Below are positions 1-60,280 of a DNA stretch of 60,280 bases, in pieces. The stretch lies in NCBI GenBank assembly GCA_019694655.1, contig JAIBBN010000016.1, positions 1 to 60,280 of the forward strand, given 5' to 3'. The notes below the pieces were generated by a model, which was given only the letters and a program-made list of their open reading frames with translations, searched no databases and was not told the DNA's origin. Source of the DNA: Leptospirales bacterium (GTDB taxonomy: Bacteria > Spirochaetota > Leptospiria > Leptospirales > Leptonemataceae). Every line of letters starts with the position of its first letter. Positions within the stretch are counted from its first letter, which is position 1. The translations under genes were made by a program, and so were the position numbers.

Positions 1-401
1 CCGGAGTGAAGCCGGAGCAGAAGGCGCAAATTGTACAGGAGCTGAAAGCCAAAGGCAAAACTGTGGCGATGGTCGGCGATGGCATCAACGATGCTCCGGC
101 CCTGGCGGCGGCGGATCTGGGCGTCGCAATGGGCGGCGGCGCCGATATTGCCATCGAAAGCGCCGATGTGGCATTGATCAGCGCCGATTTGCACGGGCTC
201 TTGCGCATGATTCAGGTCTCGCGCAAGACGATGAGTAATATTCGTCAGAATCTGTTTTGGGCGCTGGCTTACAACAGTCTGGGCATACCGATTGCTGCGG
301 CCGGCTTGCTGGCGCCCTGGCTGGCCGGCGCGGCCATGGCCCTCAGCTCTGTTTCGGTGACGCTCAACGCGCTGCGTCTGCAACGACTGCGATTGCGCTA
401 G
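1..401 (+). CDS. copA: Copper-exporting P1B-type ATPase, C-terminal part (5' end outside window)
   Basis: This is the last 132 codons of a heavy-metal P-type ATPase that pumps monovalent copper out of the cytoplasm across the inner membrane; the open frame continues past the left edge. The hinge motif [10 protein letters not shown] of the P-domain is followed by two membrane helices. The first carries YN-x4-P (YNSLGIP) and the second carries MxxSS (MALSSVSV). These two signatures mark the copper(I) subgroup (P1B-1), so copper is better supported than zinc or cadmium. The CPC motif and the N-terminal metal-binding domains lie outside the window. The stop overlaps by 4 bp the stop of the convergent SRPBCC gene. 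Confidence 0.9.
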
Positions 402-1168
402 AAGCCGGCAAAGCCAATCACCGCAGCAATACGACCTGAAGCGGCGAAGCGAAAATAGTTTGTACCTGAAAACATCGCATCGCCGGCAGCATTCAACGCT
501 TGCCAGCGACACAGTGCGCTGCCCTGCATGAATGTTGCCGGACCGCTGCGCTCCAATCTATTTTTGCCAAGGTGCGCGCGCGCCGCATTAATATGCTCCA
601 CAAGCGCCGCACAGCTCGAGGTGGCGGCGTAGGCGTCGTGGTACTGCAGCTGCGCTTCGGCGGCCTCCTCCAGCAGACGTCGACGCTCTTCCGCCTCCGT
701 TGCACTCCAGGCGGCAAAATACTGGTCAATGCGTCGCTCAAAATCGCTGTGTGCAAAGGCCGAGGATTCACGGGCAAACACCGCCAGCTGGTAGGACCAA
801 CCCTGGCCATGTGCATCGCGCAGATCAGCGTCGTCAAAGAAGTGGCGCAGCCGCAGGAGCGTCCCTTCGCTGTCTTCGCTGAGTGATATTTCAACAATCG
901 AAGTTCCGGCTGCAGGCCTGGTCCCGGGCGCCTCGTAACCGTAGCTGAAGCGGATGCGCTGCGGCGGCGCGATCTCCAGGACATTGCCGCTGGCAATGAC
1001 GCCATTGGGATAGACAATGCGCAGCCGACCGCCAGGCCGCGCGTCGATGCTGGAGCCTGCGCCCCACCAGCGGGCAAATAGTTCCGAGTTCTCAAAGAAT
1101 TCGAAAACGGTCTGACGCGCAGCAGCGATGCGCTGCGTCCGCTCCAGAACAAAGTCGCCCTCGCTCAT
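398..1168 (-). CDS. SRPBCC (AHSA1-like) protein with a C-terminal SnoaL-like region
   Basis: The 256-residue protein starts with an AHSA1-type START-fold domain (about residues 1-135; [16 protein letters not shown] is the typical opening). A second half of about 115 residues resembles the SnoaL/NTF2-like fold, an assignment I make only from length and pattern. Such proteins bind small hydrophobic ligands, and no specific activity can be named. The ATG at 1168 is preferred over a longer frame because GAGGAG lies just upstream and it forms an ATGA overlap with the arsR-type gene. The two genes are therefore probably translationally coupled, an arrangement common for ArsR/AHSA1 pairs. Its end overlaps the copper ATPase end by 4 bp. 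Confidence 0.8.
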
Positions 1169-1527
1169 CGCCTGCTCCTCGCGCTGCGGCCTTTGCGCGG
1201 TCCGCGTGGCTTTCTCTGCCGCAATTGAGCCAGCAGCGCCAGGCGCTGCAGGGCGCCGGCCCACATCGAATCCAATTCGTTGCGCAGAAGTGCGCTGCTG
1301 CCGCGAGTCCTCTTGTAGAAACGACGGCGGCCCTCGCTACGGCGACGTACCAGGCCAGCCTCGTAAAGCTTGCGTAAGTGCTGGGAAACGGCGCCCTTGC
1401 TTACCTCCGACATCGCGGCGTGGATGGCGCCGGCGGAAAGCTCCCCGCCCTGCAACAGCGCCAGGATGGCGCAACGTCGCGGTTCGGCAAGGGCTGCCAG
1501 CGCCGAGCGCTCTTTTAGTTTAGTCAT
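1165..1527 (-). CDS. ArsR-family winged-helix transcriptional repressor
   Basis: A 120-residue ArsR/SmtB-type DNA-binding protein. The winged helix is visible as the segments RRCAILALLQGGELSAG, SKGAVSQHLRKLYEAGLV and RRSEGRRRFY. No cysteine pair of the metal-sensing type is present in the recognition helix, so this is probably a non-metal member of the kind that travels with AHSA1 genes. It is first in a two-gene operon with the SRPBCC gene (4-bp overlap). A perfect 7-bp inverted repeat lies over its start codon, which suggests autoregulation by blocking the promoter or the ribosome site. Confidence 0.88.
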   Translation of the reverse strand: MTKLKERSALAALAEPRRCAILALLQGGELSAGAIHAAMSEVSKGAVSQHLRKLYEAGLVRRRSEGRRRFYKRTRGSSALLRNELDSMWAGALQRLALLAQLRQRKPRGPRKGRSARSRR

Positions 1528-1535
1528 TACTAAAC
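1518..1535. promoter_or_regulatory. Candidate ArsR operator overlapping the start codon
   Basis: GTTTAGT-CATT-ACTAAAC is a perfect 7-bp inverted repeat with a 4-nt spacer. Its centre contains the ATG (complement strand 1525-1527) of the ArsR-type gene. ArsR-family proteins usually bind such A/T-rich palindromes near their own promoters. The position over the start codon suggests either very short leaders or a leaderless message. The site is inferred from symmetry and place only. Confidence 0.55.
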
Positions 1536-1589
1536 AATAGAGTCGCGCCCATGGCGGGAGGCAAGAAAAAAAGACGCCGCGGCTCGGGC

Positions 1590-2045
1590 TCAGTCCGGCT
1601 CGCTCAGCTGGCTCAAGAGTTCGCGAAAACGCGCTTCGTCGCGACCCAGCGGGCGAAAAAAGGCGTCATCGGCGGCATTGACCAGCGGCACCGCCCGACG
1701 CAAGAGTCGCAGTCCGCTGGCCGTGATCTGCGGCATGCGCGCCCTGGCGTCGCTGGCGTCCAGCGGACGCCTGGCCAGACCGAGCGCTTCCAGCTGGCGC
1801 AGCACCTTGGAGGCAACCATGGCGTCGACGCGAGCGCGCCGGGCCAGGTCGCGCTGCGTAACCTTGAGCTGATTCTCCTGCGAAAAGCGCAGCACCGCCA
1901 GCAGCACAAACTGAACGTGGGTCAGTCCGATATTTTGCAGCGCGCGCCGAATCGACGCCTGCCAGGAATTGCTTACCTGCCAGAGCAAGAAGCCGGCGCT
2001 GTCCTCAGGTTGTGCATGAGCAAAGACGCTGCGTTTTGCGGCCAT
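1590..2045 (-). CDS. MarR-family transcriptional regulator
   Basis: A 151-residue MarR-type winged-helix protein. The recognition region reads QRDLARRARVDAMVASKVLR and the wing reads LARRPLDASDARARMPQIT, a typical MarR pattern (residue DxRxR in the wing). It lies 15 bp downstream of an SRPBCC gene on the same strand and probably shares its transcript. Two related palindromes upstream of that gene are likely its binding sites. The ligand is unknown. Confidence 0.88.
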   Translation of the reverse strand: MAAKRSVFAHAQPEDSAGFLLWQVSNSWQASIRRALQNIGLTHVQFVLLAVLRFSQENQLKVTQRDLARRARVDAMVASKVLRQLEALGLARRPLDASDARARMPQITASGLRLLRRAVPLVNAADDAFFRPLGRDEARFRELLSQLSEPD

Positions 2046-2060
2046 GGTCCGGCTTGCAAT

Positions 2061-2483
2061 CTAGCGGCGACGAGCGCCAGCAAATGCCGCCATTCGTTCG
2101 GTCTGCTGCGGCAATTCACGCCACAGTTTTTCGGCCAGGATGCGCCGCCACAGGAAGCCCAGCGGTCCCTCTACGCGAATAACGCTCTTGATCTGCGATC
2201 CGCCAACGCCTGGCGAGATCTCGTGACGGAAGTACATGCGCGCCAGCGGCAGCAAGGTCACGTCTTCGTAGAACTCCGGCGAGCGTAATCCGGTAATCTT
2301 CAGCGACACTTTCGGTCCGCCTTTTGGCTTGAGCGCAAAGGACTCGCCGGTTGCCAGACGGGCCGGCGCCTTGACCCACTCAATATCGTCATGCCACTCC
2401 GGCCAACGCGCGATATCGCTCAGCGCCTCGAAGATTGCCGCCGGCGATGCCGCCGCGCTTGCTTGATGAGATCGTTCCCACAT
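2061..2483 (-). CDS. SRPBCC-family small-molecule-binding protein
   Basis: A 140-residue START/polyketide-cyclase-fold protein that opens with the usual SPAAIFEALSDIARWPEWH segment and ends with a long C-terminal helix (LAEKLWRELPQQTERMAAF). It has no signal peptide, so it should be cytoplasmic. It is first in an operon with the MarR-type gene 15 bp downstream. Proteins of this fold bind or modify hydrophobic ligands, so it may handle the same compound that the MarR protein senses; this is inference. Confidence 0.8.
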   Translation of the reverse strand: MWERSHQASAAASPAAIFEALSDIARWPEWHDDIEWVKAPARLATGESFALKPKGGPKVSLKITGLRSPEFYEDVTLLPLARMYFRHEISPGVGGSQIKSVIRVEGPLGFLWRRILAEKLWRELPQQTERMAAFAGARRR

Positions 2484-2507
2484 GGTCCAAAATCCTCCGT
2501 CGCCAGT

Positions 2508-2557
2508 TAGTAATCATGGTTACTATTCGGCAAGCAAATTACTAAACTTGGTTACTA
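2508..2557. promoter_or_regulatory. Two candidate MarR operators
   Basis: Two related palindromic elements lie between the divergent SRPBCC and oxidoreductase genes: TAGTAATCATGGTTACTA at 2508-2525 and TTACTAAACTTGGTTACTA at 2539-2557. The shared half GGTTACTA recurs exactly 32 bp apart, three helical turns, so two dimers would sit on the same face of the DNA. Placement suggests the MarR protein controls its own operon and perhaps the divergent oxidoreductase. Confidence 0.55.
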
Positions 2558-2630
2558 CTTTTAGCGCCCGCCCGGCGCCGTGCAAGAGGACCTGCGCTTG
2601 ACGGGCGCCGGGGAGGACCTGGTCTTTGCC

Positions 2631-3674
2631 ATGCGCCGACAGATCTGGTTATGCCCGCAGGCTGGTTCGCTGGACCGCCTGAAGCTGCAGGAAGACGAAC
2701 TGGCCCCGCCTGGACCTGGCGAGGCGCAAATCGAGCTGCGCTCGGCCGGTCTCAACTTCGCCGATATCTTTGCCCTGCAAGGTCTCTACTCGGCTACGCC
2801 GCAGGGTCCTTTCACGCCTGGCCTGGAGTTCAGCGGAGTGGTACGGGCCGTGGGACGCGGCGCCGGTCCTTTGAAGAAGGGCGCGGCAGTGATGGGCGTA
2901 ACGCGCTTTGGCGGGTATGCTACGCATCTCAATATCGATGTGCGCTATCTGCGTCTGCTACCGCGCGGTTGGAGCTTTGCCCAGGGCGCGGCGCTGCTTG
3001 CTCAAGGCTTTACCGCGGCTTATGCCCTGCTGGACCTCGGCAATTGCCAGAAAGGTCAGGTCGTGCTGGTGCATTCCGCCGCCGGCGGCGTGGGCCTGAT
3101 TGCTCTGGATCTCGCAGCGCGACTGGGCGCGCGCTGTATCGCCACCATTGGCAGCGCCTCCAAAGTCGAATTGTTGCAGAAGCGCGCCGGACTTGCGTCG
3201 CATCAAATCATCATTCGTGATGCGAAGAACTTTGGGAGGCAACTCGATGGCGCATTGCAATCAATGAACGCCGCCGGCCTTGATCTGGCCCTGGATTCGC
3301 TGGGTGGCGAGTACTTCCGGCCGCTCTATGACCGACTGAATGCCGGCGGTCGTCATACGCTCTTTGGCTGGGCGACAATGATGGGCCGCGGCGCGCGTCC
3401 CAACTACGCCGCTGTGGCCTGGCGCTATCTGCGCCGCCCGCGCCTGGATCCGATCGAGATGATCAGCGCCAACAAGAGCCTGCTGGCCTTCAATCTGATC
3501 TGGATGTGGGAACGCATTGACCAATTTCAGAACCTCTATAGCAAGCTGATGGCGCTCAAACCGCAGGCGCCCTATGTCGGACGCAGTTTTCCCTTTGCGG
3601 CCGCGCCACAAGCGCTGCGCTACTTTCAAAGCGGCCAGAGTTCGGGAAAGATCACGCTGGAAATGCCTGGCTGA
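2631..3674 (+). CDS. Zinc-independent MDR (quinone oxidoreductase/VAT1-like) enzyme
   Basis: A 347-residue medium-chain dehydrogenase/reductase. The N-terminal GroES-like domain contains AGLNFADIFALQG, typical of the quinone-oxidoreductase branch, and no zinc-ligand cysteines are seen. The Rossmann segment reads VLVHSAAGGVGLIALDLAA, with an AAGGVG dinucleotide-binding loop that favours NADPH. The overall pattern resembles synaptic-vesicle VAT1-like reductases. An in-frame GTG at 2580 is possible, but the ATG at 2631 fits the family start better. It is divergent from the MarR operon and may be controlled by the operators between them. The substrate is unknown. Confidence 0.85.
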   Translation: MRRQIWLCPQAGSLDRLKLQEDELAPPGPGEAQIELRSAGLNFADIFALQGLYSATPQGPFTPGLEFSGVVRAVGRGAGPLKKGAAVMGVTRFGGYATHLNIDVRYLRLLPRGWSFAQGAALLAQGFTAAYALLDLGNCQKGQVVLVHSAAGGVGLIALDLAARLGARCIATIGSASKVELLQKRAGLASHQIIIRDAKNFGRQLDGALQSMNAAGLDLALDSLGGEYFRPLYDRLNAGGRHTLFGWATMMGRGARPNYAAVAWRYLRRPRLDPIEMISANKSLLAFNLIWMWERIDQFQNLYSKLMALKPQAPYVGRSFPFAAAPQALRYFQSGQSSGKITLEMPG

Positions 3675-3744
3675 TTTCGCTGCAACGCCAGCGCTGGCCA
3701 AAGCATTTTGTTGCCGAAGACAGTCGGCTTCGCCTGGCTGTACC

Positions 3745-5847
3745 GTGGCTCGACGCACTGCCAGGCCGCCGATTTCGTCGGAGCACTTTCTGGAACGACC
3801 GCTGGCTGGACTGCGCGGCGTCGGCGAGGCGCGCGCGACGATTCTGGCGCAGAATGGCCTGCGCAACTGTCAGGATCTGCTCTACTATTTTCCGCGACGC
3901 TACGTTGATCGCAGCGTAACCGAGACCACTCTGCTGCAGGCCGGCGCCGCGTTGACTTTGATCGTTCGCGTGCAGTCCAGTTTTCTGGCCCATGGACGAC
4001 GCTCCCGCCTGATTGTCCATTGCCGCACAGCGGCCGGCGAGGGTCTCAGCCTGGTGTTCTTTCGCGGCGTGCAATACTTTCACCGCGCTATTCACGCCGA
4101 AACAACGCTGATTGTCTCTGGAAAGCTGGAGTACTACAACGGGATGCAGATGGTGCATCCTGATTTTGAGGAGATCGACAGCGAAGAGGAACGCGATCTG
4201 GCGCATGTCGGCCGAATCATTCCGCTCTATCCCTCCACCGAGGGCCTGCGCAAACACAAGCTGGACAGTCGCGGCTTGCGTCGCCTGATGATGCAACTGC
4301 TGGAAGACCCGCGCTTCGACGCCCCGCCGCTGGTCCCGCCGGCCTTGCTCGCAGAACGCGCGTTGATCGATCGCGGCGCAGCCTTGCGTCAAATTCACTA
4401 TCCAGCTTCCGCCGAACAGCTGGAGGAAGCGCGGCGCGCATTGAAATACGAGGAACTTTATCTTTTTCATCTGATGATGTATCACAAGCTTCAGGCGCGC
4501 AACCGCATTCCGCGCCAGGTAAAGCCCTTGCCCTATGGTCAGTCGAATTCCTTTGCCGAGCTGCTCAAAACGCTGCCCTACCAGCTGACCGACGAACAGA
4601 ACAAAGCAATCCGCCATATCGTTGAAGCCTGCCAGGGACCGCAGGCTGGCGCCTTTCTTTTACAGGGCGACGTGGGCGCCGGCAAGACGGTCACAGCGCT
4701 GGCCATCGCCCTGCACTACCTGGATGCGGGCTTGCAGTGCGCCTTCATGGCGCCCACCGAGACGCTGGCGCGGCAACATCTCAACAGCCTGGCGGACATG
4801 CTTGGACTTGGACGCGCTGCCGATCTGGAATTGCTGCTCGGCGCCGACCGCAAGAAGGACCGCGAACTGAAGCTGGAGCGCGTGGCCAGCGGCATAGCAA
4901 GACTGGTGATTGGCACGCACAGCCTGATCGAAGAAAGCGTGCAGTTTCAGAGTCTTGGTCTGGTGGTGATTGACGAACAGCATCGTTTTGGCGTCCACCA
5001 GCGCGAAACAATTCGCAATCGAGGCCTCAATCCGGATGCCATCGCCATGACCGCCACGCCCATTCCGCGCACGCTGTGCCTGACCGAATTCGCCGATCTG
5101 GAACTGGTCGCGTTGCGCCAGAAGCCAGCCGGTCGCAAACCGGTGCAAACCATGCTGCTTGGCGAGGACAAACGCGCCGGCCTGTACAAATCAATCCGTC
5201 GCCGCGTGGAACAGGGTCGTCAGTGTTACATAGTTTTTCCGGTGATTGCCGAGAGCGAGAAGTCCGACCTGCGCGCCGCTACCGTTGGCTTTGAAGAGCT
5301 TTCCAAGAGCATTTTTCCGGATCTGAAAGTCGAGCTGCTGCACGGCCGCATGAAATCCGCCGATCGCGAACGGGTCATGCAGGAGTTTCGCGCCGGTCGC
5401 GTGCAGATTCTGGCAACTACCAGTGTGATCGAGGTCGGCGTTGATGTCGCCAACGCGACCGTCATGGTCATCGAGCATGCCGAGCGTTTTGGCATTTCTC
5501 AGCTGCATCAGTTGCGCGGCCGCGTGGGTCGCGGCAGCGAAGAGAGCTTTTGCATTCTTGTATCGCAGGCGGACTCCCCGGAGTCCCTCGAACGCATGCA
5601 GGCGTTGGTGGATTCAAACGATGGCTTTGCTCTGGCAGAAATTGATATGCGTCTGCGCGGACCCGGCGAGCTGCTGGGACTGAAGCAGCATGGTCTGCCC
5701 GGCTTTCGACTGGCAGACCTGAGCGCCGATCGCGATCTGGCGGAGGCTGCCTTTGCCGACGTACGTCGCTTTTCAGAGGCCAGCGCTTCCGCCGTACAAT
5801 TGATCCGCGAACGCTTTGAGCAAGGAGTTGTAATCTTTCCAAATTGA
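3745..5847 (+). CDS. recG: ATP-dependent DNA helicase RecG
   Basis: A superfamily 2 helicase that remodels stalled replication forks and Holliday junctions. The N-terminal wedge/OB region (LAGLRGVGEARATIL onward) is followed by the helicase motifs: GDVGAGKT near residue 307, DEQHRFG near 410, MTATPIPRTL in motif III, and GRVGRG in motif VI near 590. The frame is open upstream to 3574, but that part overlaps the preceding oxidoreductase gene and does not look like RecG. The GTG at 3745 gives 700 residues, close to the usual 690, and is preferred, though no strong ribosome site is visible. It lies 70 bp after the oxidoreductase on the same strand. Confidence 0.93.
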   Translation: MARRTARPPISSEHFLERPLAGLRGVGEARATILAQNGLRNCQDLLYYFPRRYVDRSVTETTLLQAGAALTLIVRVQSSFLAHGRRSRLIVHCRTAAGEGLSLVFFRGVQYFHRAIHAETTLIVSGKLEYYNGMQMVHPDFEEIDSEEERDLAHVGRIIPLYPSTEGLRKHKLDSRGLRRLMMQLLEDPRFDAPPLVPPALLAERALIDRGAALRQIHYPASAEQLEEARRALKYEELYLFHLMMYHKLQARNRIPRQVKPLPYGQSNSFAELLKTLPYQLTDEQNKAIRHIVEACQGPQAGAFLLQGDVGAGKTVTALAIALHYLDAGLQCAFMAPTETLARQHLNSLADMLGLGRAADLELLLGADRKKDRELKLERVASGIARLVIGTHSLIEESVQFQSLGLVVIDEQHRFGVHQRETIRNRGLNPDAIAMTATPIPRTLCLTEFADLELVALRQKPAGRKPVQTMLLGEDKRAGLYKSIRRRVEQGRQCYIVFPVIAESEKSDLRAATVGFEELSKSIFPDLKVELLHGRMKSADRERVMQEFRAGRVQILATTSVIEVGVDVANATVMVIEHAERFGISQLHQLRGRVGRGSEESFCILVSQADSPESLERMQALVDSNDGFALAEIDMRLRGPGELLGLKQHGLPGFRLADLSADRDLAEAAFADVRRFSEASASAVQLIRERFEQGVVIFPN

Positions 5848-5961
5848 TTTTCTTTCTAGAAGCCAGGCAAGCGTCTACAGCGCCTTGTCTGGAAGAACTA
5901 CATGGCGGATACATGAGTTTTGCTTGCACGAAAACTATGCCTTCGCCCTGAATCGGTAGAG

Positions 5962-8124
5962 ATGCGAATTCGGACGGTGCTGTTGGTTTTCGCGCTGCTC
6001 ACTGCGACGGCGCTGGCTGCAGAATCGGATGACGCCCTGCTGCAGATAGAAAATCCGCAATCCATCTACTCCCTTGATCGCAGCTGGCGCTTTCAGATGG
6101 CCGATCAAGCGCACTTTGCTCTGGCAACGCTCGACGATTCGCAATGGCCTTTGATGCGCGGCGGGGCGTTGTGGTTGCGCCAGGGCTACGACTATGACGG
6201 CGTCGCCTGGATGCGGCTGCACGTCAGGATTTCTGCGCAGCTCAGGCAGCAGGATCTGGCTCTGGCCATTCCCTACTTCTATGCCGCCAATGAGGTTTAC
6301 TTCAATGGCGTTCGCATCAGCGCTCAGGGACGCATCGGTCCGCAAGGCCAGCTAGAGCGCCCGGATGTCCGCGCCCGTTTGCTCTACATTCCAGCCAGTC
6401 TGGTACAGGCCGATGGCGACAATGTGCTTGCCCTGCGAGTTCGCAGCTTTCACTTTCTGGGCGGAGCGCTCACTCAAAATTTCTTCCTGTCCGCTGCGGA
6501 CGCGGGAGTGGACCACCACCAGCGCTTGAGCGCCTGGCACGCGGCGCTGGCCGTGCTTTTTGTCTTCGTCGGCCTGTCGCACATTCTGACCGGGTCCCTG
6601 CGCCGCCATGATCGCCACTACCTGCATTTCGGATTCTTCTCGCTGACCGCTGCGGCCCTGCACGCTGGCCAGCAGTCGATTGGCTACTGGCTGGTCGATA
6701 GCTTCTACTTCAACCTGATTCTGCTCAATGGCGGGATTCTGTTTTTTCCCTATTTTCTGACGCTCTTCTTTCGCCGCTTTTTCGATACGCGCATTCGCCT
6801 TTTCGAATATCTATTGATGGCGCTTTTAGTCGGAACCTGTTCGCTCTTTGTTCTCACTCTGTTTATTCCAGACCCGCTGTACGATATCTACGCCCGCTAC
6901 GGGGTATCGACTGTGCTGGCCGTGGTACTGGCATCGCTGGTCTACTCCGCGTTTCTCACCGTTCGCGCTATGCGCATGCGTCTCACCGGCGCACGCATCT
7001 TGAGCGCCGGATTCCTGGTCTTTGGTCTGGCGGCGATCAACGAGATGACCTCGTACATGAATGTCACGCAGACGCCGCGCGTGCTGGACGAGGCATTTCT
7101 GGTATTCGTGGTCACCATGCAAACGGCCGTTGCTCTGCGCTTTCGTCAGGTGAACCGTCAGCTGGAAGGGGCCACCGCAGAACTGCACGCCCGCGCCGAC
7201 GCCCTGGACCGCGCCAATCGCGAACTGGAGGTATCAGAACGGCGCTATCGCACGCTGATCGATAGCTCCAGCGATCCCATTTTCAGCCTGGACTCCGCCG
7301 GCCGCATCCAGAGCGTCAATCCCTGTATACGCGATCGACTGGGTTACCTGAGCCAGTCGCTCATTGGCCACGATTTCTTTGAGCTGATTTATGAATCGAC
7401 CGACGCCAGTCTGGAACATCTGAGCCAGCGCGTGGTTCGCGATGAATTTGAACGCGTGCGAAGCAGGGGCGGAAGCGTTCAGTTTCGAACGATTTTCCGA
7501 ACGCGCCTGCTGGAGCCGCACGAAATGGAGCTCCGCTTCGAATCCATTGAAGGCGATGCGCCGGGACCGGTCATATCCGCACGCCTCAGTTCCGTGGAGG
7601 GCGATGAGCTGGCGCGACTCTGTCTGGCGGAAGCTCAACGCTATGTATTTGGCAATTACCTGAGGCTTGCCGAAACAATCAGCAACCGATTGGCCGGCGG
7701 CGTGGCGCGCTATTGCGACGCCGACGAGGCCTTTGGAGTCAAACTGTCACTGCGCGAGATGATCGTCAATGCCATTGAACATGGCAATCTGGAGATCAGC
7801 TACAACGAGAAAACGGAGGCGCAGCAAGAGGGTCGCTACATTGAGTTCGTTCAGGAGCGACAGCGTCGAACGGAATATGCCGGCCGAACCATTACCGTCG
7901 ACTATCGCATGAGCCCGCGAAGAGCGGCCTTCCGCATTACGGACCAGGGACGGGGATTCAATCATCGTCTGATGCTGCGCCGCTCGCCGGACGAGGTAAA
8001 CCGCGAAGGCATCGCCCATGGTCGCGGACTTTTTCTGACGCTATCACATTTCGATGGCGTCCGCTACAATGAGAAGGGCAACAGCGTCTTGCTGATCAAG
8101 CGCTTTGGCCGTCGCCGCAGCTGA
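5962..8124 (+). CDS. 7TM receptor with PAS and RsbW-like ATPase domains (signalling kinase)
   Basis: A 720-residue membrane signalling protein. A signal peptide (RTVLLVFALLTATALA) precedes a periplasmic jelly-roll domain of the 7TMR-DISM type (about residues 30-180), then seven membrane helices (about 190-390), a coiled coil, and a PAS domain (about 420-500; RYRTLIDSSSDPIFSLDSAG). It ends in a GHKL-type ATPase domain with the N-box LREMIVNAIEHGN (about 596) and the ATP-binding motifs DQGRGF and GRGLFLT. There is no HisKA phospho-acceptor domain, so it looks like a serine kinase/anti-sigma type ATPase, or the ATPase half of a partner switch, rather than a classical histidine kinase. The ATG at 5962 is chosen because the signal peptide starts there. 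It faces a hybrid kinase-phosphatase gene convergently. Confidence 0.85.
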   Translation: MRIRTVLLVFALLTATALAAESDDALLQIENPQSIYSLDRSWRFQMADQAHFALATLDDSQWPLMRGGALWLRQGYDYDGVAWMRLHVRISAQLRQQDLALAIPYFYAANEVYFNGVRISAQGRIGPQGQLERPDVRARLLYIPASLVQADGDNVLALRVRSFHFLGGALTQNFFLSAADAGVDHHQRLSAWHAALAVLFVFVGLSHILTGSLRRHDRHYLHFGFFSLTAAALHAGQQSIGYWLVDSFYFNLILLNGGILFFPYFLTLFFRRFFDTRIRLFEYLLMALLVGTCSLFVLTLFIPDPLYDIYARYGVSTVLAVVLASLVYSAFLTVRAMRMRLTGARILSAGFLVFGLAAINEMTSYMNVTQTPRVLDEAFLVFVVTMQTAVALRFRQVNRQLEGATAELHARADALDRANRELEVSERRYRTLIDSSSDPIFSLDSAGRIQSVNPCIRDRLGYLSQSLIGHDFFELIYESTDASLEHLSQRVVRDEFERVRSRGGSVQFRTIFRTRLLEPHEMELRFESIEGDAPGPVISARLSSVEGDELARLCLAEAQRYVFGNYLRLAETISNRLAGGVARYCDADEAFGVKLSLREMIVNAIEHGNLEISYNEKTEAQQEGRYIEFVQERQRRTEYAGRTITVDYRMSPRRAAFRITDQGRGFNHRLMLRRSPDEVNREGIAHGRGLFLTLSHFDGVRYNEKGNSVLLIKRFGRRRS

Positions 8125-8162
8125 GCGGCGCCATGCGCGCCGCCTCCAACGAGCCTCAAACT

Positions 8163-11100
8163 TCAAAGGATTTGAACGCAAACCAGCGACAGGTCATCCT
8201 CAAAACCGCGAGAACCGGACCAGCGCTCCAGCGCATTTTCAATGAAGCTTAAACTATCCCGCAGCGGCAGGGCCCCGGCATAGCCAAAGAGTTCGTAGAG
8301 TCGCTCTTCGCCAAAGGGTTCTCCTTCTGGACTGCGCGCTTCGCTGAAGCCATCGGTATAAAGGTAGTATCGTTCTCCGCTTTGTATGGTCGCCTCAATC
8401 GTCTGGCATTCAATGCGCGGCCGCCAGCCGAGCGCCGCGCCGCTGCCGCCAACAGGCAGGGCGGCCGAGGCGGCCGGCGCCAGCACGGCCAGCGGCGTAT
8501 GACCGGCGCGTGCAAAACGCAATTGATGACGGCCGAAGTCAAAGAAGCAGTAGGAAGCGGTAATGAAGCCATTGTCGCACTTTCCGTACATGCTGCGATT
8601 CAAACGTGACAGCAAGCGGGCCGGCTCTTCGGCGTATTCTAATTCGGCACTAAAGGAGACCTTGAGCATCGCCGCAATCATCGCGGCCGAGGCCCCGTGA
8701 CCGGAAATATCCGCCGAGAGTACGCCAAGACGCAGGTCATCCAGCTGGTGGAAGTCGTAGAAATCGCCGCCCACGGCATGCATCGGCCGATAAAAAATTC
8801 CAAGCTCGCCGCCGCGCACTCCAGGAGCGGAAGTCGGCAAAATCGAACTCTGAATTTTACGCGCCAAGCGCAGGTCTTCGGTCAGCGCCCGCAGTCGGCC
8901 GCGTTCCTCCGCCGCCTGCCGCAGAGCCAGGGCCGCGCCGAGACGCGCCAGCAGCTCTTTGTTCTGGAAAGGCTTGCTGAGATAGTCGTTGGCCCCAATG
9001 TCAAAGGCCTCCGGCGCTTCATCGCCGCCGCGCGCTGTAACGATCAGCACCGGCAGCTCAACCTGGGAGCGAAGCTCGCGTAGGCGGCGCAGTACGTCGT
9101 AGCCTGAAAGACCGGGCATCATTACGTCGAGGATGGCGGCATCCGGCGGCGTCGCACCGAGCAGCTGTTCGAGGGCCGATTGGCCATCGGACACAGCGCG
9201 CAAACGATAGCCCGCTGCGCTAAGTATGTTAGAAAGAATCTGGAGGTTGACCGGCTCATCATCGGCAATCAGGATCTCCGGGCCGCCGCTGCCAGCAGCA
9301 GCCATCAAACGAGTCGCCGAGGCCGCACTCGAAGCGGAAATGCCCGCTGCCGGAGGCGCGTCGCCTTCCGCAGCAAGCGGCTGGATGGCCTGTAAGCGAA
9401 ATTCAAATCGAGCGCCGCCGGCCGGACTGCTGTGCAACGAAATCTGAGAGTGGTGCAATTCAAGCAGCTGTCGCACAATCGCCAGGCCCAGACCGGCGCC
9501 TTGCCGCTGGCGCGCCCCGCCCGAAGTCTGATAGAAGGGTTCGAAGATGCGCGCCGCCTCTCCCGGCTCGATGCCCGGACCGCTGTCCTCAACTGCGACA
9601 AGAACCTGTTCGTCCTGTCGTTGCGCTGTCAGCCGTACGCCGCCGGTCGTCGTGAACTTGATCGAGTTGCCAATCAGGTTGTTCAGCACCTGCTGCAGTC
9701 GATCCTCGTCGGCCAGAACGTGCGGCAGGTTTGCTTCCAGTCGCGTTTCCAGGTATAGCCCGGAATCGCGCGCCAGCGGACCCAAAAGATCGACCGTCGA
9801 CTGAAGCGCCGAGGCGAGGTTCACCGAACGGAGTTCAAGCTCCAGACGACCGTCGCGCAAGCGCGACATGTCCAGGATGTCATTGATCAAACTGCCAAGC
9901 CGTCGGGCGCTGGAAGAAATCAATCGCAGATTGTCCTGCACTCTAGGCGTCAGCGGACCGGCCGCGCCTTCGATCAGAGAATCAGCAATGCCGGTGATGC
10001 CATGCAAGGGCGTGCGCAGCTCGTGCGATGTATTGGCCAGAAACTCATCCTTCAATCGATCCAGAGCCAGCAAGGCCGTATTCTTCTGGTCCAGCTCCTG
10101 GTTGAGATGATCCATTTCCCGCTGCACGCGGTGCAGCCGCAGTACCTGCAGCAAAGTCAGGTAGCCAATGAGCGCAAAGAAGCCGTACTGAAACAGCGGA
10201 TTGATACTGAACCATTTGAAAAGCGCGTTGACGATATCCCAGAGCGCCGTCGCCAGAAAGACGGCCATGGCAATGGCGATACGCGCGGCATCGACGCGAC
10301 GCTGCAACGTGGCCCGAAGCAGGTAGTATGGAACGTAGAGCGCAACCCACGGCAGCTGAAAGACCAGAAAGATCTGCACAACCATCGCCAGTGCATTGTG
10401 CGGAACAAGCAAGGCCGCAACAGCCAGCGGCGCCATGGCAAGGTAGTAGGCCAGGATCGAACGCTGCGAAGATTCGCTGCCGTACATGTAGCAGCTGAGG
10501 AAGCTCATCAACAGCGGGCCAGTCAGGCTCAGGCTTACAATTTCAATGCGCGTCAACCAGCCGGCTTCCGGCGTCAGCTGATAGGCGAAGTAGGATCTGG
10601 AGGCCAGATAGATAAAGATCGATATGCCGCTGAGGCCAAAGAACAACAGATATCGTTCACGGCGTCGGCCCAGAAAGAGCGCGATGTGGTAGATACCGAA
10701 AGCGAAGTAAACGAAGGCCCCGCCCAGCCAGATGTCTTCCGAGCGCAGAAATTGAACGGCCGCTGGTTCAGCCAGCACATAGCCGCTGCCATAAAAAAAT
10801 CCAGGAGTGCCGCCGCTGGCCCACGACACTCGCGGCGCCTCTGCGGCAAATTCGAAACGCAGAATGTTTTCGCCAATCCGAAAGGCATCGCGCGGCGGCG
10901 ACACCACAGCGCCCATCTGCGTGCGGTGCCGTTCAATGGATTTGCCCGCGGCATCCAGATCAAACTCATCGCGCACCAGCCGGCCATTGATGTAAAAGCG
11001 CCAGTTATCGCCAATGCCCGGCAAGAAGAGCGATGGAGACTCAATACTCTGCAGCTGTTCGGCGCTCAGCATGGCGCGCGTGCAAAGCGTATAGTAGTAG

Positions 11101-11360
11101 ATTTCGTCGCCCGGTTCTTTGTGAAAAACGGACCAGAGATTGATGGGCGGCGCCTGCACCAGCAGCCAGCGACCGTCCTCGCCAGGCCGCGGGCAGACTG
11201 ACTTCTCAGCAAATAAGCCCTCGGCGGCGCTCCAGGGAAGCGTGCTGAAATTGAGCAATTCCGAACCTGTGGACCGGCCACAGGCGGAAAGGGAGACCAA
11301 AAGGGGCGCAAGCAGCGCCGCCGCGCGCCAGAACTTGCCTGCTGCCAGGATCTTGCGCAT
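8163..11360 (-). CDS. Hybrid sensor: 7TM receptor, histidine kinase, receiver and SpoIIE phosphatase
   Basis: This 1065-residue protein combines a whole signalling chain. It has a lipoprotein signal (LLVSLSAC), a periplasmic 7TMR-DISM sensing domain (about 40-200), seven membrane helices (about 205-410), HisKA with NTSHELRTPLHG (about 440-505), a GHKL ATPase with EDSGPGI and GAGLGLAIV, a receiver domain with phospho-acceptor ILDVMMPG (about 690-810), and a C-terminal PP2C/SpoIIE serine phosphatase from about 832. The phosphatase keeps its metal aspartates in GGDFYD, SADISGHG, YTDG and EDD. Phosphorylation of the receiver probably switches the phosphatase. The ATG at 11360 is chosen over a TTG at 11372. 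No STAS-domain substrate is encoded nearby. Confidence 0.9.
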   Translation of the reverse strand: MRKILAAGKFWRAAALLAPLLVSLSACGRSTGSELLNFSTLPWSAAEGLFAEKSVCPRPGEDGRWLLVQAPPINLWSVFHKEPGDEIYYYTLCTRAMLSAEQLQSIESPSLFLPGIGDNWRFYINGRLVRDEFDLDAAGKSIERHRTQMGAVVSPPRDAFRIGENILRFEFAAEAPRVSWASGGTPGFFYGSGYVLAEPAAVQFLRSEDIWLGGAFVYFAFGIYHIALFLGRRRERYLLFFGLSGISIFIYLASRSYFAYQLTPEAGWLTRIEIVSLSLTGPLLMSFLSCYMYGSESSQRSILAYYLAMAPLAVAALLVPHNALAMVVQIFLVFQLPWVALYVPYYLLRATLQRRVDAARIAIAMAVFLATALWDIVNALFKWFSINPLFQYGFFALIGYLTLLQVLRLHRVQREMDHLNQELDQKNTALLALDRLKDEFLANTSHELRTPLHGITGIADSLIEGAAGPLTPRVQDNLRLISSSARRLGSLINDILDMSRLRDGRLELELRSVNLASALQSTVDLLGPLARDSGLYLETRLEANLPHVLADEDRLQQVLNNLIGNSIKFTTTGGVRLTAQRQDEQVLVAVEDSGPGIEPGEAARIFEPFYQTSGGARQRQGAGLGLAIVRQLLELHHSQISLHSSPAGGARFEFRLQAIQPLAAEGDAPPAAGISASSAASATRLMAAAGSGGPEILIADDEPVNLQILSNILSAAGYRLRAVSDGQSALEQLLGATPPDAAILDVMMPGLSGYDVLRRLRELRSQVELPVLIVTARGGDEAPEAFDIGANDYLSKPFQNKELLARLGAALALRQAAEERGRLRALTEDLRLARKIQSSILPTSAPGVRGGELGIFYRPMHAVGGDFYDFHQLDDLRLGVLSADISGHGASAAMIAAMLKVSFSAELEYAEEPARLLSRLNRSMYGKCDNGFITASYCFFDFGRHQLRFARAGHTPLAVLAPAASAALPVGGSGAALGWRPRIECQTIEATIQSGERYYLYTDGFSEARSPEGEPFGEERLYELFGYAGALPLRDSLSFIENALERWSGSRGFEDDLSLVCVQIL

Positions 11361-11504
11361 AGAACAAAGCAAATCGTAGCCGTGGCGTCGAGGGTCACGC
11401 GAAATTCGTCAACGGCTAAGCTCCTATACGACGCAGATATGCAAAAGACGGCGCCGAAAAATGGTTGCTTGCTGGGCGCGAATTCGGCCAAAAAGGGCGC
11501 TCTT

Positions 11505-12902
11505 ATGAAGCGTAGAATCAAACCAATCTTTGTCAGCACTCTGGCGCTGCTCGCTTCGGGGGCCCTCTACGGCGAAACGGAGGGCCATGGCCATCATGGC
11601 GCAGAGTTGCCTTACTGGTCGGTTACGCCTTTCGTTCTGATCTTGCTGGCCATTGCTGTGCTGCCAATCGCCTCGCGAACCACCGCCCACTGGTGGGAAT
11701 CCAATCGGAACAAGCTGATTCTGGCGCTAAGCCTGGGCGCAGTGGCCTTTGCCGTTCTCATTGCCTACGGCTACTGGCATAACATTTACCACACTCTGGT
11801 CTTCGAGTACGTTCCGTTTATCATTTTGCTGGGATCTCTCTATTACATCTCCGGCGGCATCGTACTGCGCGGCGATATTGAGGCCACTCCGGTCAACAAC
11901 TTGCTCTTTTTGATCATCGGGGCGGCTCTTGCCTCGTTCATTGGAACAACTGGCGCTTCGATGCTGCTCATTCGGCCGCTGCTCAAGACCAACAGCGAAC
12001 GCAAACACGTGGTGCACACGGTTGTCTTCTTCATCTTTCTTGTTTCCAATATTGGCGGGTCGCTGACGCCGCTGGGCGATCCGCCGCTCTTTCTTGGCTA
12101 CTTGCGCGGAGTGCCCTTCACCTGGACCTTCAGCTTGTTTCCGGATATGCTGGCGGCGGCGGCAATTTTGCTGACCGTCTATTTCATCTGGGATGTGCTG
12201 GCCCATCGTCAGGAAACCAAGCGCGACATCAAACGCGACGAAACGCAAATCAAGCCGATCTCGCTGGCGGGCCAGGTCAATTTCATCTGGCTGCTGGGCG
12301 TAGTTCTGGCGGTCGCCTTCTTGAATCAAAATTTCATCCCGGCAATCAAGGATATTCCCGCCCTTGGATTCCTGCGCGAATTGACGCTGATCAGCATGGT
12401 GGTACTTTCACGCTTTACCACGCACAAAAAGCTGCGCGAGGAAAACAAATTCACGCTGCATCCCATTGAGGAAGTGGCCTTTCTGTTTATCGGAATCTTC
12501 ATCTGCATGATCCCGGCGCTGGTATTGCTGGAAAGCCACGGCAAGGAACTGGGCATCACGGAACCGTGGCAGTTTTTCTGGGCGACGGGCGCCTTCAGCT
12601 CGGTCCTGGACAATGCGCCCACCTATCTGACCTTTCTCAGTCTGGCCCAGGGTTATACCGGCCTTGGCAGCGTGCAGGAGATCCTTGCCAATCCACAAGC
12701 TGAGGCTCTGCTGAAAGCGATTTCGGTGGGCGCAGTCTTCATGGGCGCCAACACTTACATTGGCAACGCGCCCAATTTTATGGTAAAGTCGGTGGCTGAA
12801 GAGGCCAAGGTCAAAATGCCAAGTTTTGCAGGCTATTTACTGTACTCGGGCGGCATCCTGATTCCAACCTTTCTACTGCTGACCTTTCTATTTTTCATTT
12901 GA
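11505..12902 (+). CDS. nhaD: NhaD-type sodium/proton antiporter (citrate-transporter superfamily)
   Basis: A 465-residue inner membrane transporter of the ArsB/NhaD (ion transporter) superfamily with about 12 membrane helices. Useful motifs are GTTGASMLL, NIGGSLTPLGDPPLF and the C-terminal SSVLDNAPTYLTF and GANTYIGNAPN repeats, which are the inverted re-entrant regions of this superfamily. The GDPPLF/DNAPTYL pattern fits NhaD-like sodium:proton antiporters; transport of another ion or an organic acid cannot be excluded. A cleavable signal-like first helix and a short histidine-rich loop (GHGHHG) follow the ATG at 11505, which has AAGGG upstream. A DUF486 gene follows after 30 bp and is probably co-transcribed. 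Confidence 0.85.
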   Translation: MKRRIKPIFVSTLALLASGALYGETEGHGHHGAELPYWSVTPFVLILLAIAVLPIASRTTAHWWESNRNKLILALSLGAVAFAVLIAYGYWHNIYHTLVFEYVPFIILLGSLYYISGGIVLRGDIEATPVNNLLFLIIGAALASFIGTTGASMLLIRPLLKTNSERKHVVHTVVFFIFLVSNIGGSLTPLGDPPLFLGYLRGVPFTWTFSLFPDMLAAAAILLTVYFIWDVLAHRQETKRDIKRDETQIKPISLAGQVNFIWLLGVVLAVAFLNQNFIPAIKDIPALGFLRELTLISMVVLSRFTTHKKLREENKFTLHPIEEVAFLFIGIFICMIPALVLLESHGKELGITEPWQFFWATGAFSSVLDNAPTYLTFLSLAQGYTGLGSVQEILANPQAEALLKAISVGAVFMGANTYIGNAPNFMVKSVAEEAKVKMPSFAGYLLYSGGILIPTFLLLTFLFFI

Positions 12903-12911
12903 GTTTGCAGG

Positions 12912-12930
12912 GCCGCCCGGCGAGGGCGGC
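12912..12930 (+). promoter_or_regulatory. Intergenic hairpin covering the ribosome site of the DUF486 gene
   Basis: GCCGCCC-GGCGA-GGGCGGC is a perfect 7-bp stem with a 5-nt loop. Its right arm contains GAGGG/GGGCGG, the only Shine-Dalgarno-like sequence before the ATG at 12933. It could lower translation of the downstream gene unless ribosomes arrive from the antiporter gene. There is no T tract, so it is not a classical terminator. Confidence 0.5.
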
Positions 12931-12932
12931 TG

Positions 12933-13262
12933 ATGCTGACCATAGTCCTTCTGGTTCTATCAAATATCTTCATGACCTTTGCCTGGTACGGGCACCTGCG
13001 CTACCGTGACAGTCCGCTCTGGCTGGCGGTGCTGGGAAGCTGGGGATTGGCCTTTTTCGAATACTGCCTGCAGGTTCCGGCAAACCGCTTCGGCTATGAA
13101 CGCTTCAGCGCGGTACAATTGAAGACAATCCAGGAATTGATCAGCCTGTCTGTTTTTGCAGTGTTCTCGATTTTATATCTGGGCGAAGGATTACACTGGA
13201 ACCATGGCGTGGCCTTCCTGTTACTGCTTGGAGCGACCTGGTTCATGTTTGTTCCAACCTGA
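12933..13262 (+). CDS. DUF486 (DMT-superfamily) small membrane protein
   Basis: A 109-residue integral membrane protein with four predicted helices. The sequence pattern (LSNIFMTFAWYGHL, FFEYCLQVPANRFGY, GATWFMFVP) matches the DUF486/PF04342 family, a short relative of drug/metabolite transporters of unknown substrate. It lies 30 bp after the antiporter gene, with a hairpin between them, and converges with a hydrolase gene. Confidence 0.88.
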   Translation: MLTIVLLVLSNIFMTFAWYGHLRYRDSPLWLAVLGSWGLAFFEYCLQVPANRFGYERFSAVQLKTIQELISLSVFAVFSILYLGEGLHWNHGVAFLLLLGATWFMFVPT

Positions 13263-13295
13263 AGTGAAGTCTTGCTTGCAAACAGTCCTTGCTGT

Positions 13296-14162
13296 TCAGT
13301 GCGCCAGCGCAAGTATCTGCCGCACCACCAGCTCGCGATCTTCCCAGAGCACAAAATGGGTTGCCTCGGCCGGACGTACCAGATGCAGTTGTTGAGCCGG
13401 AAGCATGCGCGCCGCAAAATCGGCGTTGGCCGGAGGAACCAGATCGTCGGCGCCGCCCTGAATGACCGTCACCGGGACCTGCAGGCGCGGCCAGAGCGGC
13501 AGCATCTTTTGCAGCTCCTCTTTGAGCGGCCAAATTTCATCGTTGCTTACCACCCAATCTCCCGGCAGCACAAGGCGCAGCGGAGGATAGCGAGCGGCAA
13601 TGTTGAACCAGCGCCGTTCCTCCTGATCGGGGTCGATGGAACCAGCTACCAGCACAAGCGCCCGCACCAGCTGCGGATGATCCATTGCAAGGCGCACCGC
13701 TACCGGACCGCCAAAGGAGTGGCCAAGCACAATGCTGCGGCCAGCCGACACCCATCGTTGCAGAATTGGAGCAATGGCCGCCGCCTGGCGCTGCAACGAT
13801 GGTTCAGCATGACCTGGCGTGGATTCGCCAAATCCTGGCCGATCGATTGCTATCAGATGAAAACGCTCCAGCAGGCGGCGGTCTTTCAAATAGTCCAGGT
13901 AGCCGCTCCAGCTACCCGGCGAACCATGCAAAAAAACCAGCGGCGGAAGGTCCTGACGTCCGGCGGAAACATAGTGAAGCTCCAGGCCATCGCTCAGGCT
14001 GGACAGAAACTGCGGCTCGACCTCCGGGGCCAGAGCGGCGCGGGCATCGCCTCGACTGAGGGAGAAGGAACAGCCCGCGAACAGGATGGCCGCGCCAAGC
14101 GTCAGCAGTCCGGCAAGCCGCCTGTTTTTGGCCAGATGAATCATTCCGATGAAATTAGGCAT
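13296..14162 (-). CDS. Alpha/beta-hydrolase, probable lipoprotein
   Basis: A hydrolase of up to 288 residues with a lipoprotein signal (TLGAAILFAGC, acylated Cys) and a complete alpha/beta fold. The oxyanion segment is LVFLHGSPGSWSGY, the nucleophile elbow is LGHSFGG (Ser nucleophile), an acid is likely in QGGADDLVP, and the catalytic His is in EATHFVLWED. It should sit in the periplasm, anchored to a membrane. The start may be the ATG at 14162 or the one at 14144; neither has a good ribosome site, and the longer frame further upstream is not needed. The substrate is unknown. It is divergent from a 7TM-phosphatase gene. Confidence 0.82.
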   Translation of the reverse strand: MPNFIGMIHLAKNRRLAGLLTLGAAILFAGCSFSLSRGDARAALAPEVEPQFLSSLSDGLELHYVSAGRQDLPPLVFLHGSPGSWSGYLDYLKDRRLLERFHLIAIDRPGFGESTPGHAEPSLQRQAAAIAPILQRWVSAGRSIVLGHSFGGPVAVRLAMDHPQLVRALVLVAGSIDPDQEERRWFNIAARYPPLRLVLPGDWVVSNDEIWPLKEELQKMLPLWPRLQVPVTVIQGGADDLVPPANADFAARMLPAQQLHLVRPAEATHFVLWEDRELVVRQILALAH

Positions 14163-14246
14163 GGAGCAGGCGGCCAGCCATCGAATTTTACAATTTGATA
14201 CGTCATGACAAGCTCTGCTATTGTATTTCTTCGTCCCAATGTTTGT

Positions 14247-16223
14247 ATGCGCACTCATGCTGCCAGATCGCTGCTGGCGCTGGCAATCCTGAGCTCCAGC
14301 GCCTGCCGGGCGACCGACAGAGAAGCGAGCGGCGATGCAAGCCTGCAGGCAGCGTCAGCGCTCACGGTTTTCTACTGCGAACCCGCAGGCCATTCTTCAG
14401 AGGTGGAGCGCGTACTTCGACTTCCTCCATCAGTCTGGCAGCCAGCCGACGGTCAGCTCCGCCGTAGCAGCATACATTGTCAGATCCTCTGGCTGAAGAT
14501 GCCAGTTGCGCCAGTAGAAGCAGCAGATCGTCAGCTGAGCTGGCGCGCACTGGACTACTGGCCGGACCACATCGATTTCTATCTCTTTGATGAAATGGGT
14601 CAGGCGCTCTATGCCAGTCTGCCGGCCGGCGATGCTGCGGCTCCGTCGCCTGCCGGTCGCTGGCATCCGGCGGCGGCGCTGGAATGGGAGCAGCCCGCCG
14701 GCCAGGGACGCCTGGCGCTGGTGCGCGTCGAAAATCCAGTCTGGCTGAGCTCGGCCTTTGCGCTGGAAAGCGCCAGGGAATTTCGGCGGCAAATCGGCCG
14801 CTACTGGATCCTGGCAGGGCTGCAGATCGGAATTCTGCTGATGTTAATAGTAGTCTATGGGAGTCTCTTTCTGGCGCTGCGCTACAGCATGATTCGCAGC
14901 TACTTGTTGTACCTGACGGCTTACTTCGTATACTTCAACCTTCAAAGCGGCTGGCCGGCGCTCGCTGCACCGCAGTTGCGCGATGTCCTGGCCAATCATC
15001 TTACAGCCCTGGCCATCTGTGCAACGTATGCAACAGCGCTAGGATTTGTACGACGATTTCTGGAACTCGACAAGCTCAATCCACGCGCCAGCCTGACCTT
15101 TCGCGTTGCCCAGTGGTCGATTGTGGCGCCCGCCCTGCTCACTGTATTTTACCGCCCTCTTTCCATCCAGTGGATCAACGTTCTGGCGCTGGCGATTGGA
15201 CCGCTGACATTGATCTACGCCTTGTCTAACTGGCGCAAAAATGAAAATGTGCGCTGGTTTGTATTGGCCTGGTCGCCGCCGCTACTGGCGGCGATGACCG
15301 AAAACCTGCGCAGCAACGGCGTCTTGCCGGCCAGCGCCTTTGCAACCAATGCTCTCTTGCAGCCGGCCCTATTGCTTGAATTTTGTATTTTCTCGTTGGT
15401 CATCGGGTCTCGACTGCGCAACATCGTCTCCAGCCGCGCGCGCACTGCTGAACGCCTGGTAATAATGGAAAAGGAGCTGAGTCTTGCGCGACGCATCCAC
15501 GGTCAGTTACTGGCGCCGTCAGTACATCAACTGCCCCAGGCGCGCGTGCAAATTCACTATCAGTCGCAGCGCGAACTGGGCGGGGACTATTATGATATCC
15601 TGCAACCGGAAGCCGGTTATCTGGGAGTCTTTGTGGCCGACGTTACCGGCCATGGTTTGCCTGCGGCGCTCGATGCCAGCAGCGTTCGCCTGGCTTTTCG
15701 AATGAACGCCCCCGGCAAGACCTCGCCGGCGCAAACCTTACTGGCCATCAATCGCGATCTGTGTCCAATGATCGACTATCGCTTTATCAGCGCCATCTAT
15801 GCGATCGTACGCCTCAGCGATGGCCTGACACGAATTGCTTCGGCCGGTCATCCTCCGGCGCTACATTTTCAGCGAAAGGAAGCGCAGCTGTCGCGCATCG
15901 ACGCCAGCACCACGATGATCGGTATTGAGGATGATCCGGCCTACTACGACCAGGAACTGCAACTGACGCCGGGCGATACGCTGACGCTGTACTCCGATGG
16001 AATTTTTGGCTCGCTGGAAGGAATGAGCGTCGACCAGGCGGAAGAACGGGTCCACACGCTGGTTCGACAGCTGGCCGCTGACCTGGATTTAATGCAATCG
16101 CAAGCCTTGAGCGTCGCTCTGGAGCAGCTGCACCAGCGACCGGCGGTCGACGACATTACAATTGCCGCCATACTTTACCGCGGAACGGCGGCCGGCGATG
16201 CCGGCTCTGGAGCAGCTGCATGA
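14247..16223 (+). CDS. 7TM receptor with SpoIIE/PP2C phosphatase domain (first of a tandem pair)
   Basis: A 658-residue membrane phosphatase. A lipoprotein-type signal (LLALAILSSSAC) leads to a periplasmic 7TMR-DISM-like domain (to about 190), seven membrane helices (about 200-400), a short coiled coil and a SpoIIE-type PP2C domain. Metal-binding aspartates are present in GGDYYD, ADVTGHGLPAALD, YSDG and VDDITI. Such enzymes dephosphorylate STAS-domain anti-anti-sigma factors in partner-switching systems. The ATG at 14247 is chosen because it begins the signal peptide. It overlaps the next, homologous gene by 4 bp (ATGA), so the two are translationally coupled. Confidence 0.88.
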   Translation: MRTHAARSLLALAILSSSACRATDREASGDASLQAASALTVFYCEPAGHSSEVERVLRLPPSVWQPADGQLRRSSIHCQILWLKMPVAPVEAADRQLSWRALDYWPDHIDFYLFDEMGQALYASLPAGDAAAPSPAGRWHPAAALEWEQPAGQGRLALVRVENPVWLSSAFALESAREFRRQIGRYWILAGLQIGILLMLIVVYGSLFLALRYSMIRSYLLYLTAYFVYFNLQSGWPALAAPQLRDVLANHLTALAICATYATALGFVRRFLELDKLNPRASLTFRVAQWSIVAPALLTVFYRPLSIQWINVLALAIGPLTLIYALSNWRKNENVRWFVLAWSPPLLAAMTENLRSNGVLPASAFATNALLQPALLLEFCIFSLVIGSRLRNIVSSRARTAERLVIMEKELSLARRIHGQLLAPSVHQLPQARVQIHYQSQRELGGDYYDILQPEAGYLGVFVADVTGHGLPAALDASSVRLAFRMNAPGKTSPAQTLLAINRDLCPMIDYRFISAIYAIVRLSDGLTRIASAGHPPALHFQRKEAQLSRIDASTTMIGIEDDPAYYDQELQLTPGDTLTLYSDGIFGSLEGMSVDQAEERVHTLVRQLAADLDLMQSQALSVALEQLHQRPAVDDITIAAILYRGTAAGDAGSGAAA

Positions 16224-18190
16224 GCGCCTTGCCGCCGCGCTGGACGCGCGCTATCGCACTGCTGGCGGCAATCGCTGTTACGCCGCTTTCCGCTGCACCC
16301 ATCGAGCTGTCCGATGACTTTGAAATGCTGGATCTGGCGACTGCCGCCGATTACGCAATAACCAACGCGGGCGAAAGCCGGCCCGAGCAGGCTCTGCACA
16401 TGCCGGAGGGGGCGGCGCCGCCATCGCACTTCTGGTTCGGCCTGGACCGAAAAGAAGTCTGGCTGCGCGTCCGTTTGTTCTACAACGGCGCCGGCGAGCT
16501 TCCGCTGTCCCTGGTGCAGCCCACTGCGCGCATCGATCATGTCGATTTCTATGTTTTCGACGAGGAAGGCCGCCTGCGGGCGCAGTCCAGAGGCGGCGAT
16601 AGCGCATCCGAAGATAGCGAAGAGTTGCGGCCGTTGCTTGAATTTGAGGCCCCGGCCCGGCAGCAGCTGGCCATCGTCATTCGCTTACAGAATGCCGTCG
16701 ACCTGGCCGCCGCCAGCGTCCTATACCGCCGCGACAGATTCGAACAATTTGCCGCCCGCCAGATGTTGCTACAATCGGCGCTCTTTGGACCCGGACTGCT
16801 GCTGGCCTTCCTATTTGCGGCGGCCGCCTTTCATTTTCCCTCAGCGCGGATCGCACACTACGTCTTTTTCTTGTTGATTGTAAATATTTACTTTTTCTTT
16901 GGCAATGGCTTTCCCGAACTGATTGTCGGCCGTCTGCCTCCGTTTCTTGCCAACCAGGGCTACTATTGCCTCGCTGCCCTGGTATTCTGCAGCGGTCTTC
17001 GATTCGCCCGCAGCGTGATGGACCTGGCGAAGGAGTGGCCAGCAGCTGACCGCTACCTTACCTGGGTTCAATATGGGACGCTGATTCCCATCGCGCTGGC
17101 GCCTGTTTCGCGCGAACTCTGCAGGCTAGCATCCGATAGCACTGCGATCATCGCTGGACCGGCGGCGCTGGTTGTGGCTTTACCGCTGGCGCGGCGTTCC
17201 ATCCATGCGCGCTATTTTGCTATTGGCTGGGCGCTACCCATTCTGGGAGGCGTCCTCGACAACTGGTTTGGCGGCAGCTTTGACCCCGGCGATCGCGAGC
17301 TGCGGTTGGAAATCGCCGTATTCCTGGGATTCTGTGTGCTGGCGCTGCAGGTTGGACGCGAACTGCGATTGCTTGCTCGCGATCAGGCGGCAACGAATGC
17401 GCGCGCCTCCAGCCTCGAACAGGACCTGTGGCAGGCCTGCGAAATTCACCAGGGCCTGCTGCCGCAGAGCAGTCAGCTGCCGAAAATCCCGCGGCTCGGC
17501 GTACATTATCAGCCCCAGAGCCAGCTTGGCGGCGACTTCTATGACGTGGCGACGCTCGACGATGGCCGCGTCGGCATACTGCTGGCCGATGTGACCGGCC
17601 ACGGACTGGCGGCGGCGCTGGACGCTTCCAGCGTTCGATTGGCATTTCGCACCAGCTATCGAGACTGTGCCTCGCCCGGCGAGCTGCTGTCGCGGATGAA
17701 TCGAATCCTCACTCCACACATTGAGTATCGCTTCATTAGCGCCGTCTATATACTGTTCGATCCGAAAACCGGCATCGTCTCGCTGAGCTGCGCCGGACAT
17801 CCGGCGCCGCTTTTGTTGCGACCAAACGGTCGGATTACCTTTCACGGAATGGACGCGCTTGTGCTGGGGCTTAGCGCCGATACGCACTACGGAGATCTGC
17901 GTCTGCAATTGCAGTCCGGAGATATTCTGTTTCTCTATACAGACGGCCTCTATGAGGACGCAGAGTCAGTGCAGGACGAGCCGCAAACTGAACTGGCCCG
18001 CGTTGCGGCCGCCCTCGACGCAGAGGATCGAAAGGATGTCAGTCAGGCAATTGCGCGACGCTGCTTACAGCAACGCGGCGGTCGTCAAAGCGACGATATT
18101 ACAGTGCTCAGCGTGCAATGGGATGGCGCGTCACCCACGGCCAACGAGTCGCAGGCCGGAAGCGCCGCCTACCCCGCCAGGCCTCAATAG
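16220..18190 (+). CDS. 7TM receptor with SpoIIE/PP2C phosphatase domain (second of a tandem pair)
   Basis: A 656-residue paralogue of the preceding protein with the same order: signal peptide (ALLAAIAVTPLSA), periplasmic sensing domain, seven membrane helices and a C-terminal PP2C domain with GGDFYD, ADVTGHGLAAALD, YTDG and SDDITV. The phosphatase domains of the pair share long identical stretches such as ALDASSVRLAFR, while the periplasmic parts differ. This points to tandem duplication followed by change of the sensed signal. The signal peptide ends in an AxA type site rather than a lipobox. The stop overlaps the convergent asnS stop by 7 bp. Confidence 0.88.
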   Translation: MSALPPRWTRAIALLAAIAVTPLSAAPIELSDDFEMLDLATAADYAITNAGESRPEQALHMPEGAAPPSHFWFGLDRKEVWLRVRLFYNGAGELPLSLVQPTARIDHVDFYVFDEEGRLRAQSRGGDSASEDSEELRPLLEFEAPARQQLAIVIRLQNAVDLAAASVLYRRDRFEQFAARQMLLQSALFGPGLLLAFLFAAAAFHFPSARIAHYVFFLLIVNIYFFFGNGFPELIVGRLPPFLANQGYYCLAALVFCSGLRFARSVMDLAKEWPAADRYLTWVQYGTLIPIALAPVSRELCRLASDSTAIIAGPAALVVALPLARRSIHARYFAIGWALPILGGVLDNWFGGSFDPGDRELRLEIAVFLGFCVLALQVGRELRLLARDQAATNARASSLEQDLWQACEIHQGLLPQSSQLPKIPRLGVHYQPQSQLGGDFYDVATLDDGRVGILLADVTGHGLAAALDASSVRLAFRTSYRDCASPGELLSRMNRILTPHIEYRFISAVYILFDPKTGIVSLSCAGHPAPLLLRPNGRITFHGMDALVLGLSADTHYGDLRLQLQSGDILFLYTDGLYEDAESVQDEPQTELARVAAALDAEDRKDVSQAIARRCLQQRGGRQSDDITVLSVQWDGASPTANESQAGSAAYPARPQ

Positions 18191-19569
18191 CGAGCGTGCC
18201 CGGGCGTTCTTGGAAAGGGGATTACATCGCGGATATTTTCCATGCCGCTGATGAATTGAACCAGACGTTCAAGGCCCAGTCCAAATCCAGCGTGCGGCGT
18301 GGAGCCCCAGCGACGCAGCTCCAGATACCAGCGGTACTCCGCCGTGTTGAGTTGAAACTCGTGCATTCGATCGGTCAAAACATCGACTCGATCCTCGCGC
18401 TCGCTGCCGCCGATGATCTCGCCAATGCCGGGGGCCAGGACATCCATGGCGCGAACGGTCTTGCCATCGTCATTCAACTTCATATAGAAAGCCTTGATTT
18501 CTCGCGGATAGTCGACGACGATTAGCGGTTGTCTGGCATACTCTTCGGTGAGATAGCGCTCATGCTCGCTTTGCAAATCGCGACCCCACTCTACGGGGAA
18601 TTCGAAGCTGCGACCTGACTTCTTCAGCGCCGCAATTGCTTCCGTATAAGTCAAACGAGCAAAGGAACTTGCGGCCAGGCTTTCCAGGCGTTGGATGGCG
18701 CCGGGATCGATCCACTTATTGAAGAACTCCATATCATCGCGGCATTGCTCCAGAGCAAAGCGGAACAGGTGACGCAAGAAATCCTCGGCGAGAGCCGCAT
18801 CGTCCTCCAGCGTGGCAAATGCCATCTCTGGTTCTACCATCCAGAATTCTGCGAGGTGCCGCGAGGTGTTAGAATTCTCGGCGCGAAAGGTGGGCCCAAA
18901 GGTGTAGATATCGCCCAGAGCCAGAGCGCAGGCCTCGCCTGCCAGCTGCCCGGAGACTGTGAGATGCACTGGCAGGCCAAAGAAATCCTGGGCGTAGTCG
19001 ATCTTTCCGTCACGGCGCGGCGCCTGATCCGGGTCGAAGGCCGTCACGCGAAACATCTGGCCTGCGCCCTCGCAGTCATTGCCGGTGATGATTGGCGTAT
19101 GGATGTAGTGGAAATCGCGCTGCTGAAAAAAATCGTGGATGGCAAAGCTGAGGCGCGAGCGCAGCCGCAGCACCGCCGAGAGCGTGTTGGTGCGCGGACG
19201 CAGGTGCGCGATCTCGCGCAAAAACTCAAAGCTGTGACGCTTCTTCTGGATCGGGAACTCGCTGTCGGCGCCGCCCAGCACTTCGACTCTGGAAGCGCGC
19301 ACCTCGCTGCTCTGGCCTTTGCCGGCGCTTGCGGCCAGCTCTCCTTCCACAGCCAGACTGGCCCCGACGCCCAGATGGCGCAGCGTCGATTCGTAGTTGG
19401 ACAACTCGGCGCTGGCAATTACCTGGATGTTCTTGATTGTAGAGCCGTCGTTGATTTCCAGAAACGAAAAGTCTCTGGCATCGCGGCGCGTGCGCAGCCA
19501 GCCGGCCAGACGCACCTTTTGCCCCTGCGGCGACTCGCCCAATAGAATTCGAATCCTGGTACGCTGCAT
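18184..19569 (-). CDS. asnS: Asparaginyl-tRNA synthetase
   Basis: A 461-residue class IIb aminoacyl-tRNA synthetase that charges tRNA-Asn. The N-terminal OB-fold anticodon-binding domain covers about residues 16-105 (KVRLAGWLRTRRDARDFSF). Motif 2 reads FRAENSNTSRHLAEFWMVE and motif 3 reads GFGLGLERLVQF. The NTSRH and AEFWM residues, and the length, fit AsnRS better than AspRS or LysRS. Its presence suggests direct Asn-tRNA formation. The gene runs opposite to the mnmH-selD pair, with 89 bp between the starts. Confidence 0.95.
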   Translation of the reverse strand: MQRTRIRILLGESPQGQKVRLAGWLRTRRDARDFSFLEINDGSTIKNIQVIASAELSNYESTLRHLGVGASLAVEGELAASAGKGQSSEVRASRVEVLGGADSEFPIQKKRHSFEFLREIAHLRPRTNTLSAVLRLRSRLSFAIHDFFQQRDFHYIHTPIITGNDCEGAGQMFRVTAFDPDQAPRRDGKIDYAQDFFGLPVHLTVSGQLAGEACALALGDIYTFGPTFRAENSNTSRHLAEFWMVEPEMAFATLEDDAALAEDFLRHLFRFALEQCRDDMEFFNKWIDPGAIQRLESLAASSFARLTYTEAIAALKKSGRSFEFPVEWGRDLQSEHERYLTEEYARQPLIVVDYPREIKAFYMKLNDDGKTVRAMDVLAPGIGEIIGGSEREDRVDVLTDRMHEFQLNTAEYRWYLELRRWGSTPHAGFGLGLERLVQFISGMENIRDVIPFPRTPGHARY

Positions 19570-19658
19570 GGCTGGATTGCAGCGGCGAGCCAGGGCGGCT
19601 GTCGCTCAAAAAAAAGGATTCCCTTGCCAGCGACGGGCCGTCCCTTTCCGCTGCGGCG

Positions 19659-20741
19659 ATGAGCGCCGAGGCCGGTGTGACGAACCTGTCCATTGAGCAA
19701 TTCCTGGAGCAAGCCGATCGGATTCCGCTGCTGGATGTGCGCACTCCGGCGGAATACCAGCAAGGACACATCCCCGGCGCACACAACCTGCCCTTATTCA
19801 GCAATGCCGAACGCGCCGAAATAGGAACGCTTTACAAGCAGGCCGGTCGACTGCCGGCCATCGACCGCGGCCTGCAGCTGGTCGGCCCGCGCATGGGCGA
19901 AATCGTCGCCGCCGCGCGCGCGCTCTGTCCGGATCATCGCGCACTGCTGCACTGCTGGCGCGGCGGAATGCGCAGTGCGGCGGTCGCATGGCTGTTGCGT
20001 TTCAGCGAGATGGAGGTGCAGACGCTGGAGGGCGGCTACAAGAGCTTTCGTCGCTATGTGCTGGAGGAACTGCTGCCGCGCCCGCGCCCCTACCTGGCGA
20101 TTGGCGGCGCAACTGGCGTCGGAAAGACCGAGATGCTTGGCTTGCTTGCCGCTCGCGGTCGCCCCAGTCTCGATCTCGAGGCGCTGGCCAATCATCGCGG
20201 CTCGGCCTTTGGCGCACTGGGCCAGCCGGCGCAGCCGTCACAGGAGTCCTTTGAGAATTTGCTGGCCATGCGCTTGCGCGCGCTGGATCGCCAGCGCGGC
20301 GCTGGCGCCATATTCGTGGAGGACGAGGGGCGCACCATTGGACGCGTGGCGCTGCCTGCCTCGCTACAGCAGGCGATCAGTGCGGCGCCAATGCTGCTTC
20401 TGGAATGCAATCCGGAACGACGCGTAGAGCGATTGCTTGCCGAGTACGGCGCTTTTGATCGATCGCAGCTGTCCGAGGCCATGCAGCGCATCGGCAAGCG
20501 CCTGGGGGGCCTCGCCCTGAAACAAGCGCTGCAAAGCCTGGAAGCAGGCGATCTGACGGGCGCCTGTCGCGTGGCGCTGCAGTACTACGATCGAAGCTAC
20601 GACTACTCGCTGCAGCAGCGCGCCAGGCAATACTGGACGACTCTGCGTCTGTCCTCGAATTTGGCAGAGATGCTGCCGCAGGTTGAATCCTGGGCGGGAG
20701 CGGCGGTAAGCGAAGCTGCCGGCAAGGAGCAGGAACCATGA
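19659..20741 (+). CDS. mnmH: tRNA 2-selenouridine synthase
   Basis: A 360-residue enzyme that replaces sulfur by selenium at the wobble 2-thiouridine of certain tRNAs, using selenophosphate. The N-terminal rhodanese domain has the active-site loop HCWRGGMRS with Cys99; the second half has a P-loop GGATGVGKTE at 149-158. Length and domain order are those of the MnmH/SelU/YbbB family. It overlaps selD by 4 bp (ATGA), so the selenium donor and its user are co-translated. The ATG at 19659 starts the typical N-terminus. Confidence 0.95.
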   Translation: MSAEAGVTNLSIEQFLEQADRIPLLDVRTPAEYQQGHIPGAHNLPLFSNAERAEIGTLYKQAGRLPAIDRGLQLVGPRMGEIVAAARALCPDHRALLHCWRGGMRSAAVAWLLRFSEMEVQTLEGGYKSFRRYVLEELLPRPRPYLAIGGATGVGKTEMLGLLAARGRPSLDLEALANHRGSAFGALGQPAQPSQESFENLLAMRLRALDRQRGAGAIFVEDEGRTIGRVALPASLQQAISAAPMLLLECNPERRVERLLAEYGAFDRSQLSEAMQRIGKRLGGLALKQALQSLEAGDLTGACRVALQYYDRSYDYSLQQRARQYWTTLRLSSNLAEMLPQVESWAGAAVSEAAGKEQEP

Positions 20742-21802
20742 GCGCCTCAACGTCGCCGGCCATTCGACTCACCGCCTACAGCCACGGCGCCGGCTGCGGC
20801 TGTAAAATCGCTCCGGCCGTGCTCGATTCGATCCTGGCCGGGCAACGCGCCGGATCAGAGAACGCACGTCTGCTGGTGGGCAACAGCGGCCGCGACGACG
20901 CTGCAGTTTACGATCTGGGTCACGGACAGGCATTGATCAGTACTACTGACTTTTTCATGCCCATCGTTGACGATCCCTTTGATTTTGGCCGCATTGCCGC
21001 GGCCAATGCCATCAGCGATGTCTACGCCATGGGCGGTCGGCCAACGCTGGCGCTGGCCATACTGGGATGGCCCATCGACAAACTGCCGCCACAGATTGCC
21101 GGCGAGGTACTGCGCGGCGCCCGCGCCGTTTGCGATAGCGCTGGCGCCGTTCTGGCCGGCGGCCACAGCATCGACAGTCCGGAACCGATTTTTGGTTTGG
21201 CCGTCAATGGACTGGCGCCGCTGAGCCATATCAAGGGAAACGACGGCGCCAAAGCAGGCGACCTGCTTTTTCTCACCAAGCCGCTGGGCATCGGCATTTT
21301 GACCACTGCCGAAAAAAAGGGGCTGCTGCGTCCCGAGCATCAGCATACGGCGCGCGATGTGATGCTGCAACTGAACAGTTTCGGCGAGCGACTGGGCGCA
21401 CTGCCCTGGGTACATGCGATGACCGACGTCACCGGCTTTGGATTGTTTGGACACCTCTGCCAACTCTGCGAGGCCAGCGGGGTTTCCGCGGCCATCTTCA
21501 GCGGGCTGCCGCGCACGCTGCCTGGCGCCCTTGAGTATCTTGCCGCCGGCGCCATTCCTGGCGGTTGCAAACGAAATCAGCAAAGCTTTGCCGAGCGCGT
21601 GGCGCCGCTGGAAAGCCCGAACCTGGAACTCTACTTTGACCCGCAAACTTCTGGCGGCCTGCTGATTGCCATCGAGCCCTCTGCGTCGGAGTCGATGCAG
21701 GCGCTGCTTCGCGAGCAAGGACTGGATGCTCACTGCGAACCCGTCGGCAGAATAGAAGCGTATCAAAACGGGCAGCCGCGCGTCCAAATGGATCCGCCCT
21801 GA
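20738..21802 (+). CDS. selD: Selenide, water dikinase (selenophosphate synthetase)
   Basis: A 354-residue enzyme that makes selenophosphate from selenide and ATP. The catalytic loop GAGCGCK is intact, with Cys20 and Lys23 at the positions that match Cys17 and Lys20 of the E. coli enzyme; the catalytic position is Cys, not selenocysteine. Other family motifs include TTDFFMPIVDDPFDFGRIAA, LAGGHSID and DPQTSGGLL. It is coupled to mnmH by an ATGA overlap. With no selA, selB or selC gene in the window, the visible role is tRNA selenation only. Confidence 0.96.
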   Translation: MSASTSPAIRLTAYSHGAGCGCKIAPAVLDSILAGQRAGSENARLLVGNSGRDDAAVYDLGHGQALISTTDFFMPIVDDPFDFGRIAAANAISDVYAMGGRPTLALAILGWPIDKLPPQIAGEVLRGARAVCDSAGAVLAGGHSIDSPEPIFGLAVNGLAPLSHIKGNDGAKAGDLLFLTKPLGIGILTTAEKKGLLRPEHQHTARDVMLQLNSFGERLGALPWVHAMTDVTGFGLFGHLCQLCEASGVSAAIFSGLPRTLPGALEYLAAGAIPGGCKRNQQSFAERVAPLESPNLELYFDPQTSGGLLIAIEPSASESMQALLREQGLDAHCEPVGRIEAYQNGQPRVQMDPP

Positions 21803-21887
21803 GCTAATCCGGTCTCTCTTTAAGTAGATTTCCCAGTAGAAATTGCTTGAGGTCGGCCAGGCTTGCTGGACCTTCCCTGAAACTGCC

Positions 21888-22949
21888 ATGGATAACGGCG
21901 CGCTGCTGCGCTTGCTCAACGCTCTGGACAGCTACCCGGTGCAGGTCAGCTCCGATCTGCGCCTGCGCATGATCCCGGCCAAACTATTACGTCGCCTGGG
22001 CCTCGCGCCGGAGCAGGTGCGCAACCAGAGCCCGGCGCGCGTTTTTTCGATCGAGGCTTTCCAGGACCTCTTTGTTCGACGCGCACTGTGGCGACGTCCG
22101 TTCAAGAACTATCGCGCCTTTTTGCGCGGCGCCGGCGGCGAACGCGTTCTCTGTCAGGTCAGCGGACTATCAGCGCGCGAAGAGCCGCGCTTTCGTATGC
22201 TGATCCAGGAAATTCCGCTGCCTTCCGGTTTGAAGGTAGACGTGGGCGAGTACGAAGCAAGCGTTCGCGCCAATCGAATCTTGCAGCCCTATATTTCACG
22301 TCATCTGCGCACCCGGGCGACGAGCGCGGCGCGCGCTGGACTCGACGCCATACCGGATGAACAGCGCGATTTCACCTTCCTGTTTGCCGACCTGGTATCC
22401 TACACCTCGATTGCCGAGCGCAGCAGTCCAGCGGAAGTAGTCGATCTGCTCAATCTGAGCATCGGCGCTACCACTGCAACCATCGTCCACAGCGGCGGTT
22501 TTGTCGATAAGATCATGGGCGATTCGATCTTCGCCGTCTTTTCCAACAGCCAGGACGCCCTGGTGGCGGCCATCGAAATCCAAAAACAGTTTAATATCCT
22601 TAACTTATTCCGCGTGCAGCAGGGCCAGCATGAGATCAATCTGCGCATCGGCGTGCACAGCGGCGCCTGCCTTCTGGCCACTCTGGGCAGCGATCAGTTT
22701 CGCGAACTCACTTTCATTGGCGATGCGGTCAATGTGGCGGCGCGCCTCGAGCATGCGGCCTTGCCAGGAACTGTGCTGGCCTCGCGCAGTACCATCGAAC
22801 CGATTCAGGATCGCGTTGAAGTCAGCCGTGAAGAGGAGTTGAATATTCGCGGCAAGACTCTGCCGCTGCGCGCCTGTTACATCAATCGCCTGACTTTTGA
22901 CGGCCCCCGCGGACGGATTACAATCGGGTTTGACGACGACCCATTTTAG
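21888..22949 (+). CDS. Class III adenylate/guanylate cyclase
   Basis: A 353-residue soluble nucleotide cyclase. The first 150 residues are not recognised and may be a sensory domain. The cyclase homology domain spans about residues 160-345. The two metal-binding aspartates are visible in FLFADLVSYT (Asp168) and KIMGDSIFAVF (Asp212), and the transition-state residues in GDAVNVAARLE (Asn282, Arg286). All catalytic residues are present, so it should be active; I cannot tell ATP from GTP specificity with certainty. No membrane segment is seen. The ATG at 21888 is preferred to a TTG at 21843. It follows selD by 85 bp. Confidence 0.88.
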   Translation: MDNGALLRLLNALDSYPVQVSSDLRLRMIPAKLLRRLGLAPEQVRNQSPARVFSIEAFQDLFVRRALWRRPFKNYRAFLRGAGGERVLCQVSGLSAREEPRFRMLIQEIPLPSGLKVDVGEYEASVRANRILQPYISRHLRTRATSAARAGLDAIPDEQRDFTFLFADLVSYTSIAERSSPAEVVDLLNLSIGATTATIVHSGGFVDKIMGDSIFAVFSNSQDALVAAIEIQKQFNILNLFRVQQGQHEINLRIGVHSGACLLATLGSDQFRELTFIGDAVNVAARLEHAALPGTVLASRSTIEPIQDRVEVSREEELNIRGKTLPLRACYINRLTFDGPRGRITIGFDDDPF

Positions 22950-22968
22950 CAGGACGCTTCCGCGACGC

Positions 22969-23787
22969 CTAAAGTTCGTCGCGGTGCTGCACTGCCGCTT
23001 TGAATCCGCTTTTTTCGGCAATGTCCTTAAAGCGCACGCCCTCCGGACTGTGGCGAGCGATGCCGTCAAAGAGCGTCGCCAGAATCTGCGTGCCCTCCTG
23101 GCCCATGTTGGCGTAGGCCTGATTGACCAACAATTTGTTCATCATCAGTTGATTGCTGGGAATGCGCGCCACCTTCTCGGCAAAAGCTTGCACATGCGCG
23201 TCCAGATCGCGCTCGCTGACCGCCTCGCTGACCAGCCCGATGCGCGCCGCCTGCTCGCCGCCAATCACGTCGCCAGTCAGCAACATGCGCTTGGCCAGTT
23301 CCGGCCCCAGGCGATAGACCCACATCGCTGTGGTGGGCACGCCCCAGACCCGCGCCGGCGGATAGCCAATTCGCGCGTGGCGGCCCATGATCACGAAATC
23401 ACAGCACAGGGCAATGTCGCTGCCGCCAGCCACGGCAAAGCCGTGCACCTTGCAGACCGTTGGTTTGGCGCTGCGCCAGAGGCTCATGAAATGATTGGTG
23501 TTGCGATACATCATCTGGAAGTCGATCATCGGATCCCAGGGCATCGATTGACTGCCGGTAGTCGGTCTCGGCGTCTCAGCGTATAGCTGCAGATCATAGC
23601 CGCTGCAAAAGGAACGGCCCTCGCCGGAGAGTACGATGACGTGTACGCGGTCATCGGCATTGGCCGCGGCTACAGCCGCGGCGATCTCGCCCGGCATCTC
23701 GTCATTGATGGCATTCAGACGATCGGGACGGTTCAGACGAATGCTGGCGATGCGCTCCTGCACATCGTAGAGTAGCGTGGAGTACAT
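22969..23787 (-). CDS. Crotonase-superfamily protein lacking both hydratase glutamates
   Basis: A 272-residue member of the enoyl-CoA hydratase/isomerase superfamily. The CoA-binding and oxyanion-hole segments are clear (EGRSFCSGYDLQ and KVHGFAVAGGSDIAL). At the two positions that carry catalytic glutamates in classical hydratases (Glu144 and Glu164 of the rat enzyme) it has Asp124 (GGSDIAL) and Pro144 (GYPPARVWG). It is therefore unlikely to be an ordinary enoyl-CoA hydratase and may be an isomerase, a thioester hydrolase or another crotonase activity. It converges with the cyclase gene. Confidence 0.85.
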   Translation of the reverse strand: MYSTLLYDVQERIASIRLNRPDRLNAINDEMPGEIAAAVAAANADDRVHVIVLSGEGRSFCSGYDLQLYAETPRPTTGSQSMPWDPMIDFQMMYRNTNHFMSLWRSAKPTVCKVHGFAVAGGSDIALCCDFVIMGRHARIGYPPARVWGVPTTAMWVYRLGPELAKRMLLTGDVIGGEQAARIGLVSEAVSERDLDAHVQAFAEKVARIPSNQLMMNKLLVNQAYANMGQEGTQILATLFDGIARHSPEGVRFKDIAEKSGFKAAVQHRDEL

Positions 23788-23936
23788 GCCTGGCTATGGC
23801 TGGCGCCCGGTCCGCTGTCAAATGCTTTGCCCGCGACCGGCGCGGCGCCAGCCGCCCGCCGTCTGAGGCCGCTTTTCCACTTGCCTTAGGCCAACCGGCC
23901 GATGCGCAATGCCCGGCAAACTGACAGGATGGAGCC

Positions 23937-24551
23937 ATGAAAAATCGAAACTGGTTTAGCGGCGCAGTCATTCCGCTCACTGTGCTTGTACTGGAGGGCG
24001 GAGCGCTGTTGCTGTGGCTCTATCTTTCGGAGTGGAACGAGCTGACCTTGCGTCAGGCGCTGCGCGGAACCGCCCGCATATCGCTGCTGCTTTTCTTGCC
24101 GGTTTTCATCGCCGGGCCCTGGCGCCGGCGGCAGGCCAACTCGCTCAATGGCTGGCTGCTAAAAGAGAGACGCTATCTGGGCCTTTCCTTTGCAGTATCG
24201 CACGGCATTCATCTTTGTACCATACTTCTGATTACCGCAAGCATCTACGACTGGGATCTGTTAAAGGCCAACACCCTTGTCACCTACATTGGCGGCGGTC
24301 TGACCTATCTTTTCATTTTGCTTCTGGCGCTGACCTCCAACAACGCCGCTTACCGCAGCCTTGGCTCGCGGAACTGGAAAATCCTGCACAGCATCGGCAT
24401 ATACTTGATTTTTCTAATCTTTCTAGTTTCTTACGGACCCAAGGCGATCCTCAAGGCGCCATGGAAGTCGGGCCCGGAAATCGTTCTTCTGGCTGCGCTG
24501 GCGCTGCGCCTGGCCGACGCCTGGCGGCGCCGCAAACGCGCCGACGCCTGA
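23937..24551 (+). CDS. Ferric-reductase-like (MsrQ/YedZ-type) heme membrane protein
   Basis: A 204-residue integral membrane protein with about six helices and the pattern of the ferric-reductase transmembrane domain. Conserved histidines that could ligate heme occur in AVSHGIHLC and WKILHSIGIY, next to the family-like LKERRYLGLSF and SLGSRNWKILH. The size resembles MsrQ, the heme partner of periplasmic methionine sulfoxide reductase MsrP, but no msrP gene lies nearby, so the partner is unknown. It probably moves electrons across the inner membrane. The ATG follows GGAG by a few bases. Confidence 0.75.
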   Translation: MKNRNWFSGAVIPLTVLVLEGGALLLWLYLSEWNELTLRQALRGTARISLLLFLPVFIAGPWRRRQANSLNGWLLKERRYLGLSFAVSHGIHLCTILLITASIYDWDLLKANTLVTYIGGGLTYLFILLLALTSNNAAYRSLGSRNWKILHSIGIYLIFLIFLVSYGPKAILKAPWKSGPEIVLLAALALRLADAWRRRKRADA

Positions 24552-24568
24552 AGATCGACTGCTGGCAA

Positions 24569-25576
24569 TCAGCGGCTGATTTCGACAACGATCTTGCCCT
24601 TGGCGCGGCCGGCTCGCTGCAGGTCCAGGGCCTCGTTGACCTGCGTCAGCGGGAAGGTCGAGTCGATTACCGGCCGCAACTTGCCCTGCTCAACCAGGCT
24701 GGCTATCCTGGCCAGCTGTTCGCCGTTGCCCTCCATCAGTAGATAGCGATAGCTGCCGCCGGCGCGTTTTGCCAGGGAGCGCAACGAGCCATTGGCCAGA
24801 TGCAAGATGAATTGCAGCGGCCATCCCTTCCCATAGCGTCTGGCAATGTCGGGCGTGGGCATTGCCGCGCTGATGGACACAACTGTGCCGCCTGGCTTCA
24901 AGACCTGAAAACACTGCTTGAGCGTTTCGCCGCCAATCGTATCAAACACGATGTCGAATCGCTGATTGAGTTTAGAGAAGTCCTGTTCGCGATAGTTGAC
25001 AACTTGATCGGCGCCCAGGCTGCACACCAGTTCCACGCCAGTCGGACCGCAGGTGGTCGTCACGCGAGCGCCAAAATGCTTTGCGATCTGAATGGCGGCG
25101 ACGCCAACGCCGCCAGAGCCAGCATGGATCAATACATCCTGACCGGCCTGCAGCTGCGCCATGTCGAAGAAGGCCTGCCAGGCGGTTAGCGCTGTCAGCG
25201 GTAAACTGGCCGATTCGTTGAAACTTAAATTCTTTGGTTTGCGCGCCGCGTCGACTTCCCGGATCAGCGCCAGCTCGGCCAGAGTTCCGATACGCGATTT
25301 TCCTGGTCGGAAAAAGATTTCGTCGCCGACGCCAAAGCCGTTCACGCCAGGACCGACGGCCTCGACCACGCCGCTGCCATCATTGCCCAGCACAAAAGGC
25401 GTTTTGTAGGGCAAAAGAGCCTTGGCCCGTCCGCTCATCAGCTTCCAGTCGATTGGGTTCAGGCTGGCGGCGCGCATGCGCACCAACAGATCGCCGGGAC
25501 CCGGGACCGGTTCAGGAAAATCGTCGCGCAATTGCAGGTGTTGATCGCCATAGCGGGCCAGGACCGCTGCTTTCAT
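24569..25576 (-). CDS. NADP-dependent MDR oxidoreductase
   Basis: A 335-residue zinc-independent medium-chain reductase. It has the GroES-like N-terminus (AASLNPIDWKLMSG), the nucleotide-binding loop HAGSGGVGVAAIQIAK and the C-terminal VNEALDLQRAGRAKGKIVV of quinone/enal reductases. The longer frame up to 25735 is rejected because the ATG at 25576 has GGAG upstream and begins the family's usual MKAAV. It is divergent from an Rrf2-family regulator, an arrangement typical of redox- or electrophile-responsive reductases controlled by the neighbour; that control is inference. Confidence 0.88.
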   Translation of the reverse strand: MKAAVLARYGDQHLQLRDDFPEPVPGPGDLLVRMRAASLNPIDWKLMSGRAKALLPYKTPFVLGNDGSGVVEAVGPGVNGFGVGDEIFFRPGKSRIGTLAELALIREVDAARKPKNLSFNESASLPLTALTAWQAFFDMAQLQAGQDVLIHAGSGGVGVAAIQIAKHFGARVTTTCGPTGVELVCSLGADQVVNYREQDFSKLNQRFDIVFDTIGGETLKQCFQVLKPGGTVVSISAAMPTPDIARRYGKGWPLQFILHLANGSLRSLAKRAGGSYRYLLMEGNGEQLARIASLVEQGKLRPVIDSTFPLTQVNEALDLQRAGRAKGKIVVEISR

Positions 25577-25737
25577 GGTTTGCTCCGGTGTGTGAGTTTC
25601 TGGGTTCAGCGCGCCCTGGCGCAGCCCTGAGGGGCAAGACAAATCGTAAATTCGACTCTGCGACCGGCCTTTTGCCGCCGAAAAGCTGCCTGGCTGCGCT
25701 TTTTTCCGGCTTGCCGCCCGCTTTCTGCCGTCCAATC

Positions 25738-25745
25738 CTAATTAG
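25738..25745. promoter_or_regulatory. Candidate Rrf2 operator half of the divergent promoter
   Basis: CTAATTAG is a short perfect palindrome ending 2 bp before the ATG of the Rrf2-type gene, in an otherwise GC-rich intergenic region shared with the divergent oxidoreductase. It occupies the place where a ribosome site would be expected. It is weak evidence based on position and A/T content only. Confidence 0.3.
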
Positions 25746-25747
25746 AA

Positions 25748-26173
25748 ATGAGCGGCAACAGTCGACTTTCCATCGCCGTCCACGCCCTGCTTTTGATGGA
25801 AGGCTGCGCCGCCCGCGGAAAGACGCACGCTACCTCGGAAGAGATTGCCGCCAGTGTGAATACCAATCCGGTCGTGGTCCGCCGTCTGATGCCTTCGCTG
25901 GTAGCGGCGGGCATTCTGGCCGCCGACCGCGGCCCCCATGGCGGCTACCGCTTGCTGAAGAGCGCAGCACAGATCAGCGTCGCTGAGGTCTATCGCGCTG
26001 TCGCCGAAGGGCCGCTTTTCGGCCGGCATCCAACGCCCAATCCAAACTGTCCGGTGGGCCGTGGCGTGGACGAGGCCCTCTCTTCGCTTTACGAACAGGC
26101 CGAGACCAGGGTGCTCGAGGCCTTTGGCAAGCGGAGCATTCGCTCGCTGGCGCGCGACTTTGTGCAGGTCTGA
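25748..26173 (+). CDS. Rrf2-family transcriptional regulator
   Basis: A 141-residue winged-helix regulator of the Rrf2 family. The helix-turn-helix reads ATSEEIAASVNTNPVVVRRL and is followed by the wing ADRGPHGGYRLLKS, the signature of the family. It lacks the three-cysteine cluster of IscR/NsrR; only single cysteines occur (MEGCAARG, NPNCPVGRG). It therefore resembles YwnA-type members that sense electrophiles or redox change. The divergent MDR oxidoreductase is the likely target. Confidence 0.87.
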   Translation: MSGNSRLSIAVHALLLMEGCAARGKTHATSEEIAASVNTNPVVVRRLMPSLVAAGILAADRGPHGGYRLLKSAAQISVAEVYRAVAEGPLFGRHPTPNPNCPVGRGVDEALSSLYEQAETRVLEAFGKRSIRSLARDFVQV

Positions 26174-26612
26174 ATCCGGCCGCTGGATGGGATGGAAGCT
26201 ACCGGCTGAAGCTCCTTGCCTTTCGCCGCTCCTGCATTGGCAGCGCTGCGGCGCCATTTTGATCTAGGCTGAGACCGCTCAAGCGAATTGAACGGTCTGA
26301 TCGTCGATAGTTGTCAGTATTGCCACAGATATCCGGTTTCGCTCAATCCGTAGCACAAGAACTGTCCCTCCGTCAGCTTCTTCTGGTTGCCCTTTGCATT
26401 ACCTCAAGCAACTCGCGGCGACCATGCAATTCCTAACCCAATACTTGTATAGTGCTTTAAGTCCGCAAGCGGGCAGTGCAGCGGTCCTATGGCTCCCGAT
26501 CCGTCAGTCCATAACTCCATCCAACTCAAAAACGAATCAGTCATCTAACAGAATGTATATTGTTCAATATTCAAGGAAAACCGCTATCCAAAATCTCGAG
26601 GCAGGGACAGAT
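26174..26612. other. AT-richer gap with no intact gene
   Basis: This 440-bp stretch after the Rrf2 gene is clearly less GC-rich than its neighbours. A plus-strand frame is open from 26394 into the following lipoprotein gene, but its first 73 codons look non-coding and the lipoprotein has a better start. On the minus strand it holds a protein-like reading frame interrupted by a TGA, listed separately. I see no clear promoter, terminator or repeat in the rest. Confidence 0.6.
26314..26544 (-). pseudogene. Small protein-like ORF interrupted by one in-frame TGA
   Basis: Reading the minus strand from the ATG at 26544, 46 codons (MTDSFLSWMELWTDGSG at the start) are followed by TGA at 26404-26406. 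The same frame then continues for 29 codons, including GNQKKLTEGQFLCYGLSETG, to a second TGA at 26314-26316. Amino-acid content on both sides of the TGA is protein-like (Trp, Tyr, Cys, Gly) and unlike the usual high-GC shadow frames here. The simplest reading is a decayed small gene. Recoding of TGA is not supported by any structure I can see. I do not recognise the family. Confidence 0.35.
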
Positions 26613-26996
26613 ATGGTTATGAAAACATCCCTTTTATTGTCTCTAGGATTTGTGGCATCCTTTACACTTTCAGGGGGCGCCTGTCAGACGACAGAAGCCT
26701 TCTACATTTCCTCGGCCAGATACGTTGAAATTGGAAGCAATGCAAACTTGCAAATGGAAGATGCTCCGCATGTTGTCGAATATTGTCACAGCGTATCGGA
26801 GACGCTCAATGCCATTCAAACTGGGGTCACTGCCAATCCAATCCAGGATCCAGAAATTCGAAGTATTCAACGACGGGGGCTCATTGATCCACTGCTGGAG
26901 AAAGCGGAACTCGCGCAGCCGGAGGCCCTTGGATTTCGCAATTTCTCAATCACCAGTCAGATCTGCATCGATCTTTTTGGCGAGGTCACACGATGA
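26613..26996 (+). CDS. Small lipoprotein of unknown function
   Basis: A 127-residue protein starting with a lipoprotein signal (TSLLLSLGFVASFTLSGGAC, Cys acylated). The mature part has two further cysteines (EYCHSVSE and SQICIDLFGE) that could form a disulfide in the periplasm. The family is not recognised. The ATG at 26613 is chosen because a purine-rich GAGGCAGGGA lies upstream and the signal peptide starts there; the open frame reaches back to 26394. It overlaps the next small lipoprotein gene by 4 bp (ATGA). Base composition is less GC-rich than neighbouring operons, which may mean recent acquisition. Confidence 0.6.
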   Translation: MVMKTSLLLSLGFVASFTLSGGACQTTEAFYISSARYVEIGSNANLQMEDAPHVVEYCHSVSETLNAIQTGVTANPIQDPEIRSIQRRGLIDPLLEKAELAQPEALGFRNFSITSQICIDLFGEVTR

Positions 26997-27337
26997 AGCT
27001 TGTAAGGTTTACAGCCCTATTGGTCCCGGTGATTTTCTTGGCGAATTGCACAGTAACTTTTCTAGCCGGCGACTTTCTAGCAAGTTCGCGGCTGCCCGAT
27101 CGCAGATTGGAAAGGTTGAGCCCGACGCCAGTGCATGGCGAAAGTTGTCAACGTTTAATCTTTGGACGCGGCTGGAGCGAGGCGAACTTCATGCTGGCGA
27201 TCGAAAACGCGCTGCAATCAGCGCCCCAAGGGACTCGCGGACTTTCCGACGCCAGATTCAGAGTGGCAGTCGGGCCGGGCGGACTCTTTGCGAAGAAGTG
27301 CTTCCTTGTTGATGGAATTCCGGCACGATTGCGCTAA
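26993..27337 (+). CDS. Small lipoprotein of unknown function, second of pair
   Basis: A 114-residue protein with a lipoprotein signal ending in VIFLANC. The mature part contains GESCQRLIFGRG and KKCFLVDG, so again two cysteines that might pair. The segment ANFMLAIENALQSAPQGT faintly recalls small TRL-like lipoproteins, but I cannot assign it. It is coupled to the preceding lipoprotein by an ATGA overlap, so the two probably work together at a membrane surface. Codon use and composition are similar to its partner. Confidence 0.6.
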   Translation: MKLVRFTALLVPVIFLANCTVTFLAGDFLASSRLPDRRLERLSPTPVHGESCQRLIFGRGWSEANFMLAIENALQSAPQGTRGLSDARFRVAVGPGGLFAKKCFLVDGIPARLR

Positions 27338-27590
27338 GGACCAATTCCAATACCCCGCCTCACTTCAGGGAGCGGCGAGAAATTCAAGCGACCGGATTTC
27401 CCATCCCGTCCGCGGCGCGCAATTTCTTCTCGGAGGAATGGGGCCAGATCTACGGCAGCGCCCTCCGCGATCGTGCCTCCTTTCCCACGTAGAACGCCGT
27501 CCGCAGGGCCGACTGGCCGATGTATCGGCGGCAAGAAAGTGCTAGTCTGTTCTATTGAGGCGCCGGCATTCCGGCATTGGGAAGGTTGCA

Positions 27591-28346
27591 ATGAAATTGA
27601 AGTTATTTGGACCGCTGCTTGCCGCAGCAAGCTTGCTGGGAGCGCTGCAGTGCAGCAGCGTATCGCCGCTGGAACGCAGTACGCCGCCAGCCGTAGTACG
27701 CATCAACACCGGCGTCGCCAATGTTTATCTGGTGCGCGGGGAGCGCCCGATTCTGATAGATACCAGCGTGCCCGACAAACTGGAAGTCGTACTCGATGGA
27801 CTGCGCCAATCCGGCGTGGAACCTGCATCTCTGGCCCTGGTCATTGTGACTCACGGCCACGGCGACCATGCCGGCAGCGGCCGCTACTTTCATGATCTGG
27901 GCGTCCCTGTGGCTGGCGGAGTTGGCGACCTCGACAAATTCACCAGCGGCCACACTGATCTTGGCAAAGCTGTCAGCATTGGCCTGATGGCTCGCATCCT
28001 GCGACCAATGTCTGATGGCGACTACCCTGGCTTTCAACCGGACGTGGTCATCAAAGACGTTGTGGACCTTCATCCCTACGGTCTGGAAGGGAATATCATT
28101 CCGCTGCCGGGTCATACGCCCGGTTCCGTTGTGGTGCGCACAGGCGACGCGCTTTTTGCCGGCGACCTGATTCGCGGCGGCATCTTTGCCAACGAGACCC
28201 CAACCGAGCACTTCTATCATGAGAATCGCCAGCAAGCCCGCGAACAGCTGGGCAAGATCATGAATGACCAGATCAACATGATCTATCCCGGTCACTTTGG
28301 ACCGTTGCAGGCCCAGGCGATTCGCGAATATCTGGCTGAGCAGTAA
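27591..28346 (+). CDS. Metallo-beta-lactamase-fold hydrolase, lipoprotein
   Basis: A 251-residue MBL-fold protein with a lipoprotein signal (AAASLLGALQC). The metal motif THGHGDHAG (HxHxDH) is intact; further ligands are the His in LPGHTPGS, the Asp in AGDLIRGG and the His in YPGHFGP. It should bind two metal ions and hydrolyse an ester, thioester or lactam outside the cytoplasm; the substrate is not predictable. The ATG at 27591 has GGGAAGG upstream, better than the longer frame from 27555. Two further genes follow closely on the same strand. Confidence 0.88.
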   Translation: MKLKLFGPLLAAASLLGALQCSSVSPLERSTPPAVVRINTGVANVYLVRGERPILIDTSVPDKLEVVLDGLRQSGVEPASLALVIVTHGHGDHAGSGRYFHDLGVPVAGGVGDLDKFTSGHTDLGKAVSIGLMARILRPMSDGDYPGFQPDVVIKDVVDLHPYGLEGNIIPLPGHTPGSVVVRTGDALFAGDLIRGGIFANETPTEHFYHENRQQAREQLGKIMNDQINMIYPGHFGPLQAQAIREYLAEQ

Positions 28347-28352
28347 GCAAAC

Positions 28353-28958
28353 TTGAAATCTGAATCAGGCAGGACATTTCTGAATCGTACGGCGTCCTGC
28401 CTGATCGCGCTTCTTTCGCTGGCAACAGCCTGTCAGCGAGTCGCGCTGAGCGCCGAAGAGCGACAACTGCTGATCCGGGCTGACGAGCTTGTCCCCTATG
28501 GTTTTCCAGTTGCCGTGGAAGCAAAGAACAATGAGATCTGGACTAAGACTGAACTTCCGGGCGGCATCACCGAACTGAAGTACAGCTATCGCCCGCAGAT
28601 AGGCCCGCGCTTTTTCAGTCAGATTGACGCGGACATTGATGCCGACGGCGCAGCAGCAATGATGTCGAATTTGCCGGACGGCATCGCACTGGGAATGAGC
28701 GCAGCCCACGGGAAACCGGTACGACGGGATTCCTTGCTTCCTATCGGCGATGAAAGCTTCGTAATCATAGATGAAAACGAAGACGCCAGTCGGCCGCACG
28801 GATTCGCGGTAGCCGGTCGCTTCGGCCGTACAGTCATCGCCATTCTTTCCAGCGAAAATCTGATCGAAAGCGACGGATTGCCGGCGTTTCTTCGGCAAAG
28901 AATGCAGCAAAGCGCGGACCAGATTGAGCTTCGCCGGATGTTCCTGCCGCCGCCTTGA
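28353..28958 (+). CDS. Hypothetical lipoprotein
   Basis: A 201-residue protein with a lipoprotein signal (CLIALLSLATAC). I do not recognise the mature domain, which is rich in acidic residues (SQIDADIDADGAAAMM) and ends in a helix. The likely start is a TTG at 28353, only 7 bp after the stop of the MBL-fold gene, so the two are probably co-transcribed. The start is uncertain because the ribosome site is weak. Confidence 0.6.
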   Translation: MKSESGRTFLNRTASCLIALLSLATACQRVALSAEERQLLIRADELVPYGFPVAVEAKNNEIWTKTELPGGITELKYSYRPQIGPRFFSQIDADIDADGAAAMMSNLPDGIALGMSAAHGKPVRRDSLLPIGDESFVIIDENEDASRPHGFAVAGRFGRTVIAILSSENLIESDGLPAFLRQRMQQSADQIELRRMFLPPP

Positions 28959-29026
28959 AGACTGGCCGCCGGCCGGCCTGCGCGCTTTTGCTTGCAGGTA
29001 GCATCCGCCCGAGGGTTTACGTAAAT

Positions 29027-29440
29027 ATGGTCATTCTGCGCAATATCCTCGCTGTAGTTGGCGGATTGGTCCTGGGCAGCGTTGTCAACATGGGCTTGAT
29101 CATGATTGGCCCGCACCTCATCGCGCCGCCGCCTGGCGCGGATCTGTCCACGGAAGCGGGATTGGCGGCGGCGATGAGCCTGTTCGAGCCGCGCCACTTT
29201 ATCTTTCCTTTTCTGGCGCACGCCCTGGGCAGCCTGGCCGGCGCGTTCCTTGCCGCTCGCATCGCAGCAAAACAAAAGCTGGTGCTTGCGCTGCTGGTTG
29301 GCGCCATCTTTCTCTTGGGCGGAATCTATATGATTGTCACAATCCCATCGCCCTTGTGGTTTGCGCTGCTTGATTTGATTGGCGCTTACATACCAATGGC
29401 CTATCTTGGCGCGCGCCTGTTTCGCAAATCTGGAACCTGA
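29027..29440 (+). CDS. Conserved four-helix membrane protein of unknown function
   Basis: A 137-residue integral membrane protein with four predicted helices. The segments GLVLGSVVNMGLIMIG, EPRHFIFPFLAHALGSLAGA and GAIFLLGGIYMI resemble a small conserved membrane family that I know from other bacteria only as hypothetical. The ATG at 29027 has GAGGG upstream; the frame is open from 28955, but that part is not membrane-like. It follows the hypothetical lipoprotein by about 70 bp. Confidence 0.7.
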   Translation: MVILRNILAVVGGLVLGSVVNMGLIMIGPHLIAPPPGADLSTEAGLAAAMSLFEPRHFIFPFLAHALGSLAGAFLAARIAAKQKLVLALLVGAIFLLGGIYMIVTIPSPLWFALLDLIGAYIPMAYLGARLFRKSGT

Positions 29441-29483
29441 ATCGAATTTTCCTATCCGTGAGGCAGTTGCCGCAGCGCTACGC

Positions 29484-30857
29484 TCAGATGATTTCGAGGT
29501 AGCGCTGCAATTCCCAATCGGTGACGGCAAGCTGCGCCTGGCGCCACTCCCAGAGCCGCGTGGCGGTGAAGTGATCGACAAAGGCGTCGCCAAAAAGTTC
29601 GCGTGCAACCTTCGATTCGCGCATCTTAGTAGCCGCATCGAAGAGCGTTGATGGCAGGCGCGGCGCATCCGACTGGTAAGCATTGCCGCCCACTGGCGGC
29701 GCGCTCAGCGGCAGATTTTTCTCGATACCGTAGAGGCCGGCGGCAATGTACGCGGCCAGCGCCAGATATGGGTTGATGTCCGCGCCGCTGACACGCCCCT
29801 CAACGCGCGTCGATTTTGAACTGGGCCCCAGAATGACGCGCATCGCAGCAGTGCGATTGTCCAGGCCCCAGCTGACGCGCGTGGGCGCCCAGAAGCCTTC
29901 GACCAACCGCTTGTAGCTGTTGACCGTCGGAGCAAACATCGGTAAGATATCCGGCAGGCAGTGCAGCAAGCCGGCCAGATAACTTTTGAACAGCGGGCTC
30001 ATTTTTTGAGAGTCCTGCTCGTCGTAGAAGAGGTTGCGCTCGCCGGCGACGTCCCAGAGACTCTGGTGCACGTGTCCGCTGGAGCCAGGCAGATTGAGAT
30101 TCCAGCGCGCCATGAAGGTTGGCAATACGCCAAAGCGGTAGGCGATTTCCTTGGCGGAGGTCTTGAACAAAACGGCGCGGTCGCCGGCTTCCAGAGCGTC
30201 GGCGATGCCGATGGCCGCTTCGTATACGCCGGGTCCGGTCTCGGTATGCAGTCCCTCCAGCGGCACCTCAAAGCGCCCCATTTCATCCATCAATGTAGAA
30301 AAGTAAGGTTGTCCATAGGAACTGCGCAGCAAGGAATAGCCAAACATGCCCGGCGTAATCGGCGCCAGATTGCGAAATCCCTTTTCGGCCAGACTCTCCG
30401 GCGTTTCCCGGAAATTGAAGAACTCAAACTCCACGCCGATCATTGGCTCATAATTGCGCGAGCGCGCCCTGGCGATAACGCACTTCAGCAACTGGCGCGG
30501 ACAGATCGGCAACGGCTGCCCCTGCGCATCGACAAAGTCGCCCAGCAGGAAAGGAGTATTGCTATCCCAGGGAATACGACGAAAGGTGCCAGGATCCAGG
30601 CGCACTTCGGCATCCGGATAGCCAGTGTGCCAGCCGGTATATTCAACATTGTCGTAGCAGACATCCGCCGCGTCCCAGCCGAAGACCACGTTGCAAAAGC
30701 CAAAGCCCTTCTGCATTGCAGATTTGAATTTGTCGATGTGGATGTACTTGCCGCGCAACACGCCATCGATGTCGACGATGGCTGCCTTGATCTTCTCCGC
30801 GCCAGAATCCTGAATTTGCTGCACCAGTTCTTCAATGCTATGCTTGTTGGTGGCCAT
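29484..30857 (-). CDS. Glutamine-synthetase-family ligase
   Basis: A 457-residue enzyme of the glutamine synthetase superfamily. The N-terminal beta-grasp part (KIKAAIVDIDGVLRGK) is followed by the catalytic domain with VEFEFFNF, TGPGVYEAAIG, SSGHVHQSLWD, NSYKRL and the arginine-bearing NRTAAMRV. The acidic metal ligands and the His motif are present. The sequence resembles the GlnA3/GlnA4 and gamma-glutamyl-amine ligase branch more than the nitrogen-assimilating enzyme. It may join glutamate to a polyamine or another amine, and no adenylylation-loop tyrosine signature was identified. It is last in a four-gene minus-strand cluster. The ATG at 30857 has GCGGAG upstream. Confidence 0.85.
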   Translation of the reverse strand: MATNKHSIEELVQQIQDSGAEKIKAAIVDIDGVLRGKYIHIDKFKSAMQKGFGFCNVVFGWDAADVCYDNVEYTGWHTGYPDAEVRLDPGTFRRIPWDSNTPFLLGDFVDAQGQPLPICPRQLLKCVIARARSRNYEPMIGVEFEFFNFRETPESLAEKGFRNLAPITPGMFGYSLLRSSYGQPYFSTLMDEMGRFEVPLEGLHTETGPGVYEAAIGIADALEAGDRAVLFKTSAKEIAYRFGVLPTFMARWNLNLPGSSGHVHQSLWDVAGERNLFYDEQDSQKMSPLFKSYLAGLLHCLPDILPMFAPTVNSYKRLVEGFWAPTRVSWGLDNRTAAMRVILGPSSKSTRVEGRVSGADINPYLALAAYIAAGLYGIEKNLPLSAPPVGGNAYQSDAPRLPSTLFDAATKMRESKVARELFGDAFVDHFTATRLWEWRQAQLAVTDWELQRYLEII

Positions 30858-30933
30858 CCATCGCTCCGCTTGCGCTGCCCGCGCAAACGAGAGCAGGTTG
30901 CCATAGTGCGCTTGCAAAGCGATTTTCGTCGAC

Positions 30934-31764
30934 TCAAGCGGACGAAGCGCCGGAAGCGTTACGCGTCAGCCGCGCCGCTTGAAAGACTGAACCCATCCGG
31001 GCCGGGTCGTCGCTCATCACGCCATCCGCGCCGCGGCCAAATAGGAGTTCCGCTTCCTGCGGCTCATTGACCACCCAGTAGTCGATGCGCAGGCCAGCGC
31101 GGTGGACGCGCTCGATAAAACGCGCGCGGTCGAAGACCCAGCGACCGCGACGGCGGGGCAGTTGCACAGCGTCGCCGCGACCGCGATAGTCGGCCGGCCA
31201 CCAGCGCGGCAGAAATAGCAAACGCAATAGATCAGGATTGCGCACGCCGCTCCCGCCTTGAAAGCCCGCGGCGCGCACCCTTTGCAAGACCTCGCCGCTG
31301 AAGCTGGTCAAGTGAGTACGTGCGGCGGCGTTGCTGCGTTCCAGCAGCTCGAGCACTGCGCGCGTCGCCGCCCCGTCATGTTGCTTGATGTCGACATTGA
31401 GCGGCGCTTCTGGAAAGTTCGCGAGGACTTCGTCAAGCAGCGGCGGAGGATACTTCCGGCCAGGATCAAAGCGCGTTCGATCGCTGGCTTGAGCATGCGG
31501 CTGAAAGCGGGCGCCCATGTTCCAGCGCACAATCTCGGTTGCCGCGCTTTCACAGATCAGTGCGGCTTGACCGGCCATGCGCAAGCCATCGCGATCGTGG
31601 GCCACTACCACTTTGCCGTCGCGGCTGAGATGCACATCAAGCTCAAGGTGCGTGGCCCCGTCTTGCAGCGCCTGCTGAAAGGCGGCGATGGTGTTTTCTG
31701 GCAGCAATCGGCTGGCGCCGCGGTGTGCGTAGAGTCGAAGATCGTGCATGGGCGTCGGCAGCAT
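30934..31764 (-). CDS. Glycerophosphodiester phosphodiesterase
   Basis: A 276-residue GDPD-family TIM barrel that releases glycerol 3-phosphate from deacylated phospholipids. The family motifs are clear: YAHRGASRLLPENTIAAF with the catalytic His-Arg and the metal-binding Glu, LELDVHLSRDGKVVVAHDR with the second acid pair and His, and the C-terminal WVVNEPQEAELLFGRGADGVMSD split over strands 7-8. There is no signal peptide, so it is probably cytoplasmic. The start overlaps the upstream methyltransferase-like gene (TAATG). The context with a lipase suggests phospholipid or glyceride turnover. Confidence 0.92.
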   Translation of the reverse strand: MLPTPMHDLRLYAHRGASRLLPENTIAAFQQALQDGATHLELDVHLSRDGKVVVAHDRDGLRMAGQAALICESAATEIVRWNMGARFQPHAQASDRTRFDPGRKYPPPLLDEVLANFPEAPLNVDIKQHDGAATRAVLELLERSNAAARTHLTSFSGEVLQRVRAAGFQGGSGVRNPDLLRLLFLPRWWPADYRGRGDAVQLPRRRGRWVFDRARFIERVHRAGLRIDYWVVNEPQEAELLFGRGADGVMSDDPARMGSVFQAARLTRNASGASSA

Positions 31765-32348
31765 TAAAACTTACGAAAGAGCACGTAGTTTTCCTCATCG
31801 CGAAAACTGAAGCCCTCGCCGATGACGCGCGTACTGTAGTTACGGCGCCCAGCGCGAATGATCGGCTCAAGTTCAGCAGACTCCGCCTCGCGGTATTGGT
31901 AGCGACCTTCCCTGCATTTCAATATCGCAAGCGCCTCCAGCTCCGGCATCATTCGCGCCGCTGCTACATCGCCAAAATGGTTACAGGTCAGCAGCAAACC
32001 GCCGGAACGCAGGCAGGGCAGACAGGAGTCGACCACTTTGGGAGCGTAGAGCGACAGCAGCAAGTCGTAGTCGGATCCCGGCAAGCTCGGTCCGGCAATG
32101 TAGTCTTGAAGTACAAAATGAAAGTCCGACGCCGGGCGATAACTCTTGCGCGATTCAATCAAATTCAGAACGACCGGGCGGTCCTCAAAGAAGCGCGCCG
32201 CGTCCTGCTTGAGATCAACGTAGTCCACGCAGGGAATGTGAAAGGAGGGCGTCAGGTGAACCGAACTGCCCGGATACAACGCGCGCCTGATCGGAAAGCT
32301 GCGGGCCAGCAACTGGAAGAGACCCTCGCGTTCGAAATCAAAACGCAC
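31764..32348 (-). CDS. Methyltransferase-like protein (class I SAM fold, incomplete match)
   Basis: A 194-residue protein that looks like the second half of a class I SAM-dependent methyltransferase. The segments DYDLLLSLYAPKVVDSC, LRSGGLLLTCNHFGD and FSFRDEENYVLFRKF fit strands 4-7 of the fold, while a clear glycine-rich SAM loop (GxGxG) is not seen. The first usable start is a GTG at 32348. The frame remains open and protein-like for about 16 codons upstream (RLDTAYDKRY), so the true start may be a non-standard codon. It sits between the lipase and GDPD genes, overlapping the latter by one base. Confidence 0.6.
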   Translation of the reverse strand: MRFDFEREGLFQLLARSFPIRRALYPGSSVHLTPSFHIPCVDYVDLKQDAARFFEDRPVVLNLIESRKSYRPASDFHFVLQDYIAGPSLPGSDYDLLLSLYAPKVVDSCLPCLRSGGLLLTCNHFGDVAAARMMPELEALAILKCREGRYQYREAESAELEPIIRAGRRNYSTRVIGEGFSFRDEENYVLFRKF

Positions 32349-32406
32349 GTAGCGTTTGTCATAAGCTGTATCCAGGCGGCTGGCGCCCCGCCGCCCGGCG
32401 CCGGCG

Positions 32407-33255
32407 TCAATGGCTTTCGAGCCAGGCCTTCAAATCGCCCAGCACGCGCGCGCGATCGGCCGGCAGCTCGTTCATCGTTTCGTGAAACAATCCTTCGTAC
32501 ATCTTTAAGGTCTTGTCTTTGGTGGTCAGGAGCTCGTACAGGCGACGCGAGCTTTCCGGAGAGACGATCCCATCGGCAGTGCCCTGGAACACATAAGCCG
32601 GTACGGTCAGATGGCTGGCTTTTTTGAAGATCGCCTTGCCCAGACTGAAAAGGTTGCTGGCCATCTGAAAGGAAACTTTGCCATGAACAAGAGGGTCGGC
32701 CTTGTAGGCGTCAATTTCTGATTGGTCGTGAGAAAGATAAGTCAGGTCCAGATTGGCATCGAGGGTGGTGGCCGGGGCCACGCGAGCAAAGACCTGGGCC
32801 AGGAACTTCTTGATGCGCTTGGCAAAATCAAGCTGCACAATCAAGCCCGGAGCGCTGACAATCAAGGCGTGCAGGTTTCGCTGGTTGGTGCCCTCAAGGG
32901 CGTACTGCAGCGCCATTACGCCGCCCAGCGAATGTCCCAGAAGATAGACCTTGTTCTCGCCGTTTTCCTTGCGCGCCAGCTGGACGAGGTCCGCCAGGTC
33001 GTCGACATAAAGCTGAAATTGGTCCACATGGCCGCGCTTGCCGCCGGTTTTTCCATGGCCGCGAGAATCCAGCGCGTAGAAGGCCGTTCCGGTTCCGTCG
33101 AGGGCCTCGCGCAGGTGGCCGTAACGGCCGCTGTGCTCGCCAAAGCCGTGCTGAACGACCATCACTCGCCGGGTTTGCTGCGGGAGCCATCGGTGGTAGG
33201 CCAGTTCAAAATCGTCCTTGGAGGACCGCAGTATTCCGTCGGTTTGTTGATACAT
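32407..33255 (-). CDS. Monoacylglycerol-lipase-like alpha/beta hydrolase
   Basis: A 282-residue serine hydrolase of the Hydrolase_4 (lysophospholipase/monoglyceride lipase) family. HGFGEHSGRYGHL is the typical oxyanion HG motif, LLGHSLGGVMAL holds the nucleophile Ser, ADGIVSPESS the acid and GLFHETMNE the His. There is no signal peptide. It heads the minus-strand cluster with the methyltransferase-like, GDPD and glutamine-synthetase-like genes and is divergent from an acyl-CoA dehydrogenase gene across a 100-bp promoter region. Together these genes suggest glyceride and fatty acid breakdown. Confidence 0.9.
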   Translation of the reverse strand: MYQQTDGILRSSKDDFELAYHRWLPQQTRRVMVVQHGFGEHSGRYGHLREALDGTGTAFYALDSRGHGKTGGKRGHVDQFQLYVDDLADLVQLARKENGENKVYLLGHSLGGVMALQYALEGTNQRNLHALIVSAPGLIVQLDFAKRIKKFLAQVFARVAPATTLDANLDLTYLSHDQSEIDAYKADPLVHGKVSFQMASNLFSLGKAIFKKASHLTVPAYVFQGTADGIVSPESSRRLYELLTTKDKTLKMYEGLFHETMNELPADRARVLGDLKAWLESH

Positions 33256-33355
33256 TTGACATAGGCCTGCAAAGGCGGCGCAAAATCACAAATGATTTTT
33301 TACAGTTCAATTGCGCCCGCAGCCGCCTGACTGCAAAAACAGGTGACGGTGGACT

Positions 33356-35071
33356 ATGGCTGCCGAGCCTGCGCGAATGCTGCTGCACCCCGGAAAAGCC
33401 GATTTCAAGGACTTCGACGCCGAGACGCGTTCCATCTTTCAGGCGACCATCGAATTTTTCGAAAAGAAAGGGAATGCTGCCATGAAGCGCGAGGACCATG
33501 AGGCGGTCTGGGTGGCGGACTTCCTGGAGTTTTTAGCCCAGAAGCAGGTCTTCTACAAGTTCCTGACTCCCTCGGCCTATGGCGAAACAGGCTGTCGCTT
33601 CGATTCGGCGCGTAACACGCAGTTCAGCGAGATTCTTGGCTTCTATTCGCTATCGCACTGGTATCCCTGGCAGGTATCCATCCTGGGCCTTGGACCCTTC
33701 TGGATGAGTCCCAATGAAACCGCCAAGAAGCGCGCTGCCGCCGCGCTCAAATCCGGCGGCGTATTTGGCTTTGGCCTTTCCGAAAAAGAACACGGCGCTG
33801 ATCTGATTGGCACCGACATGCTGCTCATCCCCCAGGGCGAAGGCAAGTATGTCGCCCGGGGAGATAAGTATTACATAGGAAATGGGAACTGCGCGGCGCT
33901 GCTTTCGGTATTCGCGCGCATGGAAAATGGCAAGGAGTATGCCTTTGTTTCAGTAGCGCCCGATCACAAGAGCTATGAATGCAAAAAGAATGTGGTGCAC
34001 GGGCAGAAGTACGTGGCCGAATTCGAACTGCACGACTACCCGATCGCTGAGGACGATATTCTGTTGCGCGGACGCCCCTCCTGGGATGCGAGTCTGGCCA
34101 CCGTAGCCTACGCCAAGTTCAATCTTGGACTGGCTGCTACGGGCATCTGCACGCACGCATTCTATGAGGCAATCAATCATGCTGGCAATCGCAAGCTCTA
34201 CGGAACCTTTGTTAGCGATTTTCCGCACGTGAAGCAATTACTGGGCGAGGCCTATGCGCGTCTTTGCGCCATGCGACTTTTTGCCTACCGCGCCAAAGAC
34301 TACATGCGCGCCGCCTCGGCCGAGGATCGCCGCTATCTATTGTACAATCCGATGGTCAAGATGAAGGTTACCATGCAGGGCGAAGAGGTAATCGATCTAC
34401 TGTGGGACGTGATTGCTGCACGCGGCTTTGAAAAGGATATGTACTTTGAATCCGCCACACGCGATATCCGCATGCTGCCTAAACTGGAAGGCACCGCCCA
34501 TGTCAACATGGTGCTGGTGATCAAATTCATGCGCAGCTATCTGTTTGATAGCAGTTCGCTCAAGGCCCCGCCCTCCTCCAACGCTGCCGCCGAGGAGAAC
34601 TTCCTGTTCCAGCAAGGCGCCACCACCAAGGGCCTGGACAAAGTTGGCTTTGGCGATTGGCGGCAGCGCTTTGCCGGTCGCAGCGAAGCCAACGTCGCTC
34701 GCTTTATGGAGCAGGCCGAAGTATTTTGTTCCTTTCTTTCCAGCGAGGGTCCCAATGCCGAGCAAAGCAAGGACCTTGATCTGATGCTGACCGTGGGCGA
34801 GCTGTTTACGCTCATTGCCTACGGCGGCCTGGTTCTCGAGCAGGCGGCGCTGCAGGGCGCTGCGTCGGCCCTGGTTGACGAGATCTTTGATTTCCAGGTG
34901 CGCGATTTCAGCAAACACGCCGTAACCCTCTACCAGAAGTCCTCGCTCAGCGAGGCGCAACAAAAGCTGGCGCTGGCCATGGTGCGGCGACCGGCAGCCG
35001 ACGAAAGCCGCTCTGCTCAGGTGCATGAAATGGTCATGGCGCACAAGGGCGCCTATGTCATGCGCTCCTGA
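33356..35071 (+). CDS. Acyl-CoA dehydrogenase
   Basis: A 571-residue flavoenzyme of the acyl-CoA dehydrogenase family, longer than the usual 380-residue form and with a C-terminal helical extension. The FAD-binding segment reads FGFGLSEKEHGAD, and the conserved C-terminal block RDIRMLPKLEGTAHVN carries the likely catalytic Glu of the EGT motif. It catalyses the first oxidation step of fatty acyl-CoA breakdown, or a related desaturation. Its divergent position to the lipase gene fits fatty acid use. The ATG follows GGTGACGG. Confidence 0.9.
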   Translation: MAAEPARMLLHPGKADFKDFDAETRSIFQATIEFFEKKGNAAMKREDHEAVWVADFLEFLAQKQVFYKFLTPSAYGETGCRFDSARNTQFSEILGFYSLSHWYPWQVSILGLGPFWMSPNETAKKRAAAALKSGGVFGFGLSEKEHGADLIGTDMLLIPQGEGKYVARGDKYYIGNGNCAALLSVFARMENGKEYAFVSVAPDHKSYECKKNVVHGQKYVAEFELHDYPIAEDDILLRGRPSWDASLATVAYAKFNLGLAATGICTHAFYEAINHAGNRKLYGTFVSDFPHVKQLLGEAYARLCAMRLFAYRAKDYMRAASAEDRRYLLYNPMVKMKVTMQGEEVIDLLWDVIAARGFEKDMYFESATRDIRMLPKLEGTAHVNMVLVIKFMRSYLFDSSSLKAPPSSNAAAEENFLFQQGATTKGLDKVGFGDWRQRFAGRSEANVARFMEQAEVFCSFLSSEGPNAEQSKDLDLMLTVGELFTLIAYGGLVLEQAALQGAASALVDEIFDFQVRDFSKHAVTLYQKSSLSEAQQKLALAMVRRPAADESRSAQVHEMVMAHKGAYVMRS

Positions 35072-35139
35072 CGGAATCGGAGCGCTTTCTGCGTACATTT
35101 TCTGATTGAAGCTTGCGGGGCGCGCATTTCGGTCTGGAC

Positions 35140-36723
35140 ATGTCGCTGGACGAACTGCTGCCCTATTTGAGCTGGATCCGCCATCATCCCTGGCTCAGCT
35201 CCGCAATTGCCGCGGGAATCTTTTTGCTTATAATCGGACTGCGCGATATTCTGCAGCGCAGTCATGTAATCCGTCATAACTTTCCGATTGTTGGCAACCT
35301 GCGCTACTTCCTGGAAACGATCGGCCCAGAATTGCGGCAGTACTGGGTGGCCAACGACAAGGAGGAAATGCCCTTCAGCCGCGCCGAGCGCCGCTGGGTC
35401 TACGCTACCTCCAAAAAGCAGGACAACAACTTTGGCTTTGGCACCACCGAGCTGCTCTACGATGCGGGCTATCCGATCATCAAGCACGCCGCCTTCCCCT
35501 TTCCAGAGCGCGAGGCGCGATACGTAGAAGGCGATCCAACGATGGTCCCAAGCTTGAAGGTGATGGGCGAGTGGCGCAATCGTCGTCGCCCTTTTCGTCC
35601 AGGATCGATCGTGAACATCTCGGCCATGTCCTATGGCTCGCTTGGCAAGCGCGCCGTGTCCGCTTTGAATCAGGGAGCGCGCATGGCGCGCTGCTACCAC
35701 AACACCGGCGAGGGCGGCCTGTCGCCCTTCCACCAGTTTGGCGCCGACGTGGTCTGGCAACTTGGCACCGGCTACTTTGGCGCTCGCGACGAACAGGGAC
35801 GCTTTTCGCTGGATCGCGCGTTGCAACGCCTGCAGCAAAATCCAAATGTCTGCGCCATCGAGATCAAGCTTTCCCAGGGCGCCAAGCCTGGCAAGGGCGG
35901 GATCCTGCCCGGCGCCAAGGTCACGGCGGAAGTGGCCGCAATTCGCGGCATTCCACAGGGTAAGGACTGCATTTCACCCAACGCACATTCCGAGTTTCGC
36001 GACACCCGCGGCCTGATAGACTTTATCGAGCGTCTGGCCGATGCCAGCGGACTGCCAGTGGGCATCAAGAGCGCCGTCGGCGAGCATGCCTTCTGGGAAG
36101 AACTGGCGGCCATGATGCGCGACAGCGGCCGCGGACCGGATTTCATCACTATTGACGGCGGCGAAGGCGGCACCGGCGCCGCGCCGCTGACTTTCACCGA
36201 TCACGTTTCGCTGCCCTTCAAAGTCGGCTTTGCTCGCGTCTACATGGAATTCCAGCGCGCTGGCGTCGCCGATCGCGTGGTCTGGATTGGCAGCGGCAAG
36301 CTGGGTTTTCCCGATCGGGCCATTGTCGCCTTCGCCATGGGCTGCGACATGATCAATGTAGCGCGCGAGGCCATGATGTCGATTGGCTGCATCCAGGCGC
36401 AGCGTTGCCACACTGGCCATTGTCCGGCGGGCGTCGCCACGCAGAATCGCTGGCTGGAATCGGGCCTCAATGTGTCGCTCAAGGCGGAGCGCACCGCCAA
36501 CTTCATCAAGGGTTTGCGCAAGGAATTACTCAGCGTGGCTCATGCCTGCGGCTATGAACATCCGCTACAATTCAAAGGCGAGGATATCGAGATCAGTAGC
36601 GGCCAGAATCGGTTCCGTACTTTGAGCGACGTCCTGGGCTATGAACGTAATCCTGTAGACTTTACAACGATGCTGGACTATACAGCGCACATTCCGGCGC
36701 CCAAGGAGTTGAGCGCCGTCTGA
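35140..36723 (+). CDS. FMN-binding glutamate-synthase-like protein with N-terminal membrane helix
   Basis: A 527-residue protein with one membrane helix near the N-terminus (SSAIAAGIFLLIIGL) followed by a complete glutamate synthase central/FMN domain. FMN-barrel motifs are ISAMSYGSLGKRAVSALN, IKLSQGAKPGKGG and DGGEGGTGAAP. A 3Fe-4S cluster motif C-x5-C-x4-C is visible in GCIQAQRCHTGHCPAG. The glutaminase domain of GltB is absent, so it belongs to the stand-alone GltB2-like family whose substrate is unclear. An upstream TTG at 35113 is possible, but the ATG at 35140 is preferred. It lies 68 bp after the acyl-CoA dehydrogenase. Confidence 0.88.
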   Translation: MSLDELLPYLSWIRHHPWLSSAIAAGIFLLIIGLRDILQRSHVIRHNFPIVGNLRYFLETIGPELRQYWVANDKEEMPFSRAERRWVYATSKKQDNNFGFGTTELLYDAGYPIIKHAAFPFPEREARYVEGDPTMVPSLKVMGEWRNRRRPFRPGSIVNISAMSYGSLGKRAVSALNQGARMARCYHNTGEGGLSPFHQFGADVVWQLGTGYFGARDEQGRFSLDRALQRLQQNPNVCAIEIKLSQGAKPGKGGILPGAKVTAEVAAIRGIPQGKDCISPNAHSEFRDTRGLIDFIERLADASGLPVGIKSAVGEHAFWEELAAMMRDSGRGPDFITIDGGEGGTGAAPLTFTDHVSLPFKVGFARVYMEFQRAGVADRVVWIGSGKLGFPDRAIVAFAMGCDMINVAREAMMSIGCIQAQRCHTGHCPAGVATQNRWLESGLNVSLKAERTANFIKGLRKELLSVAHACGYEHPLQFKGEDIEISSGQNRFRTLSDVLGYERNPVDFTTMLDYTAHIPAPKELSAV

Positions 36724-36730
36724 GCGGCCT

Positions 36731-37123
36731 TCAACTGGCGTTGCTGGTCGGACCGGCGCCGGCGCCTGGATCGTCGGGCGGCGTCTTACCTTCCGGGGTA
36801 AGCCGATCGATCAATCCGGGCAAGGTGTCGCGCAGAAAACTGACCGCCACGGTTTCGGAGACGCCAGCGCGACGCGCCAGCTCCAGGACGCGCTCGCTGC
36901 CGAGCGCCGCCTTGATTTGCTCGGCGGAGATCATAGAATTCGGACCGCCGCCCACCCAGCTGGAGGCAATCTCGCCCAGACCCTTGTTCTTGAAGTCGGC
37001 AACGATGCCGCTGACGCCTTTTTCTTTCAGCAGCCCAACCAGGCCTTCGGCCAGTCCGGGCTGGCCCTCGCCTTTTTTAAGCAGCTCGTTGGCAGCGCCC
37101 ACCACTCGATCCAGGAAGCTCAT
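36731..37123 (-). CDS. YidB/DUF937-family protein
   Basis: A 130-residue cytoplasmic protein of the YidB (DUF937) family. The segments LGEIASSWVGGGPNSMISAEQIKAALG and LARRAGVSETVAVSFLRDTLPGLIDRLTP are cut here for length but are characteristic: a GxxxxSWxGxGxN block followed by a helical pair ending in LP.(L/I)D.LTP. The function of the family is unknown. It converges with the glutamate-synthase-like gene, with 7 bp between the stops. Confidence 0.85.
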   Translation of the reverse strand: MSFLDRVVGAANELLKKGEGQPGLAEGLVGLLKEKGVSGIVADFKNKGLGEIASSWVGGGPNSMISAEQIKAALGSERVLELARRAGVSETVAVSFLRDTLPGLIDRLTPEGKTPPDDPGAGAGPTSNAS

Positions 37124-37181
37124 CGACGCCCTCCAGCTGCGCTACGGCGACAGGCGCCTGCGCAATAGCAAATGATTTCTG

Positions 37182-38192
37182 TCATGCGCCGCTCACCGAT
37201 TCGCCTTTCAGATCGCGAGTCATCAGTTCCAGGATGGCGCGATCGACCGGCTTGTTCTCAAAGAGTATGGCATGCACCTGCTCGGTTACCGGCATGCTGA
37301 TCTTTTCGCGTTTGGCGATGTCGAAAATCAAGCGCGCCGCTTCCACGCCTTCAGCCACGGCGGTCATTCCTTTCAGAATTTCATCCAGGGTCTTGCCGGC
37401 GGCCAGGTTTTCGCCTACGTAGTGGTTGCGGCTCATCTTCGAACTGCAGGTGGTGATCAGGTCGCCCATGCCAGCCAGTCCGTAAAAGCTCTCCGGGCGA
37501 GCGCCAAAGTGCGTTCCAAAGCGAATGATTTCCACCATGCCGCGCACCATCAGCGCTGATTTGGCATTGTCGCCAAGTTCCAGGCCGTCCACAATCCCCG
37601 CCGCAATAGCGATGACGTTTTTCAAGGTGCCGCCAAACTCCGCCGCGGCCGTATCATCGTTGGTGTAGACGCGGAAATAGGGCGAGCTGAATGCCTTCTG
37701 GACAAATTGCGCCGTCTCCAGATTCTCCGCGCTGCAGACCGTAGCCGCCGGCTTGCGCGCCGCAATCTCGCGGGCGATGTTCGGTCCGGAAAGTACGGCA
37801 ATGTAGCGCCAGCGCTCCGGCGGCAGATTTTCGCGCAGCAGTTCGGAGGGTCGCTTGTTGTCGCCGGGATTGAGTCCCTTGGTGGCCGACGCAATAACAG
37901 CGTCCGGCGGCAGCACCGGCGCCAGCGCCTTTACGGTAGAACCAATGAATTTCGACGCCGTGACCACGACGATCAATTGCTTGCCGGCGCCTGCTTCGGT
38001 AAAGGAGGTAACGGCGCGAATGTTTTCAGGAAGCTTTACTCCTGCAAATAGTTGAACATTTTCATGTTTCTGATTTATGTCGTCGGCGAGGGCCTGGTCG
38101 TGACACCAGAGGTCTACGCTGTGGCCGTTTTCGGCCAGGATCTTGGCGAGGGTGGTTCCCCAGGCGCCGGAGCCAATTACTGCTGTTTGCAT
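37182..38192 (-). CDS. gpsA: NAD(P)-dependent glycerol-3-phosphate dehydrogenase
   Basis: A 336-residue enzyme that reduces dihydroxyacetone phosphate to sn-glycerol 3-phosphate for phospholipid synthesis. The N-terminal nucleotide-binding motif is GSGAWGTTLAKILAENGH. Other family motifs are VLSGPNIAREIA, the catalytic-lysine segment ALKNVIAIAAGIVDGLELG (here GTLKNVIAIAAG), and GLAGMGDLITTCSS. Length is standard. It is divergent from a glyoxalase-like gene. With the GDPD gene at 31 kb, it shows both supply and recovery of glycerol 3-phosphate. Confidence 0.96.
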   Translation of the reverse strand: MQTAVIGSGAWGTTLAKILAENGHSVDLWCHDQALADDINQKHENVQLFAGVKLPENIRAVTSFTEAGAGKQLIVVVTASKFIGSTVKALAPVLPPDAVIASATKGLNPGDNKRPSELLRENLPPERWRYIAVLSGPNIAREIAARKPAATVCSAENLETAQFVQKAFSSPYFRVYTNDDTAAAEFGGTLKNVIAIAAGIVDGLELGDNAKSALMVRGMVEIIRFGTHFGARPESFYGLAGMGDLITTCSSKMSRNHYVGENLAAGKTLDEILKGMTAVAEGVEAARLIFDIAKREKISMPVTEQVHAILFENKPVDRAILELMTRDLKGESVSGA

Positions 38193-38299
38193 GGTCTGAA
38201 TCGGCCGAAGGCCCTGGTCGCTGTCAAGCGCGGCGCAAGTCCGCCGGGATGCCGCAGCCTGGCTTGACAGAACTCCGAGGGCCGGCGCTGGATGGGCTC

Positions 38300-38686
38300 A
38301 TGGCCCGGATTACTGGAGTCGGCGGCGTATTTTTCAAGGCGAAGGACCCGCAGGCCCTTGCCGCCTGGTATCGCGATCATCTGGGCCTGCAACTGGCCGA
38401 CTTTGGCGGCGCCATTCTGCGCTGGTCCGACGACCGCGCCAGCGACGGCGGCCTGACCGTCTGGCACGTCGCCGAACAGTCCACAAAGTGGTTCGAGCCT
38501 GGCTCGTCTTCCTTTATGATCAACTATCGCGTGGACAATATGGAAGAAATGCGCCAGCAGTTGCAGTCGGCAGGGGTCGTTATTGTGCAGGGTCCGGAGG
38601 ATCATGAGAACGGCCGCTTCATGTGGATTCAGGATCCTGAGGGCAACAAGGTCGAACTATGGGAGCCAAGAGCCTGGCAACGCTGA
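38300..38686 (+). CDS. VOC-superfamily (glyoxalase-like) protein
   Basis: A 128-residue vicinal-oxygen-chelate fold protein. It opens with the usual VGGVFFKAKDPQALAAWYRD and closes with FMWIQDPEGNKVELWEP, where the final Glu is the typical metal ligand. Metal-dependent lyase, isomerase or dioxygenase activity is possible; no specific reaction can be assigned. The ATG at 38300 is chosen over an earlier in-frame start at 38249 because the domain begins immediately after it. The next gene overlaps its end by 28 bp. Confidence 0.85.
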   Translation: MARITGVGGVFFKAKDPQALAAWYRDHLGLQLADFGGAILRWSDDRASDGGLTVWHVAEQSTKWFEPGSSSFMINYRVDNMEEMRQQLQSAGVVIVQGPEDHENGRFMWIQDPEGNKVELWEPRAWQR

Positions 38687-39348
38687 GCAACCTTGCCGGC
38701 CGCTGCCTCCAGTTCTGGAATTGGCCTCAAGCGCGCTGCCGAAGGTCATTGCTGCAAGCGGGTCTGCTTCTGCTGCTCCTGCCGGGCATGCTCTCCGCGC
38801 AACCGGTCTACCGTTATTCAAGACAAGCTTCGACAGACGGCGTAGTCGATCTATCGAGCGCGCCGGACCTGGCGGAGTACGAATTTTCCGCGCGGCCGCT
38901 GCGGCTGGTATTTGTGCTGAAGCCTTACGGCGCCAGAGCGTCGCAGTGGAACGCGCTGCGTCTTGTCGCCTGGGAGACATCCAGCATTTTTGATCAGATT
39001 CGCAATGGCGCTCGCTACGATGATATCCCCTTCTTTGCTGCAGGCAGCGGACTGGCTGCAGAGCGCGGCGGCTACACGCAGCTCTACCTCGACCAGAATG
39101 CAATGCACTATATCTTCTGTCAGACCTCGCCCGGCGGCGACTGCCGCGCTACGCTGGTTAGACAGCAAGGCGACCGACTGCTTCTGCGCTGGGAGATTGC
39201 CAGCGTCGTTCTGCAAGGTCAAGGCGAAGGATCGCCCATTGCCGCTCTTGGCGGACGCACGCTGTACCTGGCGGCGGCAATCGACGCCAACAACAATGGC
39301 ATCCTGGATCCTGGCGAATGCAAGCGGCTGCGCATCCTGCTGCGCTGA
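38659..39348 (+). CDS. Exported protein with a C-terminal EF-hand-like calcium loop
   Basis: A 229-residue protein of unrecognised family. A signal peptide or anchor lies at residues 30-46 (LLQAGLLLLLLPGMLSA), after an unusually long N-terminal stretch, so the true start may be further inside. Near the C-terminus DANNNGILDPGE matches the EF-hand loop exactly at positions 1 (D), 3 (N), 5 (N), 6 (G), 8 (L), 9 (D) and 12 (E). Two cysteines (IFCQTSPGGDC) may pair. It overlaps the glyoxalase-like gene by 28 bp, suggesting co-transcription. Confidence 0.65.
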   Translation: MGAKSLATLSNLAGRCLQFWNWPQARCRRSLLQAGLLLLLLPGMLSAQPVYRYSRQASTDGVVDLSSAPDLAEYEFSARPLRLVFVLKPYGARASQWNALRLVAWETSSIFDQIRNGARYDDIPFFAAGSGLAAERGGYTQLYLDQNAMHYIFCQTSPGGDCRATLVRQQGDRLLLRWEIASVVLQGQGEGSPIAALGGRTLYLAAAIDANNNGILDPGECKRLRILLR

Positions 39349-39460
39349 ACTATCTCTGGCGCGAACGGCAATATTTACACTGGTCAATCTACTTTGTTTC
39401 GCTGCTAAGAACACGCTCGATGCGCCGATCAGGAATCAGCCAGAAGAGTGCAATCAGCAA

Positions 39461-39988
39461 CTAGAGCGACTGTGAAACCTGCGGCCAGAGAAATGCAGCT
39501 GGGATGGCCAACAAATAGCCAACCAGTGAAACCTTTCCCTTCCAATCATTGCCCACGGCGCGCTTCAGCGGCGAATCCTCGCCCTGGCTGGCAATGATGC
39601 GCTGCTGCAGGAGCAAATAGGCAAAGCCAGCCATCAGCAGCGCAACTCCATAAAGCGCCGTAGGCGCCGCCGCAAAATGATTCTCGCCCATCCAACCGGT
39701 AAAGAAGGGCAGCAGCGAGAGCCAGAACAGCAGATGCAGATTGGCCCAGAGGATGCTGCCGGATACGTTGCGCACCGTATGCAACATGTGGTGGTGGTTG
39801 TTCCAGTAAATGCCCAGATACAAAAAGCTAAGCACGTATGCCAGAAAAACGGGAATCAGCGGCCGCAAGGCCTCAAAGCTTTCGCCGTGCGGCGTTTTCA
39901 TTTCCAGCACCAGAATCGTAATGATTATGGCCAGCACGCCGTCGCTGAAGGCTTCCAGTCGGTTCCGGGTCATGGGAACGGAGCGCAT
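39461..39988 (-). CDS. TMEM175-family potassium channel (DUF1211)
   Basis: A 175-residue integral membrane protein with six predicted helices. It opens with the family hallmark RLEAFSDGVLAIIITILVLE, whose FSDG motif in helix 1 lines the pore of TMEM175 channels. The second conserved block is YWNNHHHMLHTVRNV. Bacterial TMEM175 proteins form tetrameric potassium-leak channels. A second in-frame ATG at 39973 would start directly before the hallmark and is also possible. Confidence 0.9.
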   Translation of the reverse strand: MRSVPMTRNRLEAFSDGVLAIIITILVLEMKTPHGESFEALRPLIPVFLAYVLSFLYLGIYWNNHHHMLHTVRNVSGSILWANLHLLFWLSLLPFFTGWMGENHFAAAPTALYGVALLMAGFAYLLLQQRIIASQGEDSPLKRAVGNDWKGKVSLVGYLLAIPAAFLWPQVSQSL

Positions 39989-40086
39989 GTTGCTCTATTG
40001 CGGAAGGCAATCAAAAAAGTGGCCAGAGCCTGACGGAGCAGGGGCGAAACTAAATTGATTGATTTCGCAGTATTTCCTCAGAATTT

Positions 40087-40974
40087 ATGCAAATGCAAAT
40101 AGCTCCAACGGATCGAACGATCCGCCTGGCCCTTTTCTTCCTGATCTGGGCGCTGGGCCTTCAATCGCTGCAGGCTGAGGGCGCAGATCAGAGCGCCGCT
40201 GAATCGTCGTCGCCAGCTGCACCAGCGGCTGCGTCACCCGCTGAATCCGCTGTGCTGCCACCGGAAGCGCCGCGTCAGGCCCCGCCTGGTTTCGCCGCCA
40301 ATCAGGCGGCGCTGCGGCTATACTCTGGTCCCGCGCTGGCCGCTCCCGGAGGATCATTTGTTCGCCATGAAAAATTGTACGACCGGACGCTGCGGCTTGG
40401 CGGGCAACTGGGTCAGGTGGAATCGGCAATTCCCAGCCTCCCCGCAATCGTTTTCAATTCCAATTACGAAAGTGGCGGCCTCTTTGCAGCGGAGCTTGAA
40501 CTTGGATTGAATTCTCATATAGGCGCGGGTCTCACAATTTCGGTCTCTAATATTTTTGTGCGCCGCCAGGATGTGGTTCGCGGATTGAGTATTACTCGCC
40601 AGATACTGGAGCCGGTCCCTACCTATACGAGCCTCCTTTCGGTCGCATCGCTACAGTTCTTATTCTCGCTTCATCCATTTCCTGAGCAGAAGTTTGATCC
40701 TTACCTTATCCTGCGCGGCGGTCCCGCCTTCGCCTCCGGAAAAGCGCATGCTGGCTACTCTCCGGATCTGACGCGGGCAAACGACACGCTTCAGAACGGA
40801 CGCGGTTTTTCCTACGGCGGCGGCCTCGGACTGAACTTCTACTTGCATCGGAACATTGCTCTCAATCTGGAGACTTCCTACCAGTTCAGCGCTCTAAAAG
40901 CCGATCAATTCAACAGTCGCAGCGTTTACAATAGCTATCTGACGATTGGGGTTACGCTGCGCACGGAACCCTAG
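40087..40974 (+). CDS. Outer-membrane beta-barrel protein
   Basis: A 295-residue secreted protein. A signal peptide (LALFFLIWALGLQSLQA) is followed by an Ala/Pro-rich linker of about 40 residues. The rest shows alternating hydrophobic strands typical of a small 8-stranded barrel (GGLFAAELELGLNSHIGAGLTI, cut: SSGLF-type turns and FSYGGGLGLNFYLHRN) and ends in YNSYLTIGVTLRTEP rather than a C-terminal aromatic. It resembles OmpW/OprF-like barrels in layout, without a firm family match. It precedes the TetR-ABC efflux operon but is separated from it by an operator region. Confidence 0.7.
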   Translation: MQMQIAPTDRTIRLALFFLIWALGLQSLQAEGADQSAAESSSPAAPAAASPAESAVLPPEAPRQAPPGFAANQAALRLYSGPALAAPGGSFVRHEKLYDRTLRLGGQLGQVESAIPSLPAIVFNSNYESGGLFAAELELGLNSHIGAGLTISVSNIFVRRQDVVRGLSITRQILEPVPTYTSLLSVASLQFLFSLHPFPEQKFDPYLILRGGPAFASGKAHAGYSPDLTRANDTLQNGRGFSYGGGLGLNFYLHRNIALNLETSYQFSALKADQFNSRSVYNSYLTIGVTLRTEP

Positions 40975-41028
40975 CGGACAGATCGTCAAATTTTTTTGCT
41001 GGACGCAGCCAGGGCCGGCGCCTTAGCT

Positions 41029-41059
41029 ACTGAACGATCGGTCAGTCACTTAACGATCG
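41029..41059. promoter_or_regulatory. Candidate TetR operators of the ABC efflux operon
   Basis: ACTGAACGATCGGTCAGT at 41029-41046 is an 18-bp near-perfect palindrome centred on CGATCG (one mismatched pair). A second AACGATCG core follows at 41052-41059, 19 bp further on, with a poorer flank. They end 16 bp before the ATG of the TetR gene at 41076. Location and symmetry fit autoregulation by that TetR protein. Confidence 0.55.
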
Positions 41060-41075
41060 ATTGATCAGAGACCAA

Positions 41076-41810
41076 ATGAATACTCCAGAAGACCCTGCCG
41101 TTCCCGGGCCCTCGCGCGCCGAGGCTCGCGCCGAAGAAACCGGCCTTGCCATTGGCGAGGCGGCCTTTGCCGTCCTCTGCCAGAAGGGCTACCACGGCGC
41201 CTCCATCCGCGACATCGCCAGGGCGGCGCGCGTGTCCGAAGCGCTGCTCTATCACTACTACCCCAACAAGGTTGAGCTGGTGACGGCAGCGTTGATTCAG
41301 AAAATACAGGAGATCAGTCCGCAGATTCTGTCGCCGCTGTCGATTGAGACCCCTCGCAGCGGCAAACTGGACGCCACGCTGCAGGTTTTCTTTGAGTCTC
41401 TGGCGCGCATCTTTGCCAGACCGGAAAGCGGCGAGATGTTTCGTGCGCTGCTGCTCAGCTCCTCGCAGCTGCCGCTGGAACAACAGCGCAGAGTCGTCGA
41501 GGCGCTGCACCGTAACGCCTGGAACCCCGCCGCACAGCGCTTGCATTCGCTGCTGCCCGCCGATCGCCGGCGCGAAATCGACGCTTACGCCCTGTTTCGC
41601 GTCATTCAGGGGGCTTTTATGGGCTACTTCATGTTCCAGGAGACCCTGGGCTGGAAGCAGTTTGTGGAACTCGACCCGCTGCTCTATCGAGAGACGATCG
41701 TTTCCATTCTCAGCGGCGGACTGGCCGCTATCCGACGACAGCCACGGCGCACAAACGCGAATCGCAAAGCCGCCGCTGGCGGCCGCAAACGAAAAAGGGC
41801 AAAGCCATGA
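41076..41810 (+). CDS. TetR-family repressor of the ABC efflux operon
   Basis: A 244-residue TetR/AcrR regulator. The DNA-binding domain holds GYHGASIRDIARAARVSEALLYHYYPNKVEL (helix-turn-helix with the usual LYHYY/F end; written here by its parts GASIRDIARAARVSE and ALLYHYYPNK). The ligand domain is helical and ends in a Lys/Arg-rich tail. It is first in an operon, and its stop overlaps the tolC-type start by 4 bp. The layout matches regulators of YbhGFSR-type exporters. A TTG at 41061 is a less likely start. Confidence 0.9.
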   Translation: MNTPEDPAVPGPSRAEARAEETGLAIGEAAFAVLCQKGYHGASIRDIARAARVSEALLYHYYPNKVELVTAALIQKIQEISPQILSPLSIETPRSGKLDATLQVFFESLARIFARPESGEMFRALLLSSSQLPLEQQRRVVEALHRNAWNPAAQRLHSLLPADRRREIDAYALFRVIQGAFMGYFMFQETLGWKQFVELDPLLYRETIVSILSGGLAAIRRQPRRTNANRKAAAGGRKRKRAKP

Positions 41811-43183
41811 TACGCCGTCATTCGTTCTATCTGCAACTGCCGATCGCGCTTTTTTGCGCCGGCGTCTCGCTGCTGGCGCAGGAACAAGGCGTTGCACTCA
41901 GTCTGGCCGAAGCCGAACGCTACGCGCTATCACGCAACACGGCGCTGCATATTCAGGAAAACCAGACGCGAATCGCCGAACTCAATCGCAGCATTGCCGA
42001 CGCCGCCGCCTGGCCAAAGCTTGGCGCCGTTCTACAATATTCCTGGATGCAACCGCCGCCTGGCGCAAAGCGCGAACTCCTGCCGGGCGTCGAACTCGAT
42101 CTGACCAGCGGCCATGAGGTCGCGTCCTACGGCGTCCAGTTGAGGCAAACGCTCTATGCCGGCGGCCGCATCGAGGCGGCGCAGGAAATTGCGCGTCTTG
42201 GCGAAGAACTCAGCCATCGCCTGCAGGCCGACGCCGCCGGGGCCACACGGCTGCAGGTTCGCACCCTGTTCCTCCAGACTTTGCTCCTTGAAGGCATTGA
42301 GTCGTTGGCCGAGCAGAATGCCGCGCGCGCCGAGCAGCGACGGTTGGATGCCGAGAAACGACTGGCCGCCGGCGTTATTCCGCGCCTGGAATTGCTGAGA
42401 CTCAGCGCCGAAGCGGCCGACGCCAGCGTGGCCCGCAATGAACGCAGTGATCGCACGCGCGCCGCGCGCGCCGCTCTGCGTCTGGCCCTTGATTGGCCCG
42501 AAGAGTCCGGTCCCGCGCTGAGCGGCGACCTTGTATCCTACGCCGATCGCCCCGCGGATCTGCAGTACTTGCGCGATCAATCGGGACATTCGGAACGCCT
42601 CCGCGCGGCGCAATTGCAAGTGCAGATGGCCGAAGCCAACGTCACAGCAACGCGCGGACAGATGCTGCCGACGATCAGCGCCGCAGCCGGCGCCGATCTG
42701 CATCGACCGCATCTGGGACAGAGTCGCTATGATACAGGCTACTCCGTCTCCATGCAGCTAACCATGCCGCTCTTTGAACACGGTCGCATTCAGAACGAAA
42801 TCTCGCGCGCCGAGGTTGAGGCCGAGAATGCCCGACTGCAGCTGCAAAATGCTGAACGGGAGCTGGACAATCTGCGGACGCGAACCGTTGACGCCATTGC
42901 CAGCCTGCAGGCTTCGCTGCCAGCGCGCCGCCAGAATGTAGAACGGGCTCAGGCCGTGCGCGATGCGACAGATGTAGCGCGCCGCAGCGGCGCTGCTTCG
43001 GAGCGCGATCTTTCCGATGCCGAACTGGCCCTGCTTGCAACGCGCACCGACCAGTTGCGCGCCATCAGCGAGTGGCTGATTGCCATGGCGCAATGGGAAC
43101 AGCTCACCGCTTTGCAATCGGGAATCTTTGAATCGAGCGCGCCGCCTTCGCCGGCGTCGGCGCAGGAGTCTTCACAACCATGA
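41807..43183 (+). CDS. TolC-family outer membrane efflux protein
   Basis: A 458-residue outer membrane factor. A signal peptide (LQLPIALFCAGVSLLAQ) precedes two TolC-type repeats of long coiled coils (for example LRQTLYAGGRIEAAQEIARL and LTMPLFEHGRIQNEISRAEV, each a strand-turn-helix block with the YAGG/EHGR turn). Trimers should form the outer membrane channel and periplasmic tunnel for the ABC exporter encoded downstream. It overlaps tetR and the hlyD-type gene by 4 bp each. Confidence 0.92.
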   Translation: MIRRHSFYLQLPIALFCAGVSLLAQEQGVALSLAEAERYALSRNTALHIQENQTRIAELNRSIADAAAWPKLGAVLQYSWMQPPPGAKRELLPGVELDLTSGHEVASYGVQLRQTLYAGGRIEAAQEIARLGEELSHRLQADAAGATRLQVRTLFLQTLLLEGIESLAEQNAARAEQRRLDAEKRLAAGVIPRLELLRLSAEAADASVARNERSDRTRAARAALRLALDWPEESGPALSGDLVSYADRPADLQYLRDQSGHSERLRAAQLQVQMAEANVTATRGQMLPTISAAAGADLHRPHLGQSRYDTGYSVSMQLTMPLFEHGRIQNEISRAEVEAENARLQLQNAERELDNLRTRTVDAIASLQASLPARRQNVERAQAVRDATDVARRSGAASERDLSDAELALLATRTDQLRAISEWLIAMAQWEQLTALQSGIFESSAPPSPASAQESSQP

Positions 43184-44067
43184 ATGGAAACTTTTGGAAA
43201 TATCAATCCATTGTAGTTACTCTATTATTCGTTCTTGCCTGCCAGGGCAGCAAAGAATCCATCGCCGGTTCCGGGGTCATTGAAATCGACGAATACCAGG
43301 TGGCCTCGCTGCTGGGGGCGCGCGTAGAAACCATTCACGTAGAAGAGGGACAACTGGTCCGTCGCGGTCAATTGATTGCAACGCTGGTTGCCGATGAGGC
43401 TTCCGCCGACGTAGGCGCCACGCGCGCCGCGCAGGCCGCCGCGCAACAAAATGTAGCCCAGGCCGAGGCCAACCTTGCCAATGCCAGCGAAGAATTGAGC
43501 CGCGCCCAGACGCTCTTCCAGAGCGGAGTGATTGCCCAGCAGGATCTGGATCGCGCGCGCTTGCGCCGCGATGTGGCGCGTACGCAGCGCGATGCCGCGG
43601 CGGCGCAAAGCAGGCAGAGCGGCGCCACGCGATCGCGCGCCGAGTCGCGACTGCGCGAAACGCATCTCTATGCGCCGGTCGACGGGCGCGTCTTGCGTCG
43701 CAACTTTCTGCCCGGCGAAGTGGTCCTGCCAGGAGCGGCGGTAGCCGTGGTTGGCGATCTGAAGTCGGCTCGACTGCGCATTTTTGTATCGGAGCGCGAT
43801 CTGGCGCGTATCAGGCCGCAGCAGCCAGCGCTGGTCGCCGTCGATGGCCTGTCCAAACCGCGCGCCGCACATGTTTCGATCATTGGCAATGAAGCCGAAT
43901 TCACGCCGCGCAACGTGCAGACCGCTGAGGCGCGGGCGCGACTGGTCTTTGCTGTCACCCTGGCCATCGAAAACAACGACGAGGCGCTGAAGCCAGGCAT
44001 GCCAGCCGATGGTCAGGTGCTTATCGCCGCAGCCGCGCCGGAGGCTGGAGATGACAGCGCTCATTGA
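43180..44067 (+). CDS. HlyD-family periplasmic adaptor, lipoprotein
   Basis: A 295-residue membrane fusion protein with a lipoprotein signal (VVTLLFVLAC). It has a complete adaptor layout: lipoyl half (ETIHVEEGQLVRRGQLIATL), a coiled-coil hairpin from about 65 to 155, the second lipoyl half (THLYAPVDGRVLRRNFLPGE), and a beta-barrel region. This resembles YbhG/EmrA-type adaptors. It should link the inner membrane ABC-2 transporter to the TolC protein. It overlaps its neighbours by 4 bp upstream and 17 bp downstream. Confidence 0.9.
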   Translation: MNGNFWKYQSIVVTLLFVLACQGSKESIAGSGVIEIDEYQVASLLGARVETIHVEEGQLVRRGQLIATLVADEASADVGATRAAQAAAQQNVAQAEANLANASEELSRAQTLFQSGVIAQQDLDRARLRRDVARTQRDAAAAQSRQSGATRSRAESRLRETHLYAPVDGRVLRRNFLPGEVVLPGAAVAVVGDLKSARLRIFVSERDLARIRPQQPALVAVDGLSKPRAAHVSIIGNEAEFTPRNVQTAEARARLVFAVTLAIENNDEALKPGMPADGQVLIAAAAPEAGDDSAH

Positions 44068-44974
44068 AGTTCAAAATGCCGTGCGCAGCTTTGGCGCACA
44101 GCGGGCAGTGGATGGCGTTTCCTTTACGGTGGCGCCTGGCGAAATCTACGGCCTGATAGGACCGGATGGCGCCGGCAAGACCACCATGCTGCGTCTGCTG
44201 GTGGGCGCGCTGGAAGCCGACCAGGGCGATGTGCGCGTCGGCGGCGAAGACCTTCGTCGCCATGCGGATCGCGCGCGGGCGCGGATTGGCTACATGCCGC
44301 AGGCCTTTGGACTTTACGGCGATTTGAGCGTTGCCGAAAATATTCGATTCCTCGGACAGTTGCAGGGCATCCCCCGCGCCCTGCGCGAAAAACGGGCCGC
44401 CGAGCTCTTGCAATTTGTTCGACTGGAAGAGTTCAGCAATCGCCCCGCCGCCGCTCTTTCTGGCGGCATGTACAAGAAACTGGCCATCGCCTGTGCGCTG
44501 ATCCACGAACCTTCCGTGTTGATCCTGGATGAGCCTACCAACGGCGTCGATCCGGTGTCGCGGCGCGAATTGTGGGCGCTGATTTTTGAACTCTCCACAC
44601 GCGGCGTGGCCACGCTGGTCAGCACGCCCTACATGGATGAGGCCGAGCGCTGTGATCGCACCGGACTGCTATGGAAAGGCCAGCTGCTGCGCGAGGGACG
44701 GCCCGCGGATTTGCTTGGAGAACTGGAAGGCCGCATCTTTCGCTGTCAGCCTGACGACAGGACAGGCCTCCCGGAACTGGTGCAGAAACTGCAAGCGCTG
44801 GGCCCGCCGGTCACGGCGGCCTACATTGCCGGGCAGAGCGCACACCTCATCATCGATCAGCGCCGACATTCTACAACCCTGCGCAGCGCGCTGCCGCGCG
44901 GCGTACGGCGCGATACAGTCGCGCCATCCTTCGAGGACCTCTTCATGCATCTGCAGTCCGGCGGCGCAACATGA
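44051..44974 (+). CDS. ABC transporter ATP-binding protein, first
   Basis: A 307-residue ABC-2 type ATPase. Walker A is GPDGAGKTT, the signature is ALSGGMYKKLAIACAL, and Walker B is VLILDEPTNGVDP, followed by the H-loop region. The signature motif SGG is kept but followed by MYKK rather than the more usual QKQR. The ATG at 44051 has GGAG upstream and overlaps the adaptor gene by 17 bp. With the next gene it forms an ATPase pair equivalent to the two halves of YbhF, which is a single protein in E. coli. Confidence 0.93.
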   Translation: MTALIEVQNAVRSFGAQRAVDGVSFTVAPGEIYGLIGPDGAGKTTMLRLLVGALEADQGDVRVGGEDLRRHADRARARIGYMPQAFGLYGDLSVAENIRFLGQLQGIPRALREKRAAELLQFVRLEEFSNRPAAALSGGMYKKLAIACALIHEPSVLILDEPTNGVDPVSRRELWALIFELSTRGVATLVSTPYMDEAERCDRTGLLWKGQLLREGRPADLLGELEGRIFRCQPDDRTGLPELVQKLQALGPPVTAAYIAGQSAHLIIDQRRHSTTLRSALPRGVRRDTVAPSFEDLFMHLQSGGAT

Positions 44975-45936
44975 GCGCGCTGGCAGTGAAGGCGCATCTG
45001 CTGCGCAAGACCTTTGGCGACTTTGTTGCTGTCGACTCGATCAGCTTTGAAGTGCAGCGCGGCGCCATTTTTGGATTTCTGGGGGCCAACGGCGCAGGCA
45101 AGTCCACCACCATTCGCATGCTTTGCGGCATATTGCCGCCGACCTCCGGCGAGGCCGAACTGGAGGGGCTGCGCGTAGGCCGCGACATGCACCAGATCAA
45201 GTCGATCATCGGCTACATGTCGCAGAAATTCTCCCTCTACAGCGACCTCTCAGTTGTTGAAAATATACGATTCTACGGCGGCGTCTACCGTTTGGGCGGC
45301 CGCGAACTGCGACGACGCGAAGAGCAGATTCTGGAAATGGCCGATTTACGCGAGCAATCGCGGCGGCCGGTGCGCGAACTATCCGGCGGCTGGAAGCAGC
45401 GACTGGCGCTGGGCTGCGCCATCCTGCATCGACCGCGGGCCATCTTTCTGGATGAGCCGACCGCCGGCGTCGATCCACAGGCGCGCCGCACCTTCTGGGA
45501 CATTATCTTCCGACTGCGCGACGAAGGCGCCACGGTATTTGTTACCAGCCACTACATGGACGAAGTCGAGCAGTGCGATCGCATCGCCCTCTTGCATCGC
45601 GGGCGCATAGCCGCGCTGGGCTCGCCCTCCGAGTTGAAGGACAACAGCATAATCGGCGCGACCCTTTCCATCCAGAGCCAGAACCCGCTGCGCGCCCGCC
45701 AGGCCTTGCAGGGCTTTCCCGAGCTCTTGCGCATCGATCCCTTTGGCCGCGATCTGCATGCCATTGCACGCACCCGACAGGCGGCGGAAACGGCGCGACT
45801 CTGTCGCCGCATTCAGGCCGCGGCAGAGGCAGCCGGCGCTGGCCGCACTGTGGCGCAGCCAATCCGCCCCAGTCTGGAAGATGTATTTGTTTATATTATT
45901 GGAGAGAACCAAACGATCGGAGAAGCCGCGTCTTGA
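44971..45936 (+). CDS. ABC transporter ATP-binding protein, second
   Basis: A 321-residue ABC-2 type ATPase with Walker A GANGAGKST, the signature ELSGGWKQRLALGCAI, Walker B AIFLDEPTAGVDP and H-loop TSHYMDE. A C-terminal extension of about 80 residues follows the nucleotide-binding domain, typical for ABC-2 exporters. It overlaps both neighbours by 4 bp, with the next start being a TTG. It should pair with the preceding ATPase as a heterodimer under the two permeases. Confidence 0.93.
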   Translation: MSALAVKAHLLRKTFGDFVAVDSISFEVQRGAIFGFLGANGAGKSTTIRMLCGILPPTSGEAELEGLRVGRDMHQIKSIIGYMSQKFSLYSDLSVVENIRFYGGVYRLGGRELRRREEQILEMADLREQSRRPVRELSGGWKQRLALGCAILHRPRAIFLDEPTAGVDPQARRTFWDIIFRLRDEGATVFVTSHYMDEVEQCDRIALLHRGRIAALGSPSELKDNSIIGATLSIQSQNPLRARQALQGFPELLRIDPFGRDLHAIARTRQAAETARLCRRIQAAAEAAGAGRTVAQPIRPSLEDVFVYIIGENQTIGEAAS

Positions 45937-47066
45937 AGGCCTCATTGTTGCGTCTGCTGGCCATGGCCTGGAAGGAGTGGCTGCATATCCGCCGCGATGC
46001 ACGCACGCTCTACATTGCGCTGATCATGCCGTCCGTGCTGGTGCTGCTGTTTGGCTATGCTGTCAATTTTGACGTAGACCGCATCGCCCTGGGCGTGCTG
46101 GACCTCGATGGCACGCAGGCCAGCCGTGCATTGACCATGCGATTGGGCGCCGGCGACTGGTTTTTGCCGCACAACTATTTGAGCCAGGCGGAACTCAGCG
46201 ATGCGATCGAACACGGACAGATCAAGATCGCCCTGCTGATACCGGCCGGCTTTGCTCGCCGTCTGGAACGAGGCGAGGATCAGGCCATCGGGGCCTTTGT
46301 CGACGGATCGGACAACAATGCCGCCGCCATCGGCGTCAACTATCTGCAGCTATTTGTGCTGGACTACTCGCGACGCGTCACGCTGCAGCGACTTGATCGC
46401 TTTGGCGTGCGCCTGCAGGGCGGCATCCAGCTGACGCCGCGCATCCTTTACAATCCGGACCTGCGCAGTCGACACTTCGCCCTGCCTGGACTGATTGTGA
46501 TTGCCCTCGCGGTCATTGCTGCGCTGCTTTCCTCGCTGACGATCGCTCGCGAATGGGAGCGCGGATCGATGGAGCAGTTGATTGCCACGCCGGTGCGACC
46601 GCATGAGATCGTACTGGGCAAGATCGTTCCCTACGCCGTCATCGCCGTCGTCCAGACGCTGGCCGCCACAGCTCTGGCAACCTGGCTTTTCGACGTTCCT
46701 TTTCGCGGCAGCCTGCTGAGTCTACTGGTAGCGGCGACGGCCTTTGCCATTGTCACGCTGGGTATTGGCGTGATGCTTTCAGCGGCGCTGCGCGCTCAGC
46801 TGCCAGCGATGCAGGCGGCGCTGATGTCGTCGCTATTGCCGGCGCTTTTTCTTTCTGGCTTTGTATTTCCCATTGAATCGATGCCGGCGCCGCCGCGCGC
46901 CCTCAGCTACATTGTCCCTGCCCGGCATTTGATCCTGGTGTTTCGAACCATTTTTCTGAAGGGCGAGGGTATTGACACGATCTGGGCGGAACTGCTGATG
47001 CTGGCGCTGCTGGCCTGCGCCGTGCTGTTGATGGCCTCGCGGCGTTTGAAGAAGAGGGTGGCCTGA
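45933..47066 (+). CDS. ABC-2 type permease, first
   Basis: A 377-residue ABC-2 membrane subunit. One N-terminal helix (YIALIMPSVLVLLFGYA) is followed by a large periplasmic domain and five C-terminal helices; the family motif appears as EWERGSMEQLIATPVRP. The long reading frame begins at 45573 inside the ATPase gene, but homology begins with LLRLLAMAWKEWLHIRRD. The best start is the TTG at 45933, which overlaps the ATPase stop (TTGA) and preserves translational coupling. YbhS/YbhR-like. Confidence 0.9.
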   Translation: MKASLLRLLAMAWKEWLHIRRDARTLYIALIMPSVLVLLFGYAVNFDVDRIALGVLDLDGTQASRALTMRLGAGDWFLPHNYLSQAELSDAIEHGQIKIALLIPAGFARRLERGEDQAIGAFVDGSDNNAAAIGVNYLQLFVLDYSRRVTLQRLDRFGVRLQGGIQLTPRILYNPDLRSRHFALPGLIVIALAVIAALLSSLTIAREWERGSMEQLIATPVRPHEIVLGKIVPYAVIAVVQTLAATALATWLFDVPFRGSLLSLLVAATAFAIVTLGIGVMLSAALRAQLPAMQAALMSSLLPALFLSGFVFPIESMPAPPRALSYIVPARHLILVFRTIFLKGEGIDTIWAELLMLALLACAVLLMASRRLKKRVA

Positions 47067-47070
47067 GCTT

Positions 47071-48198
47071 ATGTTTCGTCCGCTGCTGGCATTGATCCAA
47101 AAAGAATTCTTACAGACGCTGCGCGACCGACGCATGCTGGTAATCATTTTCCTGATACCGTTGATTCAGACGACGATCTTTGGCGTTGCAGTGTCCAATG
47201 AAGTGCGCAATGTGCCCATTGCCGTGATCGATTCCAGCCGCACGCTACAGAGCAGGGAATTGATCGATGCCTTGCGCGCCAACGATCACTTTCGATTCGT
47301 CTACCTGGGCCCTGATGTTTCGCGCGGCGAGGAGCTGCTGCGCAACAATGCGGCGCGCATTGCAGTCTATTTTCCGCCGGACTACGCGCGGCGTCTTGAT
47401 CGCGGCGAAGTTGCCACGGTGCAGGCCCTGGTGGACGGCAGCGATTCCAATTCTGCCGGCATCGCCCTGGGATACATGCAGCGCATTGTTGCTGTGCAGT
47501 CCGCTGCGACGCTTCGCCCGCGTTCGCTGTCGCCGATTGCCCTGAGTTCGCGCGGCGGCGTCGAACTGCGCGATCGACTCTGGTACAATCCCGGCGGCGA
47601 GTCGCGCTACTACCTGTTGCCCGGTATTGGCACAATGGTGCTGACCACTGTGATTATGCTGCTGACGGCAATGGGCATCACCCGCGAGCGCGAAACCGGC
47701 TCCTTTGATCAGCTGGTCGTCTCGCCCATTCGCCCCTGGCAATTGCTGCTGGGCAAGACCGCGCCCTTTGCCGTCATCGGTCTGCTTGAAGCCGCACTGG
47801 TAACAGCGGCCAGCGTCTTCCTGTTCGGTCAGCCCTTTGTTGGCTCGCTTGCCACGCTCAGCGCTCTGGATGCGCTCTACGTGGTAGTGATGCTTGGGCT
47901 GGGGCTCTTGATTTCCTCGGTCAGCGCTTCGCAACAGCAGGCCATGCTAACGGTATTCGCTTTTTTGCTGCCGGCAACGATTCTATCCGACTTCTTTTTT
48001 CCGCTGGCCAACATGCCGGAGCCCATTCGCTGGCTGACGATTGTCAATCCGATGCGTTATTGCATGGCCGCGCAACGCATGATCTTCCTGAAAGGCGCAG
48101 GTTTTGCCGAGATCAAATGGAATCTGGTCGCCCTTGCCGGACTTGCCTTTCTATTTTACGGTCTGGGCGCCTTGCGCTTCAAACGAATGTTGCGCTGA
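47071..48198 (+). CDS. ABC-2 type permease, second
   Basis: A 375-residue paralogue of the preceding permease with the same layout: first helix LVIIFLIPLIQTTIFGVA, a periplasmic domain, and five C-terminal helices with the motif TRERETGSFDQLVVSPIRP. The two permeases probably form a heterodimer that accepts substrates from the inner membrane or cytoplasm. It starts 4 bp after the first permease and ends the core exporter cluster. The substrate is unknown; related exporters move drugs, dyes or lipids. Confidence 0.92.
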   Translation: MFRPLLALIQKEFLQTLRDRRMLVIIFLIPLIQTTIFGVAVSNEVRNVPIAVIDSSRTLQSRELIDALRANDHFRFVYLGPDVSRGEELLRNNAARIAVYFPPDYARRLDRGEVATVQALVDGSDSNSAGIALGYMQRIVAVQSAATLRPRSLSPIALSSRGGVELRDRLWYNPGGESRYYLLPGIGTMVLTTVIMLLTAMGITRERETGSFDQLVVSPIRPWQLLLGKTAPFAVIGLLEAALVTAASVFLFGQPFVGSLATLSALDALYVVVMLGLGLLISSVSASQQQAMLTVFAFLLPATILSDFFFPLANMPEPIRWLTIVNPMRYCMAAQRMIFLKGAGFAEIKWNLVALAGLAFLFYGLGALRFKRMLR

Positions 48199-48223
48199 AT
48201 TGGCCGATCGACGGAGCAGAACT

Positions 48224-48667
48224 GTGAGCGATGAGCACTTTCGAAAATTGGAAAACATGATGCATTCGGCGCCGGTGATCAAGCTCACCGGGCTGCGCGC
48301 TTCAATCGCCAGCGGCGAATCCAGAATGACTCTTGCGGTGCGTGAAGAGCTATTCCACGCGGCGGGGGCCATGCATGGTTCGCTTTACTTTCTGGCTCTG
48401 GACAATGCCGCCTTTTTTGCGGTCAATTCTCTGGTGGAGGACGTCTTTGTTTTGACGGCGACCTTTGACGTGCGTATCATGAAGCCGGTTTCGTCCGGCG
48501 AAGTCGTCGCCCAGGGCAAGGTCGTATCGCAAGCGCGTTCCATCTTTACTGCCGAAGCGGTCCTCTACAACGCCGCTGGCGAAGCGATTGCGCAGGGCCA
48601 GGGAAAATTCATGAAAAGTAAGATGAAGCTCAGCCCGGAAATGGGCTATCGCATCCTGGAGCGCTGA
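48224..48667 (+). CDS. PaaI-type hotdog-fold thioesterase
   Basis: A 147-residue hotdog protein of the PaaI/YbgC-like thioesterase group. The core helix reads AGAMHGSLYFLALDNAAFFAV, with the HGG-like HGS turn and an acidic Asp that would serve catalysis; the following strands VFVLTATFDVRIMKPV fit the fold. The start is a GTG at 48224 with GGAG upstream. It lies 25 bp behind the permease gene and may be transcribed with the exporter, which could hint at an acyl-group substrate; that link is weak. Confidence 0.8.
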   Translation: MSDEHFRKLENMMHSAPVIKLTGLRASIASGESRMTLAVREELFHAAGAMHGSLYFLALDNAAFFAVNSLVEDVFVLTATFDVRIMKPVSSGEVVAQGKVVSQARSIFTAEAVLYNAAGEAIAQGQGKFMKSKMKLSPEMGYRILER

Positions 48668-48679
48668 CTTCGTTCCTGC

Positions 48680-49459
48680 TCACAAAAGACCGCTCACAAA
48701 GCGACAGATCGCTTCTTCTACGATCCTGCGTGCAGTCACATGCGGAAAATGCGCACAGTTGGGAAGCAGCAGCTGAGCCGGCGATTGCTGCACATTCCGG
48801 GCAATTGATTCGATCTGAGCCGCGCTCCCGTATTCGTCGGACTGACCTTGAATCAACAGCAACGCTTGCCGGATTCTCGACATCTCTGGCACGATATTCC
48901 AGGATGCAAATTCCGGCGAAAGCCAGGTATCGTGCCACGCATCAAACAGAGCGGCTGTTTTGGCGCCGTGAAAGCGCTGCAAGCCGGTTGCCAGGCCCTT
49001 TTCATCGTAGACGCGCTTGAAATTGCGAATTCCCTCGCGCGTCAATTCCTCGACCATTACGTGCGGCGCCATCGCGGCCACGGCGCAGACGTCGTCGAAC
49101 ATGGAAGCATATAACAGAGCAATGCTGGCGCCGTCGCTGTGGCCAATCAGAATCACCTTGTGTAGTTCCAGCTTCTGGATTAACTGGCGCAATACGACAC
49201 GCGCCTCAAGGTGCAGGTAATCGATGCCACGTTTTGCGGGCATGGCGTCCGACTTGCCGTGACCAAGTCGATCGTAAACCACCGCGCGCAGTCCAAGCGC
49301 CGTGGAAATCCGCTCCGGAAAGGCCTTCCACTGTTCGACGCTGCCCAGCGCATCATGGAGAAACAGCAACACGGGATCGTCGACCGGGGATTCCAGCGGA
49401 TGGAGCGTGACGCCGTGAATCGCGCCTCGAGGCAGCTGAACTTGAAAGGGCTCTTTCAA
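48680..49459 (-). CDS. Alpha/beta-hydrolase
   Basis: A 259-residue cytoplasmic hydrolase. It shows the oxyanion motif FLHDALGSVEQW (HD in place of the common HG), the nucleophile elbow IGHSDGASIAL (Ser), an acid in QGQSDEYGS and the His in NCAHFPH. GHSDG rather than GHSxG with a small residue is common in the 2-hydroxymuconate-hydrolase-like and haloperoxidase groups. The start is a TTG at 49459 and is uncertain. It converges with the thioesterase gene and is divergent from the second tetR gene. Confidence 0.83.
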   Translation of the reverse strand: MKEPFQVQLPRGAIHGVTLHPLESPVDDPVLLFLHDALGSVEQWKAFPERISTALGLRAVVYDRLGHGKSDAMPAKRGIDYLHLEARVVLRQLIQKLELHKVILIGHSDGASIALLYASMFDDVCAVAAMAPHVMVEELTREGIRNFKRVYDEKGLATGLQRFHGAKTAALFDAWHDTWLSPEFASWNIVPEMSRIRQALLLIQGQSDEYGSAAQIESIARNVQQSPAQLLLPNCAHFPHVTARRIVEEAICRFVSGLL

Positions 49460-49612
49460 GCTTTGCAGCTGGGGCCGGGCTGCAAGGGCGGCAAGAGGAA
49501 AAGCATCGGGGATGACTGAAGCGGGCGGCTCAACCCAGTACTACAAATGGCTGCTTCCCTGATCCCCGGGTGCGCCCAAAAGCAGCTTGACCCCTGCTCA
49601 GTGTTTAGCGTT

Positions 49613-49625
49613 TGAATTGCGTTCA
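49613..49625. promoter_or_regulatory. Candidate TetR operator upstream of tetR
   Basis: TGAATTGCGTTCA is an inverted repeat that matches the 13-bp element between this tetR gene and the efflux genes at 10 of 13 positions, including the whole TGAA and GTTCA arms. It ends 12 bp before the ATG at 49638, where it would block transcription of tetR itself. Confidence 0.5.
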
Positions 49626-49637
49626 GCACTGAAGGTC

Positions 49638-50291
49638 ATGGGCGTCCAGGAGCGAAAGGAGCGCGAGAAGGCGGAAATGCGCCAGAGCATTATCGCCGCG
49701 GCCACCAGGCTCTTTCTGGAAAAGGGCTACGAATCTGTTTCGATTCGCAACATCGCCGCCGCTATTGAGTACAGCCCCGGAACCATCTACTTATACTTCA
49801 AAGACAAGGACGACATTCTGTACGCCATTCAAGATCAGGGCTTTACCCTCTTCTTTGAAACTATGCAGCGAGTCGCAGGCGCCGAAAAAAACCCGCTCAA
49901 ACGACTGCGCAAGCTGGCGCACGCTTACTTTGAGTTTGCTCTCAAGCATCCTGAACACTATGATTTGATGTTTATCATTCGAGCTCCGATGCGCGCCGCT
50001 GAGAGTTGGATGCAGGGCGAGAACTCTTTTGAATTCCTGCGCGCCACGGTTCGCGAGTGTATCGACGCAGAGCTCTTGCCCTTTTCCGATGAAAACGTGG
50101 GGGCAATGTTTTTCTGGTCGCAAGTGCACGGAGCAGTGTCTCTGGCGCTGCGCGATCGGCTGGGAATGTTTCCGGAAAAGGAACGTCAGCGCGTGTTGCG
50201 TCGTAGCGTGGAGCTTACGCTGGACATGGCCGAAGCGCTGCTGCGCGCCCGCCAGCCGCAGCCGGCCCGCCGCGCCCGATCGAGGCGCTGA
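49638..50291 (+). CDS. TetR-family repressor of the RND efflux operon
   Basis: A 217-residue TetR/AcrR protein. The DNA-binding domain contains GYESVSIRNIAAAIEYSP and GTIYLYFKDKDDILYA, the standard helix-turn-helix followed by the LYFxxKD turn. The C-terminal ligand domain resembles TetR_C_33-like helical bundles (HPEHYDLMFIIR). The ATG at 49638 has GAAGG upstream; the frame is open from 49587. Two matching 13-bp palindromes, one on each side of the gene, suggest that it controls both itself and the following pump genes. Confidence 0.9.
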   Translation: MGVQERKEREKAEMRQSIIAAATRLFLEKGYESVSIRNIAAAIEYSPGTIYLYFKDKDDILYAIQDQGFTLFFETMQRVAGAEKNPLKRLRKLAHAYFEFALKHPEHYDLMFIIRAPMRAAESWMQGENSFEFLRATVRECIDAELLPFSDENVGAMFFWSQVHGAVSLALRDRLGMFPEKERQRVLRRSVELTLDMAEALLRARQPQPARRARSRR

Positions 50292-50307
50292 GTTTTTTGT
50301 TGCTGTC

Positions 50308-50320
50308 TGAACGGTGTTCA
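50308..50320. promoter_or_regulatory. Candidate TetR operator in front of the RND pump genes
   Basis: TGAAC-GGT-GTTCA is a perfect 5-bp inverted repeat with a 3-nt spacer in the short AT-rich gap between tetR and the adaptor gene. It lies 19 bp before the adaptor ATG. A related copy lies in front of tetR. The arrangement fits direct repression of the pump by TetR. Confidence 0.55.
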
Positions 50321-50339
50321 TTTTATATGTTATGTTTAT

Positions 50340-51020
50340 ATGCAGAACGTCGTTCGCGCCGGTTGCGGCGCCCTGGACCGCAGCCGGTCAATCTGGGCCT
50401 TCCTGCGCCCCGTCTGGGCGCCTGCCCTGCTGGCAATGTTTGCCTCTTGCGGCGGCAGCGCCGCGAAGGCTGAAACAGATGTCTGGAGATTGCGCTTCGC
50501 GACTCTGGCCGCGGTCACTGTCGCTCCCGCCCTTGCGGCAGTTGCCGAACCTGGATCGCCGGCCGGCGACGGATTGCGAAACTACCATCTGCATCTTGCA
50601 TTGCCGCCGGCGCTGGCCGGCGTCATCCGCCCTGGCGAAAGCGCCACGGCCACAGCGCCGCTGCTCAGCCGGCCTCGTATTCCAGCGCAGGTCCTTACAG
50701 CGACCGGCAGCCAGGCCGTGCTTCGCCTCCAGTTTCCGGCGCGCCTGATCGAGTACCTGACGCTCAGGATCAGCTTTCCGCATTTGAGCGTAGCGGGCGT
50801 CGCGGCGCCTATTGAGTCCATTTACGCTCCAGATGGTCGGCGCGCGTGGATTTTCGTATTGCGTGAAGGTAAACTGCGCCGCATTGGCGTCGAAGCTGTT
50901 GGCGAGGAGCTTCAGACCGGTCGCGTACTCCTGGTTGGCGACGTACGTGCTGGAGAGAAAGTTGCCGTGGAGCGAATCGATGCGCTGCTTGATGGCGACC
51001 GCGCCGAGGAGCGCCGATGA
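50340..51020 (+). CDS. Reduced RND adaptor (membrane fusion protein), lipoprotein
   Basis: A 226-residue protein with a lipoprotein signal (ALLAMFASC). Its last 80 residues match the membrane-proximal domain of RND adaptors: APIESIYAPDGRRAWIFVL, then GKLRRIGVEAVGEELQTG and VLLVGDVRAGEKVAV. Before that lies a possible beta-barrel part (LHLALPPALAGVIRPGESAT). The lipoyl halves (GxxVxxGxxL type) and the alpha-helical hairpin that normally occupy 100-200 residues are not visible, and the protein is only about 60 percent of usual adaptor length. It overlaps the pump gene by 4 bp (ATGA). It should sit in the periplasm on the pump. Confidence 0.75.
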   Translation: MQNVVRAGCGALDRSRSIWAFLRPVWAPALLAMFASCGGSAAKAETDVWRLRFATLAAVTVAPALAAVAEPGSPAGDGLRNYHLHLALPPALAGVIRPGESATATAPLLSRPRIPAQVLTATGSQAVLRLQFPARLIEYLTLRISFPHLSVAGVAAPIESIYAPDGRRAWIFVLREGKLRRIGVEAVGEELQTGRVLLVGDVRAGEKVAVERIDALLDGDRAEERR

Positions 51021-54000
51021 GCGCCGCACGCTGGATTGTTGATCAGCGCATGCTATTTCTGACGCTGACGGTCGCCCTTTCGCTGTCCGGGCTGCTTGCC
51101 TGGCGGAACATGCCCAAAGAGGAAGATCCTCGGCTCAAGGAACGCAACGGCTACCTGATCGTCATCTATCCCGGCGGCTCGCCCGCAGAGATTGAACGCC
51201 TGATCGTGCTGCCTGTAGAAGAGCAGTTTGCCGACATCAGCGACATCAAGAATCTGAGCGTGACGATTCGACGCGAAGCTGCCATCTTCACAATCGAGTT
51301 GCGCGATGCGCTAACCGAGGAGTCGGAGATCAATGAGGCGTGGCGGGACGTGCAGACTGCACTGGAAAAGGCCCGCGTCGATTTCCCTTCCGGCGCGCAG
51401 GCGCCAGAGCTCAATCGCTCGGTGCTGGATCTGGATTCGGTAGTACTCTCGTTGAGCGGCAGTGAAGACCGATTGCTACTGTATCGCTTCGCCCGCGAAT
51501 TGCAACGTCGTTTGCTGCGCAATCCGCTGATTTCCAATGTCCGCTTTTTTGGTCACCCAGAGCGCCTGCTGCGAGTGGACGTCGATGACCGTCAACTGGC
51601 TGCTCAGGGCCTAAACTACAACCAGCTGGCGCGCGCAATTTCAGGCTCGAACCGTGCATTGCCCGCAGGTGCGCTGCACATCCGCGATCTGCGTGTGGGC
51701 GTGAGCACCAATAGTTCTTTTGCCAGCCCCGAAGAGCTGGTTCGGTTGCCAGTGCCGCTGGCGAACGGCGAGGTGCGATTGCTGGGAAATTTCGCCCATG
51801 TTGCCTTGGGCGAACGAAAGCCATCGAGCACGATCGCCGCATACAATGACCATAGCGCCATTCTGGTCGGCGTCGTGGCCCGAAACAATATCGATTTGAT
51901 TGCAATGGGCCGCGCATTGCGTCAGGAGCTGGCGGTCTTTCGCGAGGAAATGAAACGGCAGCCCGAATACCGCGGGCTGGCAGTCGAGGAAATTGCAGCG
52001 CAACCTGACTATGTACGCCGCCGGCTTAGCGAATTGCTCGGCAATCTGGGGTTGAGCATGTTGATCGTGGCGGCCGTCGTCATCGTCGGTATGGGATTTC
52101 GCGCCGGCGCTCTGGCAGCGGCAATGGTGCCAGGCATCGCCCTCGTTGCATTGTTTCTCTACGCCAGCAGCGGAGGCGTGATGCACCAGATCGCAGTAGC
52201 CGCTTTTGTTCTATCCCTTGGCATCCTGATTGATAGCGTCATTGTAGTTACGGAGGCGGTGCAGGAGGGTCTTGATCGCGGACTGGCGCCGCTGGAGTCG
52301 GCGGCCGAAGCCGTGCAGCGTTTCGCTCTGCCGCTGGCCGCCTCCACAGGCACAACGGTGGCCGCATTCTTGCCCATGCTGGGCGCCACCGGAGGGACGG
52401 CCGATTTTACGCGCGCCATCCCGCTGATCGCCATGTTGACTCTGATAGTAAGTTATTGTATATCGATTGTGACGACGCCGCCGCTGGCCGCCAGAACGCT
52501 GCGCGCCGGCGGCGCCCGATCGTGGGCCTGGACCGGGCCAGTCGGACTGCGCCTGGGATCGCTTTCCTATTCTCGACCCTGGCGCACTCTGGTCGTTGCA
52601 TTTGGAGTTGTCTTGCTTGCGGTTGTCGGTTTCTCAGCGGTAAAGAAGCGCTTTTTCCCAGGCGCCGATCGCGATCAACTGGTCGTCGCCATCAACCTGA
52701 CTGAGGGAGCGCACATTGACGCTGCCATGAATATCGCTGACCGCATCGACCGAGAATTGCGCCGCGATACAGCGGTCACGGCAACGACGCGAATTGCCGG
52801 GCGCAGTCTGCCGCAGTTTTACTACAATCTGATACGCAGCCCGCAGAGTCCCCACGTCGCTCAAATTCTCGTTAGCCTGCGCCGCGCCGAAGATGCGCCG
52901 CGCATCGCTGCGCTGGCGCAAACTCTTGGCCGCCGACTGGCGCCGGAAGCGCTGGTTGTCGCTCGCCTTCTGGAACAGGGCCCGCCCTCGCCGGCGCCAG
53001 TTGAGATTCGACTGACCGGAGAAAGCCGGCGCGATCTGGCCGATGCCGTAGACCTGGTTCTTGGCGTTCTGCGCCAGACGCCAGCGGCAACCGCGGCGCG
53101 GCACGATATGGGTCCGGGCTCGTTAAGCCTCCGCTTCCAGATAGGCGACGCTAATGCACTGCAACGCGGTCTCAGTCGCGATGCAATCGCCGCTGCTGTT
53201 CTTGGACGTACGCGGGGTTTGCCGGCAGGAGACTTCCGCGGCGACGATGAATCTATTCCCATAGAAATCGGTTCGGTGGAAGGCGAAAACCTTTCGGCAA
53301 TACGTTTGAAGGAATCGTTCATAGCACGCACTGGCGACGCCAACCTGCGACTTTCTGATCTGGCGACGCCTGTCGTTGAACTTGAACCAGCTGTACTGAG
53401 TCGTCGCAATCGCCAGCCAACGGTCAGCGTGCTCGCTGAGCTGCGACCAGGCGCCACGGCGGCCGAGGCCCTGTCGCAATTTCGCGCCCGTTTGCAGGCA
53501 CAAGCCCTTCCAACTGGCGCTCGCATCAGCTACGGCGGCGAGGCGGAGCGCAGCGCCGAGGCTAACACGGCGATACTGAGGGCGCTGCCCGCCGGTCTTT
53601 CGCTTTTCTTTGTTTCGCTGCTTTTTGAATTCCGCTCAATCAAGAAGCTGTTGATCATTCTGGCAACGATTCCGCTGGCCATGGTTGGCGTAACCCCCGG
53701 GCTGCTGCTCAGCAGGCAGCCTTTTGGTTTCACTGCCTTGTTGGGGATGCTGGCACTGACTGGAATTGTAGTTAATAATGCTATATTGTTGCTCGATGCT
53801 CTTGATCGCTTTCGCCGCGACGATGGCATGGATCTCCGGAAGGCCATGGTTGCCGCAATACAGCGACGCATGCGACCAATTCTTTTGACCACGGCCACGA
53901 CCATTGCCGGACTGCTGCCGCTGGCCTTTACATCAGCCACGCTTTGGCCGCCTTTTGCCTGGTCATTGATGTCCGGACTGGCGCTGTCCACCGGGCTTAC

Positions 54001-55504
54001 TCTGGTCGTAATTCCGGCGCTTTACTCGCTACTGTTTCCGGATCGGTCCGGCGACACGACTCTGCCATCGACGCCAGTAACTTCGTATCTACGCAGCAGG
54101 CTGCGCGGCCGACTCTTTGCGTGGATCACTATGGCCGCCCTGGCCGCGCCGCTTGCCCTTGCTGCGCAGCCGCCCGTCCGATTGCTCGGCCTCGAAGAGA
54201 CCCTGCGGCTGGCGGCGCAGGCGCCGGCGGCTGTACAGGCCGCCGCGGAAGCGAAAGCTCGAGAATACGATGCCCAAAGTTTCCGTCGCAGTATCTATCT
54301 GCCACAGGTCGGCGTAGTGGCCGGAACAGAAATGCGCGATCGTCGCCTGACAGTCCGCACGCCCTTGCTGCCCTTGACCGGAGACTCAGGAGGACAGCGT
54401 CGCGTCGTTCCGCAGGCCGGCATTGAAATTACTCAGCCGCTCTACGATCCTGAGAATATGGACTACCGGGTATACGCCGTCGAATATCAGGCGAAAGCCG
54501 CGGCGCTTCGCGCCGAGCGTGCACGCCAGGAAGCTGTAGCTTCCGCCGCAACTGCCTACCTTGATGTGCTGGAGCTTGACGTTCATCGGAGCTCGCTGCA
54601 ACGTTTTGTGGAGAATCTGAATCGACGACGCAGCGAGGTAAGACGACTCTACGAGCTAGGCATGGTTTCGCAGTCCGATTTGTTGCGCCTGAAGATTGCC
54701 GTCGATGAAGCAAATCGCGCATTGCAAACGCTTGAACAAAAGCGCCCGGTTGCGTTACTGGCATTGGGTCGCAGCGTCGGGTTGGAAATGCCAGCGAACG
54801 CGGCAGGCCTTGATGCCGAATTGCCCGAACGCGCCAGTGTTCCGCTGGAAGGCGAGATCGTCGCAAGTCGAGAACGGCGCTACGATCTACAAGCCCTGGC
54901 TCTTCAAATTCGCGCTCGCGAACGCGAGCTCGAGGCTCTGCAGCTTCCCTTCTTGCCCTCGATTTTTGCTCGAGGTCAATGGGTTTATCAAGATAGCGGA
55001 CAGTTGACAACCAACAACTGGTTTTCCCTGTATCTTGGGCTGCGGCTGCCTATCTTTGAGTCCGCTACGCGCTCATCCCGTCGAAGCGCGGTGGAAAGCG
55101 AACTGCGCGGATTGCGGGCGCTGCAGGCTGACGCTGAACGCGCAGTTCGCATTCAGCTGGAGCTGGCCTGCGCTTCCTTAAGCGAACAGGAACGTGAAGT
55201 GGCCGGTCGTCGCCGGTCGGTAAGCAACGCACGGCAAACCGTTCTTATTGAATTGGAGCGCTATCGCAGCGGCCGATCCTCGCTGTCGACGCTGCTTGAA
55301 GCGGAAGAATTGCTGCGTACTCAAGAAGAAAAACTGGCCCTGGCGCCTCTCGCCTGGCGCCGCGCCTGGTTTGAGTATGCTCTGGCGCGCGGCGATCTGT
55401 CTGTGGCGCCTGACAATTCGCCGGAACCGACGACGACTGCGCCGCACGACTCCCAGACCAGGAACAGCAAAGGCCAATCAAACCAGCTGCACAGACGCAT
55501 TTGA
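51017..55504 (+). CDS. RND efflux pump fused to a TolC-type outer membrane factor
   Basis: A 1495-residue single reading frame. Residues 1 to about 1020 form a complete AcrB-type RND pump: helix 1, porter domain (YPGGSPAEIERLIVLPVEEQ), helices 2-6, a second periplasmic half and helices 8-12. Proton-relay positions differ from AcrB: Asp406-Ser407 in LGILIDSVIVV, and Asn920-Asn921 where AcrB has Lys940. Residues 1026-1050 look like a signal peptide: four Arg, then a hydrophobic run ending LALAA before Gln1051. From there to about 1470 is a full TolC/OMF protein with two coiled-coil repeats (for example PLYDPENMDYRVYAVEY and LPIFESATRSSRRSAVESEL). No in-frame ATG, GTG or TTG occurs between 53969 and 54131, so the OMF part lacks an independent start. 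Three pump and three OMF units per complex would match one-to-one. Whether signal peptidase cleaves the joint is open. Confidence 0.9.
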   Translation: MSAARWIVDQRMLFLTLTVALSLSGLLAWRNMPKEEDPRLKERNGYLIVIYPGGSPAEIERLIVLPVEEQFADISDIKNLSVTIRREAAIFTIELRDALTEESEINEAWRDVQTALEKARVDFPSGAQAPELNRSVLDLDSVVLSLSGSEDRLLLYRFARELQRRLLRNPLISNVRFFGHPERLLRVDVDDRQLAAQGLNYNQLARAISGSNRALPAGALHIRDLRVGVSTNSSFASPEELVRLPVPLANGEVRLLGNFAHVALGERKPSSTIAAYNDHSAILVGVVARNNIDLIAMGRALRQELAVFREEMKRQPEYRGLAVEEIAAQPDYVRRRLSELLGNLGLSMLIVAAVVIVGMGFRAGALAAAMVPGIALVALFLYASSGGVMHQIAVAAFVLSLGILIDSVIVVTEAVQEGLDRGLAPLESAAEAVQRFALPLAASTGTTVAAFLPMLGATGGTADFTRAIPLIAMLTLIVSYCISIVTTPPLAARTLRAGGARSWAWTGPVGLRLGSLSYSRPWRTLVVAFGVVLLAVVGFSAVKKRFFPGADRDQLVVAINLTEGAHIDAAMNIADRIDRELRRDTAVTATTRIAGRSLPQFYYNLIRSPQSPHVAQILVSLRRAEDAPRIAALAQTLGRRLAPEALVVARLLEQGPPSPAPVEIRLTGESRRDLADAVDLVLGVLRQTPAATAARHDMGPGSLSLRFQIGDANALQRGLSRDAIAAAVLGRTRGLPAGDFRGDDESIPIEIGSVEGENLSAIRLKESFIARTGDANLRLSDLATPVVELEPAVLSRRNRQPTVSVLAELRPGATAAEALSQFRARLQAQALPTGARISYGGEAERSAEANTAILRALPAGLSLFFVSLLFEFRSIKKLLIILATIPLAMVGVTPGLLLSRQPFGFTALLGMLALTGIVVNNAILLLDALDRFRRDDGMDLRKAMVAAIQRRMRPILLTTATTIAGLLPLAFTSATLWPPFAWSLMSGLALSTGLTLVVIPALYSLLFPDRSGDTTLPSTPVTSYLRSRLRGRLFAWITMAALAAPLALAAQPPVRLLGLEETLRLAAQAPAAVQAAAEAKAREYDAQSFRRSIYLPQVGVVAGTEMRDRRLTVRTPLLPLTGDSGGQRRVVPQAGIEITQPLYDPENMDYRVYAVEYQAKAAALRAERARQEAVASAATAYLDVLELDVHRSSLQRFVENLNRRRSEVRRLYELGMVSQSDLLRLKIAVDEANRALQTLEQKRPVALLALGRSVGLEMPANAAGLDAELPERASVPLEGEIVASRERRYDLQALALQIRARERELEALQLPFLPSIFARGQWVYQDSGQLTTNNWFSLYLGLRLPIFESATRSSRRSAVESELRGLRALQADAERAVRIQLELACASLSEQEREVAGRRRSVSNARQTVLIELERYRSGRSSLSTLLEAEELLRTQEEKLALAPLAWRRAWFEYALARGDLSVAPDNSPEPTTTAPHDSQTRNSKGQSNQLHRRI

Positions 55505-55556
55505 GAATGGAGTAAGCGTAGCGACTGACTGCGCAGTCACAGGGAGATTCTGAACG

Positions 55557-55991
55557 ATGAAAGCAAAACGATTGATTCAGGCGGCTTCAGTTGCCTACTT
55601 ATTGCTTGGCGTGCTGCACCTAATGGCGGAAGCCCTTCGCCCGGACGACGCGGCGCTCTTGCAGCTGCTGGCTGAGATGAGGGCTTTTCGTATCCAATTG
55701 CTTGGCGAGCACAATCTGCTTCAATTCCACACTGGATTCAGCATTATGATGGGGTTCTTGATGTTCACACTGGGCGCTCAAAGTTTCATTCTGGCAAATG
55801 CAATCGCCAGCGACGCGAAGGCATTGTGGGCAGCGACTATCTTCGCTTCGATTGCGCTAAGCATTTCGATCTTGTTTTTTCATCTGCTTGCCGACGGACT
55901 TTTGCTGCTATCGCTACTTTGCTTTTTCGCCGCGCTGATTTTAAGCAAAGCTAAGTCATCGCCTATGGGCTCTCCATCCAGCCAGACCTGA
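55557..55991 (+). CDS. Small four-helix membrane protein
   Basis: A 144-residue integral membrane protein with four predicted helices (AASVAYLLLGVLHLM, FSIMMGFLMFTLGA, WAATIFASIALSIS and LLLLSLLCFFAALIL). A conserved-looking loop EHNLLQFHTGFS follows helix 1. I do not recognise a function. It starts 53 bp after the RND-OMF gene with a good ribosome site (AGGGAGA), so it may belong to the same transcript. Confidence 0.7.
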   Translation: MKAKRLIQAASVAYLLLGVLHLMAEALRPDDAALLQLLAEMRAFRIQLLGEHNLLQFHTGFSIMMGFLMFTLGAQSFILANAIASDAKALWAATIFASIALSISILFFHLLADGLLLLSLLCFFAALILSKAKSSPMGSPSSQT

Positions 55992-56214
55992 AGAGAAGCC
56001 AGGAAACGGCGCGATCGGAGCATTCGATCTTGCGTCTGTGCAGTTGCGCCGTCAGCCCGCAACTGCCCATCGATTCGCATACTACCGCCCTCTTGTGCTA
56101 GCCGCGCGCGGCTCGAATCCAGCCATCCAATCGGCGAATGCATGCTCAGGATTTTCGTGGCGAACCTCGAACGATGGCAGGCAGGCTCAAGGTTGCCGGC
56201 AAGCTTCTTTCGCT
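55992..56214. other. Gap between convergent genes, with coding-like remnants
   Basis: No intact gene is seen. On the minus strand, one frame directly downstream of the SRPBCC gene reads NRLLKRKKLAGNLE, which resembles the usual end of such domains, so part of this gap may be the shifted end of that gene. No terminator with a T tract is visible. Confidence 0.4.
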
Positions 56215-57012
56215 TTAACAGACGATTGGCTTGAGCTCCCACCAGATCATGACCTGGGATCCGCCGTCCGTCGGATTCACTTCCCATCCTCCGCGCATCG
56301 ATTTTACCGGAAAGGGAAAGCCCGGGGCTTCCGCCAGGAAACGCACTGAAAAACTGCGGCCAGGAATATACTCAATGCATTCCTCCTGCCATTGTTGCCC
56401 GGCCTGATTCTCACAAGCGCGCACCGCGCCGACGCCGGGATCCCTGTCTTCGAGTAAGGTCGAATATTTAAGCGAAGGCATGTAGTTCTCAATCTTTCCC
56501 AAATCGCCAACGATCCGCCACATACGGTCTGCTGGCGCATTTGTTTCAACGACGATGCAATGACGATACTCGCCATTACGAGCGCTGCGATGTGCGCGGC
56601 CCGCCGCCCAGAGTTGCCAGAGACCAAATAGTTGCACGACGCCAGCCGTCGCCAGAACGAGGATGTTTCCCTGATTTGAAAATAGCTCAGGAACAGCCAC
56701 GAGCAGCGCCAGAGATCCGCCGACCCACAGGAAATCCGCAATACTGGCAAGCAATGCCCGCCAGGTAGAAACTCGCGGACGCAAAGCCTGAAAGAACAAT
56801 TCCACAGAAAAGAGCGCAGGGCCGGCGCCTACTACTCGGTAAATCAACGTCGCCTGAATGCCAAGCCAGGCGCCCGGCAAAGCCGGCTGCAAAAGCATCA
56901 GGGCAGCGGAAGCGAGCGAAAACAAGGCGTTGGCGGCCAGGGCAAGACGCAGCGGTGTAGCAGGTTTCCGGAGTATCTCCGGTTTGCGATCAAGAAAAAT
57001 CGGGCACAGCAA
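56215..57012 (-). CDS. Membrane protein with C-terminal SRPBCC domain, probably truncated
   Basis: A 265-residue protein with four membrane helices in the first 140 residues (for example LALAANALFSLASAALMLLQ and WVGGSLALLVAVP) followed by a polyketide-cyclase-like START domain (CIVVETNAPADRMWRIVGDL to VMIWWELKPIVC). The SRPBCC domain stops about 30 residues early; its normal C-terminal helix is absent in this frame but a plausible helix appears in another frame just downstream. A frameshift or natural truncation is therefore likely. The start is a TTG at 57012 and is uncertain. Confidence 0.65.
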   Translation of the reverse strand: MLCPIFLDRKPEILRKPATPLRLALAANALFSLASAALMLLQPALPGAWLGIQATLIYRVVGAGPALFSVELFFQALRPRVSTWRALLASIADFLWVGGSLALLVAVPELFSNQGNILVLATAGVVQLFGLWQLWAAGRAHRSARNGEYRHCIVVETNAPADRMWRIVGDLGKIENYMPSLKYSTLLEDRDPGVGAVRACENQAGQQWQEECIEYIPGRSFSVRFLAEAPGFPFPVKSMRGGWEVNPTDGGSQVMIWWELKPIVC

Positions 57013-57192
57013 TTCAAGGGAATCCGCTGAACTTGCATTGAATCCCGGCTAAGCATTGAAGTCTTAGTCGGGAAACTAACGAGCGCCGCACGGCTCGCCG
57101 ATCAATATTTCGCGGCAGCGGCGGGGAAAACTGCTGACAGACATCGAAAATACCATAACTTTAATCTCTGCTTAAAATAGAATTGCGCCGCC

Positions 57193-58815
57193 ATGTGCGA
57201 TCTCCCCCTGCTGGCGCATGGTACTATCCGCTTCGCATCGAGAATTTTTGTGAAGGTTCGTATTTTCTTGATCGTATCCTTGCCTCTAGCGGTCGGTCTG
57301 CTCCTGTCCGGCGTCGTAGCGGCAGATACGCCTGCGTCTGGCGGATACGTCCAGCCGCGCTTCACATATCAAAGCACAATTCCTCCCGAGCTGCTCCTGC
57401 CTGGGGTCTCTCCGGCTCAGGTGAACATCCAACGCTACTGGAACTATCGTGCGCGCCTGCGCAACGAGTTCGTAGCCTTCGACAACCAGCAAGGCAGCTG
57501 TTTGCCGGCGACGGGCATTCTCACCCTGCCCGATGGCCGTCGCTGGGCGACCTGGGGCGACGCGACCGCCAAGCTTGGCTGGTACATGGGCGCGCTGGCC
57601 ACAGAGCTCTATATGCTGGGTCATCCGCAGCAATACCCCGGCTTTGGCGGCGCCGGCGACGTCCACAACGCAACGCGAGAACTCTACTGCGCGCTGCTGG
57701 CGCTGGAACGACTGGATCGCTTTGGCGAGCAGGCGATGTGGAGCGACCATCCGATTCGCGTGGCCAACTATTACGGCGCAGCCGGTTATCAATGGCCGGA
57801 CACTCCTGGCTTTTTCATTCGCGATGACGTGACCGCCGCGACCGGAAAGAAGCTATCGCTGAGTTCCGGTCAGTCCGACTATACAGCCGCCTGGGGTCCG
57901 GATTTTGTGCTGCCGCCCGTCGCACGCGCCTCACAACAACGCAAGAACAAGGAGATGAGCCAGGATCAGGTTGTCCACTTGCTGATCGGTCTGGCGCTGA
58001 TTAAACAATACGCTCCTGCAGATCTTTCGTATAACAATAGCAATCTCCGCAACTGGGCGATTGCCAAGAGCGGACAGCTTGTCGCTTATCTCGATCGCGG
58101 CCATATCAATGCCGGCGAGATCTTCGGCGAGCCGATTCGCCAGAAGATCTACTGGCTCATTGAGGAGCCGGTGTCGCCCAAGCTGAACGCGCTGGGCATC
58201 TGCCCCTTCTGTGTGCGCTGGTTCAACCCTTACAGTCCTGTCGATGTCAACCACATGGACCTGGTCGAGCGCGGTCATGATGCGCGCGCCTTCGCCGGCG
58301 GTTTCAATCTGGCCGGGGCGTGGATCAACGGGCAAAGCCACCCAGTCAGCGCGACCAATGCTCGACTCTGGCAGCTTGCGGCCGTACCGACAACGCCGGA
58401 TAACATCCATATGGCCATGTCGCTGGCTGCCATTGGCCACGGCTGGGGAGCGCAGACCACAGCGCTGCTTTCCTCCCTGGCGCCAATTAACGATTTTTGC
58501 TTGTATCCGCTCTTGCATGGCCTCCTGCATGAGGGCGGGGCCCTGCCGCCGAATGTGGAATCCAAGATTGTGGCGATGTTGAGCGCGGCGCCCTATGGAG
58601 GAACCTCCGCCGACGGAACGCCCGGATGGAGTTCACAAAATCGTTTCATGCAGCCCAAGAAGGAGCATGACCAGAAGTCTCCTTTGCGCTGGACCTTCCA
58701 CGGCCTGGATTATATATTGCTTAACAACCTTTACTATCTGGCGCGGCCGGCGGCCTATACGGGCGTATCGCCTTCTGAACGCCCGGCAAGCATTCCTGAG
58801 ATCGCTCCGCTTTGA
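57193..58815 (+). CDS. Large secreted protein of unknown function
   Basis: A protein of up to 540 residues with a signal peptide (VRIFLIVSLPLAVGLLLSGVVA). The GTG at 57253 would give a more standard signal length than the ATG at 57193, and either is possible. The mature part is rich in Trp, Tyr and Gly and has long helical stretches with WGDATAKLGWYMGALATELY, RELYCALLALERLDRFGEQ and DQVVHLLIGLALIKQY. This suggests an alpha/alpha barrel of the kind seen in glycan-active enzymes, but I do not recognise the family. A Cys pair is present (GICPFC). A LamG-type lipoprotein gene follows. Confidence 0.75.
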   Translation: MCDLPLLAHGTIRFASRIFVKVRIFLIVSLPLAVGLLLSGVVAADTPASGGYVQPRFTYQSTIPPELLLPGVSPAQVNIQRYWNYRARLRNEFVAFDNQQGSCLPATGILTLPDGRRWATWGDATAKLGWYMGALATELYMLGHPQQYPGFGGAGDVHNATRELYCALLALERLDRFGEQAMWSDHPIRVANYYGAAGYQWPDTPGFFIRDDVTAATGKKLSLSSGQSDYTAAWGPDFVLPPVARASQQRKNKEMSQDQVVHLLIGLALIKQYAPADLSYNNSNLRNWAIAKSGQLVAYLDRGHINAGEIFGEPIRQKIYWLIEEPVSPKLNALGICPFCVRWFNPYSPVDVNHMDLVERGHDARAFAGGFNLAGAWINGQSHPVSATNARLWQLAAVPTTPDNIHMAMSLAAIGHGWGAQTTALLSSLAPINDFCLYPLLHGLLHEGGALPPNVESKIVAMLSAAPYGGTSADGTPGWSSQNRFMQPKKEHDQKSPLRWTFHGLDYILLNNLYYLARPAAYTGVSPSERPASIPEIAPL

Positions 58816-58897
58816 GGTTTGGCCGGGTTGCCCCCCGTTGGCCGGGCTCTGCTTGAACCGCGCGGCCATGCTGCCCGGCGAGGCGACCGAGAATCGT

Positions 58898-59728
58898 ATG
58901 CGAAACTGCGCAATGAAGGCTGAAAAGCCGCGGCCTTCGATCAGAATGCTGGCGCTCGTCGTTCTTCAAGCGACGGCGTGGATGGCGTGTTCCTATTTTC
59001 CGGCCGACACGAACTCAGATCCGGAGCTTTCACTGCTGGCCCTGGGCAACGGCTGCGGCGCCTCCTACTCAAGTGCGATTAGGGCAAGCTCCGGACTGAT
59101 CGCTTACTGGCCGCTGGACGAACAATCCGGCACAACCGGCGCCGCCGTCGTCGGCGCTCCAAACTTCACATTCGTTTCCGGCGTCACGCCCGGGCTGGAC
59201 GGATTTGCGCCCGACGGTTCCTCGCGAGCTATTGGTACATCGCATGTGTTTACAAATATTACTGCACCTACCTATGCCACCACGCAGCTGGACAACATAT
59301 CGATGGAAATCTGGATGTACTGGGACGGCGACGTTTCTGCGATTCATGACGTATTTTACAACGGAGAAACCAGCACGCAAGGCTACGGCATCTATCTGAC
59401 TCCGGCCGGCGCCCTGACCCTGCTCAGCGGCGGCGTCGCCGCCAGTGTTTCCACTTATACGCCGCCGGTGCAGCAATGGACTCATGTTGTACTGGAACGC
59501 GATGGCGGTCAGTGGAGGCTATTCACAAACGCAGTAGAGCAAAGCCTGCCACTGAATCCCGCGCCCAATGCCATCAACAGCATAACGCAACCTGCCACGC
59601 GCATTCAACTGGCCAACAGTCAGTCAACTGCCGAGTTCTTTGGCGGCCGACTTGCCGCCGCAGCCATCTACGGCGTCGCACTGCCAGCGGCGCAAATTGC
59701 CGCTCACTTTGCTGCAGCGTGCTATTAG
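58898..59728 (+). CDS. Lipoprotein with LamG/concanavalin-like domain
   Basis: A 276-residue surface-type lipoprotein. The signal ends in LQATAWMAC, giving an acylated Cys. The mature part is one jelly-roll domain of the LamG_3 type with typical markers: SGLIAYWPLDEQSGTTG, NISMEIWMYWDG, WTHVVLERDGGQWRLFTNA and FFGGRLAAAAIYGVALPAAQI. Such domains bind sugars or proteins. An upstream frame is open from 58595 but overlaps the preceding gene, so the ATG at 58898 is chosen; 58913 is an alternative. The gene lies 82 bp after the large secreted protein and may act with it. Confidence 0.85.
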   Translation: MRNCAMKAEKPRPSIRMLALVVLQATAWMACSYFPADTNSDPELSLLALGNGCGASYSSAIRASSGLIAYWPLDEQSGTTGAAVVGAPNFTFVSGVTPGLDGFAPDGSSRAIGTSHVFTNITAPTYATTQLDNISMEIWMYWDGDVSAIHDVFYNGETSTQGYGIYLTPAGALTLLSGGVAASVSTYTPPVQQWTHVVLERDGGQWRLFTNAVEQSLPLNPAPNAINSITQPATRIQLANSQSTAEFFGGRLAAAAIYGVALPAAQIAAHFAAACY

Positions 59729-59831
59729 ACCGCGACGCAATTCAAGCGCGAAGGCCGCCGCGACCAGGGCTGGAAAATCTTCAGGCAGCAAACTAATAGC
59801 CGCCATAAAAGTGTTGAAACCACGCCCGCGC

Positions 59832-59892
59832 AGTCCCAGGCTCGCCCGTGCGCCCCTCCTGGCGAGTCCGCGGAAAATGATCTCCTGGGACT
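59832..59892. other. Structured inverted repeat between convergent genes
   Basis: AGTCCCAGG at 59832-59840 pairs perfectly with CCTGGGACT at 59884-59892. Inside, CTCGCC at 59841-59846 pairs with GGCGAG at 59861-59866, so a two-part stem with a one-sided bulge forms on either strand. No T tract follows. It may be a bidirectional transcript end or a structured RNA. Nothing else is recognised between 59729 and 59975. Confidence 0.35.
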
Positions 59893-59975
59893 CACCTGGC
59901 GAAGCCGTGCCGGGCGCGACGCGGAAACTCCGCAAACAGATCCGGAATCTGGCTTTCCTTGCTGCCCGGGCTTGA

Positions 59976-60280
59976 TCAGCCAGGATGACGCTGGTAAAAG
60001 TACGGATTCCATAGTGCCCAGCGTGGCAAGACGAAGTCGTCTATTTGCGGCGCGGTGCGGACAAGACGAAGGCGACCTGTCAACGGATGCGGCAAATAGG
60101 CGAAAGCGGATTATCACCGGGATTGGCCAAGAAAACGAAGTCGCACAGAATGAGATAAACGAAAGGCCCGTCGTGTTCGCGCGTTTCGCGCAATGCGGCC
60201 GGCGAAAGCTTTATTCTTCTTTTCTTTTGCTGGCGGGCGAACGTCTCCTCTCTTCGGAAAACTTCTCTAGCTATGAATGC
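59976..60280 (-). CDS. C-terminal part of an unknown protein, partial and apparently frameshifted
   Basis: A minus-strand frame is open from the right edge to a TGA at 60080-60082 (66 residues, with RQQKKRRIKLSPAALRE, then GPFVYLILCDFVFLANPGDN). Around 60095-60100 the protein-like reading moves to a neighbouring frame that continues PHPLTGRLRLVRTAPQIDD and then FVLPRWALWNPYFYQRHPG to a TGA at 59976. Both parts have normal amino-acid content, so one missing base near 60098 would join them. This could be a sequencing gap or a true mutation. The gene starts outside the window and the family is not recognised. Confidence 0.45.

Follow-up and report, generated by a model that had tools for sequence, protein, structure and literature searches.

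The outer membrane factors TolC, OprM and VceC are made separately, each with its own N-terminal signal peptide. TriC (TriABC-OpmH) and MexK (MexJK) of Pseudomonas aeruginosa, which are the closest solved RND pumps to the one described here, are chains of 1022-1031 aa without a fused channel. Among spirochaetes, the Borrelia BesABC system (4kks; PMC3807786; PMC2279261) is an RND pump with a reduced adaptor. BesA is hairpin-less and keeps the lipoyl, barrel and membrane-proximal domains, and direct contact between exit duct and transporter was proposed for it (PMC3807786). A natural fusion of an RND pump to its channel was not found described in our literature search, nor in the available part of a review (PMC8277102).

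The window, i.e. the whole stretch of DNA that was analysed (60,280 nucleotides of a Leptospirales bacterium), differs from these systems in that the channel is part of the pump frame. Positions 51017-55504 of the plus strand form a single open frame of 1495 aa with no internal stops, and its start codon overlaps the stop codon of an upstream adaptor gene (ATGA). The features of the locus are:

49587 to 50291, plus strand: TetR-family regulator (TetR_N and TetR_C_33; Pfam 4.5e-16 and 2.5e-16)
50308 to 50320, no strand: palindrome TGAAC-GGT-GTTCA between the TetR and adaptor genes, read from the sequence
50340 to 51020, plus strand: putative reduced periplasmic adaptor of 226 aa with a lipoprotein-like N-terminus and beta-barrel and membrane-proximal parts (reduced-adaptor profile, weak fold matches, relative P0004 in G009)
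51006 to 51011, plus strand: Shine-Dalgarno-like GAGGAG, 5 nt ahead of the fusion start, read from the sequence
51017 to 54031, plus strand: RND pump part, residues 1-1005 (Pfam ACR_tran 4e-120; 6vej 2e-99; MexK 3e-97)
54095 to 54166, plus strand: predicted internal signal peptide, residues 1027-1050 (sequence and comparison with 10 relatives)
54131 to 54133, plus strand: sole in-frame ATG near the joint, an unlikely start (no Shine-Dalgarno sequence, no n-region, not conserved)
54167 to 55504, plus strand: outer membrane factor part of TolC/OprM type, residues 1051-1495 and stop (Pfam OEP 4e-34; OprM 3.6e-8; fold matches to VceC, OprM and TolC)

The pump part matches ACR_tran over its full length (residues 6-1006) with 402.7 bits against a cut-off of 28, which places it in the RND superfamily, and TriC (6vej) and MexK are its nearest solved relatives across the whole part. 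It scores below the NCBIfam cut-offs for multidrug RND pumps (338.8 and 222 against 1250 for RND_permease_1 and RND_permease_2; 183 against 940 for 2A0602) and below that for CusA/CzcA heavy-metal RND pumps (TIGR00914; 182 against 701), and in a tree it branches apart from the CusA rows of Bacteroidota. In the last third of the protein OEP is found in two stretches (118.5 bits), and OprM is the nearest solved channel. An AlphaFold2 model of residues 1009-1495 has helices and strands in the order of TolC, with long helices at 142-205, 211-246, 324-409 and 415-450 (model numbering) and strands between them, and Foldseek matched it to VceC, OprM and TolC over its whole length (about 450 columns, E-values of 1e-6 to 5e-5). 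The model was built from two sequences and has a mean pLDDT of 61.6, so that it supports a TolC-like fold of the C-terminal part and not its details. The window channel thus has the fold and the OEP repeats in common with TolC, OprM and VceC, and it differs from them in that the signal-like segment, which in a separately secreted protein would form the N-terminus, sits inside the pump frame. Together these results bear out the first-pass annotation, which had read the frame as a pump and an outer membrane factor joined without a stop.

The joint of the window protein reads LRSRLRGRLFAWITMAALAAPLALAA, followed by the predicted cut and then Q (residues 1006-1060: LFPDRSGDTTLPSTPVTSYLRSRLRGRLFAWITMAALAAPLALAAQPPVRLLGLEE). 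Signal peptidase I is predicted to cut after 54166 (LAA then Q) or one residue before it (ALA then A). The window joint agrees with the earlier description of this segment as having the form of an ancestral outer-membrane signal peptide, with four arginines, a hydrophobic run and an LAA-Q end. Identity among the joints is mostly 0-35%, yet in every relative basic residues come first, then a hydrophobic run of roughly 11-24 residues, and small residues close the segment. Signal peptides evolve in this manner. The ends among fused members are ALAA/Q, SLAA/Q, SHA/Q, AHA/Q, GISA/D, LPA/A, GVFA/E, LFS/E and IFS/Q (the slash marks the predicted cut); those of G038 and G100 (ISS, ISG) are weak. By a crude cleavage-site score the joints stood out to a modest degree from 125 hydrophobic segments of ordinary RND pumps (Mann-Whitney p 0.03; Fisher p 0.057), since Ala and Gly abound in RND helices as well, and our reading does not depend on this score. 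In the fusion of G009 (L057:2591-7126) a Q/S/T repeat of about 35 residues (QTQSQSQSQ...; residues 1068-1099) lies right behind the predicted cut site; it may be a spacer or an expanding repeat.

The fusion is real and old. It is present in ten other genomes, complete in nine and cut by a contig end in one (G100), with 30-48% identity to the window protein. These are G009; G061 and G100; G038, G113, G169, G076 and G206 (three families of the class); and the MAG Spirochaetaceae PLM2.Bin37, with a full fusion at 36% identity, together with its relative G379. G009 belongs to the same family as the window genome and is 47% identical in the pump and 41% in the channel. When the channel part was searched alone in 247 genomes of the phylum, its nearest relatives lay in open frames of 1424-1518 codons (G009, G061, G076, G206, G038, G113 and G169). 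A channel profile run over 48 genomes of the class gave nine matches at E <= 1e-146, including the window, all of them fused, and the next, unfused channels followed at 1e-23. No split copy was seen among the close channel relatives in the ten other genomes, so the arrangement of two separate genes, which would have spoken against the first-pass annotation, did not turn up, and its expectation that related genomes keep the fusion held. G100 was considered as a split relative for its frame of 715 codons and rejected, as this frame ends at the contig end and is open into the pump part. A quick maximum-likelihood tree was run with nine of the fused pumps, and all nine fall into one clade (SH-aLRT 100), separate from the CusA rows of Bacteroidota; unfused pumps of other phyla are represented in this tree by these rows alone. 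G061, G076, G206 and G169 also group as a clade. Between the closely related G038 and G113 (NG86), the pump has a dS of 0.83, a dN of 0.051 and a dN/dS of 0.06, the channel a dS of 1.16, a dN of 0.106 and a dN/dS of 0.09, and the joint (36 codons, no indels) a dN/dS of about 0.36. None of the 2637 plasmid records with an RND match has one spanning 80% of the fusion. The FlaA family, which occurs in the window genome and in the relatives but is absent from all 14 control genomes, marks the window genome as that of a spirochaete. Elsewhere in the window genome (G000 C4:199197-202286 and C3:24645-27695), two RND-like matches contain one or two in-frame stops; they may be pseudogenes, broken frames or pairs of adjacent genes.

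A fusion unique to the window genome is rejected by these ten genomes and also by the Bacteroidota. Frames of 1440-1506 codons of the CusA/CzcA type (TIGR00914) occur in at least 26 of the 61 Bacteroidota genomes sampled, and a profile found a TolC-family C-terminal domain in the one protein of these that was scanned. As in the window, pump, internal signal peptide and channel follow each other in one frame. In 17 of the 18 Bacteroidota joints checked there is a hydrophobic run as well as a small-x-small signal-peptidase site with Gln behind it, and in this phylum a Gln directly after the cut is what marks the substrates of signal peptidase I (PMC5837995). The first-pass annotation knew of no well-described pump with this architecture; uniqueness is not supported, since the layout of pump, signal and channel is common in Bacteroidota metal pumps and so is not new to nature. 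The Bacteroidota proteins differ from the window protein in that they belong to the heavy-metal RND subfamily and have a separate position in the tree, and the one operon that was inspected has a full-length adaptor of 408 aa, unlike the window. The spirochaete and Bacteroidota fusions are thus two unrelated events in which the same device was kept. What is new here is a second, independent origin in spirochaete RND pumps that are not CusA, and that this origin goes together with an adaptor that shrinks.

This adaptor, encoded directly upstream and absent from the first-pass annotation, is the more interesting part of the locus. The product of 50340-51020 has no Pfam match, and its assignment comes from weak E-values. 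Profile A4, built from the window adaptor and three relatives, matched only adaptors in the PDB (4l8j, 0.0046; BesA 4kks, 0.0084; MexJ, 0.023), and the matches fall in the barrel and membrane-proximal part. The AlphaFold2 model has low confidence (49.5) and its weak fold matches are headed by BesA and ZneB. Between the N-terminal strand and the beta-barrel of the window adaptor no lipoyl half-motif or hairpin is recognisable, and 226 aa leave no room for a hairpin. Nothing is missing from the front of the gene through truncation, since only about 50 bases lie between it and the TetR gene. We read the product, at the strength of these matches, as an adaptor reduced to barrel and membrane-proximal parts. 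The adaptor of G009 (P0004) is likewise reduced, and neither of the two has lipoyl half-motifs ahead of the barrel. The window adaptor would thus go one step further than BesA, which keeps its lipoyl domain; a further difference is that BesB and BesC are separate components of the besCAB operon. The adaptors of G038 and G113 resemble BesA, with lipoyl halves that can be recognised and no hairpin, and those of PLM2.Bin37 and G379 are complete. At the fusion loci of G061, G076, G206 and G169 there is no adaptor gene beside the fusion. Two full-size adaptors, of about 480 aa, were found beside unfused pumps of the family.

The most probable explanation of the locus is that one precursor is cut by signal peptidase I, so that pump and channel arise from one translation event and a reduced adaptor sits on the pump. 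The ribosome would make the 12-helix pump, whose C-terminus would be cytoplasmic. The basic and hydrophobic segment behind it would serve as a signal peptide inside the chain and bring the channel part into the periplasm, which agrees with the proposal of the first-pass annotation that an N-in/C-out thirteenth segment would deliver the channel there. Signal peptidase I would then cut near residue 1050, after which the freed channel would trimerise and insert in the outer membrane while the pump trimer would remain in the inner membrane. Pump and channel would be produced in equal amounts. Of the fixed ratio of one to one that had been suggested for the subunits, the part concerning synthesis can stand, but after cutting the ratio would no longer be locked. 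The small lipoprotein-like adaptor, which would be co-translated, would retain its pump-binding half (beta-barrel and membrane-proximal parts), and since only this half is kept, the tip of the channel probably sits on the crown of the pump, bridged by the adaptor slightly or not at all.

If the joint were not cut, it would form a thirteenth transmembrane helix and the channel would reach the outer membrane covalently tethered to the pump. The single frame with a plausible helix would fit this, as would the reduction or absence of the adaptors, whose place a tether might have taken. However, the N-terminus of a TolC-type channel lies at mid-barrel, and by the dimensions of TolC and AcrB this puts it at least some 10 nm away from the inner membrane in any docked model. 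With a linker between joint and channel of about 3-25 residues in most members, which is too short for this distance, a working outer-membrane channel should need to be cut free. In addition, cleavage-site character is kept at the joints, strongly so in the independent Bacteroidota set. The first-pass annotation had left tether and cut side by side; because the linkers are mostly too short and the Bacteroidota joints keep signal-peptidase sites with Gln, cutting is much the likelier, and we regard a permanent tether as improbable, with G009 and its Q/S-rich linker as the one member where it is conceivable. It is more improbable still that two proteins are made, with the pump part ended by another route and the channel initiated internally at the ATG at 54131. 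This ATG is in frame, and in G076, G169 and PLM2 a Met precedes the hydrophobic run, but the ATG at 54131 lacks a Shine-Dalgarno sequence and a basic n-region, and a start there would give a signal of 12 residues without a basic beginning. G038, G113, G100 and G206 have no well-placed ATG, and none of the joints examined contains a stop codon. Internal initiation at 54131 was rejected on the missing Shine-Dalgarno sequence and the lack of conservation. In the window the stretch from Met985 (53969) to this ATG is free of further in-frame ATG, GTG and TTG codons, which supports the argument of the first-pass annotation that the fusion is not the product of a single lost stop codon. Least of all do we expect an error of assembly or sequencing that joined two neighbouring genes. 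The window does make up a whole contig in a draft genome of 33 contigs, but ten other genomes have the same fusion at 30-48% identity, among them copies that lie intact within contigs 1.7 and 4.4 Mb long, and this rejects such an error in practice.

Besides these alternatives on processing, the protein may be fused and processed as proposed and still not serve drug export. As a TriC/MexK-like transporter it would then move lipids, envelope components or another specific substrate; this is compatible with the processing model, differs from it on the substrate alone, and is a possibility that we rate well below even. It is in line with TriC and MexK as the nearest solved relatives, with the Polyketide_cyc2 genes that lie close to the fusion both here and in G076, and with the residue at the position that corresponds to Lys940 of AcrB, which is Asn in the window pump and Arg in TriC. 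On the other side, a TetR regulator adjoining the operon is typical of drug pumps, and all three proteins that were aligned have the Asp of the proton relay (406). Where the flanks are long enough, a TetR-like gene adjoins the fusion or lies in its vicinity, several of these genes being named by sequence only. This neighbour suggests toxic small molecules as the substrate, and the regulator may control the operon through the palindrome at 50308-50320, which is a candidate operator. The true start of the TetR gene probably lies further inside than the TTG at 49587 given in the list of open reading frames.

Other genes surround the locus. A separate exporter operon (41807-48198, plus strand), 1.4 kb upstream of the TetR gene, has its own unfused channel (OEP 4.6e-44), an HlyD-type adaptor, two ABC ATPases and two ABC-2 permeases. 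The Polyketide_cyc2 (lipid-transfer-like) gene near the window fusion lies at 56218-57012 on the minus strand, and that of G076 (L052:6800-7366) directly upstream of the fusion. Further on, a protein of 540 aa without a Pfam match (57193-58815, plus strand) is followed by a Laminin_G_3 (lectin-like) protein (58595-59728).

The adaptors of the clade could be ordered as a stepwise dismantling, from full (PLM2.Bin37, G379) through hairpin-less (G038, G113) and barrel-only (window, G009) to no adjoining gene (G061, G076, G206, G169). The end state would be a two-part pump in which the channel docks directly on the transporter and both are released from one precursor. We offer this order tentatively and doubt that it holds in full; fusion and adaptor loss are correlated and no more than that, because reduced adaptors are known in other spirochaetes without the fusion. 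Still, whether pump and channel touch directly or are in contact only via the adaptor hairpins was long disputed in efflux biology, and nature has put this question to the test in a clade where pump and channel are made as a single chain and the adaptor dwindles until it is gone. The fusions also point to a bacterial polyprotein, with parts bound for different membranes, in two independent lineages.
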